From IMG/VR virus record IMGVR_UViG_3300020057_001243, positions 1-49,052 of that record: a stretch of 49,052 bases of DNA; one strand, 5' to 3'. Below are positions 1-49,052 of the stretch, one piece after another; position 1 is the first letter of the stretch; each line of letters begins with the position of its first letter. Position numbers and translations under genes: made by a program. Source of the stretch: a virus. The notes beneath the pieces were generated by a model that was given only the letters and a program-made list of their open reading frames with translations, did no database searches and was not told the DNA's origin.

Positions 1-648
1 ATGACATTGTCCCAAAGTAAAGACTGCCCTCTATGCCAATCGGTTTCAAATTTATTTTTTGTATTACCTGAGAGAAAGTATTTAAGGTGTAATATATGTT
101 ATTCGGTATTTATGGATACGGAAGATCATCCAAATCTAAATGTAGAGAAAGAGAGATATTTAAAACATAAAAATGATGTAAATGACGTCGGGTATCGAAA
201 TTTTGTTTCACCTATTGTTCAAGCTATACAAATTGAAAAATCAATAGACGCGAAAGGATTAGATTTTGGAGCGGGGACAGGACCTGTCACATCACAAATG
301 TTATCTGACAAAGGATATTCGATTTCACTCTATGATCCATTTTTTTGGCCACAAAAAGAATTACTTAATTTAAAATATGATTTCATTATCCTTTGTGAGG
401 TGATGGAACATTTTCGAGAACCGCATAAAGAATTTGAACTGTTGCGGTCTTTATTGAATCCTGATGGAAAAATATATTGTATGACTTCCCTTTTCGATGA
501 CTCAATAAATTTTCAAAATTGGTACTATAAAAACGATTTAACTCATTTATTTTTTTATCATTTCAATGCTATCCATTGGATAAGAGATCAATTTAAATTT
601 AAAAGTGTTCAAATCAAAGATAAACTTATAGTTTTTACCGTTGATTGA
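1..648 (+). CDS. zinc-ribbon class I SAM-dependent methyltransferase
   Basis: A 215-residue protein with two parts. The N-terminus has paired cysteines (C9/C12 and C30/C33) that look like a zinc ribbon. A Rossmann methyltransferase core follows, with motif I GLDFGAGTG at residues 86-94 and an acidic strand-4 region (FIILCEVMEHF) typical of the Methyltransf_23 group. Such proteins transfer methyl from SAM to small molecules or sugars; the substrate cannot be told. The gene starts at the first base of the window, so a longer N-terminus or an upstream operon partner cannot be excluded. It lies outside the phage-like block and is probably host or moron DNA. Confidence 0.75.
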   Translation: MTLSQSKDCPLCQSVSNLFFVLPERKYLRCNICYSVFMDTEDHPNLNVEKERYLKHKNDVNDVGYRNFVSPIVQAIQIEKSIDAKGLDFGAGTGPVTSQMLSDKGYSISLYDPFFWPQKELLNLKYDFIILCEVMEHFREPHKEFELLRSLLNPDGKIYCMTSLFDDSINFQNWYYKNDLTHLFFYHFNAIHWIRDQFKFKSVQIKDKLIVFTVD

Positions 649-804
649 AATGATTCATAGAAAAATGACTGGAATTTTTCCACCTATGAAAAATTTTATT
701 TTAAAATTTTAAATTCATTCTAAAATAATTTTTGAATATTTTATAGAAAAATGCTCGCTATTTATTTCGATTTCATTAATTCATTGGCAACAAGTGAGGA
801 TATG

Positions 805-1104
805 ATGAGAAGAATATTTTTAGGAATTTGTTTTCTCGGGGTTTTGGTTTCTGCATCTGGACTATCTGCCGATGAATATATGTGTGGTCGCATCAAAGAT
901 GTATGGCCACCAGCATTGCCAAAAGCAACAGGCACAACTTGTAAAACAAATGTTATTGCTGATAGCCCACAAGCTGCTTTTGCTTTATGCACAAGCCAGG
1001 CTGCTGATGGGAAAAATTGCTGCGTAGATAATGTTGTACATAAAAATATCAAAGGACTAGCAATTATTAAAGGAAATGAAGTCACTCATATCGCATGTCC
1101 TTAG
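805..1104 (+). CDS. small secreted Cys-rich protein, function unknown
   Basis: A protein of about 99 residues. It has a clear export signal: MRRIF, a hydrophobic stretch, then an A-D cleavage-like site around SGLSADE. The mature part has six cysteines, including an adjacent CC pair, so disulfide bonds in the periplasm are likely. A start at 805 is preferred over 802 or the upstream 751, because GAGGA at 796-800 then sits at a usable distance. No family is recognised. It converges with the minus-strand lipoprotein gene 27 bases away; only AT-rich, weak hairpin sequence lies between them. Confidence 0.6.
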   Translation: MRRIFLGICFLGVLVSASGLSADEYMCGRIKDVWPPALPKATGTTCKTNVIADSPQAAFALCTSQAADGKNCCVDNVVHKNIKGLAIIKGNEVTHIACP

Positions 1105-1130
1105 ATTTTTTAAAATATGATATAATTAAA

Positions 1131-1853
1131 TTAATTTGAAAGATTCAATTTATTTCGTTCAGATTGGGTGAGTGCATAAAACTTCATCTCAATTTTAGAA
1201 TTTAATTTTATCTGAATATTAGAATTCTTTTTTATATTTAAAAGTTTATTGAACTTGCATAGGACCCTTACCGTTCTCAAGTAATTGATTTCAGTATGCC
1301 CATAAGCATAAGTTTGAGGATTATGATTGTATCTACTCTCTGGTCGCAGAGGGTAGAGTTCGTTTGTGTGCGTCATGGATTCAAATGACCCAGCCATGCC
1401 TCCCCGAGATTTTGAAATATGAATATAATCGTAGGTATAAATAGTTTTTTCAGGAACAGTACTTCCATTCGATATTTTTATATCTGAAGTATTTAATCTC
1501 TGAGAGTCGGGAGGAATTTCGAAAGAAAACAAATAATAATCATAATTATTTAGATTTAAATCTTTAAAAAAATGAAAATTTTCATCTTCGAAAAAATCAT
1601 TATTCTCATCATTTATAATATTCATTAAGTCCTCTAATTCGAAAATTTTAAAGGCACGAATATTTGCATTATATAGTTGATGATCATTTCTTCGAATAGA
1701 ATCTGCGGTTTTAAAATAGATTTGTTCCAATTCAGAACTTGAATTTAAACCTGGAGAAATTAATTCTATGGAAGTACAATTCGAAAATAGAAATAAAAAA
1801 TAGAATGTTATATTAATTCTCGAAGACAGAAATTTTAATCTTTCGCAGTTCAA
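1131..1853 (-). CDS. putative lipoprotein, function unknown
   Basis: A 240-residue minus-strand protein. Its N-terminal hydrophobic stretch (about residues 13-25) ends in FSNC, with Cys26 as the likely lipidated residue. Asn at -1 and Ser at -2 fit the relaxed lipobox of spirochaetes rather than the strict LAGC of enterics. The mature part is rich in Asn, Tyr and acidic residues and has no recognised domain. It points away from the phage block and converges on the secreted-protein gene. It is probably a chromosomal surface or periplasmic lipoprotein flanking the phage DNA. Confidence 0.6.
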   Translation of the reverse strand: MNCERLKFLSSRINITFYFLFLFSNCTSIELISPGLNSSSELEQIYFKTADSIRRNDHQLYNANIRAFKIFELEDLMNIINDENNDFFEDENFHFFKDLNLNNYDYYLFSFEIPPDSQRLNTSDIKISNGSTVPEKTIYTYDYIHISKSRGGMAGSFESMTHTNELYPLRPESRYNHNPQTYAYGHTEINYLRTVRVLCKFNKLLNIKKNSNIQIKLNSKIEMKFYALTQSERNKLNLSN

Positions 1854-1934
1854 ATGTTAAACTATAATTTAATTATATTTATTTTGCAATACTACTTTTA
1901 AGTATAAAATCTGTTTTTTTATCTGGTAATGGTT

Positions 1935-1943
1935 TGGTATACA
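1935..1943 (+). promoter_or_regulatory. candidate extended -10 promoter
   Basis: TGGTATACA gives the TGn-TATACA extended -10 pattern about 70 bases before the first phage-side gene at 2013. No good -35 hexamer stands upstream, as expected for extended -10 promoters. The region 1861-2012 is otherwise AT-rich and non-coding. This is a consensus match only. Confidence 0.35.
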
Positions 1944-2012
1944 TTCAATTTTTCAAGGAGACGAAAACAGAAACACGATTGACAAATCTCGAAAATATCC
2001 GAAAATTATTGT

Positions 2013-2204
2013 ATGGCTACAGCGACAAAAAGGAAACCTGAAAAGATTTTTACCAAGGCAGAAGTGGCAGACAGACAGAAAGACCTGATCCAACAACGCC
2101 TGGGAATCTTACCTATTGAGGTAACAGCCCATGGATATTATTATGATGGAAAGGAAATGATGGGAAAGTTAAAAGAATTAAAAGCCAAAGGATGGAAGCC
2201 TTGA
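2013..2204 (+). CDS. small basic hypothetical protein
   Basis: A 63-residue, lysine-rich protein (pI clearly basic) with no recognised family. The ATG at 2013 has no Shine-Dalgarno close by; the nearest strong purine run, AAGGAGA, is at about 1956, so translation may start leaderless or inefficiently. It is the first plus-strand gene of the phage-like block and stands alone: the next well-supported gene starts about 450 bases downstream. A nucleic-acid-binding role would suit the charge but is only a guess. Confidence 0.5.
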   Translation: MATATKRKPEKIFTKAEVADRQKDLIQQRLGILPIEVTAHGYYYDGKEMMGKLKELKAKGWKP

Positions 2205-2258
2205 TTCTAAGACTTCACCTTTTGGTCGAAAATTGCCTATATCTTTATTGGGACGATT

Positions 2259-2426
2259 TTGACGAATTGCATAATTTCATTGGGATTTAAAACAAAAGTT
2301 GAATTTGAAAAAGAACATGGCTCATCAGGCTTTATTTCCCACAAAATAGGAAAAAACATATATAAGATCGAATTTACTACTTCGGGAATGTCGGTTTATA
2401 TCATTTTCATCCACAAAACCAATTAA
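2259..2426 (+). CDS. possible small protein in the 2205-2653 gap
   Basis: A 55-codon reading frame from a TTG codon, with GGGA at 2250-2253 as a weak ribosome site. The translation looks protein-like (charged N-terminal half, beta-prone hydrophobic end) but has no recognised family. The frame is open back to a stop at 2208. It is the only frame of note in the gap, and there is no second line of evidence. Confidence 0.25.
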   Translation: MTNCIISLGFKTKVEFEKEHGSSGFISHKIGKNIYKIEFTTSGMSVYIIFIHKTN

Positions 2427-2505
2427 AAACCCTTCGAACCCCCTAAATTTAAACCTTTTTTTAAGAAGACGACATAATCTGAAGTGTTACCGATGTGCCT
2501 TTATA

Positions 2506-2511
2506 TATAAT
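2506..2511 (+). promoter_or_regulatory. candidate -10 box of early promoter
   Basis: A perfect TATAAT at 2506-2511, with only a weak -35 (AGTGTT at 2483-2488, 17-base spacing). It would start transcription near 2518 and drive the early gene run beginning at 2654. A 17-base palindrome lies just downstream, as expected for a repressor-controlled phage promoter. Confidence 0.4.
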
Positions 2512-2537
2512 TGGGTGCTTACAAATTCTTATTACGG

Positions 2538-2554
2538 TCTTATGCGACATAAGA
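2538..2554. promoter_or_regulatory. perfect inverted repeat, operator candidate
   Basis: TCTTATGCGACATAAGA has 7-base perfect arms around a CGA centre. It lies about 20-35 bases downstream of the expected start of the 2506 promoter and 100 bases before the first early gene. Size and symmetry suit a dimeric HTH repressor. No repressor gene is recognised in the window, so the ligand is unknown. Confidence 0.45.
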
Positions 2555-2653
2555 TTGAAAAAGGGAAGCTAGACCTCAATAAAAAAGCCATTTAGTCAAG
2601 TTATTATCTAACAAACGCTAAATTTAAGATTGTTTCAGGCTCGAAAATTGAGT

Positions 2654-3067
2654 ATGGAACTAACAAAAAAAGATACAACTGTTCTGCGGATAGCAGCTCC
2701 ATTAGTCACCTCCAATGTAGGTGCTAGTGGGCGTATCCCAATGGCAACCAAAGACACACTTCCTCAGCTTTACATCACCTATCAGATGGCAAGGCAGATT
2801 TCCAACCGATTGCAAGAGATAGGGAATGAGTTATCAATTCGAATGCGCGAATTAGATCATTATTCTTCTTCTGCTAAGCACATTCTGGAAATGACGAAAG
2901 AGCACGAAGAACAAGCGGTTAACGCACTAAAGGAGAGCCACGAACGTCTCCTAGGTGGAACTATGCACACAATGTTGAGTTCTATGATATCGGCATTTCG
3001 TGCTAGTTTGAACGACCTCGATGCAAGGCTTGGGAATAGGGCAAAAAAGGCAAACTCACATGACTAA
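2654..3067 (+). CDS. helical hypothetical protein, first early gene
   Basis: A 137-residue, mostly helical protein. Residues about 40-137 are predicted coiled coil with many Glu, His and Arg; the N-terminal 30 residues are hydrophobic/Ser-Thr rich. The ATG at 2654 is chosen over an in-frame TTG at 2630. Its end overlaps the KilA-N gene by 8 bases, so the two are probably translated together. No family is recognised. Position suggests an early regulatory or accessory role. Confidence 0.6.
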   Translation: MELTKKDTTVLRIAAPLVTSNVGASGRIPMATKDTLPQLYITYQMARQISNRLQEIGNELSIRMRELDHYSSSAKHILEMTKEHEEQAVNALKESHERLLGGTMHTMLSSMISAFRASLNDLDARLGNRAKKANSHD

Positions 3068-3890
3068 CCTATTTCTTGAATATCAAGGTAACGAAATCCA
3101 CTACACAGCCGAGGGGTATATAAATGTAACCCACATGGCTAAGATCTTCGGGAAAAGACCGGCAGATTTTTTTGCATTCAAGCAAGCTGAGGAATATGTT
3201 GAGGCACTTGCAGATGCAACCGGAATACATCCGAATGAGTTAAAGTATACAGTCCAGGGTGGTAATCAAAAGGAAATTCACCGTTACCAGAATTCTCCCA
3301 ACGGTGGGGATCTCTTTTCTACACCTATAGAAGAAGATGAATCTCAATCTGTAATCGCTCAAGGAACCTTCTGCCATCCAAAACTAGCAATCCGTTTTGC
3401 ACAATGGTTGAATCCAAAATTTGCTGTTTGGGTAGATGGGAAGATTCTAGAAATTCTCGGTTATACGAATACTAAAGAATCTACTGAGTTGTTAATCTCT
3501 AGGGCTTTGATAGCTGCTAATGATTTTATCAATCATCAGAAAGACCAGATTCGTTTTCTAGAAGCTCGTGCAAAATCTTTCGAAGACTTAACAGAGACTT
3601 CAGGACTCTTTTCTTTTTCGGATGCTGCAAGAATTTTGAACTTCAAAGATTTTGGAGAGAAGAAGCTATTCGATTTTTGTCGGAAGAAAGGACTCCTTAC
3701 TTCAAATAACAAGCCTTATGGTAAGTTTTTAGAAAAGGGATTTTTTGAAGTTAAAATCGTGGCAATTAAAAAAGGTTACGCTCGTTCAGAGAGCTATCCT
3801 AAAACTCATATTACTTCCAAAGGCATAGCATTCATTCGGGAACTTTTACTTTCGACTGGTGAATATTATCCTAACAAGGGAGCTGCATAA
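3060..3890 (+). CDS. KilA-N / KilAC domain protein, phage antirepressor type
   Basis: A 276-residue protein. Residues 1 to about 135 match the KilA-N fold (GYINVTHMAKIFGKRPADFF near the start, then GTFCHPKLAIRFAQWLNPKF at 102-121 and a VWVDGKI segment). Residues about 185-276 look like the KilAC antirepressor C-terminus (SFSDAARILN, then KLFDFCRKKGLL and a TSKGIAFI end). KilA-N domains bind DNA, and KilAC proteins act as phage antirepressors or regulators. The insert between the KilA-N strands (residues about 65-100) is longer than usual. The start at 3060 overlaps the previous gene. It probably regulates early/lytic genes near the 2.5 kb operator. Confidence 0.85.
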   Translation: MTNLFLEYQGNEIHYTAEGYINVTHMAKIFGKRPADFFAFKQAEEYVEALADATGIHPNELKYTVQGGNQKEIHRYQNSPNGGDLFSTPIEEDESQSVIAQGTFCHPKLAIRFAQWLNPKFAVWVDGKILEILGYTNTKESTELLISRALIAANDFINHQKDQIRFLEARAKSFEDLTETSGLFSFSDAARILNFKDFGEKKLFDFCRKKGLLTSNNKPYGKFLEKGFFEVKIVAIKKGYARSESYPKTHITSKGIAFIRELLLSTGEYYPNKGAA

Positions 3891-3892
3891 TC

Positions 3893-4093
3893 ATGAGCAC
3901 CTTTCCAGATATTTTAAATGAATTACTGCGAGAGGAAGATATGAACGGACCTAAGCGAAATATTGAGAAGAACGTACAGGATGTGAAAACGGCAATGGAT
4001 ATTCAAAAGAATATGGCGAAACTAACAGAGTTTCAACGGATGAATCGATCTTTGAACGATTTATCTAACCCCTTAGGAAGGGTTTTTAAATAA
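3893..4093 (+). CDS. small hypothetical protein
   Basis: A 66-residue, helical, charged protein starting 2 bases after the KilA-N stop, so it is translationally linked. Many Asn/Lys/Met residues and a likely amphipathic helix run from about residue 15 to 55. No family is recognised. The base composition matches its neighbours. Confidence 0.55.
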   Translation: MSTFPDILNELLREEDMNGPKRNIEKNVQDVKTAMDIQKNMAKLTEFQRMNRSLNDLSNPLGRVFK

Positions 4094-4104
4094 ATAGAAT
4101 TCCT

Positions 4105-4299
4105 ATGATAAAAATTGGAATGGAAAAGAAAAAAGAAAAGGGGTCTGTGTCAAAGACTATATTTAGAGTTAGGCGGTTGGTGAATGGAGACATTCGTTTA
4201 TCGCAAGATTTTCAGTTAATCGGTGACATGGACTCCAAAATTTGGGAAGAACACTATAAGCCTAAGCTGGTAGGTTTTAGAGTCGAGTATTTGAATTAG
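4105..4299 (+). CDS. small basic hypothetical protein
   Basis: A 64-residue protein starting 11 bases after the previous gene. The N-terminal dozen residues are lysine-rich; the remainder is beta-prone (KTIFRVRRLVNGDIRLSQ). No good ribosome site is seen for the ATG at 4105 or the in-frame ATG at 4120. No family is recognised. Confidence 0.5.
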   Translation: MIKIGMEKKKEKGSVSKTIFRVRRLVNGDIRLSQDFQLIGDMDSKIWEEHYKPKLVGFRVEYLN

Positions 4300-4323
4300 G
4301 GAAATGGCCAGTTGGAAGGTTTA

Positions 4324-4377
4324 CTCCGCGGTCTCGTACACCACGGAGAGAGGTAGATATCTCTAAAGAGAATCTAC
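4324..4377 (+). promoter_or_regulatory. two tandem hairpins in a gene leader
   Basis: Hairpin 1 (4324-4348) pairs CTCCGCGG with CCACGGAG, with one mismatch and a 9-base loop. Hairpin 2 (4353-4377) pairs GTAGAT with ATCTAC and TCTCT with AGAGA, with one bulged A. The second ends 3 bases before the ATG at 4381, a gene with no visible Shine-Dalgarno. An RNA structure controlling translation, or a processing site, is plausible. There is no U-tract, so a simple terminator is unlikely. Confidence 0.45.
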
Positions 4378-4380
4378 TGA

Positions 4381-4629
4381 ATGCCTAGAAAAAAGCAAGG
4401 AAAAAAGGTAGATATTTTGCCACAGATAAACAAATACAAATTCCCCGATATCGATGAGGAAATTTTCAGTGTTAGAGCTGTTTACGAAATCCTCACAAGC
4501 AAAGAAGCAAAGCATTCGCATGAGAGTGCAATCCATGTTCTCCGAAGCTATGGATATGATACCTCCGTACTCGAAGCGGAAAAATCAGCAGAATTAGAAC
4601 TAGAAGGAGTTCCAGAATATGTCAACTAA
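4381..4629 (+). CDS. small hypothetical protein upstream of recombination module
   Basis: An 82-residue protein with a basic N-terminus (MPRKKQGKK) and a helical, acidic C-terminus. Its last 11 bases overlap the next gene, and the ribosome site of that gene (AAGGAG at 4604-4609) lies inside this one. The two-hairpin leader directly precedes its ATG. It is the first gene of the recombination operon; no family is recognised. Confidence 0.55.
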   Translation: MPRKKQGKKVDILPQINKYKFPDIDEEIFSVRAVYEILTSKEAKHSHESAIHVLRSYGYDTSVLEAEKSAELELEGVPEYVN

Positions 4630-5509
4630 CGCTAATGAACTAATGATGCCAAATGGTGAGATCAATCCGTCGGCATTTGTAAATGATCCAATGAAGAAAC
4701 TCGAAAAACTGAGAATTCTTTTCCCTCCAGAAAAGTACAATGTGGTAATGTTCTCGCAGTTTTTAATGAATGCTCTCCCAGAAGGAATCACGCTAAAGCC
4801 GCAATTTGTAAGTGTTACAGATGAAGATTTGTGGGATGAAAAGAACGCAAGCGAGGTTCCACTCAAAAAAGACCATGTAATGTTAAAATCTGAAAAGGTT
4901 ATTAATATTGGTCAAGCGGTGGGAATTCGATTAGAAAAAGTTTTGGAAAAGGAAATCGAACTAAGAGGGGTGCCTCACTTACGAATTGAATATGTAGCCT
5001 CTTTGCGATTGCCGGATGGAACGATGGTGCAATCAACACCAACGGGAAAAAATCTGCCGATTCTGACGAAATCTGGTTCTGTACAAGCTCACATTCACGA
5101 AAGCGTAGATCGCAAAGCAAAACGAAATGCGATTAAAGAAATGCTTTCTATTCCTACGCAAATGAAGCGCACGGAAGCTCAAAAGATGTGGGTTTGTGTC
5201 CGCGCTGTCATCGGTGATGGATCAATTGAATCACAAGCACAAATCAAAACGATCCAGGCTTCCGCTACAGCGGCAACTAACGCTCTTTATAGTGACGAAG
5301 TTGTTGTGAAGAATGAACCTAAGCCAATCACACCTGATGAGTTCAAAGAGATGATTAAGAACTGCAAGACTTTCGAGGAGTGGGAAACTCTTCGTGATAC
5401 TTTAGCCAAGGATATGTTCCCAGACGAAATTACGTTCGAAGGCCTCAAAGCACTTCTCGGAAAGAAATTTCGTGAATCATTTCCAAATGCTGGTGGAGGC
5501 AAGCTATGA
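4619..5509 (+). CDS. phage recombination-module protein, possible single-strand annealing protein
   Basis: A 296-residue protein. The central part (about residues 90-200) has an alternating strand/helix pattern with a conserved-looking basic helix (DRKAKRNAIKEM). This resembles the core of phage proteins sitting beside exonucleases and often suspected of being RecT/Rad52-type annealing proteins. The C-terminal 60 residues form a separate helical segment. It immediately precedes, and overlaps by 4 bases, the SbcD-like nuclease. A role in homologous recombination or replication is inferred mainly from position; the family is not firmly recognised. Confidence 0.45.
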   Translation: MSTNANELMMPNGEINPSAFVNDPMKKLEKLRILFPPEKYNVVMFSQFLMNALPEGITLKPQFVSVTDEDLWDEKNASEVPLKKDHVMLKSEKVINIGQAVGIRLEKVLEKEIELRGVPHLRIEYVASLRLPDGTMVQSTPTGKNLPILTKSGSVQAHIHESVDRKAKRNAIKEMLSIPTQMKRTEAQKMWVCVRAVIGDGSIESQAQIKTIQASATAATNALYSDEVVVKNEPKPITPDEFKEMIKNCKTFEEWETLRDTLAKDMFPDEITFEGLKALLGKKFRESFPNAGGGKL

Positions 5510-6666
5510 TCAAGATAGGCAATATTGCTGACATCCATCTTCAAGGTGGATTCGAATCAAAAGAGGCAGTCGCGCTCTTGAAAGCTGGAGAGATCTTCCG
5601 AGAGAGAAATGTTGATCTAGTGATAGTTGGCGGAGATGTTTTCGAAGATGTCTCAACAGAGGAACAGAGATTAGTTTTCAAGAAGTTCTTAGAAGATTTT
5701 TTTGCATATACGCCAATTCTAATTATTCGAGGAAACCATGACAAGCCTAGAGAGCTCACCTTATATCATCAGAATAAAGTTCTTGGGAATGTTTTTGTTT
5801 CTGAAAAGCCAGAGATTTTTGATTTCTATATTGGATCCCAAGAAGAGCACGTTAAATTCCTTACCCTCCCTCACTTTTCAGCTGGTGCTCTCGCTCTCCA
5901 ATCTGGAAGCGTTGACCAGTTAGGTGAGAAGGGGACCAACGCATTCATGGATCTTTTGGATTCTTACTATCAAGAAATCCAAAAATCAGACTGCCCTTGT
6001 TTCGTTGCATTCCATGGAACGATCTCCGGAGCCAAACTGGATAATGAGAAGATTCCAAGACAAAATGGGATACATCTTCCTCTTCCTCTACTCGAATCTT
6101 TTGGATGTCCAGTCGTAGGCGGTCACTACCACAAGTTGCAAAATGTTGGTGGGAAGGTCTGGTATCCTGGATCGATCACGCGACAAACTTGGGGCGAACA
6201 TAAAGACGATAAGGGAATTCTGATTTGGTCATGTAACGAAGGGAAGTGGGACGCGGAACCAGAATTCATTTCCTTGAATCCTGAGCCGATGATATCAATT
6301 TCGGCAACGTGGGACGGATCCAAATTCATTGGCGAAACTGGAGAAGAGATCAATCTTGAGTCGATTTCAGATTCCAAAGCAAAACTTAGATTCCGATTCA
6401 ATGTGGATAAAGAACTTACTCACACGGTTCCAAAAAACCTGAAAGAGATTCTATCATCAATCGATCCTTCAGCAAAAATCGAAAAAACCACTAACACGAA
6501 AATGGCGGTTCGCAATTCCGAGATTGCAACGACAAACGATATCGAAGAATCTTTGCGGATCTATTTTCAAGGCAAAGGCATGAGCGATTCAGATATCGAC
6601 GCCCACCTTGCAGAGCGTAGGTTGATTGTTGAATCGGCGGAAATTAAGGAAGAGGTGGCAGCATGA
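5506..6666 (+). CDS. SbcD/Mre11-like DNA nuclease
   Basis: A 386-residue metallophosphoesterase with the Mre11 set of metal ligands in order: D9-x-H11 (ADIH), D44 (GGD), N77-H78-D79 (GNHD), H170 (AFHG) and H207-x-H209 (GHYH). This is the size and layout of SbcD and T4 gp47. With an SbcC/Rad50-type ATPase such enzymes trim DNA ends and hairpins using Mn2+. The C-terminal 100 residues form the usual capping/ATPase-contact region. GGAGG at 5494-5498 supports the ATG at 5506. The partner ATPase is two genes downstream, separated by one small unknown gene with overlapping ends. Confidence 0.9.
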   Translation: MIKIGNIADIHLQGGFESKEAVALLKAGEIFRERNVDLVIVGGDVFEDVSTEEQRLVFKKFLEDFFAYTPILIIRGNHDKPRELTLYHQNKVLGNVFVSEKPEIFDFYIGSQEEHVKFLTLPHFSAGALALQSGSVDQLGEKGTNAFMDLLDSYYQEIQKSDCPCFVAFHGTISGAKLDNEKIPRQNGIHLPLPLLESFGCPVVGGHYHKLQNVGGKVWYPGSITRQTWGEHKDDKGILIWSCNEGKWDAEPEFISLNPEPMISISATWDGSKFIGETGEEINLESISDSKAKLRFRFNVDKELTHTVPKNLKEILSSIDPSAKIEKTTNTKMAVRNSEIATTNDIEESLRIYFQGKGMSDSDIDAHLAERRLIVESAEIKEEVAA

Positions 6667-7157
6667 AAGGCGAGAAAGTAACATTACAATCTATTCAAGA
6701 TGCAAAGAGCAATTTGTATGGAATTCGATCGGACGGAAATCTCAAAAGGGAAACATCTGGAGATCGAGACAAAGAAGTTAGAAGATTGGCGGAGTTATAT
6801 CTTTCCATCTTTGATTGTGAACCAGAGCATTTGCTTCCTCCCAATGATTTTCCATCTGAGATCGATGCATCAAATCATGAGCATGGTTTTGGGATCACTC
6901 CAGAGGAAGTAGCCGAGCTCATGAAGTTCATCAACTTTCAGAATGAAACGAAAGCGAAAATTATTGATCAAAAACGAAGGAGAGATGCCGCAATTTTTAC
7001 CAAGCTTTCAGAAGTTCCGTATCGTGATTGGTTAGCTGGTATGATCTATGCTGGTTACAATAATTTCACAGTGAAAATGTCGGTCGAATACGCAGACAAA
7101 ATGATCAAAGAACTTTACCCAATAGAAGGAGAAATCGATGAAGATTCTGGAAATTAG
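6663..7157 (+). CDS. hypothetical protein between nuclease subunits
   Basis: A 164-residue, mainly helical, charged protein. It overlaps the SbcD-like gene by 4 bases and the SbcC-like gene by 20 bases, so it is locked into the same translational unit. No domain is recognised. A conserved-looking centre (GITPEEVAELMKFINF) and C-terminal helices are visible. Tight placement between two complex subunits suggests a third component or regulator, but that is inference only. Confidence 0.6.
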   Translation: MKGEKVTLQSIQDAKSNLYGIRSDGNLKRETSGDRDKEVRRLAELYLSIFDCEPEHLLPPNDFPSEIDASNHEHGFGITPEEVAELMKFINFQNETKAKIIDQKRRRDAAIFTKLSEVPYRDWLAGMIYAGYNNFTVKMSVEYADKMIKELYPIEGEIDEDSGN

Positions 7158-9450
7158 AAACACGGGATCGATTGCGTTCCCAAAAGGTATTACTTGGATT
7201 CCTGGTGATGATGAGAAGGTCGCAATCATTGGCGACAATGGTTCAGGAAAAACGACTCTTCTTGATACGATCTCAATGGCCTTCTATGGCGTGACACCAA
7301 ACAGACGTTCGGAATCTGGTAGAGAGGAAGGCGCAATTTACGGATGTTTTCAGGAGAAGGCATCTTCAATAGAGGTGAAAGCCGAGATCGACGGAAAACT
7401 TATTCATGTTAAACGTCTGATCGATCCTATTGCGAAAACTCAAAAGCCATATCTCTATGTGGATGGTAAAGCTGTTACGGAAGGAAAAATGAAGGAATTC
7501 AACGAGAAATTCCTAGAATATACTGATCTTCCAGAGGATCTTTTCCTTTCTGCATTGTACCATTCCCAAAGGGGAAAAGGCCATCTCGTATCTCTCGACC
7601 AAGCCGGAGCTCGTGAACTGCTCGGAAATCTTTTAGGATTCCAAGAGTATGATTCGGAATTCGATCTTGTAGATTCTGAGCGCAAGTTAGTTGATCAGTC
7701 TCTTGCAGCTGATGAAGTCCTTACGAAAAATCTACGAGCTACTATTGCAGAAGAAGATGAAACGAAAGAAAATCTGACTAAGGAAAAAGAAGAATCAGTT
7801 CGCATTGATAAGGATCTAAGCGATGTTGAGAAGAAAATCACAACCATCCAGCAAGAACTAGCTGATTTGAAATCCGAATCGGTTGGAGTTCGTGATCTTC
7901 TCGAAAAGCAAACATTGGTTAAAGCCGATATCGGATTACTCGAAAAAGAGATAACTGATTTATCTGAGAGACTCAAAAACAACCTGGCTTTGAAAGAGAA
8001 AGAGCCAGAAATCAAAAAGGCAGTTTCGGATAAAAAGCAAGTAGAAGAGAAGATCGCAGAGCTCGAAAAATCATTATCGAATCAGCTCACAGATTTGGAA
8101 TCCAAAACTAAAGAAATCGAAGAATCTAATAAAACGATCAATTTAGAAATCTCTCGATTAGAAGATGATAAGACCAAGGCACGTAAAGAATTCGATACTA
8201 TCTCTTTGTCCCTTTCTGATTTAAGAAGCAAGCTTTCTAGACTTACTTCCGAACTAACTGAAGCTGAAAAGAAATCTTCTCTTCTCTCAAGAGTTCCTTG
8301 CAATGGGGTGGAGGTTTCGGGTAAGAAGCTAACAGAATCATGCGAATTGCTTGCTGATGCGGTGGCGGCTCAATCAAGAATCGTCGAGATTAAAAAGGAC
8401 TTCGATCAAGTTACTATAGACTCTAATGTTCTCGTTCTTAAGTCAGATCAAATCAACCTGCAGTTAAAGACTATTGACGATTCAAAGTTAAAGGAATCGG
8501 AAAAGTTAAAGAACTTTGATTCCCTCGCAGAATTTAAAACCGAGATCGAAAAAATCAGAAAGGAAATCCAATCTGAAAAATTGAAACTCACTCAGTATGC
8601 AGATATCGAAAAGCAAATTGCGAATCTTGCTTTGGTCGACGAACGAGTAAAAGACTACCAGGGAAAGATCGATATTGCTAATTCCAAAAAAGCAGAATTG
8701 ACAATGAATTTAGAGAGCCTCGTAAAGTTGATTTCTGACAAACAATCCGAAGTCGATGTTCTCGAAGGAGTGGAAGAAGATCTTCGAATCAAGACTGAAT
8801 GGAAGAAAATAGCTTCTTCTAAGCGAGACGAATTGATTTCTAAAATTTCCAAACTCGAAGCAAAACTAACTCAAATCGAGGAAGCGAAATCGAGATTAGA
8901 ATCCCTTGGAACTCAAGCAAAACTAGATCGACTAACTAGGCTTAAGAACTTGGCTGAGGCTCTATCTCCAAAAGGAGTCCGTGCTTTGAAACTTGATGCA
9001 GCTGGTCCCGAGATTTCCCAAACAATCAACGATATCCTTTCCGAGTGTTACGGCACTAGATTCCAAGTTGCGATTCGTACAACGAAGGAAACTGGAAAGG
9101 GCGTAACGAAAGAAGACTTCTCGATCGTAGTTCTCGATGAAGAAACTGGAGAGGAAACTTTCGTTGATAACAAGTCAGGCGGTCAGGAAGCAATCATCAA
9201 AGAAGGGATCTCACTAGGAGTCGCTGTATTTAAAAAACAAAAGACCGGTGCGGATATCAGAACTTTGATACGAGACGAAGCGGACGGAGGACTCACGTCC
9301 AAGAATGCTCATCTTTATCAGAAGATGCTTGATAAAGCAATGATCATGGGCGGATTCGCTCAAGTGATTTTTGTATCTCATAAACCTGAGATTCAAGAAC
9401 TCGCGACAACTGTATTTCGCGTGGGTGATGGTAAGGTTGTACAATTATGA
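7138..9450 (+). CDS. SbcC/Rad50-like ATPase
   Basis: A 770-residue SMC-type ATPase. The Walker A is GDNGSGKT at 32-39. A long coiled coil runs from about 170 to 640. The ABC signature is SGGQ at 680-683, the Walker B acidic pair is D713-E714, and the H-loop His is H748 (VSHKPE). It pairs with the SbcD-like nuclease upstream. At the coiled-coil midpoint lie PC at 387-388 and a second Cys at 402, where Rad50 normally has a CXXC zinc hook; the spacing here is C-X13-C. The end overlaps the next gene (ATGA). Shorter than E. coli SbcC, similar in size range to phage homologues. Confidence 0.9.
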   Translation: MKILEIRNTGSIAFPKGITWIPGDDEKVAIIGDNGSGKTTLLDTISMAFYGVTPNRRSESGREEGAIYGCFQEKASSIEVKAEIDGKLIHVKRLIDPIAKTQKPYLYVDGKAVTEGKMKEFNEKFLEYTDLPEDLFLSALYHSQRGKGHLVSLDQAGARELLGNLLGFQEYDSEFDLVDSERKLVDQSLAADEVLTKNLRATIAEEDETKENLTKEKEESVRIDKDLSDVEKKITTIQQELADLKSESVGVRDLLEKQTLVKADIGLLEKEITDLSERLKNNLALKEKEPEIKKAVSDKKQVEEKIAELEKSLSNQLTDLESKTKEIEESNKTINLEISRLEDDKTKARKEFDTISLSLSDLRSKLSRLTSELTEAEKKSSLLSRVPCNGVEVSGKKLTESCELLADAVAAQSRIVEIKKDFDQVTIDSNVLVLKSDQINLQLKTIDDSKLKESEKLKNFDSLAEFKTEIEKIRKEIQSEKLKLTQYADIEKQIANLALVDERVKDYQGKIDIANSKKAELTMNLESLVKLISDKQSEVDVLEGVEEDLRIKTEWKKIASSKRDELISKISKLEAKLTQIEEAKSRLESLGTQAKLDRLTRLKNLAEALSPKGVRALKLDAAGPEISQTINDILSECYGTRFQVAIRTTKETGKGVTKEDFSIVVLDEETGEETFVDNKSGGQEAIIKEGISLGVAVFKKQKTGADIRTLIRDEADGGLTSKNAHLYQKMLDKAMIMGGFAQVIFVSHKPEIQELATTVFRVGDGKVVQL

Positions 9451-9638
9451 AAAAGAGAATTAAAAGATTGTTAAATCATATCCGCGATTTACGAGCCGAA
9501 ATGTCAGAAATGAGAAAAATACATAAAATGAAAATGCAACTCCTTAATGAAGTTCAGTTTGTCTTAGTGGATCTTTGGAGAGAGAACGATTCCTTAAAAA
9601 AGGAATTGAATCAAATCCAAATGAAGGAGGCTGCATAA
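9447..9638 (+). CDS. small coiled-coil hypothetical protein
   Basis: A 63-residue, entirely helical protein with a very basic N-terminus (KKRIKRLL) and heptad-like hydrophobic spacing. It starts in an ATGA overlap with the SbcC-like gene. It may be a small partner of that ATPase or unrelated; no family is recognised. Confidence 0.5.
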   Translation: MKKRIKRLLNHIRDLRAEMSEMRKIHKMKMQLLNEVQFVLVDLWRENDSLKKELNQIQMKEAA

Positions 9639-9639
9639 G

Positions 9640-9765
9640 ATGTTTTCAGTAATTCACGTAATCATTCTGTGCGTTCTGGTTTCGTTTTTGTTCGGTTTGT
9701 TAGTTGGTAAATGGATGGCTTCGAAAAAGAAGCCAGTCCATTTTATCTCAAATCTACCGAGATAG
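9640..9765 (+). CDS. 41-residue single-span membrane protein
   Basis: A short frame starting at ATG 9640, with a strong AAGGAGG at 9624-9630 nine bases upstream. Residues about 4-23 form one hydrophobic segment (VIHVIILCVLVSFLFGLLVG), followed by a lysine-rich tail, so an N-out/C-in single-pass topology is likely. It starts 1 base after the previous stop codon. No family is recognised; early phage genomes often carry such small inner-membrane proteins. Confidence 0.55.
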   Translation: MFSVIHVIILCVLVSFLFGLLVGKWMASKKKPVHFISNLPR

Positions 9766-9802
9766 CTATTGTTATTTTTTAAAGAGACATAAGGAAGAAA
9801 AA

Positions 9803-10279
9803 TTGAAACCAGAAGATTATAGATGTGATCCATTAACCGCACAAATGAATTTGCCTCCTTCAGAGGCAATCGTTTGGACAACGCTATGGACATTTCAAGG
9901 TAACAATGAATATGCGTTTCCTTCTTTGGCTGCAATCTCTGAACGAATGGGAGGAATGCTGAAGCCGAAGCGCATATCTCAAATAATACAAAAGCTTAAA
10001 AAGAAAGGTTGGTTAGACGCTAAGAAGGTTGGATATCGAGGAACGAATCATTATCGTGTTTTTGTTCCTGAAGATTTATTGTTCAAACCAAATTTTGGAA
10101 AGAGAGAAAAGAACAAGGTTTACCAAGAGAAAATTAAAAAGCAACAGAAACCAAAGTTAGATTTCGATCTACCAAAAATTCAAATCATAACACCAGAAAG
10201 GAGAATACCAACTGATGAAGAAGTTTGGGCACTAAGTAAAGAGGTTTTTGAGTTCTATGATGAGATGGAAGCTGCATGA
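9803..10279 (+). CDS. winged-helix (HTH_36-type) phage replication protein
   Basis: A 158-residue protein using TTG at 9803, with AAGGAAG at 9791-9797 five bases before it. Extending further upstream would run over the membrane-protein gene. Residues about 15-80 match the HTH_36 pattern: a helix LPPSEAIVWTTLWTF, then YAFPSLAAISERMG, then a recognition helix and KKKGWLDAKK wing. Such domains occur in phage replication initiators and replisome organisers. The C-terminal half is basic and probably flexible. Placed directly after the recombination genes, it most likely takes part in phage DNA replication. Confidence 0.7.
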   Translation: MKPEDYRCDPLTAQMNLPPSEAIVWTTLWTFQGNNEYAFPSLAAISERMGGMLKPKRISQIIQKLKKKGWLDAKKVGYRGTNHYRVFVPEDLLFKPNFGKREKNKVYQEKIKKQQKPKLDFDLPKIQIITPERRIPTDEEVWALSKEVFEFYDEMEAA

Positions 10280-10572
10280 AGTTACCAACAAAATGCAAAT
10301 TGAAAACTTGGCCTTGCGATGTTGCAAAATGCGATTGTGAGCGTATTGCAATAAGTCGAGAGCCAGAGAAATGGATCTCCCTCATGGCTATCGCTGAACA
10401 CAAAAAAACGGGAGAAGATGCCCAGGTTGTAATTGAACGATTAGTTTCAAACCAATGGAAAAATCTTAGAGGAGACCGTCCTCTTGATATCAATAAATTC
10501 CATAAACGATTACAAACAGAGAATTTAAAAAAGATTATTTCGGAAGAAAAGGAAAAGGTAACAGGAACATGA
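10276..10572 (+). CDS. small hypothetical protein
   Basis: A 98-residue protein in ATGA overlap with the HTH gene and with the next gene. Three cysteines cluster at residues 7, 14 and 19-21 (a C-x6-C-x4-C-x-C like pattern), possibly a metal site. The rest is helical. No family is recognised. Position suggests an accessory to replication. Confidence 0.55.
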   Translation: MKLPTKCKLKTWPCDVAKCDCERIAISREPEKWISLMAIAEHKKTGEDAQVVIERLVSNQWKNLRGDRPLDINKFHKRLQTENLKKIISEEKEKVTGT

Positions 10573-11303
10573 TGGAAGCACAAGTAATTGAACAAACACA
10601 AGACCAACTTGATAGAGAAGTGGCTTGTAAAACTTACACAGTAATGTCCGCAGATATTAAGAGCTCATTAAAATTAAAAGCTCAGGTCTTGCAGAACTTT
10701 GAAATCTCAGTTGATACAGGAGTAAAAACTCAAACTGGTATTTGGAGTATTGTAAACGAAATCAAAGAGATTGTGAATGAATTCCATGAATGGGATCTTC
10801 CTACTTCAAAAGAACTCGATAGGCTATTGAACGATCATATTTCAATTCTCGCAATGCGATTTCAGAATCAAGAGTTGCTTGAGATGGAAAATAAATTGAA
10901 AGATAAATTTCGTAGGCTCCCATCTATCGAAACAATCAGGATCAATTCGATTAAGTGCAAGGATATGAAGATCGCAGGATTTGCGAGACCAATCTTTGAG
11001 ATGAAATACCAATCAAATGATAACAGGACTCTTCTTCCTGTAGAATACACATTGATTATCACGAGAGGCGATCTCACTCAAATTCTAAGTTCAGAAGAAC
11101 CTACTGCCTTTCTTCAGTTACGTCATCTTTGCGAGGAATTTTTCTCTGAAGCAGATCTTCATCTCATGAATTTCAATAAGGAAGTAGAGAAGCAGAAAAA
11201 CAAAATTATGGAGAAATCCAAGGAAGAGAATTCGCAACTCAAACTTTCCATCGTTCCAAATCCTGGAGACAAAACCGACGGAGATATCGAAGATGAAGAC
11301 TAA
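10569..11303 (+). CDS. hypothetical replication-region protein
   Basis: A 244-residue, mostly helical protein with an acidic C-terminus (ending DGDIEDED). It overlaps the previous gene by 4 bases and the VRR-NUC gene by 11. The acidic tail recalls those of SSB-like proteins, but no OB-fold motif is recognised, and function is unknown. Confidence 0.55.
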   Translation: MMEAQVIEQTQDQLDREVACKTYTVMSADIKSSLKLKAQVLQNFEISVDTGVKTQTGIWSIVNEIKEIVNEFHEWDLPTSKELDRLLNDHISILAMRFQNQELLEMENKLKDKFRRLPSIETIRINSIKCKDMKIAGFARPIFEMKYQSNDNRTLLPVEYTLIITRGDLTQILSSEEPTAFLQLRHLCEEFFSEADLHLMNFNKEVEKQKNKIMEKSKEENSQLKLSIVPNPGDKTDGDIEDED

Positions 11304-11775
11304 AAACAGATTTCATATAAGAACCGCTAGGCGCAAAAACCCTAAAGGTAAATCTCCTATGGCTCTTCTTCTTACAGCTCCTTCTGAAGCGAAAGAACAA
11401 ACAATGCTCATTGAAATGATATCGATCAAATATCCAAATTTGATTTTCAGAGTCGGTATGGAAGCAGGCAAACGAAACCCTCGTTTTGCGAAAGAACAAG
11501 GCGTTTCATCTGGATGGCCAGATTTGTATTTTCCGTACGAGAGCAGAGGATATAAGGCTCTTTGGATTGAGTTAAAGAAGCGAGATGCAAAGCTTTTTAA
11601 GAAAGATAAAGTTACTCCTAAGGACCAGAGAATTGCAAACCAAATAAGGATTATGAATTTTTTGGAGAACCGTGGTCATGTCGCCAAATTCTGCTTTGGT
11701 GCTAAAGAAGCTTTGAATACCATCGATTGGTATCTAAATGAAGAAGAGAAACAATTTGCTGGAGAAATAAAATGA
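11293..11775 (+). CDS. VRR-NUC domain nuclease
   Basis: A 160-residue protein with the VRR-NUC core: GWPD with D77, then an IELKK motif with E93 and K95, matching the PD-(D/E)xK arrangement of the family. An N-terminal basic stretch (residues 1-22) precedes the core. Stand-alone phage VRR-NUC proteins are thought to act on branched DNA, like Holliday-junction resolvases. The overlap with its neighbours places it in the replication/recombination unit, where it could resolve recombination intermediates before packaging. Confidence 0.85.
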   Translation: MKTKNRFHIRTARRKNPKGKSPMALLLTAPSEAKEQTMLIEMISIKYPNLIFRVGMEAGKRNPRFAKEQGVSSGWPDLYFPYESRGYKALWIELKKRDAKLFKKDKVTPKDQRIANQIRIMNFLENRGHVAKFCFGAKEALNTIDWYLNEEEKQFAGEIK

Positions 11776-12164
11776 TTTCAGATACCGTAATAATAAGTTT
11801 AAGAGGAATCGAGTGTTGCAATTGTCATGCAGTTTTCGGGATGACAGCTGATGCAAAACAAAGATACGAACGTGATCATAGATCTTTTAAATGCCCTTAT
11901 TGTTTTACTTCTCAATCGTATCGAGGGAAGTCTGATTTAGAGTTAGCCCAAGAAGCGTTAGAACGTGAACGAAAGAAAAACGAAGATAAAAATATCCAAC
12001 TTCGCCATCTTGAAAATTCGCTAATCGCGGAGAAAGGACAAAAAACAAAGCTCAAGAAAAAACTTGAGCGAGTTCAAAATGGGTTATGCCCAGATTGCAA
12101 TAAGTCATTTAAGCATCTTGCAAAGCATATGAAATCGAAACATGGTTGTCGTGAGGATCTATGA
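11772..12164 (+). CDS. zinc-finger protein with C2H2 C-terminus
   Basis: A 130-residue protein with two metal sites joined by a coiled coil. The N-terminal ribbon uses C15/C18 and C41/C44. Residues about 55-100 are a charged heptad helix. The C-terminus is a classical C2H2-like finger with C106, C109, H119 and H124. Phages do encode such single fingers. Nucleic-acid binding is likely but unproved. ATGA overlap on both sides. Confidence 0.65.
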   Translation: MISDTVIISLRGIECCNCHAVFGMTADAKQRYERDHRSFKCPYCFTSQSYRGKSDLELAQEALERERKKNEDKNIQLRHLENSLIAEKGQKTKLKKKLERVQNGLCPDCNKSFKHLAKHMKSKHGCREDL

Positions 12165-12829
12165 TCATGAATGTCATCGACCGCCAAATCTTGATTACAC
12201 CTAGATCGATTGTCCGTAATTACAATGAGTGGGCGGTTCTCAAGGGATATGAGCCTTCGCTTTCGATGTATTCAAATGGGAAAACGTTCTTCGGTGAGTG
12301 GAACTATGGCCAGAACTTCAAAAACATTTCTGGGTATAAAGGAGCATACGCACAACAGGATATATCTCGTCTGCAAGCTTGTATTCCAGATATGGGAGTC
12401 CTTTTGCATTTGTTCTCCGGATCGATGCCAGTTGGTCCATATTATCGCTTGGATAATAATTTCGCAGTGATTTCGGATGCAAGAACAGGCATTGATTTCG
12501 TCGCCGATGCCACGGAAGCACATCTTTATTTTGAGCACGAATACTTTGATGTCGTGATGGCAGATCCTCCTTGGAGTAAATACCACAGCGAAGAAATCTA
12601 TAATTGTAGTTTGGTGGACAAGACTAAGGTCTTGAAATCAGTTCATCAAATCCTAAAACCAGGCGGTCTTTTGATTTGGAAGGATTATGCAAAACCAGTT
12701 TGGAGTGGAGCAGAGTATGACTATCTCGGAAGAATCTGCATTGATCCTTCCAGCGGTCACGATGATCGAAGTTTTAAATTTTATCAAAAGAAGAAGGAGA
12801 TCACGAATGAAATCTTACCTCTGTCATAA
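12161..12829 (+). CDS. DPPW-type DNA methyltransferase
   Basis: A 222-residue class I methyltransferase. LLHLFSGSMPVG at 81-92 is the SAM-binding motif I, ISDARTGIDFVADA follows as motif II/III, and DPPW at 135-138 is the catalytic motif IV of amino-methylating (N6-adenine or N4-cytosine) enzymes. LKPGGLLIWKD provides the next strand. No target-recognition domain is evident, which suits small phage methyltransferases that modify the phage genome against restriction. The specificity cannot be read from the sequence. Confidence 0.75.
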   Translation: MIMNVIDRQILITPRSIVRNYNEWAVLKGYEPSLSMYSNGKTFFGEWNYGQNFKNISGYKGAYAQQDISRLQACIPDMGVLLHLFSGSMPVGPYYRLDNNFAVISDARTGIDFVADATEAHLYFEHEYFDVVMADPPWSKYHSEEIYNCSLVDKTKVLKSVHQILKPGGLLIWKDYAKPVWSGAEYDYLGRICIDPSSGHDDRSFKFYQKKKEITNEILPLS

Positions 12830-12974
12830 GTGCGGATCTGATGCGAAATACCAACATGACAACTCCGATCTTTGTGAGTCTTGTTATACGGTCGAGCTTG
12901 GCAAGGAGTTCGATAGACTTCACATCCAGATATATCGGGAAAAATGCGATCGGGAATTGGGGGTGATAAATTAA
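12807..12974 (+). CDS. small zinc-binding hypothetical protein
   Basis: A 55-residue protein with CxxC at its N-terminus (CHKC) and a second CxxC (CESC), a compact zinc ribbon. GAAGGAG at about 12793-12799 supports ATG 12807. Its last residues (EKCDRELGVI) are repeated almost exactly at the end of the next gene, and the DNA there doubles as the ribosome site of the following gene. TAATG overlap with the next start. Confidence 0.6.
   Translation: MKSYLCHKCGSDAKYQHDNSDLCESCYTVELGKEFDRLHIQIYREKCDRELGVIN
12942..12967 (+). repeat. 26-base direct repeat, copy 1
   Basis: Matches 13295-13320 with a single mismatch. It encodes the C-terminal EKCDRELGVI-type tail and contains the purine-rich ribosome-site region of the next gene. 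Probably a module duplicated during assembly of this small-gene cluster. Confidence 0.8.
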
Positions 12975-13327
12975 TGGAAACGATAGTGCAGCCTCGCCCT
13001 ACCAAAGCAAGAAAAGTTCATCGTTGCGATTTCTGTGAGTTAAAAATCGAGCAAGGTGAAACCTACGAACGTTCTGTTCACAAAATGGACGGCTCAGTGT
13101 ATGAATGGAAATCTCATCTCGATTGCTCATGGATTGCAAGTGAACTAAATATGTTCGACCACTGCGATGAAGGCTTAACTGGAGAAGCATTCCAAGAAGA
13201 GATTATGATAGAATTTGAAAAGTTAGAGTTTGAGAATCCGACGGAGAGACTTTTTTCCAAATTTCTTTCGCAAGTTATAGAGTATCACAAAGAGAAATGC
13301 GATCGGGAATTGGGAGTGATTGTATGA
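12974..13327 (+). CDS. zinc-ribbon hypothetical protein
   Basis: A 117-residue protein. Residues about 10-50 hold a CxxC (CDFC), a GETYERSV turn and a C-terminal His/Cys (HLDC), a common phage zinc-ribbon pattern. The remainder is acidic and helical. Start 12974 overlaps the previous stop by one base. The end carries the repeated EKCDRELGVI tail shared with the gene before. Function unknown; nucleic-acid or protein binding through the metal site is plausible. Confidence 0.6.
   Translation: METIVQPRPTKARKVHRCDFCELKIEQGETYERSVHKMDGSVYEWKSHLDCSWIASELNMFDHCDEGLTGEAFQEEIMIEFEKLEFENPTERLFSKFLSQVIEYHKEKCDRELGVIV
13295..13320 (+). repeat. 26-base direct repeat, copy 2
   Basis: The second copy of the 12942-12967 repeat, again at a gene end just before a start codon (13324). 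Confidence 0.8.
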
Positions 13328-13710
13328 ATGAAAATCAAATTATTTTTAAAACGAGGTGGAAAGACCACGAGTCTTTTTTCGGAAATCCTGTTATTGAATA
13401 TGTTGGAAATAAAAAATCAGGTAAATGGATGCTTACTCTTCAGTGTCTTTCACCAAAAATAAGAATAGGCCAATGTGATCTTTGTCGTGTGATAGATGGT
13501 ACAGATTTATTCGAAGACGATTGGATTAGAGATATTAGAACAGGAGTTGAATTTCAAATTATTTTCAACGAGGAGTTCCTAGGTTGGTGGTGTGTTTCTA
13601 AAGATAAAACTATCGAATGCCCATTGAATTCTATCATTAAATTTCACGAAAAAATAATTCAGAAGGAAGAAAAGGATGATACTCGGATTCAAGTCACAAT
13701 TCAAACATAA
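13324..13710 (+). CDS. hypothetical protein, possibly YopX-like
   Basis: A 128-residue, beta-rich protein with ATGA overlap upstream. The segment GTDLFEDDWIRD followed by a strand-rich stretch recalls the YopX pattern (…EIYEGDIV… then short strands), but the match is weak. Two cysteines (CDLC) may bind metal. Function unknown. Confidence 0.45.
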   Translation: MNENQIIFKTRWKDHESFFGNPVIEYVGNKKSGKWMLTLQCLSPKIRIGQCDLCRVIDGTDLFEDDWIRDIRTGVEFQIIFNEEFLGWWCVSKDKTIECPLNSIIKFHEKIIQKEEKDDTRIQVTIQT

Positions 13711-14053
13711 GATTCTTTCAGGTGAAAAACTCCATACGATCCGAGCAGATGAGTTGAACCGATGGAAAGCTGGGAAGATCATTCAATTTGCGACAGGTCT
13801 CAGGACAGCTAACTATGAACAGTTCGCGCTTGGAAGATGTACCAGAGTTTCCGAGATCATTATCAATCCAGAGAACGAACGAGTTTATATTGGGCATGGA
13901 TCTGGAATCGTCTATCGAGGACAAGGCGTTCAAGCTTTCGCAAAGAACGACGGTTTCGATTCTCTGGAAGACTTTTGGAAGTGGTTTAACAAACCGTTTG
14001 AAGGCAAATTGATTTTTTGGCAATTATTTGCGAATGGGAGAGACGAGGGATGA
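13676..14053 (+). CDS. ASCH-domain protein
   Basis: A 125-residue protein in the ASCH fold pattern: GFKSQFKHKILSGEKLHTIR at the start, then WKAGKIIQFATG and GRCTRVSEI. ASCH domains resemble PUA and bind RNA or modified nucleotides; some are nucleases or deacetylases. It overlaps the previous gene by 35 bases and the next by 4. A role in handling modified nucleic acids is possible. Confidence 0.7.
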   Translation: MILGFKSQFKHKILSGEKLHTIRADELNRWKAGKIIQFATGLRTANYEQFALGRCTRVSEIIINPENERVYIGHGSGIVYRGQGVQAFAKNDGFDSLEDFWKWFNKPFEGKLIFWQLFANGRDEG

Positions 14054-14499
14054 AAAATACTTTAGAACCAAATCAACTCAGTTTATTCCCTGAACCTGAG
14101 CATGTTTCAAATTGGTGCATTCTTTGGAATTTATACGGTTTCCCAGAACCAGCGATAGGTGATATCATTGCCATTGGTTGCTGCATAGCGGAATTATTAG
14201 AACCTGAAGATCCTGAATTTACGCATACTTATCTTTATTGGCAACTTTGTATAATTACAGAGATCAGAAATGACGGAAAGGTTATTTGTGAGTTTAAGTA
14301 TAATTTCTCACCAGATAATCCTTGGATTTATGAAAAAATGCTAGGAAAAAAAATCATTTTAGATAGGGAAGATGTCTGCATTCCTTTTCCACAAGTTGAG
14401 TTTCTTTTAGGTCTTCATGAAAAAGGTGAAATTTCAATTCGAAAGGAATACCGACAAGCAATGCTTGGATGGGAAAACGAAGGAGAGGAAGAAGAATGA
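14050..14499 (+). CDS. hypothetical protein
   Basis: A 149-residue acidic protein. An N-terminal QLSLFPEP segment resembles the beta-clamp-binding motif QLSLF, so it may contact the sliding clamp. The rest has an alternating strand pattern without a recognised domain. ATG 14050 follows GAGGG directly; start and end both overlap neighbours by 4 bases. Confidence 0.5.
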   Translation: MKNTLEPNQLSLFPEPEHVSNWCILWNLYGFPEPAIGDIIAIGCCIAELLEPEDPEFTHTYLYWQLCIITEIRNDGKVICEFKYNFSPDNPWIYEKMLGKKIILDREDVCIPFPQVEFLLGLHEKGEISIRKEYRQAMLGWENEGEEEE

Positions 14500-14663
14500 A
14501 GGTAAAAACATTAATAAGGGAACTGCAAAATTTAGACCCAAGCCAGGATGTAAAATTTTCGACTAAATGTGGCTCAACCTCAGGTAAGGTAACAGGCGTT
14601 TACATGCTCGATAAGGTTACTTTAGAATGTGAAGCCACACATTTTGATGGGGAAAGAATATGA
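14496..14663 (+). CDS. small hypothetical protein
   Basis: A 55-residue protein; the N-terminus (KTLIRELQNLDPSQDVKF) is a pattern seen in many small phage proteins of unknown role, followed by beta strands. ATGA overlap with both neighbours. Confidence 0.5.
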   Translation: MKVKTLIRELQNLDPSQDVKFSTKCGSTSGKVTGVYMLDKVTLECEATHFDGERI

Positions 14664-15958
14664 ATAACTCATCAATCGAATGGACAGACAAAACCTGGAA
14701 TCCTGTTTCAGGCTGCTCAAAGGTTTCCGCTGGATGTAAGAACTGCTATGCGGATGCAATGTTTACGAGATTCAAATCGAAATGGGGTGAGTTCAACGAT
14801 GTGAAGTGCCACGAGGACAAACTCGATGAACCGTTTAAGTTGAAGAAGCCGTCAAAGATTTTCGTGAATTCAATGAGCGATTTGTTCCATGAGAAGGTGC
14901 CATTCGAGTTTATCGATAAAGTTATGGCTGTCATTGCACTCAATCCGAAACACACTTTCCAAGTTCTTACCAAAAGACCAGAAAGAATGAAAGAGTATTT
15001 CGATTCATGGAATCAAATTGGCGGTGATTTCAATTTAACTGAGGCGATGGATGAAATAGAGGAAGAACTCTTACGTCACGAAATTTCTGGCGAACTCAAA
15101 AAGCAATTTCGTCCCGAACGTGGAAATGAAATCGATGACTCATTAATATACGATTCACGTCCACCTGTCATTCTGAAAAACCTATGGCTCGGTGTCTCTG
15201 TCGAAGATCAAAAGACCGCCGATGAGAGAATCCCAGTTTTGTTACATATTCCAAGCTACATTCGGTTTCTATCCTGTGAACCGTTATTAGGTCGAATTAA
15301 GTTCGATGATCTTTTAAAAAATTGGAATGCTTATGATCCAAAAATGTTCAAAATCGATTGGGTAATTGTAGGAGGGGAATCTGGAATAGGGGCAAGAGAG
15401 ATGCATCCAGACTGGGTTCGCTCTATCTTGAGTGAATGTGCCGATATGAGTATACCATTCTTTTTCAAGCAGTGGGGGGAGTGGATCTCGACAGATCAAG
15501 GTTCAGAACTTGATGAAATTCCCGTAAAGCCAGAACATTTAATTCCTATAAATATAGGAGGAAGACTGTCGACGCATTCTTTGATAAAAGTCGGCAAGAA
15601 AAAAGCTGGCTCATTGTTAGACGGCAAAGAATGGAAAGAGTTTCCAAGGGTTGGGGGAATGAGTATGGAAAATAATAAACCAACAGAACTTGAAGAAAAA
15701 ATCATACAAGCTGCACATATCGCTTGTATGGAATCTGGAATGGAAAAATCTCCAACCCCTAATCGGCTAATTGATAAACTTCGCAAAATCATGCCACCTA
15801 CTTGCACAACTAACGAAAGGCAATTTTTGGATGAGATAAGAGAAAAGTGCAAATGGTTCCCATACAGTGATGGAATGATTGGAATGAAACCAAATGGCAA
15901 CGCGACCAACATTTTTCAGGTAAATTTTGAGACAAACTTAAGGGAGCTAGTAGAATGA
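14660..15958 (+). CDS. phage Gp37/Gp68 (DUF5131) family protein
   Basis: A 432-residue protein. The N-terminal part matches the Gp37/Gp68 family: IEWTDKTWNPVSGCSKVSAG, with cysteines C19, C26 and C29 (C-x6-C-x2-C), then NSMSDLFHEKVP and FQVLTKRPERM. Downstream are WLGVSVEDQ, FLSCEPLLGRI and WVIVGGESG. The three-Cys motif and fold suggest a radical-SAM-like enzyme that may bind an iron-sulfur cluster; the substrate is unknown. It is longer than usual: residues about 330-432 are an extra helical/Cys-containing extension. ATGA overlaps on both sides. Confidence 0.85.
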   Translation: MNNSSIEWTDKTWNPVSGCSKVSAGCKNCYADAMFTRFKSKWGEFNDVKCHEDKLDEPFKLKKPSKIFVNSMSDLFHEKVPFEFIDKVMAVIALNPKHTFQVLTKRPERMKEYFDSWNQIGGDFNLTEAMDEIEEELLRHEISGELKKQFRPERGNEIDDSLIYDSRPPVILKNLWLGVSVEDQKTADERIPVLLHIPSYIRFLSCEPLLGRIKFDDLLKNWNAYDPKMFKIDWVIVGGESGIGAREMHPDWVRSILSECADMSIPFFFKQWGEWISTDQGSELDEIPVKPEHLIPINIGGRLSTHSLIKVGKKKAGSLLDGKEWKEFPRVGGMSMENNKPTELEEKIIQAAHIACMESGMEKSPTPNRLIDKLRKIMPPTCTTNERQFLDEIREKCKWFPYSDGMIGMKPNGNATNIFQVNFETNLRELVE

Positions 15959-16365
15959 GTGAAATTAAATACGATAACGAAAAAAACGTTTGTGCTTGCG
16001 ATAAATTTTCATTTCTTTTGGACGACTACGAATCCGAACGTCTTGCACATGAAGCGACAAAGCGAGAACTGGAACAACAAAAGCACGATACCTACCTAGT
16101 AACTAAAGAATATGAACGAGTATCAAAGGAACTGGAAGAGTTAAAACTAATTAACAAAATCGCGGTTCAAGGGTTAAACGATGCTTTAAAAGAAAAACAA
16201 AAACAATTTGAAGACTTAACTAGGCTGATCCAATTTGTGATTCCAAAGACCCAGGTTAGTCTATTCTCTGAAAGTGTAAAATCACCTAGGGCGCATAAAG
16301 CAATTATTGGTTGTATTAATAAAATGACAGCAATTATCGAATCATCAAGAGGTAATCATGAGTAA
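15955..16365 (+). CDS. coiled-coil hypothetical protein
   Basis: A 136-residue protein. Residues about 20-85 form a charged heptad coiled coil containing EATKRELEQQ, which is encoded by a 24-base segment repeated exactly in the next gene. No family is recognised. It overlaps the next gene by 8 bases. Confidence 0.55.
   Translation: MSEIKYDNEKNVCACDKFSFLLDDYESERLAHEATKRELEQQKHDTYLVTKEYERVSKELEELKLINKIAVQGLNDALKEKQKQFEDLTRLIQFVIPKTQVSLFSESVKSPRAHKAIIGCINKMTAIIESSRGNHE
16051..16074 (+). repeat. 24-base exact direct repeat, copy 1
   Basis: Identical to 16457-16480. It encodes EATKRELE in the same frame in both genes. Confidence 0.85.
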
Positions 16366-16669
16366 GATACGAAGATTCACAACAAACCCGATTCAAGGAC
16401 ACCCTCCATGCATTTTTGAAACAGAAGATGGCGAACTATGCTTATATTCGGATTTGGAAGCGACAAAGCGAGAACTGGAAGAGTTGCAAGTTGCGTTGCA
16501 AAATATAGCTCACCCTATTAATTATTTGCAAAATTTAGCTGATAAAGAAGGGCATAAATTAAGTGGCGAAAAAGCCATCAAGTTGAGCCAAGACCCAAAT
16601 TGGCTTACAGGATTGGCTAAAAACGCAATCGAAGCCTCCCGTCAAAGAGCAAAGGAGAAACAAGGATGA
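16358..16669 (+). CDS. hypothetical protein with shared coiled-coil element
   Basis: A 103-residue protein. It has a short N-terminal beta-rich part (residues 1-30), then EATKRELEELQ from the repeated DNA segment, and a helical C-terminus. It looks like a paralogue fragment of its upstream neighbour with a different N-terminus. Function unknown. Confidence 0.5.
   Translation: MSKIRRFTTNPIQGHPPCIFETEDGELCLYSDLEATKRELEELQVALQNIAHPINYLQNLADKEGHKLSGEKAIKLSQDPNWLTGLAKNAIEASRQRAKEKQG
16457..16480 (+). repeat. 24-base exact direct repeat, copy 2
   Basis: Second copy of 16051-16074, 406 bases downstream and in the same reading frame of the adjacent gene. Confidence 0.85.
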
Positions 16670-16905
16670 GCTCACAAATTTGTATCCACTGTCAATGCCT
16701 AATGCATCCTTTCGAAAGTGAAAAAGGAAACGGTAACGAGTGCATGGGTTGTATTGATCCACGAGATGAAATTGAGGATGATGATCCTTATTTTTTTTGT
16801 GATGATTGCCAATATGATTTTTGCTCTGATTTTGGTTGTGAAATAAAAAATGGGATTTTGCAACCAGATGTAGAAGGGTGGGGGATGCCGTTAAGTGAAA
16901 GATGA
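16666..16905 (+). CDS. small Cys-rich zinc-binding protein
   Basis: A 79-residue acidic protein with many cysteines: CIHC, CMGC, CDDC and further C residues. The spacing suits two zinc sites. It begins in an ATGA overlap. Function unknown. Confidence 0.55.
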   Translation: MSSQICIHCQCLMHPFESEKGNGNECMGCIDPRDEIEDDDPYFFCDDCQYDFCSDFGCEIKNGILQPDVEGWGMPLSER

Positions 16906-16923
16906 AAAAAAAGGAACCAAACA

Positions 16924-17271
16924 ATGATAAGATTTTTTAATATATTCTTTTATTTCCAAATCCTCATCTTGTTTTCAAAAAGGCTTCGGGAACTTTACCG
17001 ATATTCTCCTATAGAAGTTCGTGGAATGACCTTCCCAGGATTAATGCTTTTTCGTCCTTCATTTGCATTCTCAAAGTACCATAAAAATACAATCGTATGC
17101 TTAGAGAATAATGAGAATCAAATGAATATCAGAGCAGATTTCTTTATTCAAGGTCTGGTAGAAAATCCAGAAATTTGGAAAAAAATTGAAGAGGCAAGAA
17201 CTAGATTTATAACTGAAAGAAACTGCGAAGTCAAATACGGTGATGCGTGGTTTAGGATTAAAGAGTTCTAG
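16924..17271 (+). CDS. hypothetical protein with N-terminal hydrophobic segment
   Basis: A 115-residue protein. Residues 2-17 (IRFFNIFFYFQILILF) are hydrophobic and probably a membrane anchor; the rest is soluble and mixed alpha/beta. AAGGAA eight bases upstream supports ATG 16924. No family is recognised. Confidence 0.5.
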   Translation: MIRFFNIFFYFQILILFSKRLRELYRYSPIEVRGMTFPGLMLFRPSFAFSKYHKNTIVCLENNENQMNIRADFFIQGLVENPEIWKKIEEARTRFITERNCEVKYGDAWFRIKEF

Positions 17272-17664
17272 ATGATACCAATTTGTAGAGTTTGGGATAT
17301 CAAAAATGAAAAGATGATCTATCTTTCGGAATTTGAGAGATGGGGAATTATCGATCATACCAAAGATTCTACTCAAATCGCAACCGGACCAAATTGTATT
17401 TTTGTCTCTGATAATCCCGAATGCTTTGTTTGGATGCAGTTCTTGGGAACTCAAGATGCAAATGGGAATGATATTTTTGAGTTAGATATTCTAAAAGATG
17501 AATGGCATGATAATAATTACGCAATACCTTCCATAGAAGAAGGTCAGATTAATTTCAATTTAGGAATATTCGAATGTGGCGTTTCCCAAGCAAATGATTC
17601 TATTAAGCTTGGAAATAAATTTGAAAATAAAGATATCTTCGAAAGAGTAGCAGAATTTTTATGA
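17272..17664 (+). CDS. YopX family protein
   Basis: A 130-residue protein with the YopX signature: FLGTQDANGNDIFELDILKD in the middle (family form: TGLKDKNGKEIYEGDIV) and a GNKFENKDIFE end (family form: GNIYENPEL). YopX proteins are common in Gram-positive and other phages; their function is unknown. It starts directly at the stop codon of the previous gene. Confidence 0.8.
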   Translation: MIPICRVWDIKNEKMIYLSEFERWGIIDHTKDSTQIATGPNCIFVSDNPECFVWMQFLGTQDANGNDIFELDILKDEWHDNNYAIPSIEEGQINFNLGIFECGVSQANDSIKLGNKFENKDIFERVAEFL

Positions 17665-17897
17665 ACGATTTAGAAAAAAAGGAAATTATGCTGAAATGGG
17701 TAGCCGATTGTGCTGAACTTCAGGCATTAAAAGAAATAGAAATCGCAAAAGTAAAAATCAATTTGGCAACTTCCTTACTAAAAAATCCTCTAGGAACATT
17801 ATTAGCTTTATCAACAACAGATTTTTACCAAAACCAAATAGACGCGATTCGATCACAGGCACCTCCACCATGTCCGTTATGGTTTAAGGAAGGTTAA
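17661..17897 (+). CDS. small hypothetical protein, last gene of the early run
   Basis: A 78-residue helical protein, ATGA overlap upstream, followed by an 88-base gap with a promoter-like palindrome. No family recognised. Confidence 0.5.
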   Translation: MNDLEKKEIMLKWVADCAELQALKEIEIAKVKINLATSLLKNPLGTLLALSTTDFYQNQIDAIRSQAPPPCPLWFKEG

Positions 17898-17952
17898 TTC
17901 CCCAGTATATCAAAAAAATAGTTTACTTCTAAGTTCATTCTTTAGTGTGAAA

Positions 17953-17972
17953 TATAACTAATTAATGTTATA
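17953..17972 (+). promoter_or_regulatory. palindromic promoter/operator candidate
   Basis: TATAAC at 17953-17958 and GTTATA at 17967-17972 form a perfect 6-base inverted repeat around TAATTAAT. TATAAC could be a -10 box with its start near 17965, before the ribosome site ACGAGGT and ATG 17986. An overlapping palindrome suggests repressor or activator control of the second transcription unit. The -35 is poor. Confidence 0.4.
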
Positions 17973-17985
17973 CGAGGTAGATTAG

Positions 17986-18402
17986 ATGAAAGCAATTAAA
18001 GAGATTATTGAAACAAACGGTGGGATGGGATATTTAAAAAACCATCCGTCGATTAAAATTCAGAACAGTGTATATATGGATTTGATCATAGAATACATTG
18101 GTGATGATGAGAGAGGAAATCCTCTTATTTCTGTAGCACATTATTATGTGCAGAATGGCGATCTAATGTCAGATCCAGAAATAGTATTTTCCGTAGACAT
18201 CGATTGGAACTTTACTCCTATTTCTATAACTCAATCGGCTTTCGGAAGATACCATGAAGTGTATTTTGTCCGAGATGGAAAGTATTACAAGAATCTAGTT
18301 TTATACAAGGAACTGGTCGGATTCTCAAAAATATGGAATAAGAATATTGTTGAGCAAGGATTTGTCAAAGTCTTCAAAAAGCTAAAGGCGATTGCGTGTT
18401 AG
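17986..18402 (+). CDS. hypothetical protein, first gene of second unit
   Basis: A 138-residue, beta-rich protein (many short strands between residues 20 and 110). ACGAGGTAG upstream is a good ribosome site. No family is recognised. It lies right after the palindromic promoter candidate and is probably the first gene of the middle/late unit. Confidence 0.55.
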   Translation: MKAIKEIIETNGGMGYLKNHPSIKIQNSVYMDLIIEYIGDDERGNPLISVAHYYVQNGDLMSDPEIVFSVDIDWNFTPISITQSAFGRYHEVYFVRDGKYYKNLVLYKELVGFSKIWNKNIVEQGFVKVFKKLKAIAC

Positions 18403-18629
18403 CGAATGATTTACAATCACCAGATAATCTTTCTGGTGATTCCTTGGAAGATATTCACTATCAATTGAAATTAATAAAGCTAATGTTGCTTAGTGGAGAG
18501 ATTGACTATGAACGTGCAAAAGAAAAGGCAAAGCCTTACATCGAAATTCTTAATGCAAAAGCGAACATTATTGCTCGTAAGTACGGAAAACAATTTTATC
18601 CAATTAGCTTTTTAGGATTCATGAGATGA
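18396..18629 (+). CDS. small hypothetical protein with GTG start
   Basis: A 77-residue helical protein from GTG at 18396, with AAAGG upstream, overlapping the previous gene by 7 bases. It resembles small phage proteins of unknown role (EDIHYQLKLIKLMLLSGEID… helix pair). ATGA overlap with the DUF488 gene. Confidence 0.5.
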   Translation: MLANDLQSPDNLSGDSLEDIHYQLKLIKLMLLSGEIDYERAKEKAKPYIEILNAKANIIARKYGKQFYPISFLGFMR

Positions 18630-19006
18630 AGATTTATACAAGCTACTTCGGATTTGTTAAGAAACTCCCAGAGACAATTATTCCGATATCAATTTCGAGA
18701 TATGCGAGATTTTGGAAAGGAAGAGAGTATAAGAATTTGGCTCCCGATCCAGCAATTATGAATTATTCTGAAGAAAGATACTCAGAAAGATTTAACGCAT
18801 ATCTAGAATCACTAAATATCGAGAGAGTGATAGAAGAATTGCTTATACTTTCTTCAGGGAAAGATTGTGCTCTTTTGTGCTACGAAAAACCAGAGGACTT
18901 CTGTCATAGAAAATTAGTCGCTAGGTGGATTCAAAATAAAAAAGGGATTGAAGTTTCAGAATTCGTTGATCAATCTGATTCGGAGAATCCCGGGTTATTT
19001 AGCTGA
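18626..19006 (+). CDS. DUF488 family protein
   Basis: A 126-residue protein with the DUF488 hallmark at residues 85-95 (CYEKPEDFCHR), preceded by a strand-helix pattern starting MKIYTSYFGF. DUF488 proteins are small, cysteine-containing and of unknown activity; phage copies are frequent. Its stop TGA overlaps the presumed CTG start of the next gene. Confidence 0.75.
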   Translation: MKIYTSYFGFVKKLPETIIPISISRYARFWKGREYKNLAPDPAIMNYSEERYSERFNAYLESLNIERVIEELLILSSGKDCALLCYEKPEDFCHRKLVARWIQNKKGIEVSEFVDQSDSENPGLFS

Positions 19007-20301
19007 GTTTTATTGGATCTGTACCACCTGAAGCAAGAGCAATCTTAATAGATTTGTTACAATTTGTCCCCAAATCAGAACATCTTTACGTTGGATGTTC
19101 TGGGAATTTCACTATAGATAGAATCTTATCCAATCAAGGTTATTCTATTCATTCCAACGATGTTTCTTTATATTCTAAAACGATTTCGGAAATCGTTCTT
19201 GGGAAAAAATCTGAATTCATTTGTATCGATCCAATTTACAAATCAGTTTTTTCAAAATGGAAGGACTCGAAATTCAAATCCATAATTCAGATTATGTTCG
19301 TGCTAAAAACTTCTGCATTCAGGCCATGCAAAAATGATTATCAAAAATCGATGTGGGAATCTTACCTACAAAAGTCGGATGAGTTTTATGAGAAGAGCCT
19401 CAATAAATTTGAAAAGAATGAAGTTTTTGATTTTAAGATCGATTCATTTCATTACGGAGATTTTCGAGATCACATAAGTGAAGCACGCGGAACCTCTTTA
19501 ATTTTTGCACCTACATACAAAGGTGGATATGAAAAAATTTATCAGACGATCGAAGAAGTCTTTGAATATGAAAGGGCTGTTTATTCAATTTTCGATAGTA
19601 AAGCCGCTGGAAGTATTTATTTAGACATTTTGGAAAAAGGGAAATCCATTATTTATTCTGACATAGATTTTAAGGAATTGAGTACTTATAAAAGAGGAGT
19701 GGTTCAATTTCCAAAGAAGAGGAATATATTCCTTTATTCAAATGTGAGTGATAAAAAGTATTTTTTTACAACTCCAGAATCCAAAAAAGATCTAAATGCA
19801 AAGATAATTCCTTCTGATTTTTCTTTCTCGAATTCCACAAAGATATCCATAGCGAAAGTACAATCTGAATTAATTTTCCACTACAAGCACTTGTTCATGT
19901 CTTCAAGAGTGAATTACTCGGAAAACGAAGACTTCGGAATCGCATTTTTAGCGGACGGAATGATTTTTGGGTTTGCTGGGTTTAATAAATTTATGAGTTC
20001 GGAAGAAAACTTATTTTTATCTAGCGACTTTGTTTTTCCATCCGGAGAGAAAAGACTATCAAAACTCCTTATCATGCTTCTTCTTTCGAAGGAGATTAGG
20101 AAGCTATTAATTCGGCACTACATCCATGCTTATCAAGGTCTTAAGACTTCTGTTTATACTGAGCATCCAATTTCTATGAAATACCGCGGCATTTTTGAAT
20201 TACTTGATCGGAAAAAGGGGAAACTTGTCTACCAGCAAGAATTCAAAAATGAATATATTAACGAGGTATTTATTAGGTGGTTCAAAACAAAGAGGAAATA
20301 A
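19003..20301 (+). CDS. putative antirestriction adenine methyltransferase
   Basis: A protein of about 432 residues. The N-terminal part (IGSVPPEARAILIDLL, then YVGCSGNFTIDRIL and SNDVSLYSKTI) matches the phage family annotated as putative antirestriction adenine methyltransferase; GCSGNFT at 31-37 is motif I. APTYKGGYE, where relatives have PPTYKGGYE, is motif IV. The family-like N-terminus extends upstream of the first TTG (19054), and no ATG/GTG/TTG exists before the in-frame stop at 19000. CTG at 19003 (CTGA overlap) or ATT at 19012 must serve as start. It sits between DUF488 and ParB-domain genes, a common phage order. Confidence 0.65.
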   Translation: MSFIGSVPPEARAILIDLLQFVPKSEHLYVGCSGNFTIDRILSNQGYSIHSNDVSLYSKTISEIVLGKKSEFICIDPIYKSVFSKWKDSKFKSIIQIMFVLKTSAFRPCKNDYQKSMWESYLQKSDEFYEKSLNKFEKNEVFDFKIDSFHYGDFRDHISEARGTSLIFAPTYKGGYEKIYQTIEEVFEYERAVYSIFDSKAAGSIYLDILEKGKSIIYSDIDFKELSTYKRGVVQFPKKRNIFLYSNVSDKKYFFTTPESKKDLNAKIIPSDFSFSNSTKISIAKVQSELIFHYKHLFMSSRVNYSENEDFGIAFLADGMIFGFAGFNKFMSSEENLFLSSDFVFPSGEKRLSKLLIMLLLSKEIRKLLIRHYIHAYQGLKTSVYTEHPISMKYRGIFELLDRKKGKLVYQQEFKNEYINEVFIRWFKTKRK

Positions 20302-21014
20302 GGAAGAAGCTCGAAGAAATAAACGAGATCATTTCTCCCTATAAACTGGCTTGGGTAAATCCCCAAGAGGATTGCGAACTTCTACGCAATAACGCAAGAT
20401 ACATGACTCCAGACCAAATGGAGAAGCTAGTTCGGAATATTAAAACGGATGGTTTCCTTTCCCAGCTTCCTTTTGCAGTGAAATCGGGTGAAAAATTCAG
20501 AATAATTTCTGGAAATCACAGAGTAACCGCAGCGATCAAGGCCAGTCTTTTGGGAATCCTTATCCTCTATGTAGATGAGATAGACGCACAAAAGGAAATC
20601 GCGATCCAGTTATCTCACAATTCTATCGTTGGCCAGGATGATATCGGAATTCTAAAACAACTCTATAGCCAGATCCAAGAGATTGATCTTAAAGCCTATT
20701 CAGGTATAGATGAGAAATTACTCCTCAATTATCAAATACCTGAATTAGTTCCTATATCTGAATCAGACATCCAGCTAAATGAAGTAAGACTTTTTTACTC
20801 AGATTTAGATTTAACCAGGTTTGATCAGATACTAGAACGATTAGAAAAATCAATCATCGATGAGAAAAGAGACAGGATCATTTTTGGTGATTTTACCAAC
20901 TTTGTTGAAACTTTAACAAAAGTTAAGAAAAAGATAAATGTAAAAAATCATTCAGTTGCTTTTATTCGAATGCTGGAAATTTGCGAAGACTATTTAAACG
21001 AAAAGGAAGCTTAA
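20277..21014 (+). CDS. ParB-domain protein next to terminase
   Basis: A 245-residue protein with an N-terminal ParB/Spo0J domain: MEKLVRNIKTDGF, then PFAVKSGEKFRIISGNHRVTAA with the GNHR motif at 79-82. GTG 20277 is the start, with ACGAGGT nine bases upstream. The domain binds CTP in partition proteins and is a nuclease in others. Proteins of this type placed before phage terminase genes are common and may help DNA modification or packaging rather than partition. The C-terminal 100 residues are unfamiliar. Confidence 0.75.
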   Translation: MVQNKEEIRKKLEEINEIISPYKLAWVNPQEDCELLRNNARYMTPDQMEKLVRNIKTDGFLSQLPFAVKSGEKFRIISGNHRVTAAIKASLLGILILYVDEIDAQKEIAIQLSHNSIVGQDDIGILKQLYSQIQEIDLKAYSGIDEKLLLNYQIPELVPISESDIQLNEVRLFYSDLDLTRFDQILERLEKSIIDEKRDRIIFGDFTNFVETLTKVKKKINVKNHSVAFIRMLEICEDYLNEKEA

Positions 21015-21457
21015 TGCGAAACCATGGACGCCCATCCAAACTAACAGAAGATACGAAAAAGAAACTTTTTGCAGCTATTTCCAATGGCCATAGTTATGAA
21101 ACTGCATGTGCCCTTAGCGGAATTTCCGAGAGAACATTTTACTTCTGGAAAAAAAAAGCAGAGAATCAAAATGAGAGAGGTGAATTTTTTCAGTTTATTC
21201 AGGAACTAAAAAGCACCGAGGCGATCGCTAAAGTAAAACTACTAAACGATATTCAAAAAGACCCTTCCTGGCAGTCCAAAGCCTGGATACTTGAAAGACG
21301 TTGGTCCAGGGAATGGGGTAAGAAGCAATTAGTGGATCTCCTGAATGAAAAGCTAAAAGATATTGATTTCAATCGTCTCACCGATATTCAGCTGAACAGG
21401 ATTCAGAGCGGTGAAGATGTGTTAGATGTTCTTTTGGAGGACTTAAAAGCTAGGTAG
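21014..21457 (+). CDS. HTH protein, TerS-like
   Basis: A 147-residue protein with an N-terminal helix-turn-helix of the transposase/terminase-small type (GRPSKLTEDTKKKLFAAISNG, then SYETACALSGISERTFYFWKK). The C-terminus (FNRLTDIQLNRIQSGEDVLDVLL) parallels the C-terminus of the next gene product. TAATG overlap with the ParB-domain gene. It may be a second small terminase subunit or a DNA-binding regulator of packaging. Confidence 0.65.
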   Translation: MRNHGRPSKLTEDTKKKLFAAISNGHSYETACALSGISERTFYFWKKKAENQNERGEFFQFIQELKSTEAIAKVKLLNDIQKDPSWQSKAWILERRWSREWGKKQLVDLLNEKLKDIDFNRLTDIQLNRIQSGEDVLDVLLEDLKAR

Positions 21458-21463
21458 GTATTT

Positions 21464-22066
21464 ATGAAAAAAAGCTCTAAAACAAAAATTAATGATAAGC
21501 AAAAACTCTTTATTCAGAGCTTTATTACGGATTTTAACGCTTCGCGTGCTTATCGCGAAGTTTATGGAGTAAAGAACGAAAGAACGGCAGTGGCAGCTAG
21601 TTCCAGATTGTTGACAAATGTTGACATTGTTCAATATAAGAACGAACTCCTTAAGCAAATCTTGGATTCGAAAATTGAGGATTTGAGGTATAGAATTCAA
21701 AACGAATTAGTGGTAAGATCTTTTATCAGAGTAAATGATGTAATGAATAAGGAAGGGGAATTTGATCTTGAGAAAATAAAGAATCTCCCATTAGGAATGG
21801 TTAAGAAAATCACGATCATCAAGGAATTCACAAAGGACGGTAGCCCGATAATGAATCACCATCTTGAATTAGGTGATAATCATAAGCCTCTCGAACTTTT
21901 AGGAAAAACCGTTGGATCTTTTGACAAAATAAATCAATCGGATGTGTTACAATTCTTAAAGGATATTGATCTGACAAAACTTTCAGAAGACCAGTTACTG
22001 CGTATCAGTAATGGTGAGAATCCGCTAGAGGTACTCTTTGGCCATTACCGCCGTATTACCGCTTGA
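21464..22066 (+). CDS. terS: terminase small subunit
   Basis: A 200-residue protein of the Terminase_2 type: KQKLFIQSFITDFNASRAYR helix start, RTAVAASSRLLTN second helix of the HTH, then a long helical oligomerisation region and ELGDNHKPLELLGKTVGSF. It recognises the phage packaging site and loads the large subunit. Its end overlaps the large-subunit gene by 29 bases. The C-terminal tail (LSEDQLLRISNGENPLEVLF) is similar to that of the upstream HTH protein. Confidence 0.85.
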   Translation: MKKSSKTKINDKQKLFIQSFITDFNASRAYREVYGVKNERTAVAASSRLLTNVDIVQYKNELLKQILDSKIEDLRYRIQNELVVRSFIRVNDVMNKEGEFDLEKIKNLPLGMVKKITIIKEFTKDGSPIMNHHLELGDNHKPLELLGKTVGSFDKINQSDVLQFLKDIDLTKLSEDQLLRISNGENPLEVLFGHYRRITA

Positions 22067-23474
22067 GCTAAGAGTTAAGATCGCTCGTGAAATCAAATCA
22101 CGAGAGGACGATTCTGAGAAGCAAGAGATTCTATCTTTCAAGGAGTTTATTCGTAAGTTTATACCGCATTTTAAATTTTACTGGCACACTGAAGTAATCA
22201 TTCAGCGCCTTCAGGATGTTGCAGATGGAAAGATCAATCGTTTGATGATCTTTCTGCCTCCGAGACATTCCAAATCGGAACTTGTTTCAAGAATTTTCCC
22301 AGCATACATCCAGTATGCTTATAAAAATCGTCATGTTGGCCTCTGTTCGTATTCTGCGGACTTAGCAACTGGTTTTGGATGGGATGCCCGAGAGAACTAT
22401 AAAAGAACCGGTGGAAGGCTTTTAAAAGAAGCTTCGAAGAAATGGAAAGCCTGGCATGGCGGTGAGATGTGGTCGGCTGGGGTCGGCGGTCCCATTACTG
22501 GAAAGGGTTTTCACATTGGAGAAATTGATGATCCGATCAAGAATGCTCAGGATGCTCAATCAGAGACCATAAGAACAAAGCATATTCAATGGTATCAATC
22601 CACTTTTTATTCCAGAGCAGAACCAGGTGAAGCTATCATACTTTGTATGACGAGGTGGCATGAAGGGGACCTTGCCGGTTGGCTTCTTGATCAAGAAAAA
22701 ATCGGTGATGAGGAATCTGAGCGATGGCACATCATTCATTATGAAGCCATAAAGACATCCAAAGCATATAAATATCCAGATAGCTGCACCGTTGAACCAG
22801 ACCCACGTAAAACAGGCGATGCCCTATGTCCTGAAAGATATCCAGTAAGTAGGCTTAAACGTATCGAAAAGCGAATCGGTTCATACTATTGGAATGCACT
22901 TTATCAAGGATGGCCAACTTCCTTCGGTGGAAATATTGTTCGAAAAGAATGGATAAGAGAATACACTCATCTTCCTGAAGGAAATCGATTATACATTCAA
23001 TCTTGGGACCTTACTTTTGATGATACTGTAAATTCAGATTATGTTGTTGGAACAGTTTGGTGCAAGATCGGTGCGAATAAGTATTTAATCGATATGTATA
23101 GAAAACAGGCCGACATCATCGAAACGATGAGGGCAATAAGAACTTTCAAGAGCATTTATCCAGAAACATCTGCAATTCTTATAGAAAACGCTGCAAATGG
23201 AAAGGCAACTAACAAACTTTTAAAAAATGAAATTGCAGGGATTATTTTACGAGATCCAGCTGGGAGCAAGCCGGATAGATTACGCGCTGCAGCTCCTCAA
23301 TTTGAAGCTGGCAATGTATTCTTTCCCAAAAACTCAGCGTTCGTAGATCTTGTCGTACACGAGTTACTTGGCTTCCCAACCGCCAAACATGATGACATTG
23401 TTGATACGATTTCAATGGGCCTTCTGTATCTTGAAAATCCAGATGTCTTTAAACCGAATTTTGTTTATGTATAA
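22038..23474 (+). CDS. terL: terminase large subunit (ATPase/nuclease)
   Basis: A 478-residue packaging motor. The ATPase part has a Walker A-like LPPRHSKS at 73-80 and an acidic Walker B region (IGEIDDPIKN). The C-terminal RNase H-type nuclease has D324 in QSWDLTFDD, IENAANGKA, and the AKHDDIVDTISM end with D452/D453. TTG 22038 is used, with AGAGG about 6 bases upstream inside terS; a later ATG would delete the ATPase start. Downstream 23475-23597 is non-coding, with small TCGC…GCGA hairpins and no clear promoter. Confidence 0.92.
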   Translation: MAITAVLPLELRVKIAREIKSREDDSEKQEILSFKEFIRKFIPHFKFYWHTEVIIQRLQDVADGKINRLMIFLPPRHSKSELVSRIFPAYIQYAYKNRHVGLCSYSADLATGFGWDARENYKRTGGRLLKEASKKWKAWHGGEMWSAGVGGPITGKGFHIGEIDDPIKNAQDAQSETIRTKHIQWYQSTFYSRAEPGEAIILCMTRWHEGDLAGWLLDQEKIGDEESERWHIIHYEAIKTSKAYKYPDSCTVEPDPRKTGDALCPERYPVSRLKRIEKRIGSYYWNALYQGWPTSFGGNIVRKEWIREYTHLPEGNRLYIQSWDLTFDDTVNSDYVVGTVWCKIGANKYLIDMYRKQADIIETMRAIRTFKSIYPETSAILIENAANGKATNKLLKNEIAGIILRDPAGSKPDRLRAAAPQFEAGNVFFPKNSAFVDLVVHELLGFPTAKHDDIVDTISMGLLYLENPDVFKPNFVYV

Positions 23475-23597
23475 TTTTTTTCTTGACTCGGATCTTTTAT
23501 GTCTCTAAGTTTTTCTTGCTAGCTAGTTCGCAAAGGCGATTTAGCTCTGCTTCGCGGGTTCGGCGATAAGGGCACCAACATCAATGTAGGTGATAGA

Positions 23598-25073
23598 TTG
23601 GCTGGCAACGAACTCGAAATCATAGCAAAACGAAGACATCCAAAACTTGCCAAGAAGCATGCAATTTATGAGCTGATTCTTGATTCGTATAAGGGTGGTC
23701 AGGATTATATTAATAAGAGTTACCTTCCCCAATATCCGAGAGAACGCGAATCAGATTACAAAGCAAGAAAGGCCAGGTCAGTTTATTTTAACGATGTCCA
23801 ACCGATAGCTGACACTATGGCCGGAATGCTTTACGAGACACCTGTTCAAAGAGATAAACTCGAAGGAAAGTATGCTGAGTTTACGTCGAACATTTCCAAA
23901 GGGAAAGGTGTAGATTCGTTCATGCGAACTCTTGCGATCCATAGCCTTTTACGCACCGTTTTTGTTTTGGTGGATTCGCCTTCTTTTGATTCAAGTCAAG
24001 TAGTGACTGAAAAAGATAGGATTGATAAGAAGCTTTCACCTTACGCAGTAATTTATTTTCCAGAACAAATCCGTGATTTTAGTTTAGACGATAAAGGCGA
24101 GTTGCGCTGGATCTTGCTTGACGATTCATACTTAGACAATGAGAACCCTTTATCGGAAGCAGCGAAGAAAACTCAGTATACTCTATGGACTTCCTCAGAG
24201 TTCAAAAAATTTATCATTTCCGATGATGGCAAAGTCTCCGTTCAGGAAGAAGGAACGCATAAAGTAGGAGCCGTTCCAGGATTCCTCTGTTCTTGGCGAG
24301 ATCTCGAAGATGATGGCATCGCAGATACTCCATTTGAAGATATTTCCATTCTTGGAAAGAAAATATACGAAACAATTTCTTATATGGATGAGACAATTGC
24401 TTCAGGAACATTCCAGATATTATTTTATCCAGGTGAACCTCCGAAAGAAGCCTCATCTAAAGGTATCGGAAATCTTTCCATAGTTCCGTTTGATCCAGCT
24501 AGCTCCAAAGGCCCTTACTTTGATGGACCAGGATTAAGAGAGCTGTTTCCATTCATTCAAGGATTGGAAGTTTATCTAAAGAAAGCACTTTCCATAATGG
24601 GTCTTGATAAAGACCAAGAGAAATCAAATTCTCAATCTGGTACCGCTAAAAAGTTAGAGTATCGCAAAGCATATGCAATTTTAAATCAGGGTGCCTCGGT
24701 TTTAGAAGAAGCTGAAAAGAAAATATTCAGTCTCTTTGCCAAATGGCAGGGTGATCAAACACCTCCCGAATATAAGGTCTCTTACAATAGAGACTTTGAT
24801 CCAGAATCACTGGATATACAAGTTAAACGCCTAATATCTGTTTATGATACGATTATCATTCCTTCAATCAGGAAGCGAATTACTTTGGAATTGCTACCCA
24901 AACTATTCCCAAATCTTGATGCGAAGGAAATGAAGGCTCTTGAATCTCAAGTGCTTTCTGAAATAGATGTGGGGCAACAGGTCTCTGACTTGTTAAGTCG
25001 CATGGCCACGCGAGACGAGCCAACAAACAACAATACGCCGGCGGGCGACACAACGCAAACAAGCGCAACCTAG
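23598..25073 (+). CDS. portal protein, DUF4055-type
   Basis: A 491-residue protein. The N-terminus (YKGGQDYINKSYLPQYPRER, then YFNDVQPIADTMAGMLYETP) is the DUF4055 portal pattern; the middle and C-terminus carry the long helices expected of the portal wing and stem. TTG 23598 has AGG at 23588-23590. The frame is open back to 23523, so a slightly longer N-terminus from a non-standard codon is possible. The portal ring docks TerL and the connector proteins. Gene order (terL, portal, scaffold, coat) supports the call. Confidence 0.8.
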   Translation: MAGNELEIIAKRRHPKLAKKHAIYELILDSYKGGQDYINKSYLPQYPRERESDYKARKARSVYFNDVQPIADTMAGMLYETPVQRDKLEGKYAEFTSNISKGKGVDSFMRTLAIHSLLRTVFVLVDSPSFDSSQVVTEKDRIDKKLSPYAVIYFPEQIRDFSLDDKGELRWILLDDSYLDNENPLSEAAKKTQYTLWTSSEFKKFIISDDGKVSVQEEGTHKVGAVPGFLCSWRDLEDDGIADTPFEDISILGKKIYETISYMDETIASGTFQILFYPGEPPKEASSKGIGNLSIVPFDPASSKGPYFDGPGLRELFPFIQGLEVYLKKALSIMGLDKDQEKSNSQSGTAKKLEYRKAYAILNQGASVLEEAEKKIFSLFAKWQGDQTPPEYKVSYNRDFDPESLDIQVKRLISVYDTIIIPSIRKRITLELLPKLFPNLDAKEMKALESQVLSEIDVGQQVSDLLSRMATRDEPTNNNTPAGDTTQTSAT

Positions 25074-25091
25074 CGATACAGGGAGAATGAT

Positions 25092-25868
25092 ATGCCAGAA
25101 GTGATTTTAGGTACAGGGAAAGAAGGAGAAGAACTCGTTGAATTGAAAGATCCAAAGAGTGATACGGTTTATAAAATTCCGAAGGAATTAAATGCCGTTA
25201 TCGGTGCTCAAATTGCAGGAGTCCGAGTAGGAATTGAAAAAACTGCAAAGGAAGAGTATAGTAAAAAACTAGCAGATCTTACTGCAAAGTTGACTGAGAA
25301 AGAAATCACTCTTCAAGAATTTCAAACCGAGTTAACTACTCTCCAAAATTCCACTTTACCAGAAGCGGCGAGAAAGGAGAAGGAAGCCGAAAAGAAAATT
25401 AAAGATTTTGAAAAGAAAGTAACAGAATCGGAGACTAAAGCTCAGACAAGTTACAATCTATTCAGATCAACCAAGATCGATAATGATCTAATGGGTGCTT
25501 TTTCCGATCCTACTCTGGAAGTCTATTCCCCTTCGCAAGCTTTAGCATTACTTAAAGCATACGGAAGTGTTGATTTAGTTGAGGCTGATGGCACTTTCAA
25601 AACAATCGTTAAACTCAAAGTCGGCGAAGAATTATTAGAATTAACTCCAAAGGAAGCTGCGGAAAAATTCATTAACCTTCCCGAGAATGTAAACCTTAAG
25701 AAAAATTCCCTTAGCTCAGGAGCTGGAAGTGGTAGCGGAACTAAAGTTGGGAATGCTACTGTTTTTTCAAATAAAGACTGGGCGGTAAAAATTTCTTCTG
25801 CGAAGCCTGATGAACGTAAGCAATTACTCATGAAGGCATCTCGCGGTGAAATCGTTGTTAAAGATTAA
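25092..25868 (+). CDS. capsid scaffolding protein
   Basis: A 258-residue protein with a long central coiled coil (residues about 50-125), a Gly/Ser-rich linker at about 210-220 and a basic C-terminus (DERKQLLMKASRGEI) that would bind coat protein. This resembles the scaffold/minor structural GP20 type. It lies between portal and coat genes, as scaffolds do. Confidence 0.75.
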   Translation: MPEVILGTGKEGEELVELKDPKSDTVYKIPKELNAVIGAQIAGVRVGIEKTAKEEYSKKLADLTAKLTEKEITLQEFQTELTTLQNSTLPEAARKEKEAEKKIKDFEKKVTESETKAQTSYNLFRSTKIDNDLMGAFSDPTLEVYSPSQALALLKAYGSVDLVEADGTFKTIVKLKVGEELLELTPKEAAEKFINLPENVNLKKNSLSSGAGSGSGTKVGNATVFSNKDWAVKISSAKPDERKQLLMKASRGEIVVKD

Positions 25869-25891
25869 ATCATTATAAGGAGGATTTGATC

Positions 25892-27028
25892 ATGTCCAAT
25901 ACACTTACAGACCTAATGAACACTTTGATTTTACCTGCGGCACTTCCGGTGCTTAGGGAAAACTCAAAGATGGCTGCATTGGTTAATCGCGATTTAGATA
26001 TCGCTGCCAAGGAAAAAAACGCAACAATCCGAGTTGCCCTTCCGCAAAACATGGGAACTGCGGATGACATGAACACTTCGACTGGTTCAACGTCAACGGA
26101 TCTAGAAGATCCTAAAGTTGATGTTGTTTTAGATAAGTGGAAGTATAAGCAATTCCAAATGAATGACAAAGAGATGAGAGAATCTCTTGCTTCTGGAATT
26201 CTTCCTTCCGCAGCTGAAGCGGCAATCAAATCGATTGCAAATCAAATTGATGCAGACTTGCTGGCATTGTATAAGGATGTTCCTTTTCATGCAGGTACAG
26301 CTGGAACCACACTTTCTTCAGCAGATACGATCATCGCTGCAAGAAAACTTTTGCAGGCAAACAATGTTCCTTTGGGCGATCGAAGACTGGTCATTGATGT
26401 AGAAGCGGAAGCAGCTCTTCTATCCCTTTTCAAAGACTATGACAAAATCGGCGATACGCTCGCGCTGAATGAAGCTTCACTTGGTCGTAGATTTGGATTG
26501 GATATCTATGCAGATCAACTTGTCCCATCTCATACTAAAGGCACAGTTGCGTTAGCTGCTGCTGCAATTAATGGAGCCGTCGCTGCTGGTGCTCAGTCTG
26601 CAATCTTGGCTTCGACTGGTGCGTCAGCAACGATCAAGAAAGGGGACATTTTTACTGTCGCAGATGTAACAGGCCAATATGTTGTGACTGCGGATGTGAC
26701 AGCTTCTGGTGGTGGTGCAGCTACAATCGCGTTCTATCCGCCTGCTCCAGTTGGTGGCTTCCCTGATACGAAAGTCTTAACTTTCAAAGCGTCTCACCGC
26801 TCGAACCTCATTTTCCATAAAGATGCATTCTGTTTGGCGATGAGAACTTTGCAAGATGAGGCATCAGAATCTTCTACTGTATCATCCGCAGTGGATCCTG
26901 TTTCTGGAATTCCGCTTCGATTAGAGACATGGAGAGATCCGAAACTTTCTACTAGGTTTTGGAGATTCGATGTTCTTTATGGAGTTAAAACTTTACGTCC
27001 AGAATTAGCTGGAAGGCTTTTAGGTTAA
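25892..27028 (+). CDS. major capsid protein, P22-coat-like
   Basis: A 378-residue protein. The N-terminus (SNTLTDLMNTLILPAALPVL, then LVNRDLDIAAKEKNATIRVALP) and the RLVIDVEAEAALL/GFPDTKVLTFKASHRSNLIFHKDAF segments match the P22 coat family. An inserted domain of small residues (about 215-285, ending in IKKGDIFTVADVTGQYVVTAD) corresponds to the accessory domain variable in this family. AAGGAGG at 25877-25883 fixes ATG 25892. This should be the most abundant protein of the particle. Confidence 0.85.
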   Translation: MSNTLTDLMNTLILPAALPVLRENSKMAALVNRDLDIAAKEKNATIRVALPQNMGTADDMNTSTGSTSTDLEDPKVDVVLDKWKYKQFQMNDKEMRESLASGILPSAAEAAIKSIANQIDADLLALYKDVPFHAGTAGTTLSSADTIIAARKLLQANNVPLGDRRLVIDVEAEAALLSLFKDYDKIGDTLALNEASLGRRFGLDIYADQLVPSHTKGTVALAAAAINGAVAAGAQSAILASTGASATIKKGDIFTVADVTGQYVVTADVTASGGGAATIAFYPPAPVGGFPDTKVLTFKASHRSNLIFHKDAFCLAMRTLQDEASESSTVSSAVDPVSGIPLRLETWRDPKLSTRFWRFDVLYGVKTLRPELAGRLLG

Positions 27029-27032
27029 TTCC

Positions 27033-27326
27033 GTGTTTGAAGGAATGATTAAACTCATTAAGACAGAGAATGGCAAGCAAAGCGATTGCTATTGCCCGCC
27101 TGAAAGAGTTGAATACCACTTAACAGAGTTGAGTGGTTATTCACTTCCTGAAGGATCTGTTCTTCCTGAACAAACCAAGCCAGAGGACAAGAAGGCAAAG
27201 AAAGGGAAAGATTCAAAAGGAGCTGACAAGGCTCCTGAAGACTCAATCCCTTCTGGATCCGAGGAATCAGAAACACTTCCTGAAGGATCTGTTCTTCCTG
27301 AACAAACAACAGGAAAGGAAGAATAG
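27033..27326 (+). CDS. small repeat-containing hypothetical protein
   Basis: A 97-residue protein, lysine/glutamate/proline rich and probably disordered after residue 35. It contains LPEGSVLPEQT twice, encoded by an exact 34-base repeat. An N-terminal CYCPP may bind metal. GTG 27033 is preferred, with AGG 8 bases upstream. Located between coat and connector genes, it could be a head decoration or linker; no family recognised. Confidence 0.5.
   Translation: MFEGMIKLIKTENGKQSDCYCPPERVEYHLTELSGYSLPEGSVLPEQTKPEDKKAKKGKDSKGADKAPEDSIPSGSEESETLPEGSVLPEQTTGKEE
27142..27175 (+). repeat. 34-base exact direct repeat, copy 1 (copy 2 at 27274-27307)
   Basis: Two identical 34-base copies 132 bases apart (44 codons, same frame), both encoding LPEGSVLPEQT. 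In-frame recombination between them would delete 44 codons without a frameshift. Confidence 0.9.
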
Positions 27327-27329
27327 ACC

Positions 27330-27989
27330 TTGATCGGATATGTAGAACTCAGTGAAGCCGATGCATTTCTTGAGTACCAAGTCGGTGCTGAAGAATGGAA
27401 CGACCTAAACCGCTATTCGAAGAAGACAGGTACAATTTCTTCGGATGGCGTAACGGACGTTTTACTCGGTGTCGGAACAACCTTCATTGAAGATCTACAG
27501 GCAAATGAAGGAATCCTTATTGATGGAGAGGCATTACGTGTCCTTTCCATTGATTCGGATACTCAAGCAAAACTTGAAGTGAAAAAGGAAATCCCATCAG
27601 GAACAGAGTTGGTCGTTCTTACTGAATCAGAAACTAACTCTTTAATTGATCTGGTTCGAAGAAAAAAAGTCGGACTAATGTCTGCTTTTAGAGAGATCAA
27701 AAATAATCCCAAATTTGAAATTCCAGATTCGCCATCTGAAGATGAACTTGAGGCACTCAAGAATGCTCAGTGTGTAAGAGCTTTGGAAATCTTTACAGAT
27801 CCAACTAATCAGACTTCACTTAACCATGCGAGCAATGTGAGTAGCTATAAAGCTGGTGATTTTGCAGTAACATATAAAAAGAATGAGAGATTCAATTTTT
27901 CAGATTCCGTTTTATTTTATTTAGAACAATTTCGTAAAGGTTTTGAAATCGTTCAGACTTTTAGGTCTGGACCAAAGTGGGCAGAGTAA
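27330..27989 (+). CDS. head-tail connector protein (head completion type)
   Basis: A 219-residue protein. The N-terminal MIGYVELSEADAFLEYQVGA and the helical C-terminus recall head completion/DnaT-like adaptor proteins of phages. Residues about 33-100 form an inserted beta domain (GVTDVLLGVGTTFIEDLQAN, then IDGEALRVLSIDSDT) resembling a domain in the tail-tube protein encoded at 30205. Position after coat protein supports a connector role. Confidence 0.65.
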   Translation: MIGYVELSEADAFLEYQVGAEEWNDLNRYSKKTGTISSDGVTDVLLGVGTTFIEDLQANEGILIDGEALRVLSIDSDTQAKLEVKKEIPSGTELVVLTESETNSLIDLVRRKKVGLMSAFREIKNNPKFEIPDSPSEDELEALKNAQCVRALEIFTDPTNQTSLNHASNVSSYKAGDFAVTYKKNERFNFSDSVLFYLEQFRKGFEIVQTFRSGPKWAE

Positions 27990-29000
27990 ATGGCGACAGC
28001 GATTCAAGTCTCTGAATTACTCAGAAAAGTTCCTGCAGCACAAAGAATGGAACTCGCACGGCTTCTTCGTAGAACAGTAGATTTATATGATTTTTCAGAT
28101 AAAAATTTACTCAGAATAAGAGCCCTTCTTGAAGATATAAAAAATATTCAAGAAACAATACTATTCTCAATCGTTATAAATGCTTATGTAGAGTCCTTCG
28201 ATAAGGTAACTAAACCAGGAAAAGCGATTACTCTCCTAAAGACTCCTTCTATCGATTTGGCTGCTGCTAAGCAATTAGCATTCGATACATTAAGAGATCT
28301 GAATCATGGTTTCAAACAAGGCGAAACTTATATTAGATCTATTTTCAAAACTGCAAAACAGGACATCCTTTCGGAGACAAAAATATCCGAGATAGTTTTG
28401 AATGATATTATGTCTGAAGGGACATTTAAAAAAGCAAGCAAGTCTCTCGGTTATGAGATGCAGCTCCTTGGATCAACTAACAATACTACGATTAGACAAC
28501 TTTCAGAAAAAGAACTTCGGTCTAGATTTAATTCTTACAAAAAGAAACTAGCTCAATCAAAAGAACTTCCAGCAGGTTTGCGAAAGTATGCGCTTGGCAA
28601 AGCGGAAGAGAAACTCAGAGATGGAAAGTTTGTTACGATCATTGATAAGAATGGAAAACCAAGAACTTATAGTTTAGATTATTACACCGATATGGTGGCT
28701 CAATCAAGATTCGCTGATGCCCAAGTCGAAGGGACCATTGCAGCAGGAGAAAAATTAGGCGCACATTTATTCTTAGTAACGTTTCATAATACTGAGACAC
28801 CTAAGTGTCAACAATACGAAGACAAATATCTTTCTTCAGATGAAAAACTTATCGGAAAATATTTTGAAGGTAGGGAGATCCTACGATTAACCGAAGACTC
28901 AAAGCCGATCTATCACGTTAATTGCAAGCATAGGTTACTGGTAGTTCCTATCACAAGTGATGAATATAATTCTATAGTAGGTGAAAGAAATGCTGCATAG
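27990..29000 (+). CDS. phage minor head protein (Phage_min_cap2-like)
   Basis: A 336-residue protein. The C-terminus has SRFADAQVEGTIAAG, TFHNTETPKCQQYEDKYLS and YHVNCKHRLLVVP, the layout of phage minor capsid/head morphogenesis proteins (family form: HxNCRH). The N-terminal half is helical. It starts exactly after the connector gene's stop. It probably lies inside the head near the portal. Confidence 0.7.
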   Translation: MATAIQVSELLRKVPAAQRMELARLLRRTVDLYDFSDKNLLRIRALLEDIKNIQETILFSIVINAYVESFDKVTKPGKAITLLKTPSIDLAAAKQLAFDTLRDLNHGFKQGETYIRSIFKTAKQDILSETKISEIVLNDIMSEGTFKKASKSLGYEMQLLGSTNNTTIRQLSEKELRSRFNSYKKKLAQSKELPAGLRKYALGKAEEKLRDGKFVTIIDKNGKPRTYSLDYYTDMVAQSRFADAQVEGTIAAGEKLGAHLFLVTFHNTETPKCQQYEDKYLSSDEKLIGKYFEGREILRLTEDSKPIYHVNCKHRLLVVPITSDEYNSIVGERNAA

Positions 29001-29268
29001 AATTAGAGAAATACTTAACGAAGATGGATCCATTCAGTCTTCCGATAGATCAAAAATTTCATATAACAGAATGCAGACTTCTTCCAAGGTTAAGCAAAAT
29101 GGACAAGGGAACCAAGTCTTTGCAAAGTATAAGTTTTTCTTTAGAGCAAAAGTTGACTTAAAAGAAACAGATAAAATTGAATTTTTGGGAAAAAAATATT
29201 CAATCATGGAGTTTTATCCAGTGATGAATGATCGAAACCAAGTTGATCATATCGAGGTTTGGGTATGA
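28990..29268 (+). CDS. small head-tail joining protein
   Basis: A 92-residue protein; the pattern DKIEFLGKKYSIMEFYPVMN followed by VEVWV-like end resembles minor-capsid/stopper proteins. ATG 28990 is preferred over GTG 28981 because of AGGTGAA. Ends in an ATGA overlap. Confidence 0.55.
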   Translation: MLHRIREILNEDGSIQSSDRSKISYNRMQTSSKVKQNGQGNQVFAKYKFFFRAKVDLKETDKIEFLGKKYSIMEFYPVMNDRNQVDHIEVWV

Positions 29269-29789
29269 GCCTAGAGTTTAAAATAAACGATCAATTTTTT
29301 AAATCTTCTCTGTTGAAATTTGCTACTGCGGAAGAAAAGGTCATTCGTGAATCACTAGAAAAAGTCGGATATCGTATTGTAAAAGATGCGGTTACTCTTG
29401 CTCCTAAAGCTCCTATTTTAGACGGCTTTCTGACTGGCGCCTTTACGGTAGCTGTTACAGACAGAGACACTATTTATCCAGCCATTAATGGCAAAGCATA
29501 CCCAAAAGCTGGTGATACTGGAGAGAATTCGAAGGTCACTCTTAAAGCTGAAGAGATCGGAGAAGTCGATCTCACTGGCATGAAGAAGTTTGAATTGAGA
29601 GTCGGAAACTCAATGATTTATGCTGCCAGATGGCACGAAAATCCTTTTACTCCAGGTCCATGGTCAGAGCGAAGAGGCAACGTTGGTTATAAGTTCATAT
29701 CTATAAAGTTATACGGATACGGTGATCAATATTTGAAATTGCTCGCTGGTTTTATAAAAGATGCCATGAATGGGAGGTTGTTTACATGA
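29265..29789 (+). CDS. HK97 gp10-like/minor capsid protein
   Basis: A 174-residue protein. The N-terminal helix (EEKVIRESLEKVGYRIVKDA) followed by LAPKAPILDGFLTGAF and a C-terminal YAARWHENPFTPGPW segment match the gp10-type head-tail joining proteins (pattern: VRTGxLRxS … YxxxxExG). GAGG at 29254-29257 supports ATG 29265. Located in the usual connector series before the tail terminator. Confidence 0.65.
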   Translation: MSLEFKINDQFFKSSLLKFATAEEKVIRESLEKVGYRIVKDAVTLAPKAPILDGFLTGAFTVAVTDRDTIYPAINGKAYPKAGDTGENSKVTLKAEEIGEVDLTGMKKFELRVGNSMIYAARWHENPFTPGPWSERRGNVGYKFISIKLYGYGDQYLKLLAGFIKDAMNGRLFT

Positions 29790-30208
29790 TCTTCCTCCAT
29801 GAGTATTTTTATTCTCATTTGAAAACTACATTTCAGGAAAACGAAGATATGAATTTCATCATGTATCCCGTGAAAGGGAACGTAGAAAAATTCATTATGA
29901 TCATGCCCATTCAAGGTAAGAGATCAAAGTATTACACTGATTCGGCTATCAATTTATCGATTGTGATTCAAGATACAAATGATCGCAAAGGTTTAGAAAA
30001 TGCGATGTTGATTTATGATCTGTATCGTGATCAAACAAACAAAACAATTCCCTTAGATCCAGGATACAAAGCCGAGATCACAGAGGGTCGTTCTATTATT
30101 GCTAACTTCATTCAGGCGGTGGATCATCCCGTTACGCTTGGTGACCAAGGCAATGGTAGATATCAATATAGTTTGAATTTTTTAATTCAATTAAAGGAGA
30201 CGACATGA
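29786..30208 (+). CDS. tail terminator/minor capsid protein
   Basis: A 140-residue alpha/beta protein in the position and size of tail-terminator proteins. It has a helix, then strands YPVKGNVEKFIMIMPIQG and SAINLSIVIQD, resembling the minor capsid protein family found next to gp10-type genes. ATGA overlaps on both sides. It would cap the tail tube and join it to the head. Confidence 0.6.
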   Translation: MIFLHEYFYSHLKTTFQENEDMNFIMYPVKGNVEKFIMIMPIQGKRSKYYTDSAINLSIVIQDTNDRKGLENAMLIYDLYRDQTNKTIPLDPGYKAEITEGRSIIANFIQAVDHPVTLGDQGNGRYQYSLNFLIQLKETT

Positions 30209-31062
30209 AAATCGTTAAAAGTAAAAACGGGTACACAGTTTACGGACGAGAAGGTGGTTTAATTCGTCCAGCTGTTGTTATCGCAAGGCCAGAACAACAA
30301 GCTGTTTTGACTGGAACAGTTACAGTTGGAACTGCTGGAACACCCGACGTAAAATCAAAAAACCTCATTGGTTCAGGAACAAATTTCCAAACAGCTCTTG
30401 CGGTAGGCGATTATATCGAATTTGATTTAGCGACACCAGTTGTAGCAATGATCAAAACGATTACGACCGATACAGCAGCAGTGCTAGGTGACCCAAAGAA
30501 TCCAGGAGAAGACTTACTTCTATACATTCCACTTGGAACTAGCTATAGGAAATTTACCTCTCTATGGGTAGGAAAAACTGCACCAGCTGGAATCGAAATC
30601 ACAGCAGAAGAATCAACTGCTGAAACTAAATCATCTGATGGCGGAGAAAAAGCAGAGAACGCTTATTCATCTGCCGTGAAGCCAATGATTAAGTTTGAGT
30701 TAATGGAAGCATCAATCGAAACATTGAGCGTTCTTTTGCCAGGGATTGTAAATTTTACTCGAGATGTTAACGGTAAAATTGTCGCTTCCTCTTTTGGCCC
30801 AAGAAACGGATACGATTTCAAAAAAAATGCCATTCGAATTGCAGTTATTGAATACGATGGCGATTCAGTTTCCACCTCTGGAGAAGATAGAACTGACTTT
30901 TTTAAAGTAGGTTTTAAAGGAGCTTTTAACCTTAAGAAAAATTCTACAGATCAAACTGGAATTGCATTAGAAGGTTACCTATTTGAAGACGATACCAAAA
31001 TGAAAAATGGTAAAGCACAATTCTGGGCAACTAACGAATCAGAAATGGTTTGGGACGAATAA
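30205..31062 (+). CDS. major tail tube protein
   Basis: A 285-residue, beta-rich protein. AAAGGAG precedes ATG 30205. Residues about 35-105 look like an inserted beta domain (GSGTNFQTALAVGDYIEFDL, then IKTITTDTAAVLGD) similar to that in the connector encoded at 27330. The remainder (EITAEESTAETKSSDGGEKA, then ending WATNESEMVWDE) fits tail-tube proteins. It is followed by the chaperone pair and tape measure, the canonical order. Confidence 0.7.
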   Translation: MKIVKSKNGYTVYGREGGLIRPAVVIARPEQQAVLTGTVTVGTAGTPDVKSKNLIGSGTNFQTALAVGDYIEFDLATPVVAMIKTITTDTAAVLGDPKNPGEDLLLYIPLGTSYRKFTSLWVGKTAPAGIEITAEESTAETKSSDGGEKAENAYSSAVKPMIKFELMEASIETLSVLLPGIVNFTRDVNGKIVASSFGPRNGYDFKKNAIRIAVIEYDGDSVSTSGEDRTDFFKVGFKGAFNLKKNSTDQTGIALEGYLFEDDTKMKNGKAQFWATNESEMVWDE

Positions 31063-31073
31063 GGAGAAAAATG

Positions 31074-31271
31074 ATGTCTGAAGAAAACAAAAATGTTCCT
31101 CAAGAGCAAGTGGTGAAAAAGAAAGTTTCAATTCCTAGTTGGGCAATTCGCAAAATCAGCGAAAAGGAGTATAAAGTTTTTGTGTTGCGTGGGAATCAGA
31201 AATGTTTCCTCGCAACAGCTGATACCCAATCAAAAGCTGAGACTCTTTATTGGAGTGACAGCAATAAATGA
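31074..31271 (+). CDS. small hypothetical tail-region protein
   Basis: A 65-residue protein with AAGGAG seven bases before ATG 31074 (ATG 31071 is also possible). It is basic, with a beta-prone C-terminus. Lies between tail tube and chaperone genes; no family recognised. Confidence 0.5.
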   Translation: MSEENKNVPQEQVVKKKVSIPSWAIRKISEKEYKVFVLRGNQKCFLATADTQSKAETLYWSDSNK

Positions 31272-31789
31272 TTTTTCTTGCGAATGCATACGAAGTAGAA
31301 ATTTGGGAGGGTGGGAAAAAATCCCACTCTCTTAAAATCAATGATGCAACCTCAACCTTTCGTGCCATAAAATTGGATGAGTTGGAAGATGAAGTTATTT
31401 CCATCGTTGAAAAGATTGCAAAAATTCAACCTCAAGTTTCTGAGATTATTAAGAATAATAGTCAGACATTGATTCAGGATCTTCCTAAAGAAGATCAAGA
31501 TATGTTAGTCGAATTAGAAAGACTTCAGAAAGAGATGAAGAAACTCAATGCAGAATTTATCAGAATTCTGGTACACGAATGGGATAAGAAAATAGAACTT
31601 ATCGATTCTGTCGGAAGTAATTCACTAAGATATTTCATTGCAGCGATACGAAGAGCCGCATTTGGGCAAACAGACAATCGTCCAGGTTTGGAAAAAAAAA
31701 AAATCAAGCAAGTGAAATCAAAAACAAAATCTCCTGGAAAGAAATCAAAGAAAAATTCCACAGGTGGGGTTACTCGGAACAAGAAGTAG
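31268..31789 (+). CDS. tail assembly chaperone, zero-frame product (gpG-like)
   Basis: A 173-residue helical, acidic protein with a lysine-rich C-terminal tail, in the position of lambda gpG. In lambda-like phages this protein coats the tape measure during assembly. A run of 12 A at 31692-31703 lies near the end of the frame and allows a -1 shift into the next frame, making a longer fusion. The zero-frame tail after the A-run is simply basic. Confidence 0.7.
   Translation: MIFLANAYEVEIWEGGKKSHSLKINDATSTFRAIKLDELEDEVISIVEKIAKIQPQVSEIIKNNSQTLIQDLPKEDQDMLVELERLQKEMKKLNAEFIRILVHEWDKKIELIDSVGSNSLRYFIAAIRRAAFGQTDNRPGLEKKKIKQVKSKTKSPGKKSKKNSTGGVTRNKK
31692..31703 (+). promoter_or_regulatory. programmed -1 frameshift site (12-A run)
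   Basis: Twelve consecutive A give any number of A-AAA-AAA slippery heptamers. The -1 frame is open from upstream of the run through 31834 to the stop at 32058. The position, between chaperone frames and just before the tape measure, is where tailed phages use -1 frameshifting. Confidence 0.75.
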
Positions 31790-32058
31790 ATTCTTGGAAT
31801 GAGTTTAGGGTTACTTGGAAATATAACATCAATATGATAACAGAATTAGAATCTAAAATCGAACATTATAGAACTGTTATGCATTTGTGTAATTCCAAAG
31901 AGAATGCAGAAGTATATCAAAAACTCATCGAAGAAACAAAAGAAAATATTTCTAAAATGAGAAGTGAAGATATCGTGATTAAGGTTTCGGAACCAGTGAT
32001 AGAATATGTTCCGCCAAACATTGTTGACATCCATAGCATTTTGAGAGGTGCAAAATAA
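31702..32058 (+). CDS. tail assembly chaperone, -1 frame extension (gpT-like)
   Basis: This 118-residue reading frame is entered from the upstream gene by a -1 slip. Before the internal ATG at 31834 the frame already reads as good protein (ISWKEIKEKFHRWGYSEQEV, then DSWNEFRVTWKYNIN), so most of it would be lost if translation began only at that ATG, which has no ribosome site. The fusion would be about 263 residues, like gpGT. Trp/Tyr-rich helices and an acidic C-terminus contact tail tube and tape measure in the lambda model. Confidence 0.7.
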   Translation, partial: NQASEIKNKISWKEIKEKFHRWGYSEQEVDSWNEFRVTWKYNINMITELESKIEHYRTVMHLCNSKENAEVYQKLIEETKENISKMRSEDIVIKVSEPVIEYVPPNIVDIHSILRGAK

Positions 32059-32059
32059 C

Positions 32060-34873
32060 ATGACCGCAGGCGCTTCCGTAGGTTCAATTTATGGTCAAAT
32101 GATTCTCGATACTTCTCAGTATGAACAAGCACTGAGGAGCATGGTAGGTCTTACCAGTTCTGGTGGTAAGAATATGGAGAAGTCAATTGACGGACTTGGG
32201 AAGCGAATTGATGAACTCGAAGGCAAAACAGAAAAAGGCAGAAAAAAGGTAGATGAATATGCAAAAGCATTTGGGGCATTAGGTGGGATTCTTGGAGCTG
32301 GTGCTATCGTTGGGGGACTAAGATCTCTTACAACAGAAGCTGGAAAATTCGAAACCATTTCCACATCATTCAATGTTCTTACTGGAAGTGTTGAAAAAGG
32401 AACTAAGGTTCTGAAAGACTTAAATAAATACTCTCTCGATACACCGTTTACTCCGGAACAAGTTTTCAAAGCAGGTCGGGCACTCACAGCTTTTCAAATT
32501 ACAGGTGATAAGTTAATTCCCACAATGAAAGCAATCGGTGACATTTCTGCTGGAACCGGTAAGGAATTCACAGAACTTGCAACGATTTATGGTAAAGCCA
32601 AAATCGCAGGCACTCTTTATGCAGAAGATATTAACCAACTTCTTGAAGCTGGTGTCCCCATCATGGGAGAATTTGCAAAGCAACTCGGTGTTTCCGAATC
32701 AGCAGTTAAGAAGATGGCGTCTGAAGGAAAAGTTAATTTTGCAATGCTTGAAAAAGCATTCGTGAGTTTGACTTCGGCTGGTGGTCCATTCTACGAAATG
32801 ACCGCACAACAGGCGCAAACTTTCGAAGGATTAACTTCCACTTTGGAAGGTGGTGCTCAAGAACTTAAAAGAGCATTCGGGGAAGGATTAGTAGAAGTTC
32901 TAAAACCAGTTGTAGTCGGACTTAGTCGAGTGATTGATGTTGTTCTAAAATTCAAAAACGAAAATCCAAATACATTTCGTGCCATAACTCTTTTGACCGC
33001 AGGCTTCGCTGCTCTCGTTGCCATTCTTATCGGTGGGGCTGGCTTGGTAACTGCGTTAGGTGTAGTGGGATCAGCTTTGTCTACATTCGGAATTAGCATG
33101 ACAATGGCATTAGGCCCTATAGGGCTAGTTACAGCTGGAATAATAACCTTGGTTGGGTTATATGCTCAAATGAAAGATGGTGCCATTAATGCATTAAGAG
33201 AAATTCAAAGAGAATCAGAAAGATTGTCTCAAACAAATGGGAAGGTGAGTAAAGCAACAAAGGATAACTTAGATGCAATGGTAAAGTCATTTGAAAATGT
33301 TAGGAATTCGGGTACGATGGCGACTCGTATTGCATTCTCAAATGCTTTTATCGAAAATATTAAAAATGCATCCGGTCTTACTAAAGAGTTTAAAGATCAT
33401 TTAACTCAATTAGCAGGTTCTGCAAGAGACAGTGAATCATCATTTACTGCATTAAAAACAGCAATAGCAAGCTTAGCGGTCGAAGAGAATAAACGAAATC
33501 CCAGTAGAACTGGTGGTAGTGGTGGAAATACTTCGCCAACCAATAATGAGCCAGAAAAACCAATAAAAATTGATTTAAACATAGATACAGGTGCATTCGA
33601 AGGATTAAAGCAATCCGCAATAAAGGCGGTTCCAGAAATTTCAAAATACATTTCAGAAAAGCTAGGAGTTTCGATTGATGGTGACCTTGGCAAGTGGTTT
33701 CAAACTACAGGCGGTCAATGGACTCAAGGACTCATGGCAACTGTTTCAAAGGGAATCGAAGTTGTTATGGCTTCGATTAATGCGAAAGGTGCACTTGCTC
33801 AAGCAAGACTTCAGAACCAAACACAGAATCTAAATTTTTGGTCTTCTTTCGCTAATCGCCAAACAGACGAACAACTAAAGATTACGAATGCTGGATTAGA
33901 TAAAGAAGTTGAAGCACTGGAAGCACAAAAGCAAGAACTACTTCGTATTGAACAAGAGTATCAAGCAGCTCGTGATGAGACAAAGAAATCCGAAATCGAA
34001 AAAATCAAAGCACAGATTGAAGAAGAATACAATCTCCAAGCGCAATTATTACAAGATAAATTTCTCCAAGAATCTGAACGCCAAGAGACGGAAATGGCAT
34101 CAGAAGAAGTTGCAAATGCAAATGTTGAAACATTGCAAGAAGACCACCTTGCTAACATTAATGATTTAAGGTCAAGATTTGACCAAGAAAAATCCGATCG
34201 AATTGCTGCTCTGAATGATAGTATGCAATCGGAAGATGAAGCGAGAAAATCAAAACAGGTAAATACAGAAAAATCTTTAGTCGCTCAAATTGCAGCGATC
34301 GAAAAAGAAAAAATCGCTAACCAGGAAGCGGCGGACAAAAAGAAAAAGGACATGGAACGAGATAACGCTCGTTTGCAATGGGTTCTTGGAATGAATGCAT
34401 TCGCTATTCAGAAACAATCCGCTATCATGCAAGCAAAAATAAATATGGCTATGATGATCATGGATATAACTAAATCCGCGTTCTCTGCCATACCATTTAC
34501 TTTGCCAATTTTAGGATTTTTACCTATGGCCTACACTGCTGGAAACATGGCGATTCAGGCTGCATCGACTTCGCAGTATCCGCCTCCACCAGCGACCGCT
34601 TTCGCATTAGGTGGTAGAGTAGAGGGAGGAATTCCAGGCAAGGACTCCGTTCCTAGTATGCTTATGCCTGGAGAGCTTGTAGTTCCGAATAAGAATTTCG
34701 ATGAGGTTGTGGATTCGGTTGCGAGTAAACGACGAATCAATCAGGAAGCAATTGTCATGAACTTCAATTTTTCAGAAATGAATTTTCATGGTGTTTCTGA
34801 TGCGGAATCTGTTGCGCACGAAATCAAAGATATAATTTTCCAAGAAGTTCGTTCTGCGGTGGCAGCATTATGA
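32060..34873 (+). CDS. tail tape measure protein
   Basis: A 937-residue protein. The N-terminus has the tape-measure pattern (SVGSIYGQMILDTSQYEQAL, then FNVLTGSVEKGTKVLKDL and LYAEDINQLLEAGVPIMGEF). Hydrophobic segments at about 300-370 and 800-850 are predicted membrane-active parts. Coiled coil covers about 590-790. The C-terminus has FALGGRVEGGIPGKDSVPSM, a motif common in such proteins. ATG 32060 follows GAGAGG. At the usual 0.15 nm per residue the tail would be roughly 140 nm (inference). Confidence 0.9.
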   Translation: MTAGASVGSIYGQMILDTSQYEQALRSMVGLTSSGGKNMEKSIDGLGKRIDELEGKTEKGRKKVDEYAKAFGALGGILGAGAIVGGLRSLTTEAGKFETISTSFNVLTGSVEKGTKVLKDLNKYSLDTPFTPEQVFKAGRALTAFQITGDKLIPTMKAIGDISAGTGKEFTELATIYGKAKIAGTLYAEDINQLLEAGVPIMGEFAKQLGVSESAVKKMASEGKVNFAMLEKAFVSLTSAGGPFYEMTAQQAQTFEGLTSTLEGGAQELKRAFGEGLVEVLKPVVVGLSRVIDVVLKFKNENPNTFRAITLLTAGFAALVAILIGGAGLVTALGVVGSALSTFGISMTMALGPIGLVTAGIITLVGLYAQMKDGAINALREIQRESERLSQTNGKVSKATKDNLDAMVKSFENVRNSGTMATRIAFSNAFIENIKNASGLTKEFKDHLTQLAGSARDSESSFTALKTAIASLAVEENKRNPSRTGGSGGNTSPTNNEPEKPIKIDLNIDTGAFEGLKQSAIKAVPEISKYISEKLGVSIDGDLGKWFQTTGGQWTQGLMATVSKGIEVVMASINAKGALAQARLQNQTQNLNFWSSFANRQTDEQLKITNAGLDKEVEALEAQKQELLRIEQEYQAARDETKKSEIEKIKAQIEEEYNLQAQLLQDKFLQESERQETEMASEEVANANVETLQEDHLANINDLRSRFDQEKSDRIAALNDSMQSEDEARKSKQVNTEKSLVAQIAAIEKEKIANQEAADKKKKDMERDNARLQWVLGMNAFAIQKQSAIMQAKINMAMMIMDITKSAFSAIPFTLPILGFLPMAYTAGNMAIQAASTSQYPPPPATAFALGGRVEGGIPGKDSVPSMLMPGELVVPNKNFDEVVDSVASKRRINQEAIVMNFNFSEMNFHGVSDAESVAHEIKDIIFQEVRSAVAAL

Positions 34874-35661
34874 TATCATATTATATCCAAAACAGGAAAG
34901 GAGAAGTCTTACATTTTCAGGATAAGAATGCGAGAAGGGAACCTCTCGAATTTAAACCGAATAAGCAATCTTACGCCAAACAGAATCAATTCGGTGTTAT
35001 TACTAGAGGTTCATTTAAACAGGCTGAGAAAAAAATATCTCTCAAATTTAATTTAATCGCAGAATCCCCAGATGAGTATTATTATAAACTCAATTCAATT
35101 GCCGCTTTCTTATATAATCAATACAATGCCCCATTCTATTTATATTCAGTGGAAAGAAAAGTCAGAGGCAAAATTTCCATAAACTCTTTGAAAGAGAATT
35201 TCCTAGATGGCCATGAAGCGCGTTTAGGAATAGATTGTATTCTCGATCTGCAATTGGAAGACGCTCTTTGGGAATCAAATTCCGAATTACCGGAGACCAA
35301 AATTCTTGCCAATGGCGATTCTGTAAAAATTGAAATTGGTGCCGACTCAGTAGATTGCGCTCCAATTTTTACACTTACAAATCTTGATGCTTCAGTAAAT
35401 CCTGAATTTGCTCTTTCTATTGTGAACGATGATTTCTCTGCAAATCTCATAGTTGCGAATACTGGATTTTCTACAGATAAAATTATCAAAATAGATTGTG
35501 CAGATGGAAAGATATTCCTAGATTCAATTGCTTCTTCTCCGTCGATCATCGCTGGAAATTATTTTCCACTTCTTCCTGGTGAAAACATTGTCACTTATGA
35601 ATGCAAGACCAATCAAAATGTAGAGTTAAAAACTGCTTACAGATATAGGAGGCTTTTCTAA
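34870..35661 (+). CDS. distal tail protein-like
   Basis: A 263-residue beta-rich protein in the position of distal tail (Dit) proteins, between tape measure and hub. The N-terminus (YYIQNRKGEVLHFQD, then KFNLIAESPDEYYYKLNSI) fits the Sipho_tail pattern of phage tail tips. ATGA overlap with the tape-measure gene. It would form the hub ring at the tail end. Confidence 0.6.
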   Translation: MISYYIQNRKGEVLHFQDKNARREPLEFKPNKQSYAKQNQFGVITRGSFKQAEKKISLKFNLIAESPDEYYYKLNSIAAFLYNQYNAPFYLYSVERKVRGKISINSLKENFLDGHEARLGIDCILDLQLEDALWESNSELPETKILANGDSVKIEIGADSVDCAPIFTLTNLDASVNPEFALSIVNDDFSANLIVANTGFSTDKIIKIDCADGKIFLDSIASSPSIIAGNYFPLLPGENIVTYECKTNQNVELKTAYRYRRLF

Positions 35662-37526
35662 TGCCTACCATATACGAAGAGGCTTACTCTAATGGGTTCG
35701 GTGGTTTTCCGTTTGGCGGATTGATTTATTCTCAAGGTGCCATTCGCATTAATTACAATCTTAGAAACGATGGGAAAACGGATGATGATTTTTTATCGTT
35801 CGGAATTGCAAATGGATCTTTCCTAGAATCATTTCCTATCGATGTACAGAATACAATTTTCCAAAAATTATCATTTGTTGTAAATAATGGAGGGAATTGC
35901 CAGAGCTTCAAGTTCTCACTCAATTCTCTTCCCGATGTTCCATTGCTTACTTATACTGAGTATGCTTTAAAGTTTGGATCCATTCCGCGATTCAAAGGAT
36001 ATATCACAAAACGACCTATCCCTGGTGAAGATGAAGATTTGAATTTTTCAGGTTATGGATTTTTCAAGAAGATCGAAAAAACAAAAATAAAAAATCCAGA
36101 TAATCATTTGATTCAAAGCGTAAGCCAATCAGGTACAACAATGACTTTGAATTTATTACCAGGTTCACTCGTTGCATCAGCAAAAGTTGGCTTAAAGATT
36201 GTAGTCAAAAATTGCAATGAATCTAAGAACAATGGAGTTTTCGAGATAACATCTAACGGAACAGCTACAATAGTTGTATTGAATCCTTCAGGTGTTACAG
36301 ATTCGAGCATTAGCGGAGTAGTTTATATTCTACCAATCGAATGGACAGAATCAACTCGCATAGATCTGCTAATCAAAAAAACGCTCTCGATGTCACTCAC
36401 ATCAAGCAATCAAGTTTTATACGATCCCTCTACAATCGAAGAAACAACAGGATTTCTTTCGGCAGGTGAAGTTAATTTTGAAGGAATGGAAATTGGTAAA
36501 TTCTTCGATTTGATGAGGAAGTTTTTGCAAAGAAAATATTACATCGGGATAGATGGATACGGTAAAATATTCGTCCGTCAAATTCCTCTTCAAATGATTC
36601 AAAAGCTTCACGCTGGATTTGATTTTCCATCTGGATCAATTAACACAGATGAGGAAGTTGCAGGGAATTTAATTACGGTAAATAAATCTGATTCTAAATC
36701 AGGTAAAAGTTCTGGTTCTTCGATCGCTGGAATTGCAAGTGATCCGACATCGGTTGCAAAGTACGGAGAACAGCCTTATAGCGAAGATATCCCAGGTCAT
36801 CTTTCTGCTGATACTGGAAATTTATATGCAAATGCTCTTTTGATCATAATGAAAGATCCAATCATTCAAGGCGAGGCAAAGGATATGCCTTGGCGTTGGT
36901 ATGATTTCGGTCTCTATGGTTATGTTACTAAAACAGATTTTTATCCATTCACAATAGAGGATTTCGACTCATTAACTAATTGGGTAACTGATGCAGAGAT
37001 CACAAGATCGATCGTTAATTCAAAGTTAGTGAACGGTGCAAACAGCCATAAATTAGTATTAACTTCTGCTTCGGAAAATAAGGTTCATCGGAAGCCAATT
37101 TCGTTCCGGATGAATTCTGGAAAGAATATGTTTTTCTACATGTTCTCTAATGTAAAAATCAAAATCAGATATGGTTTTGGAACAGATTCTTGGAACGAGA
37201 ATGTATATGACTTCGAGACTTTCGAAGTCGATCGTTGGTTTCCCTACCGAGTTCAATTCCAAGGCCTCACCAAACAGATAAATCATATAGGATTTCAAAT
37301 TCTTTCGGATATTGATGCTGAAGTATACTTAGATTTCCTAAATTGTTTTTCCTACACTGCCTTACATTATGAACTTCAATTGGATCAGGCAGAATACATT
37401 ATAGATAGTCACGAACGAAAAGTAACTTTGAAGTTTGGTGATCTAACTCGCAATCCTGGATTTGAGCAATATATTGCAGGGATCAAAGCACAAGCAGAAG
37501 TCGCAAAAATGATGGTAAGAAAATGA
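35661..37526 (+). CDS. tail hub/baseplate protein
   Basis: A 621-residue beta-rich protein starting at the last base of the Dit-like gene. Residues about 150-215 form an inserted small beta domain (SGTTMTLNLLPGSLVASAKV, then NNGVFEITSNGTATIVVLNP). The C-terminus has ELQLDQAEYIIDSHERKVTL, typical of hub proteins. A Ser/Gly linker at about 345-360 separates two halves. Likely the central tail-tip hub; no enzymatic motif seen. Confidence 0.55.
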   Translation: MPTIYEEAYSNGFGGFPFGGLIYSQGAIRINYNLRNDGKTDDDFLSFGIANGSFLESFPIDVQNTIFQKLSFVVNNGGNCQSFKFSLNSLPDVPLLTYTEYALKFGSIPRFKGYITKRPIPGEDEDLNFSGYGFFKKIEKTKIKNPDNHLIQSVSQSGTTMTLNLLPGSLVASAKVGLKIVVKNCNESKNNGVFEITSNGTATIVVLNPSGVTDSSISGVVYILPIEWTESTRIDLLIKKTLSMSLTSSNQVLYDPSTIEETTGFLSAGEVNFEGMEIGKFFDLMRKFLQRKYYIGIDGYGKIFVRQIPLQMIQKLHAGFDFPSGSINTDEEVAGNLITVNKSDSKSGKSSGSSIAGIASDPTSVAKYGEQPYSEDIPGHLSADTGNLYANALLIIMKDPIIQGEAKDMPWRWYDFGLYGYVTKTDFYPFTIEDFDSLTNWVTDAEITRSIVNSKLVNGANSHKLVLTSASENKVHRKPISFRMNSGKNMFFYMFSNVKIKIRYGFGTDSWNENVYDFETFEVDRWFPYRVQFQGLTKQINHIGFQILSDIDAEVYLDFLNCFSYTALHYELQLDQAEYIIDSHERKVTLKFGDLTRNPGFEQYIAGIKAQAEVAKMMVRK

Positions 37527-38461
37527 CAATTAAATACGGTGATAGGTTTTCAGATTTCAGATATGATCCAATCGATCAGGCTTTAGTTCCCCAAGAGATT
37601 CAAGGCTCCGATGGATTCGATGGTTCAGATCCAAATGGCGAGTTTCATCAAGCTTTACTTCTTAAGGGAACAAATAATAAATATGGATTCTCTCCCATTG
37701 AGATGCCTTTTCGAGATACATCGATTCCAAATTCAGGAATTATCGTCTATGAAATTGACGATCCATTAACTAATGTTGCAATCGGTTCACCTTTAACACA
37801 AGTTCGTCCGCCTATTGGTTCCCAGCCTGGTCTGACCGAATACGCAGTTGATTTCAATAATCCAATTCCTTACTTAAATACTGGCCGTATCATAGTTAAT
37901 TCAGCTAACGCAAATAAATACTATCGAATGCATCGTTACTTCGGAATGGGAGGGATCAATTCAGTTGCGAATACAATGGCAATTGAAGCAGCCGTTTTAT
38001 CTACGAAACTATCACGTGATGGTTCACTTGCAATGACAGGTCCTTTAAATATGGGGACTCAAAAAATCACATCACTTGCGAATGGAGTTTCAGCTGGTGA
38101 TGCTGTAAACGTTGGGCAAATTCCGTCATTGCTTTCTGGCTCTGTACAAAGTCTCAAAGGATGCGCTGAATATGTTTTGCCTCAAGCAAGTGATACAATA
38201 ACAGACGATAAATATATTTACCAAATTCAAATGACTGGATCTGGAAGCGTTCCAGGTGGTCACATAATTGATATCACAGGAATGCCTATTACAGTTGGAA
38301 ATGTGGTTTGGGTTTCCTTCCATCAACCTGCCGCCAATCCAGTTTCTCCAAATGTCGTTAAAATTCATGGAAATACTATAATTTCAACAACGAACTCAGC
38401 ACTAATTTTCGGCATAGCCTACAGAAATTTAGGTGGCTGGCTTTTCTATCAGGTTAACTAA
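37523..38461 (+). CDS. tail fibre/tip protein with phage collar-type repeat
   Basis: A 312-residue protein. The stretch SLAMTGPLNMGTQKITSLAN, then VSAGDAVNVGQI, is a motif of phage tail-fibre proteins (LNMGGNKITNLADPTSAQDA type). N- and C-terminal parts are beta-rich. It overlaps the hub gene by 4 bases. Probably a tip attachment or fibre protein. Confidence 0.6.
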   Translation: MTIKYGDRFSDFRYDPIDQALVPQEIQGSDGFDGSDPNGEFHQALLLKGTNNKYGFSPIEMPFRDTSIPNSGIIVYEIDDPLTNVAIGSPLTQVRPPIGSQPGLTEYAVDFNNPIPYLNTGRIIVNSANANKYYRMHRYFGMGGINSVANTMAIEAAVLSTKLSRDGSLAMTGPLNMGTQKITSLANGVSAGDAVNVGQIPSLLSGSVQSLKGCAEYVLPQASDTITDDKYIYQIQMTGSGSVPGGHIIDITGMPITVGNVVWVSFHQPAANPVSPNVVKIHGNTIISTTNSALIFGIAYRNLGGWLFYQVN

Positions 38462-38462
38462 A

Positions 38463-38777
38463 ATGATTCCAGATTTTGTTAATTATAACTTCAAGAAGGG
38501 AACTGACTGGGAGATTCGAATCGCTGCTTCATACGCAGGGTTTGTTGGATTTTGCGATGCCAAAATGATCAACAACCCAAATCGTAAAATATCAGCTGAA
38601 GTGATTGTTGAAGCTGAACAAGTTTTAGTAAAATTTCCATATTCGATTACTACTGATGCGTTAGTTGGAGATTATATTTTCGACGTAGAATTGAATTCTG
38701 GTGACTTAGGAGATCCCTATTCTCAGAGTTTTGACACGTTCACAATAGGAAGAGGAAAGATTAGAGTTACATTATGA
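38463..38777 (+). CDS. small beta-rich tail protein
   Basis: A 104-residue, beta-sandwich-like protein (FVNYNFKKGTDWEIRIAASY and YIFDVELNSGD strands). It resembles the N-terminal baseplate-type domain of the next fibre gene, which it overlaps by 4 bases. Role in tail tip likely by position. Confidence 0.5.
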   Translation: MIPDFVNYNFKKGTDWEIRIAASYAGFVGFCDAKMINNPNRKISAEVIVEAEQVLVKFPYSITTDALVGDYIFDVELNSGDLGDPYSQSFDTFTIGRGKIRVTL

Positions 38778-40675
38778 GCGAGCCGAAAGAAAAAACACTG
38801 AAAATTTACAGAGGGGATACTACAAGAGAAGTATTCTATGTAGAAAATATTGATCCAGCTAATTTTAGTTCTATTACCATAAGATTGGAAGCAAAGAGAA
38901 GCGATAACAATCAGTATGTAATCGGAATTGATGTTTTAGAATCTGATATCGGAAATGATTGGGAAAATAATCTTGTGCAGGTAAATTTCTCGCCTGCTTC
39001 GACTCAGAACATACAAGGAGAAGATACAATTCTCCTTCGCTATGATTTGGAAGTCACGAGAATCACACCGGATGGAACAGAGGTAAAGAGTGAATATAAT
39101 GGTTCCATTGTACTCATAGCAGATGTTACCGTAGGAAATCCAGTTGTAACTCCAGAAACTCTCGTCGATATTTACAATAATTTAGTATCAACGAACGACG
39201 CAAAAGGTGCATCATATATCGGTGTTAAATCTTCGATTTGGTTTGGGATTGCAACTACGGTTCAAGGTGCCTTGCAATGGATTAAAGAAAACTATTTAGA
39301 ATTTACTGGAACATTTTCAGCGAATAAACTTCTAAAAAGTGGATCATCCCTTGCGAAAGCAACAGTCTCAGGAATTTCAATTTCAGGAGATGACGAACTT
39401 TCTGGCGTCAAATCAATTACTGTTACAGATCCACCTAGCGACGCAAACCACCTAACTAATAAGGATTATGTAGATGATGGGCTCGCACTAAAAGAAAATC
39501 TTAGCAATAAATCTACAAACACTGCTCTCGGTGGATCTGATTCTCTTTACCCGTCACAAAATGCAGTTAAGGTTTTTGTAGAGAATTCAATCAGTGCGGC
39601 ATCTGTAGGATTTCTTAAAGACCGTGGAAACTATGATGCTTCAAGTAATCTATTCCCTTCGACTGGTGGCAGTGGACCAAGCGGTACTATCGAGAAGGGA
39701 AACCTCTGGACAATTAGCGTTGCTGGAACTCTCGGAGGAACGGCTGTTACGATTGGTGATGTAGTTCGTTCTCTTGTAGATTCCCCTGGCCAGACTTCTT
39801 CCAATTGGGCAATCGGAGAAAATAACTTTGGCTATGTTGCGGAAAACTCTGCAAACAAAAATCAAAACAGTGGTTATGCTGGATTAGATTCTTCAGGAAA
39901 CTTCGTTCAAAATTCTGACAAACTTCCAGAAGGATCGACGAATTTATTTTTCACAACTGCAAGAGCAATAGCTTCGGTATTAACCGGTTATTCAGCAACA
40001 AGTGGAACGATTTCAGCGAGCGATTCAATCTTGCAAGCAATCCAAAAAATTGGCTATTTCATAGCCAATATCGGGTCATCTATTCTGAATCAAGCGCTTA
40101 CTGGTCTATCACTTGCAACTGGTGGAACGATTTCTTCATCTGATTCGATTGTCGTTGCCTTTGGAAAACTTCAAAAACAAATCACTGATCTAGTTTCTGG
40201 CTCGGTTCCAGTCGGAACATCAATTGAATTCTCAGGTAGTACAATTCCTTCGGGATTTCTTGAAGAGGATGGATCTGCCATTAGCAGAAGTACTTATTCA
40301 GATTTGTTTGCTGCTATAGGGACAACTTATGGTGTAGGCGATGGATCCACAACTTTCAATATTCCAGACCATCGTGGAAATTCTTCACGAGGCGTTGGAA
40401 CAAGCTCAGGCTATGTGCAGAATGTAACAATAACTTTAGGTCAGCGCATTGATGACGCATTGCAAGGTCACTTCCATGCACAAAGATATGCAGGAAGATT
40501 TTTCTCTGGTTCGGGGCCATACACAACAGATGATTTCGACACTTCTGCTGGAGGAACACCAGCATTCAATAATAGAATTCGTGAAGAAATAACGAATGGA
40601 ACTGATGGAACTCCGAGAACTGCCAATGAAACACGAGTTAAAACAATTGGTAAGAAATTTGCTATAAAATATTAG
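38774..40675 (+). CDS. tail fibre protein with C-terminal tail-collar domain
   Basis: A 633-residue protein. The N-terminus (LKIYRGDTTREVFYVENIDP) resembles baseplate upper/BppU-type domains. A fibre motif (DPPSDANHLTNKDYVDDGLA) follows. Two related units at about residues 398-475 (GYSATSGTISASDSILQAIQ and GLSLATGGTISSSDSIVVAF) form a repeat. The C-terminus (PVGTSIEFSGSTIPSGFLEE, TTFNIPDHRGNSSRGVG) is a phage tail-collar domain. The host-recognition part is likely the C-terminal 150 residues. Confidence 0.8.
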   Translation: MSEPKEKTLKIYRGDTTREVFYVENIDPANFSSITIRLEAKRSDNNQYVIGIDVLESDIGNDWENNLVQVNFSPASTQNIQGEDTILLRYDLEVTRITPDGTEVKSEYNGSIVLIADVTVGNPVVTPETLVDIYNNLVSTNDAKGASYIGVKSSIWFGIATTVQGALQWIKENYLEFTGTFSANKLLKSGSSLAKATVSGISISGDDELSGVKSITVTDPPSDANHLTNKDYVDDGLALKENLSNKSTNTALGGSDSLYPSQNAVKVFVENSISAASVGFLKDRGNYDASSNLFPSTGGSGPSGTIEKGNLWTISVAGTLGGTAVTIGDVVRSLVDSPGQTSSNWAIGENNFGYVAENSANKNQNSGYAGLDSSGNFVQNSDKLPEGSTNLFFTTARAIASVLTGYSATSGTISASDSILQAIQKIGYFIANIGSSILNQALTGLSLATGGTISSSDSIVVAFGKLQKQITDLVSGSVPVGTSIEFSGSTIPSGFLEEDGSAISRSTYSDLFAAIGTTYGVGDGSTTFNIPDHRGNSSRGVGTSSGYVQNVTITLGQRIDDALQGHFHAQRYAGRFFSGSGPYTTDDFDTSAGGTPAFNNRIREEITNGTDGTPRTANETRVKTIGKKFAIKY

Positions 40676-40682
40676 GAAGAAA

Positions 40683-41399
40683 ATGAAAGCATATCAAACA
40701 GACAATAACGGATATTATATTGGAGAAGTTGATTGCCAAAAATCTCCATTGGAACCTGGAAAATTTCTAATTCCAAGGGGGGCATTCACAGATGAACCAC
40801 CAGAATTTGGAGAGAATGAAATTCCTTTCAGAGTTGGAGAAAGTTGGGAAATCCGACCAAACTTTTCAGGAAAGATTTACTTTAACAAGGAAACAAGAGT
40901 TCCTAAAATATTTGAAATCGGTGAACTGTTCGATTCCAATTTTACCGATTCCGTTCCAATTGAAAACGAACCTTACCAAAAACATATAAATGGTGAATGG
41001 GTTATTGATGAAGATTTGAAACTGGTTTCCAAAAAAGAAATTTTTCATAATAAATTAAAAACCAAATTTGAACAGCTTACAATGGAATATAGATCAGTTG
41101 TAGAAGTTGAGAATATTGAATGGGATTCAGGACAGAAGTATCTTTCCAATATTGATACTTTGATTTCAGTCTATTCTAAAAATCCAAATCAAATCGGGAT
41201 CCCTTTTTGGAGAGATGCTAATAATGATTTTCAAACAGTAACAATTGAACAGCTAACATCAATTAGAAATGAAATCGAAAAAGATATGTTCCAGGAAGGA
41301 GTGAGACTCTACGAAATCAAATGGATAAAAGAAAATGAAATTCAAAATTTAGAATTAGCAGATTTGGATTCATACGACATTTCGGAAGGTTGGGATTAA
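40683..41399 (+). CDS. tail fibre accessory protein, DUF4376-like C-terminus
   Basis: A 238-residue protein. The N-terminus (YQTDNNGYYIGEVDCQKSPL) is the pattern of fibre-assembly/tip proteins; the C-terminus (YLSNIDTLISVYSKNP, then TVTIEQLTSIRNEIEKD) resembles DUF4376. Gene sits directly after the fibre, where chaperones of fibre assembly are usual. Confidence 0.6.
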   Translation: MKAYQTDNNGYYIGEVDCQKSPLEPGKFLIPRGAFTDEPPEFGENEIPFRVGESWEIRPNFSGKIYFNKETRVPKIFEIGELFDSNFTDSVPIENEPYQKHINGEWVIDEDLKLVSKKEIFHNKLKTKFEQLTMEYRSVVEVENIEWDSGQKYLSNIDTLISVYSKNPNQIGIPFWRDANNDFQTVTIEQLTSIRNEIEKDMFQEGVRLYEIKWIKENEIQNLELADLDSYDISEGWD

Positions 41400-41400
41400 T

Positions 41401-42096
41401 ATGGAAAATTTAACTTTCTGGTCATTAATTCATAAGCATTGGGAATCAGTGATTTTTATTGTGATTCCTTTATGTTTTATTCTTCTCGGTGTTCTTCTAT
41501 CTATTTTGCTTTGGATAATACGTGTTTATCGAATATCTGTAGCACTAAGTGGTTTCAAAATTTCTCCATCCAAACACGATCCTAAATATTTGGTTCGAAT
41601 GTCGAAACAAGACCAATTTATTTATTCGACACTTGGAAAATTAAATCAGTTCTATAACGCCAATGTATCCGCAATTTTCCAATTTCACAATGGTGGAGAA
41701 TTCAAAAATCAGAACTCGATTCTAAAATGGACACTCACTCATGATAACCCCGAACCAGGAAATGTTAGCTTCCACCTAAAGGAAATTAAATGGACGAATG
41801 TTCTAGTATCTCAAGCGAATGAATGGATTGGGGTAACGCTGCTTAAGAAACTGTGGTTCTGCGATTTCGATTCACTTCCTGAAAATTCAAATTGGAGAAG
41901 GTATTTCGTGAGTGCTGACTTGCGTTCCGGTCTTTTCTATTTAGTTGAGGGGGAATACGGTCCTGAATTCGTCCTTGCCGTTTTCTGGGATAGTATCTCG
42001 GACACCGAACACACTATGAATTCAATTAAAGAGTATGGTGATGCCATCGCTTCACTCTTGCGAGACGTTAAATTTCTTACGGAGGAAAACGAATAA
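41401..42096 (+). CDS. membrane-anchored protein with GAF-like region
   Basis: A 231-residue protein with one strong membrane span at about residues 16-42. The cytosolic part has AIFQFHNGGEFKNQNS and a C-terminal alpha/beta pattern that recall GAF-like domains in phage proteins carrying FHNG. It precedes the lysis genes by one overlapping base. It may take part in lysis timing or sensing; function unknown. Confidence 0.5.
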   Translation: MENLTFWSLIHKHWESVIFIVIPLCFILLGVLLSILLWIIRVYRISVALSGFKISPSKHDPKYLVRMSKQDQFIYSTLGKLNQFYNANVSAIFQFHNGGEFKNQNSILKWTLTHDNPEPGNVSFHLKEIKWTNVLVSQANEWIGVTLLKKLWFCDFDSLPENSNWRRYFVSADLRSGLFYLVEGEYGPEFVLAVFWDSISDTEHTMNSIKEYGDAIASLLRDVKFLTEENE

Positions 42097-42773
42097 TGTT
42101 AATTGGTAAAATTGAAGCTAAAATTATTGCACCAGATAATCCACAGCGAACGGATCAAGCATGGGAATGGGAAGCTATTCCAACACCAGAGCAGAAAAAA
42201 AAGTTAAATGGTGAACCTTTCCTTATTAAGTTAGGACCGAATTCTCAGTGTGTCGGCAATACTCATCAAGACTTGCTCTATGGAGTTGCCAAAGAGTTCC
42301 CAGCAAAGATCGGTCTTTTGGCAACTGAAGATACTTATGAATATTACACTTGGATCAATTCATATCTTTATCATTTAGGTAAGCCGTATGATGCCAGCCA
42401 CTTGAAATACTTCCAGGTGCACGTTGATTATTTTAACCATGTTTTTAAAATTCACGGAATCCCTGTTAAAGCTAAAGGTATCGAGATTCCAAAGAAAGAA
42501 CAAACTTTGGAAACCGTCAAGTTTTGGATCGAAGAAACAAAACGCCAAGTTGGACTCGGGACTTTTCTAACAGGCTCCGGAGGTCACTGGATGCGCGGTG
42601 ACACTATTGAAGTGCATGATGATCACATGGGGCTAGGTGGAAACGACCCATTCGGCACAAGTCCTTATAAATCAAAGACACAGAAAACAAGAGTTAGAGT
42701 AGTTTATAAGGATAAATTCCTAGAATCAAAAACGATTCGAAGAATTACAGTTTTAGAAGATCACAAATGGTAG
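42096..42773 (+). CDS. C39/papain-like cysteine peptidase, endolysin candidate
   Basis: A 225-residue protein. C52 (SQCVGNTHQDL) at a helix start, H164 (GSGGHWMRGD) and N183/D184 (GNDPFG) give a Cys-His-Asn/Asp arrangement like C39-like peptidases. It lacks a signal peptide. Position before a membrane-protein gene and a spanin-like pair suggests cell-wall peptide cleavage for lysis. No lysozyme or amidase motif is seen anywhere else in the window. Confidence 0.6.
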   Translation: MLIGKIEAKIIAPDNPQRTDQAWEWEAIPTPEQKKKLNGEPFLIKLGPNSQCVGNTHQDLLYGVAKEFPAKIGLLATEDTYEYYTWINSYLYHLGKPYDASHLKYFQVHVDYFNHVFKIHGIPVKAKGIEIPKKEQTLETVKFWIEETKRQVGLGTFLTGSGGHWMRGDTIEVHDDHMGLGGNDPFGTSPYKSKTQKTRVRVVYKDKFLESKTIRRITVLEDHKW

Positions 42774-42780
42774 GTTAAAT

Positions 42781-43209
42781 ATGGAAGAGATTTTTATAGA
42801 AGTTTTAAGGGGAGTATTCGCATGGGCTGGCGAAACGTTTCGTTCTTACGTTCGGCTCGGTTATATCCTATTTATTTTCGCTGTCTGTATTTACAGATTT
42901 GAATTCAGTGATTTAAGAGATTTTTACCGAGATAAGGAAAATAAAAAGTATAGCAGAAGCCGCTTTACTCTATTTGTTTCCTTCCTAGCTGGTATAATTT
43001 TCGTTACGTTAGATTATCTAAATATCCCTGAAGGAATTCACAAAAAGGAAATCATTAAGATTATGATAGTTTCTCATATTGCGCACTTTATTTCGTTCGT
43101 AGTATTGAAATTTTCTTATGATTACCTAATTAAATTTATAATGTCGGGGACATTGTTTAAAATTATTTTCAGGAGGTCATTAGATGAGCCTGTTGAACCT
43201 ACTCAATAA
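42781..43209 (+). CDS. multi-span membrane protein, holin candidate
   Basis: A 142-residue protein with about three to four predicted membrane segments (around residues 26-40, 64-82, 98-112, 118-134), and a charged cytoplasmic tail. It follows the peptidase gene by 7 bases. Size and placement suit a holin, but no holin family is recognised. Confidence 0.5.
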   Translation: MEEIFIEVLRGVFAWAGETFRSYVRLGYILFIFAVCIYRFEFSDLRDFYRDKENKKYSRSRFTLFVSFLAGIIFVTLDYLNIPEGIHKKEIIKIMIVSHIAHFISFVVLKFSYDYLIKFIMSGTLFKIIFRRSLDEPVEPTQ

Positions 43210-43408
43210 CCTAACAGATTCAGGAAAGAAAGCGTTCTATATTGCGATTTTTATATTAATAATAATCTGCATCCTGTATTTATTTTCGGCAGAAATTTCC
43301 AAAGGATGGAAGAGGGCATATGATGAATTTAGCAAAACTAATTTTAGTGATGAGTCTGAGTATGATTCAAATTGCGTGCCAGAGCCAGGCGAACCTTGCA
43401 AGGAATAA
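43184..43408 (+). CDS. small single-span protein, i-spanin candidate
   Basis: A 74-residue protein with one membrane segment at about residues 18-36 and a charged outer part. AGGAGGT upstream is a strong ribosome site. It overlaps the previous gene by 26 bases, and the lipoprotein gene 43323 is embedded in its end, the arrangement of overlapping spanin pairs. Confidence 0.45.
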   Translation: MSLLNLLNNLTDSGKKAFYIAIFILIIICILYLFSAEISKGWKRAYDEFSKTNFSDESEYDSNCVPEPGEPCKE

Positions 43409-43733
43409 CCTAGCGGTTGTTTGTTCTGGATCATTTGAGTCAACAAACCGCACAATGCAGCTTCCTCCAGAGGCGAAAGTTCTAGAATCGGAAAGAAAGA
43501 AGTTCGGGTCTTCCGTTTTTGTCCCAGCTAGCAGATATAATGCTTTGCTTCGACACGCAAAGGAACTTGCTGAATGTGGGAAGGGTAGTCAGTGCTTGAT
43601 TGAACATACCGAATACGAGCGAGATTGTGAAGCCGAATGGGCTGAAAGTCTGGAATCTAGTTTTATTCCAGGGTTTCTTCGCTTTCGTTCTTCATGCAAG
43701 ATACCTAAACCTCAATGCGAAATAGATATCTAA
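43323..43733 (+). CDS. outer lipoprotein, o-spanin candidate
   Basis: A 136-residue protein with a lipoprotein signal ending IQIAC (Cys19), then a soluble part with about eight Cys. It starts in another frame within the previous gene (overlap 86 bases), as o-spanins do. It is longer than typical Rz1 products. GAGGG six bases before ATG 43323 supports this start over 43320. Confidence 0.5.
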   Translation: MNLAKLILVMSLSMIQIACQSQANLARNNLAVVCSGSFESTNRTMQLPPEAKVLESERKKFGSSVFVPASRYNALLRHAKELAECGKGSQCLIEHTEYERDCEAEWAESLESSFIPGFLRFRSSCKIPKPQCEIDI

Positions 43734-43737
43734 TTTT

Positions 43738-43980
43738 ATGCTTAAAGAGAGAAAAGTTAGAGCTGTAAATATCGGAAGGGAAGAGGTTTTTTATTTCTAT
43801 TTAGATATGGAAATCCCTTTCCTTGGAAAATTCGAAATTAAACTCAGCAATCCAGACATTAGGCGTTACGCAGTTACCCACCTTGACGAAGACAAAAGCC
43901 TAATCATGCGTTTTAATACATATGAAGAGGCAGAAAATTGGTGTGGTGAGATGGGCTATGAAGTTGACGATAGATGGTGA
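43738..43980 (+). CDS. small hypothetical protein, end of plus-strand late run
   Basis: An 80-residue alpha/beta protein (GKFEIKLSNPDIRRYAVTHL, then a helix EEAENWCGEMGYEVDD). It is the last plus-strand gene and converges with the 459-residue minus gene 6 bases away. No family recognised; an AT palindrome at 43989-44000 lies at the junction. Confidence 0.5.
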   Translation: MLKERKVRAVNIGREEVFYFYLDMEIPFLGKFEIKLSNPDIRRYAVTHLDEDKSLIMRFNTYEEAENWCGEMGYEVDDRW

Positions 43981-43986
43981 TTGATT

Positions 43987-45366
43987 TTATTTAATTAAAT
44001 TTGTTGGATCTGTATTTAAAATCCATTCTACAAAATGCCATTTGCCTTTTTTATTGAGTGCTTTCACCTGGACAACAGTCTGATATCGTTTGCGAATCTC
44101 TTCATCTAATTCTTTCGTATGAAGAATGGATATGATTTCGCCTTCAGAAGTACTAATTTTGAATTTATGATCTGGTTTAGTTAACCATCCAGAAGGTTCA
44201 CCTAATTCGCCTATGAATACCGCCTCTTTCCCTTCTTCTTCATTATAATTCTCCAAGTATGCTTTAACCATGGACATTTTCCTTCTATCTTCTGGTTTCA
44301 AGGTTATTGAAACACTTGATTTAGGTAATGAAACTGTAATACTTTCTATGCCATCTTCAGGAATAGGGGATAAAGATTGAAGGCTAGCTGCAATTTTTGA
44401 TGCCAAGCTAAAATCAGCTTTAATTGAATCTATAAAATCTCCTGCCTTATCTTTAGCTTCAATTCGTTTTTTTGAATATAAATGTTTAACTGAATTTAAA
44501 CTCGTCTCTAAACGTTCCTCAAATATACTATTATCTTTTTGAGCTTGATTCTCTTCAAAATCAACTAACAAAACAGTGCTACTTGTCCCAACTCCGATAA
44601 GCATAGCCGTTGGTTCAATTGTAGAATCAAGTGAATTCAGCTTGCTCTTAATTATATCTGAAATATTTTGAAATACTCGAGATAATGTTGAAATTTTAAC
44701 TTTGCCTTTGCTAATTCCAACAGTTGGTAATTCTATTGACAGAGAATGCGATTGTTTTTGTTGCTTTGCAAATCCAGATTCTTCATCATATTTTCTTTGT
44801 AATTTTTCTGCCAGACGGACATTTTCTTCCATTTCTCTTTTTCTTAAACTAGGAAATTTAACATATAGGGGTTCCATTCTTGCAAGATGCTCTCTAATCG
44901 CAAATAGAGTCTCAGCAGTCGAAAATTCTTTTCCTAAATCTAAGCTTCCCCAATCTGTCATTTCATTAACCTCTATTGCATCCCCTTCTAGTTCGAATAC
45001 TGGCTCGCAAAGAGTGGATTCTTTTGCTTTTCGAAAAGCTAGAATTACAGAATTTCTGTCATTTTCTAATATCAAACTATTCCAGTAAATGCTTCTCGAT
45101 TGCTTACCTAAAAATCCTTCTTCATTTTTTTCGAATTCAGTAATATTTTTAAAAACTGGACTAAGATATAAAAATTTAGCCTCATCTCTATTGTTTCTAT
45201 ACCAGAAAATAAATACTGATATTGCTCCTTTCTTTTTCCATACCTCGAAATGAGCTAAAACTAATCTCTGAAAACTTAACCCAAGCTTAATTTCATTGGA
45301 ATAAACAATAAAGCTCTTTCGATTTAAAGTTTTGACCTCTAAGCCATGGATAAAATTTAGTTGCAT
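43987..45366 (-). CDS. 459-residue protein of unknown family
   Basis: A minus-strand protein with a mixed N-terminal half (beta-rich, residues 1-130), a helical charged centre (180-330) and a beta-rich C-terminal 100 residues (KTELDEEIRKRYQTVVQV-like strands). No signal peptide, no membrane span, no motif recognised. It lies last in a minus-strand block, convergent to the phage late genes. Base composition matches its neighbours. It could be a lysogeny, immunity or defence gene; this is speculation. Confidence 0.55.
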   Translation of the reverse strand: MQLNFIHGLEVKTLNRKSFIVYSNEIKLGLSFQRLVLAHFEVWKKKGAISVFIFWYRNNRDEAKFLYLSPVFKNITEFEKNEEGFLGKQSRSIYWNSLILENDRNSVILAFRKAKESTLCEPVFELEGDAIEVNEMTDWGSLDLGKEFSTAETLFAIREHLARMEPLYVKFPSLRKREMEENVRLAEKLQRKYDEESGFAKQQKQSHSLSIELPTVGISKGKVKISTLSRVFQNISDIIKSKLNSLDSTIEPTAMLIGVGTSSTVLLVDFEENQAQKDNSIFEERLETSLNSVKHLYSKKRIEAKDKAGDFIDSIKADFSLASKIAASLQSLSPIPEDGIESITVSLPKSSVSITLKPEDRRKMSMVKAYLENYNEEEGKEAVFIGELGEPSGWLTKPDHKFKISTSEGEIISILHTKELDEEIRKRYQTVVQVKALNKKGKWHFVEWILNTDPTNLIK

Positions 45367-45413
45367 ATGGTAAATAATTTCGACACTTTAACGCCCATTA
45401 CTTTAGGAAAATA

Positions 45414-46289
45414 TTAGCTTTCTCCAATATACTCATCCAATCCTTTAATTTTTTTCAATACCTGGAACTCAGATCTTTTAGATTTAAGGGCAATTTTTGC
45501 GTATAACTCGGGACCACCTTTAGGAAATCCTTTCGCAAAATCAGCTATTTCTTTCTTCGCATTCTCTTCTCGTTTGATGAACTTTTTGAGCTCGTCCTCT
45601 TTTTCCTTTTCGATTTTTCTCAAGATATTCACTCTTTCCCACCAGGAAAGGATTTGCTTGTTATAAGATTGAATTTGATCATCTGTTAGTTCAGGATATT
45701 TCTCGTTCTTATTCGCTTTTTTAATCGCTTCTAGATCACGATCTATTTGATAAAGAGTCCATTGCGGTATTGCCTCATGTATCACGTGTCTGATGGCTTT
45801 TCGCAAGTTTCGAGGATCCGTTTCAGCTTTACCTGAGGTATAGTCTCCACCTTTGTAGTTTTTGATTAAAGCTGGAATTCCCCATTCCCGAATCATTATC
45901 TCTTGGCGTTCTTCTGGCCAATAACGTTGATTAGTATCGTTGTCTCCATAGATTGCCTCGCGGTAAGTTGAATCATAATCAGATTCTAAGAAGACAACTG
46001 GAACCATGAAATTTTTTGGAAGCTTTTTCTTTTTAATCCCTTCGATAACAGCCGTCCATCGACGTCTTCCTCTTAGGATAAGTAGTTTGCCCGATTTCTT
46101 GTCTTTGTATACTAATAATGGTTTATCGCCCCAGATTCCATTTTTCCAAACTGATTCGCAGAACGACCGCCATTCTTCCTTTTGTTCTGGCGTACGAGGG
46201 GGGCGAGCTGCATTCTTTGGATCTGGTCTAAGAGATATTGCTTTCTTTTGGGTAACAACGGAGGAAATTTTTAACTTAGAATTACTCAT
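45414..46289 (-). CDS. ParB-domain protein, partition candidate
   Basis: A 291-residue protein with an N-terminal ParB/Spo0J-like domain: LLVYKDKKSGKLLILRGRRR with GRRRW at 74-78, then VPVVFLESD. The remainder is helical, with a basic coiled coil at about 220-270. No ParA gene is recognised nearby. Unlike the ParB-domain gene at 20277 it stands alone on the minus strand, as a plasmid-partition or host-control gene might. Confidence 0.7.
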   Translation of the reverse strand: MSNSKLKISSVVTQKKAISLRPDPKNAARPPRTPEQKEEWRSFCESVWKNGIWGDKPLLVYKDKKSGKLLILRGRRRWTAVIEGIKKKKLPKNFMVPVVFLESDYDSTYREAIYGDNDTNQRYWPEERQEIMIREWGIPALIKNYKGGDYTSGKAETDPRNLRKAIRHVIHEAIPQWTLYQIDRDLEAIKKANKNEKYPELTDDQIQSYNKQILSWWERVNILRKIEKEKEDELKKFIKREENAKKEIADFAKGFPKGGPELYAKIALKSKRSEFQVLKKIKGLDEYIGES

Positions 46290-46394
46290 CTTAGCCTAAA
46301 TATCGGAATCATCTTCTAAATTCAATACGATTCGAATTCAGAAGATGAGACATAACGATCTGCTAGTCTTCTTTTGATTTGATTCTAACGCGAA

Positions 46395-46637
46395 TTAAGG
46401 CATTCCATATTGAACCCATTCTTCCATAGATTGAATCATCACCCTAAGGGAAGCAATGCGGTATTTTATCTTCAAACGAAGATCAGAAAGAACCAAGGAC
46501 GGAAACGGCTTGATAATGAACAAACGTCTTTTGCCACTTGGGAAATGCCGAAATCGAAATTCGCTGTTATTGATTTGTATCACCATGAAGGTTTCACCCT
46601 TAATGATGATTAGGTTATTTGTTAGATTCGTATACAT
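46395..46637 (-). CDS. small basic hypothetical protein
   Basis: An 80-residue basic protein. AAGGAG about 10 bases before ATG 46637 (minus strand) supports the start; an in-frame ATG 17 codons on is an alternative. It is first in the minus-strand block, divergent from the SIR2 unit across 104 bases. No family recognised; its position is that of a phage repressor, but no HTH is evident. Confidence 0.5.
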   Translation of the reverse strand: MYTNLTNNLIIIKGETFMVIQINNSEFRFRHFPSGKRRLFIIKPFPSLVLSDLRLKIKYRIASLRVMIQSMEEWVQYGMP

Positions 46638-46678
46638 AGATTTGTATCTCCTTTACTTAAATTAGTAGGAGGTTTTGA

Positions 46679-46727
46679 ACCTGTTTTCAGGTAATTTGAG
46701 ACAAAATTTCATTTTAAATTGAAATTT
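46679..46727. promoter_or_regulatory. two inverted repeats in a divergent intergenic region
   Basis: ACCTG/CAGGT (46679-46692, 4-base loop) and AAATTTCA/TGAAATTT (46704-46711 and 46720-46727, 8-base spacer) lie between the divergent genes ending at 46637 and starting at 46742. Placement suits operators for one or both transcripts. No convincing -35/-10 pair was identified. Confidence 0.45.
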
Positions 46728-46741
46728 CCCGATAAACTAAC

Positions 46742-47017
46742 ATGAATCAAAAAAAATATGCGAACCAAACCGATGAAGACCAATTTGTTCTTACAAATGA
46801 TGCAGAAGAATACATAAAATATCGAGACATCCCTTTGTGCCAGGTATGCAATCGACTAATCTCTGATATTCAAATGTTTCGGGGAACAGGAAAACAAGGA
46901 ATTTGGTTGGATAAGGTATTTTTCCCATTTATAATTTTCGAATTCACTTGTCATGGTTCATCATTAAAATTTAAAACGTTTGGTGGAGACATTGCCAAGG
47001 TGGAAGAATCAATATGA
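46742..47017 (+). CDS. 91-residue CxxC protein paired with SIR2-like gene
   Basis: A small protein with C33-x2-C36 (CQVC) and C70-H71, a possible zinc site, a Trp-containing GTGKQGIWLDKVF segment and a beta-rich C-terminus. Its stop overlaps the SIR2-like start (ATGA), so the two are almost certainly co-translated. No family is recognised. As the partner of a SIR2-like protein it could be a sensor, activator or antitoxin-like inhibitor. Confidence 0.6.
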   Translation: MNQKKYANQTDEDQFVLTNDAEEYIKYRDIPLCQVCNRLISDIQMFRGTGKQGIWLDKVFFPFIIFEFTCHGSSLKFKTFGGDIAKVEESI

Positions 47018-48027
47018 AAACTCTATACTTGTTTGGTGCAGGTGCTAGTGCAGATGCAGTTCCAGTTGTCGGAGGTATAACTTTTTTCTGGGATAAGTAT
47101 TTCAAAAAGGAAACAGCAAAATTTCATAAAAGCGTGTATAAAAAAATTGATTCGCCTTTATTAGAAGATATAGACAAATTAATTGATGAGACTAAAGACT
47201 TCGGAACTCCAGATGTTTATGCAAAGTCAGTAGCTCTATCAAAAGGAATTTTTTCAAAAGAATATCGAATTGTTAAGACAGCTTTAAATTACTTTATAAT
47301 ATTATGCTATCTAGTAAATGAAATAGATAAAAGATATTTTTCTTTTTTTTCCGCACTTGTAGATTCAGAAAATAAAAATTCACACATATTGCATAAAGAT
47401 GTATTTATCGCAACTTGGAATTATGACTTTCAAATAACAAAATCCATTTCTATTTTGTTGAACAAAAATTTAACTGATATAAATCATTTGCTATATAATA
47501 AGTTATTTAGAATAAATGGTTACGCTGGTTCTTTGAGAGGAACCGTAGATAACAGAGAAAGTTTTCGTCTAACACAACCTGAAAATGAAAACGATAATTA
47601 TATTTTTAGATCAAGTTTTCCAGCAAGCATAGTTAAGGATATTAATGATTCATATGCTCGCATAATGGAAGATAAAAATTTAATATATCACAACATTTCC
47701 TTTGCCTGGGAACCACTAAATTTTAATTTAGAGAGACAACAGATTTTTCCTTTTCTAGATCAAATTAAAGTTTTAGTTGTAATAGGTTACTCTTTCCCAA
47801 CCTTTAATAGATTTATTGATAAAGAATTAATCTCCAAGATGATAAATCTTGAAAAAATTTACATTCAAGATCCGAGTGATAGTATTGAAAACAGAATTAT
47901 TCCATTCCTTGATATAAGAATGCCAGTCTATAAAATATCCAGGGATTCAGAACAGAAAAGTTATTACGATATTGAACATATAAAACACCCTGACCAATTC
48001 TTTATCCCTCCAGAACTCGACCAGTAG
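47014..48027 (+). CDS. SIR2-like NADase-fold protein, defence candidate
   Basis: A 337-residue protein with SIR2-like signatures: FGAGASADAVP at the N-terminus (NAD-binding loop), TWNYD at 134-138 (family form TNYD), INGYAGS with N168-G169 where many SIR2 domains have HG, and VIGYSFP with GYSFP at 258-262. Bacterial SIR2-like proteins in anti-phage systems (Thoeris ThsA, DSR, SIR2-HerA) deplete NAD. Here no HerA, TIR or APAZ partner is visible, only the small CxxC protein. The His-to-Asn position may be a family variant or may affect catalysis. Confidence 0.75.
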   Translation: MKTLYLFGAGASADAVPVVGGITFFWDKYFKKETAKFHKSVYKKIDSPLLEDIDKLIDETKDFGTPDVYAKSVALSKGIFSKEYRIVKTALNYFIILCYLVNEIDKRYFSFFSALVDSENKNSHILHKDVFIATWNYDFQITKSISILLNKNLTDINHLLYNKLFRINGYAGSLRGTVDNRESFRLTQPENENDNYIFRSSFPASIVKDINDSYARIMEDKNLIYHNISFAWEPLNFNLERQQIFPFLDQIKVLVVIGYSFPTFNRFIDKELISKMINLEKIYIQDPSDSIENRIIPFLDIRMPVYKISRDSEQKSYYDIEHIKHPDQFFIPPELDQ

Positions 48028-48042
48028 AAAATCTTTGCCCTC

Positions 48043-48162
48043 CAATATCTCTAGCTAGAGTGCGACTTTGAGGGCTTCCCAATATCGCGTACATGCACGC
48101 GACATGCCAGCTCCAATATCGCTAGCTGGAACGCGATTTCAATATCGCTAGTTAGAGTGCGA
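48043..48162. repeat. four 23-base palindromic repeat units
   Basis: Units at 48043-48065, 48080-48102, 48114-48136 and 48140-48162 each start CAATATC and end GCGA. Starts are 37, 34 and 26 bases apart. Unit 2 has perfect TCGCGT/ACGCGA arms, unit 4 has 8-base AATATCGC/GCGATATT arms, unit 3 has ATCGC/GCGAT, and unit 1 has lost the outer stem but holds CTCTAGCTAGAG, a perfect palindrome. CCAGCT/AGCTGG also pairs across units 2-3. The cluster fills most of the 48028-48326 gap; the remainder (48163-48326) shows no supported gene. Candidate iterons, parS-like sites or dispersed chromosomal repeats. Confidence 0.75.
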
Positions 48163-48326
48163 TATTATATAGAAAAGAACAATGAAAGGTACAACCTTAG
48201 TGAAAAAAGAAGAGAAGATCGCTGAATGCGATAATATAGAATTCTAGTATAAAATTCGAATTAACTAGGAAAATTGAGATTGCCGAATGTATTGATTAAG
48301 TCGAATAGTATAGAAGAGTTAAAAAT

Positions 48327-49052
48327 ATGACAATTCCAGAAGCAGAAAGGAAATCTAAGTATATTTTAGATAATTATTTATTTTCTATTTTTGCAAGAAA
48401 GGATGATTTTACAATTCATAGCCATAGACGTGAAATGCTAAAAATTGTAAATTCTGGTAAGGCGACTCCTGATGATTGGTATGCCCTTGCTATTTTAGAA
48501 TTCAATTTAGGTAACTATTCTGAGTCGATGAAAACCTTGAAAGGTTTATCTACTGTATCACCAGAGTTCCGAAATATCTATGCTTATGCTCAACTAACGC
48601 TTGTTCAAAATTCAATTTCTATTTCCAAAAGTGAATCTGCAATTTTGAATGAATTCTTTACAGGGACAAATTTAATTAAGCCAGATAAATTACTTTATCA
48701 AATGATAAAGAATTCTATTCAATCTAACAATTCTCGGTTTGGTTTGAAAAAAGATATTATTATCAAAGTTGAATATTTCAATCCTAAGAATTTTAAATTA
48801 ACGTCTGGTCCATTTGAATTTTCTGAAAATATCGAACCGTCAAATGAATTGGATCATGGATCAAACATTGGAAGTGTATTTGATTTGAATCTTCAAATCT
48901 ATATACTAAACAATGGATTAGAAGAAAAACATAGAAAGTTTTTAATTGATTATTTGGACGAAAATGAAATTGATCAACTAATTACCGAAAATACAGCAGA
49001 AGATTTAAAAACAGAACGTGACTATTCTGAATATACTCTATTGAATATTTGA
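48327..49052 (+). CDS. hypothetical protein with TPR-like N-terminal half
   Basis: A 241-residue protein. Residues about 45-105 form helix pairs (DDWYALAILEFNLGNYSESM, then EFRNIYAYAQLTLVQ) like tetratricopeptide repeats. The C-terminal half is mixed and acidic (DYLDENEIDQLITENT). It ends on the last base of the window and looks complete. Function unknown; accessory position after the palindrome cluster. Confidence 0.55.
   Translation: MTIPEAERKSKYILDNYLFSIFARKDDFTIHSHRREMLKIVNSGKATPDDWYALAILEFNLGNYSESMKTLKGLSTVSPEFRNIYAYAQLTLVQNSISISKSESAILNEFFTGTNLIKPDKLLYQMIKNSIQSNNSRFGLKKDIIIKVEYFNPKNFKLTSGPFEFSENIEPSNELDHGSNIGSVFDLNLQIYILNNGLEEKHRKFLIDYLDENEIDQLITENTAEDLKTERDYSEYTLLNI

Follow-up and report, generated by a model that had tools for sequence, protein, structure and literature searches.

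Proteins with a SIR2 domain that hydrolyze NAD+ are established anti-phage effectors (PMC7272460, PMC10781750, PMC11559045). Two well-studied SIR2 anti-phage NADases, ThsA of Thoeris and SPARSA, depend on an Asn-His dyad. Replacement of the histidine by alanine abolishes NADase activity in ThsA (H152A, PMC7272460) and in SPARSA (H186A, PMC10781750), and the ThsA substitution also disturbs oligomerization (PMC7272460). The systems SIR2-HerA (Nezha), SPARSA, Thoeris and DSR2 have as hallmarks a partner, or a long protein with an APAZ, SLOG or DSR2 C-terminal domain. None of these hallmarks was seen for the SIR2-like protein of 337 amino acids described here.

Its gene is found in IMG/VR virus record IMGVR_UViG_3300020057_001243, all 49,052 bases of which were analyzed (hereafter, the window). 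The original prediction was that this gene and a 91-codon gene immediately upstream may encode a co-translated defense pair. Both open reading frames are present, and the stop codon of the first and the start codon of the second share an ATGA (4-nucleotide overlap, 47014-47017). Features of the locus are collected in the table.

Features of the SIR2-family locus in the window (coordinates are window positions)
Feature	Coordinates	Strand	Basis or context
ParB-like protein	45414..46289	-	25-26% identity to the ParB adjoining the small-gene homologue in LE1-group phages
A+T-rich palindrome, possible operator	46704..46727		directly upstream of the small gene
91-aa protein, C33-x2-C36 and C70-H71	46742..47017	+	homologue of an unannotated ORF adjoining rep in LE1-group phages
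Predicted SIR2-fold protein, 337 aa	47014..48027	+	PADLOC SIR2 4.2e-5; AF2 pTM 0.81; sirtuin structure matches; family alignment
aatggt codons for Asn168-Gly169, at the catalytic His-Gly position of canonical SIR2	47515..47520	+	family alignment
Imperfect palindromes CAATATCGCTAGCTNGANNGCGA and variants	48040..48165		intergenic, following the SIR2 gene

We assign the window to the LE1 group of Leptospira phages because its SbcD-like protein (67% identical to that of LE1 and 78-79% to those of two IMG/VR relatives), its SbcC-like protein and another early protein (58-70% identity for these two) resemble proteins of LE1-group phages. Neither a parA P-loop nor a rep homologue was found within the 49,052 bases, and thus the record may be part of a larger phage. 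The 241-amino-acid protein encoded at its end (48327-49052) matches phrog_11524 weakly and has no match in the phage collection.

All of the motifs on which the SIR2-like assignment was originally based are present, namely GAGASADAVP (residues 8-17, with GAGAS at 8-12), TWNYD (134-138, with WNYD at 135-138), ING (167-169) and GYSFP (258-262). The catalytic-type asparagine is Asn136, Asp138 completes the N-x-D motif, and FAWE (230-233) and GYSFPTFNRFID (258-269) follow. Homologues at 17 other loci show that the gene is not a chance open reading frame. A profile search had been proposed for both proteins of the pair. For the larger one, it returned one SIR2 model from PADLOC, and several family members likewise give weak PADLOC matches to SIR2 or Aga_SIR2 (Argonaute-SIR2). 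The smaller one matched no profile in Pfam, NCBIfam, PHROGs or PADLOC. Profiles from Pfam, NCBIfam and PHROGs also failed to match the 337-residue protein at E values up to 10, and the other family members scanned have no SIR2 match in Pfam or NCBIfam (among family members, PHROGs was compared with the window protein only). Searches of PDB sequences with phmmer and profiles yielded only chance matches, mostly to ACE/ACE2 on "WNY."

Structure comparison was more informative. An AlphaFold2 model of the protein, calculated from a nine-sequence alignment, has a pLDDT of 76. Foldseek alone gave a best E value of 0.003, and clear Z-scores came only from a second structural comparison that followed it. 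The 50 entries listed, from the 1000 best Foldseek chains, are all sirtuins or SIR2 defense complexes, with Z-scores of 11.2-13.1 over 200-259 aligned residues. Together with the PADLOC match, the model and these scores support a predicted Rossmann-type sirtuin (SIR2) fold, as originally proposed, with the sirtuin match spanning the 337 residues as one domain. Among viral models, Foldseek found nothing significant; the best match was a Marseillevirus Sir2 family protein (E of 0.06).

The model has its sirtuin fold in common with SIR2-HerA and SPARSA (matches 8wld, 8w9l and 8y80, with Z-scores of about 12), and the GAGAS and N-Y-D motifs are shared. Unlike these systems, the window gene is a lone, single-domain gene; neither a partner nor a domain of the HerA, Argonaute or APAZ kind was seen, and its family carries asparagine in place of the catalytic histidine. 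The catalytic-type asparagine is also shared with ThsA, where it is Asn112. However, 337 residues make up one SIR2 domain and leave no room for SLOG, and the equivalent of ThsA His152 is Asn168, so that the histidine of the HG motif is missing from the expected dyad. No ThsB gene is seen next to the window gene, and the genes adjoining it have no profile match to HerA, Argonaute or ThsB families.

Closer relatives are encoded by the Leptospira phages vB_LbrZ_5399-LE1, Lin_34 and vB_LinZ_10-LE1, whose hypothetical protein LEP1GSC050_0068 (27% identity over 98%, with LNG) belongs to the same family. Other homologues are found in IMG/VR phages and in Bacteroidota genomes (about 5 of the 395 drawn). 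These proteins constitute a small, uncatalogued family that is spread among phages and Bacteroidota. A maximum-likelihood tree unites 17 members in one clade with support of 100/100, on a long branch apart from an outgroup of nine canonical HG-type SIR2-like proteins of Bacteroidota.

The asparagine that the original prediction had pointed out at the catalytic histidine position extends to the entire family. All 17 distinct aligned members carry it ([L/I]NG), whereas all nine outgroup proteins have HG; the outgroup motif K-(V/L)-H-G aligns onto (H/R/K/Y)-(L/I)-N-G of the family in a sequence alignment rather than in superposed coordinates. Because the asparagine is fixed in all 17 members, the alignment indicates a family-wide trait and not the decay of a single copy. 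The remainder of the site is retained. The catalytic-type asparagine of WNYD (Asn136/Asp138) is kept in 17 of 17 aligned members, and 29 columns are invariant over the 13 full-length members, including GAGAS, WNYD, NG, FxW and GYxFPxxNRxxD. Further invariant polar residues in the 13-member alignment are Asp67, Asp105, Arg107, Asn265, Arg266 and Asp269. Given that alanine mutants of the equivalent histidine inactivate ThsA and SPARSA, one cannot presume that this family hydrolyzes NAD+ through the usual dyad. One Bacteroidota copy (L048:2970-4018) is interrupted by two stop codons, one TAG and one TAA.

The small gene has a different distribution. Three relatives of its product were found: an open reading frame of LE1 and those of two LE1-group IMG/VR phages (L010 and L014/L015). 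All lie in the replication/partition region. The LE1 homologue (75 amino acids, 35-41% identity, with CxxC...CHG conserved) has been left unannotated in both LE1 records (L005:2455-2682 of NC_048892.1, and L006, AF261714.1). C33, C36 and C70, to which attention had been drawn originally, are invariant across all four known relatives, as are the overlooked H71 and other residues. These four residues suggest a zinc site, and the protein is, judging from its sequence, probably zinc-binding. Its structural model is poor (pLDDT of 52), and a fold search with it was discarded as meaningless.

CxxC...CHG proteins are encoded near rep/parB in LE1, L010 and L014/L015, and the window copy lies beside the ParB-like gene. 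The small gene of LE1 and of L014/L015 shares an ATGA with the stop codon of the helix-turn-helix gene gp03/orf5 (rep) and precedes parB. Orf5 is treated as Rep in LE1-derived vectors (PMC4338851). In L010, rep and the small gene directly flank a gene for a membrane/coiled-coil protein of 266 amino acids (L010:9357-10157), and a protein encoded at L015:8115-8924 resembles it, which may mark a site for accessory genes. The 266-residue protein matches no family, and its candidacy as an abortive-infection protein was dropped as no profile supports it.

Operator-like inverted repeats had also been noted nearby, and two are present. One (46309-46323/46334-46348; 15 nucleotides, 93%) separates the ParB-like gene from the small gene, and the other is the possible operator of the table. 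Downstream of the SIR2 gene (48042-48165), three imperfect palindromes were found where 0.04 were expected, and the region is predicted to fold strongly (z of -3.6). Palindromes of the CAATATCGCTAGCTNGANNGCGA type were found neither elsewhere in the window nor in the other loci compared.

No conserved partner gene accompanies the SIR2-family gene in any locus examined. Defense genes adjoin it directly in some loci only, as raw occurrences: AbiH at L008, AIPR/AbiU at L009 (where a zeta-toxin-like gene is also close by), a gene for a type III restriction enzyme at L056 and, at L021, a gene that matches Abi_2 weakly. Two related Bacteroidota genomes carry the SIR2-family gene as a single insertion before the same acetyl-CoA-synthetase-like gene. 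In phages, it occupies accessory positions, near a repressor-like helix-turn-helix gene (L010 and L014) or opposite in direction to the structural genes (L011 and L013). In L010 and L014, adjoining STAS-like (DUF4325) and HATPase-type genes lie between the SIR2 gene and parA (L010:6019-7252 and L014:6021-7254); LE1 carries gp80 and gp81 in their place.

The neighbors in other genomes make a defense role plausible. Together with a fold resembling that of known anti-phage NADases, they make superinfection exclusion the best reading of the window gene, although we put its chances at about even. On this reading, a temperate Leptospira phage of the LE1 group would carry the gene as a stand-alone accessory, and the product, a SIR2-fold protein with one domain from a distinct family found in phages and Bacteroidota, would shield the lysogen from other phages. 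We infer that the protein would remain inactive until triggered by an invading phage, and would then bind and deplete NAD+ or a related nucleotide through altered chemistry, at a site that keeps the catalytic asparagine of SIR2 NADases and has Asn168 in place of the histidine. The SIR2 gene would simply lie beside the 91-codon gene, which would belong to the replication/partition region of the LE1 type and encode a small protein that probably binds zinc.

If the two genes instead formed a system, the zinc-ribbon-like 91-residue protein could act on the SIR2 protein as its antitoxin, sensor or regulator. In the window, the two genes overlap at ATGA and run in the same direction, which fits this arrangement, and the phages L010 and L014 each contain both. 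In those two phages, however, 3.5-4.2 kb separates them, a stretch that includes parA and other genes. An 80-amino-acid protein with two CxxC pairs is encoded 21 nucleotides downstream of the SIR2-family gene at L007 (L007:6215-6457) and could be seen as a similar companion; it does not match the small-protein profile and is unrelated. Recurring linkage, the test proposed for the pair, was absent: a small-gene homologue is next to the SIR2-family gene at none of 17 other distinct loci, the outcome that had been named in advance as refuting the pair, in a survey that covered phage records and Bacteroidota genomes only, in which small-gene relatives were few and several loci were contig fragments (L012 holds only ~0.5 kb upstream of the SIR2 gene). 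Plasmids yielded neither gene. A 29.8-kb record, L035, was rejected as linkage evidence; its SbcD-like protein is 100% identical to that of the window, but it has neither gene, its sole match to window positions 40-49 kb is 33 bases long, and it is uninformative. The complete genome of LE1 (Saintgironsvirus) shares the small gene in its rep-parB region but lacks the SIR2 gene, whereas phages of the 5399/LinZ_10 type carry the SIR2 gene amid other neighbors and show no match to the small gene. Moreover, the small gene forms the same ATGA overlap with rep in other phages, and so this arrangement is not specific to one partner. Given the absent linkage and the overlap with rep, the adjacency in the window phage most likely reflects chance gene order. 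A two-gene system is not supported and, in our estimation, highly improbable; because SIR2 relatives occur as lone genes, the overlapping little gene probably belongs to the phage in its own right, as part of the LE1-type replication/partition region.

The universal loss of the catalytic histidine could also mean that the protein binds a nucleotide without hydrolyzing it, as a pseudo-enzyme or sensor that regulates, for example, lysogeny or superinfection, and the L010 and L014 copies near repressor-like genes would suit such a function. This reading seems rather unlikely, as GAGAS, the catalytic-type asparagine and the aspartate of NxD are invariant, and the additional invariant polar residues suit a changed enzyme at least equally well. 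The gene might otherwise serve the phage itself, through NAD metabolism in lytic growth or through counter-defense. Many phages carry it, and the L054 copy is co-directional with replication genes and a large downstream open reading frame. A role in phage growth, however, makes little sense of single insertions in bacterial genomes or of copies beside AbiH and AIPR/AbiU, and we regard it as distinctly unlikely. Lysogen defense by a lone SIR2-fold protein therefore remains our preferred reading.

The overlapping pair was tempting but misleading, as related phages have the same small gene overlapping a replication gene. What the locus reveals is a monophyletic Asn-for-His family, extending from Leptospira phages to Bacteroidota, in which the rest of the SIR2 site is kept. 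This SIR2-fold family without the catalytic histidine is probably anti-phage. Tentatively, its members may represent uncatalogued lone, phage-carried SIR2 effectors whose Asn-Asn site serves anti-phage immunity through a new reaction that consumes NAD or a nucleotide. Whether SIR2 immunity requires the histidine, or a different reaction has arisen, becomes directly testable with this family.
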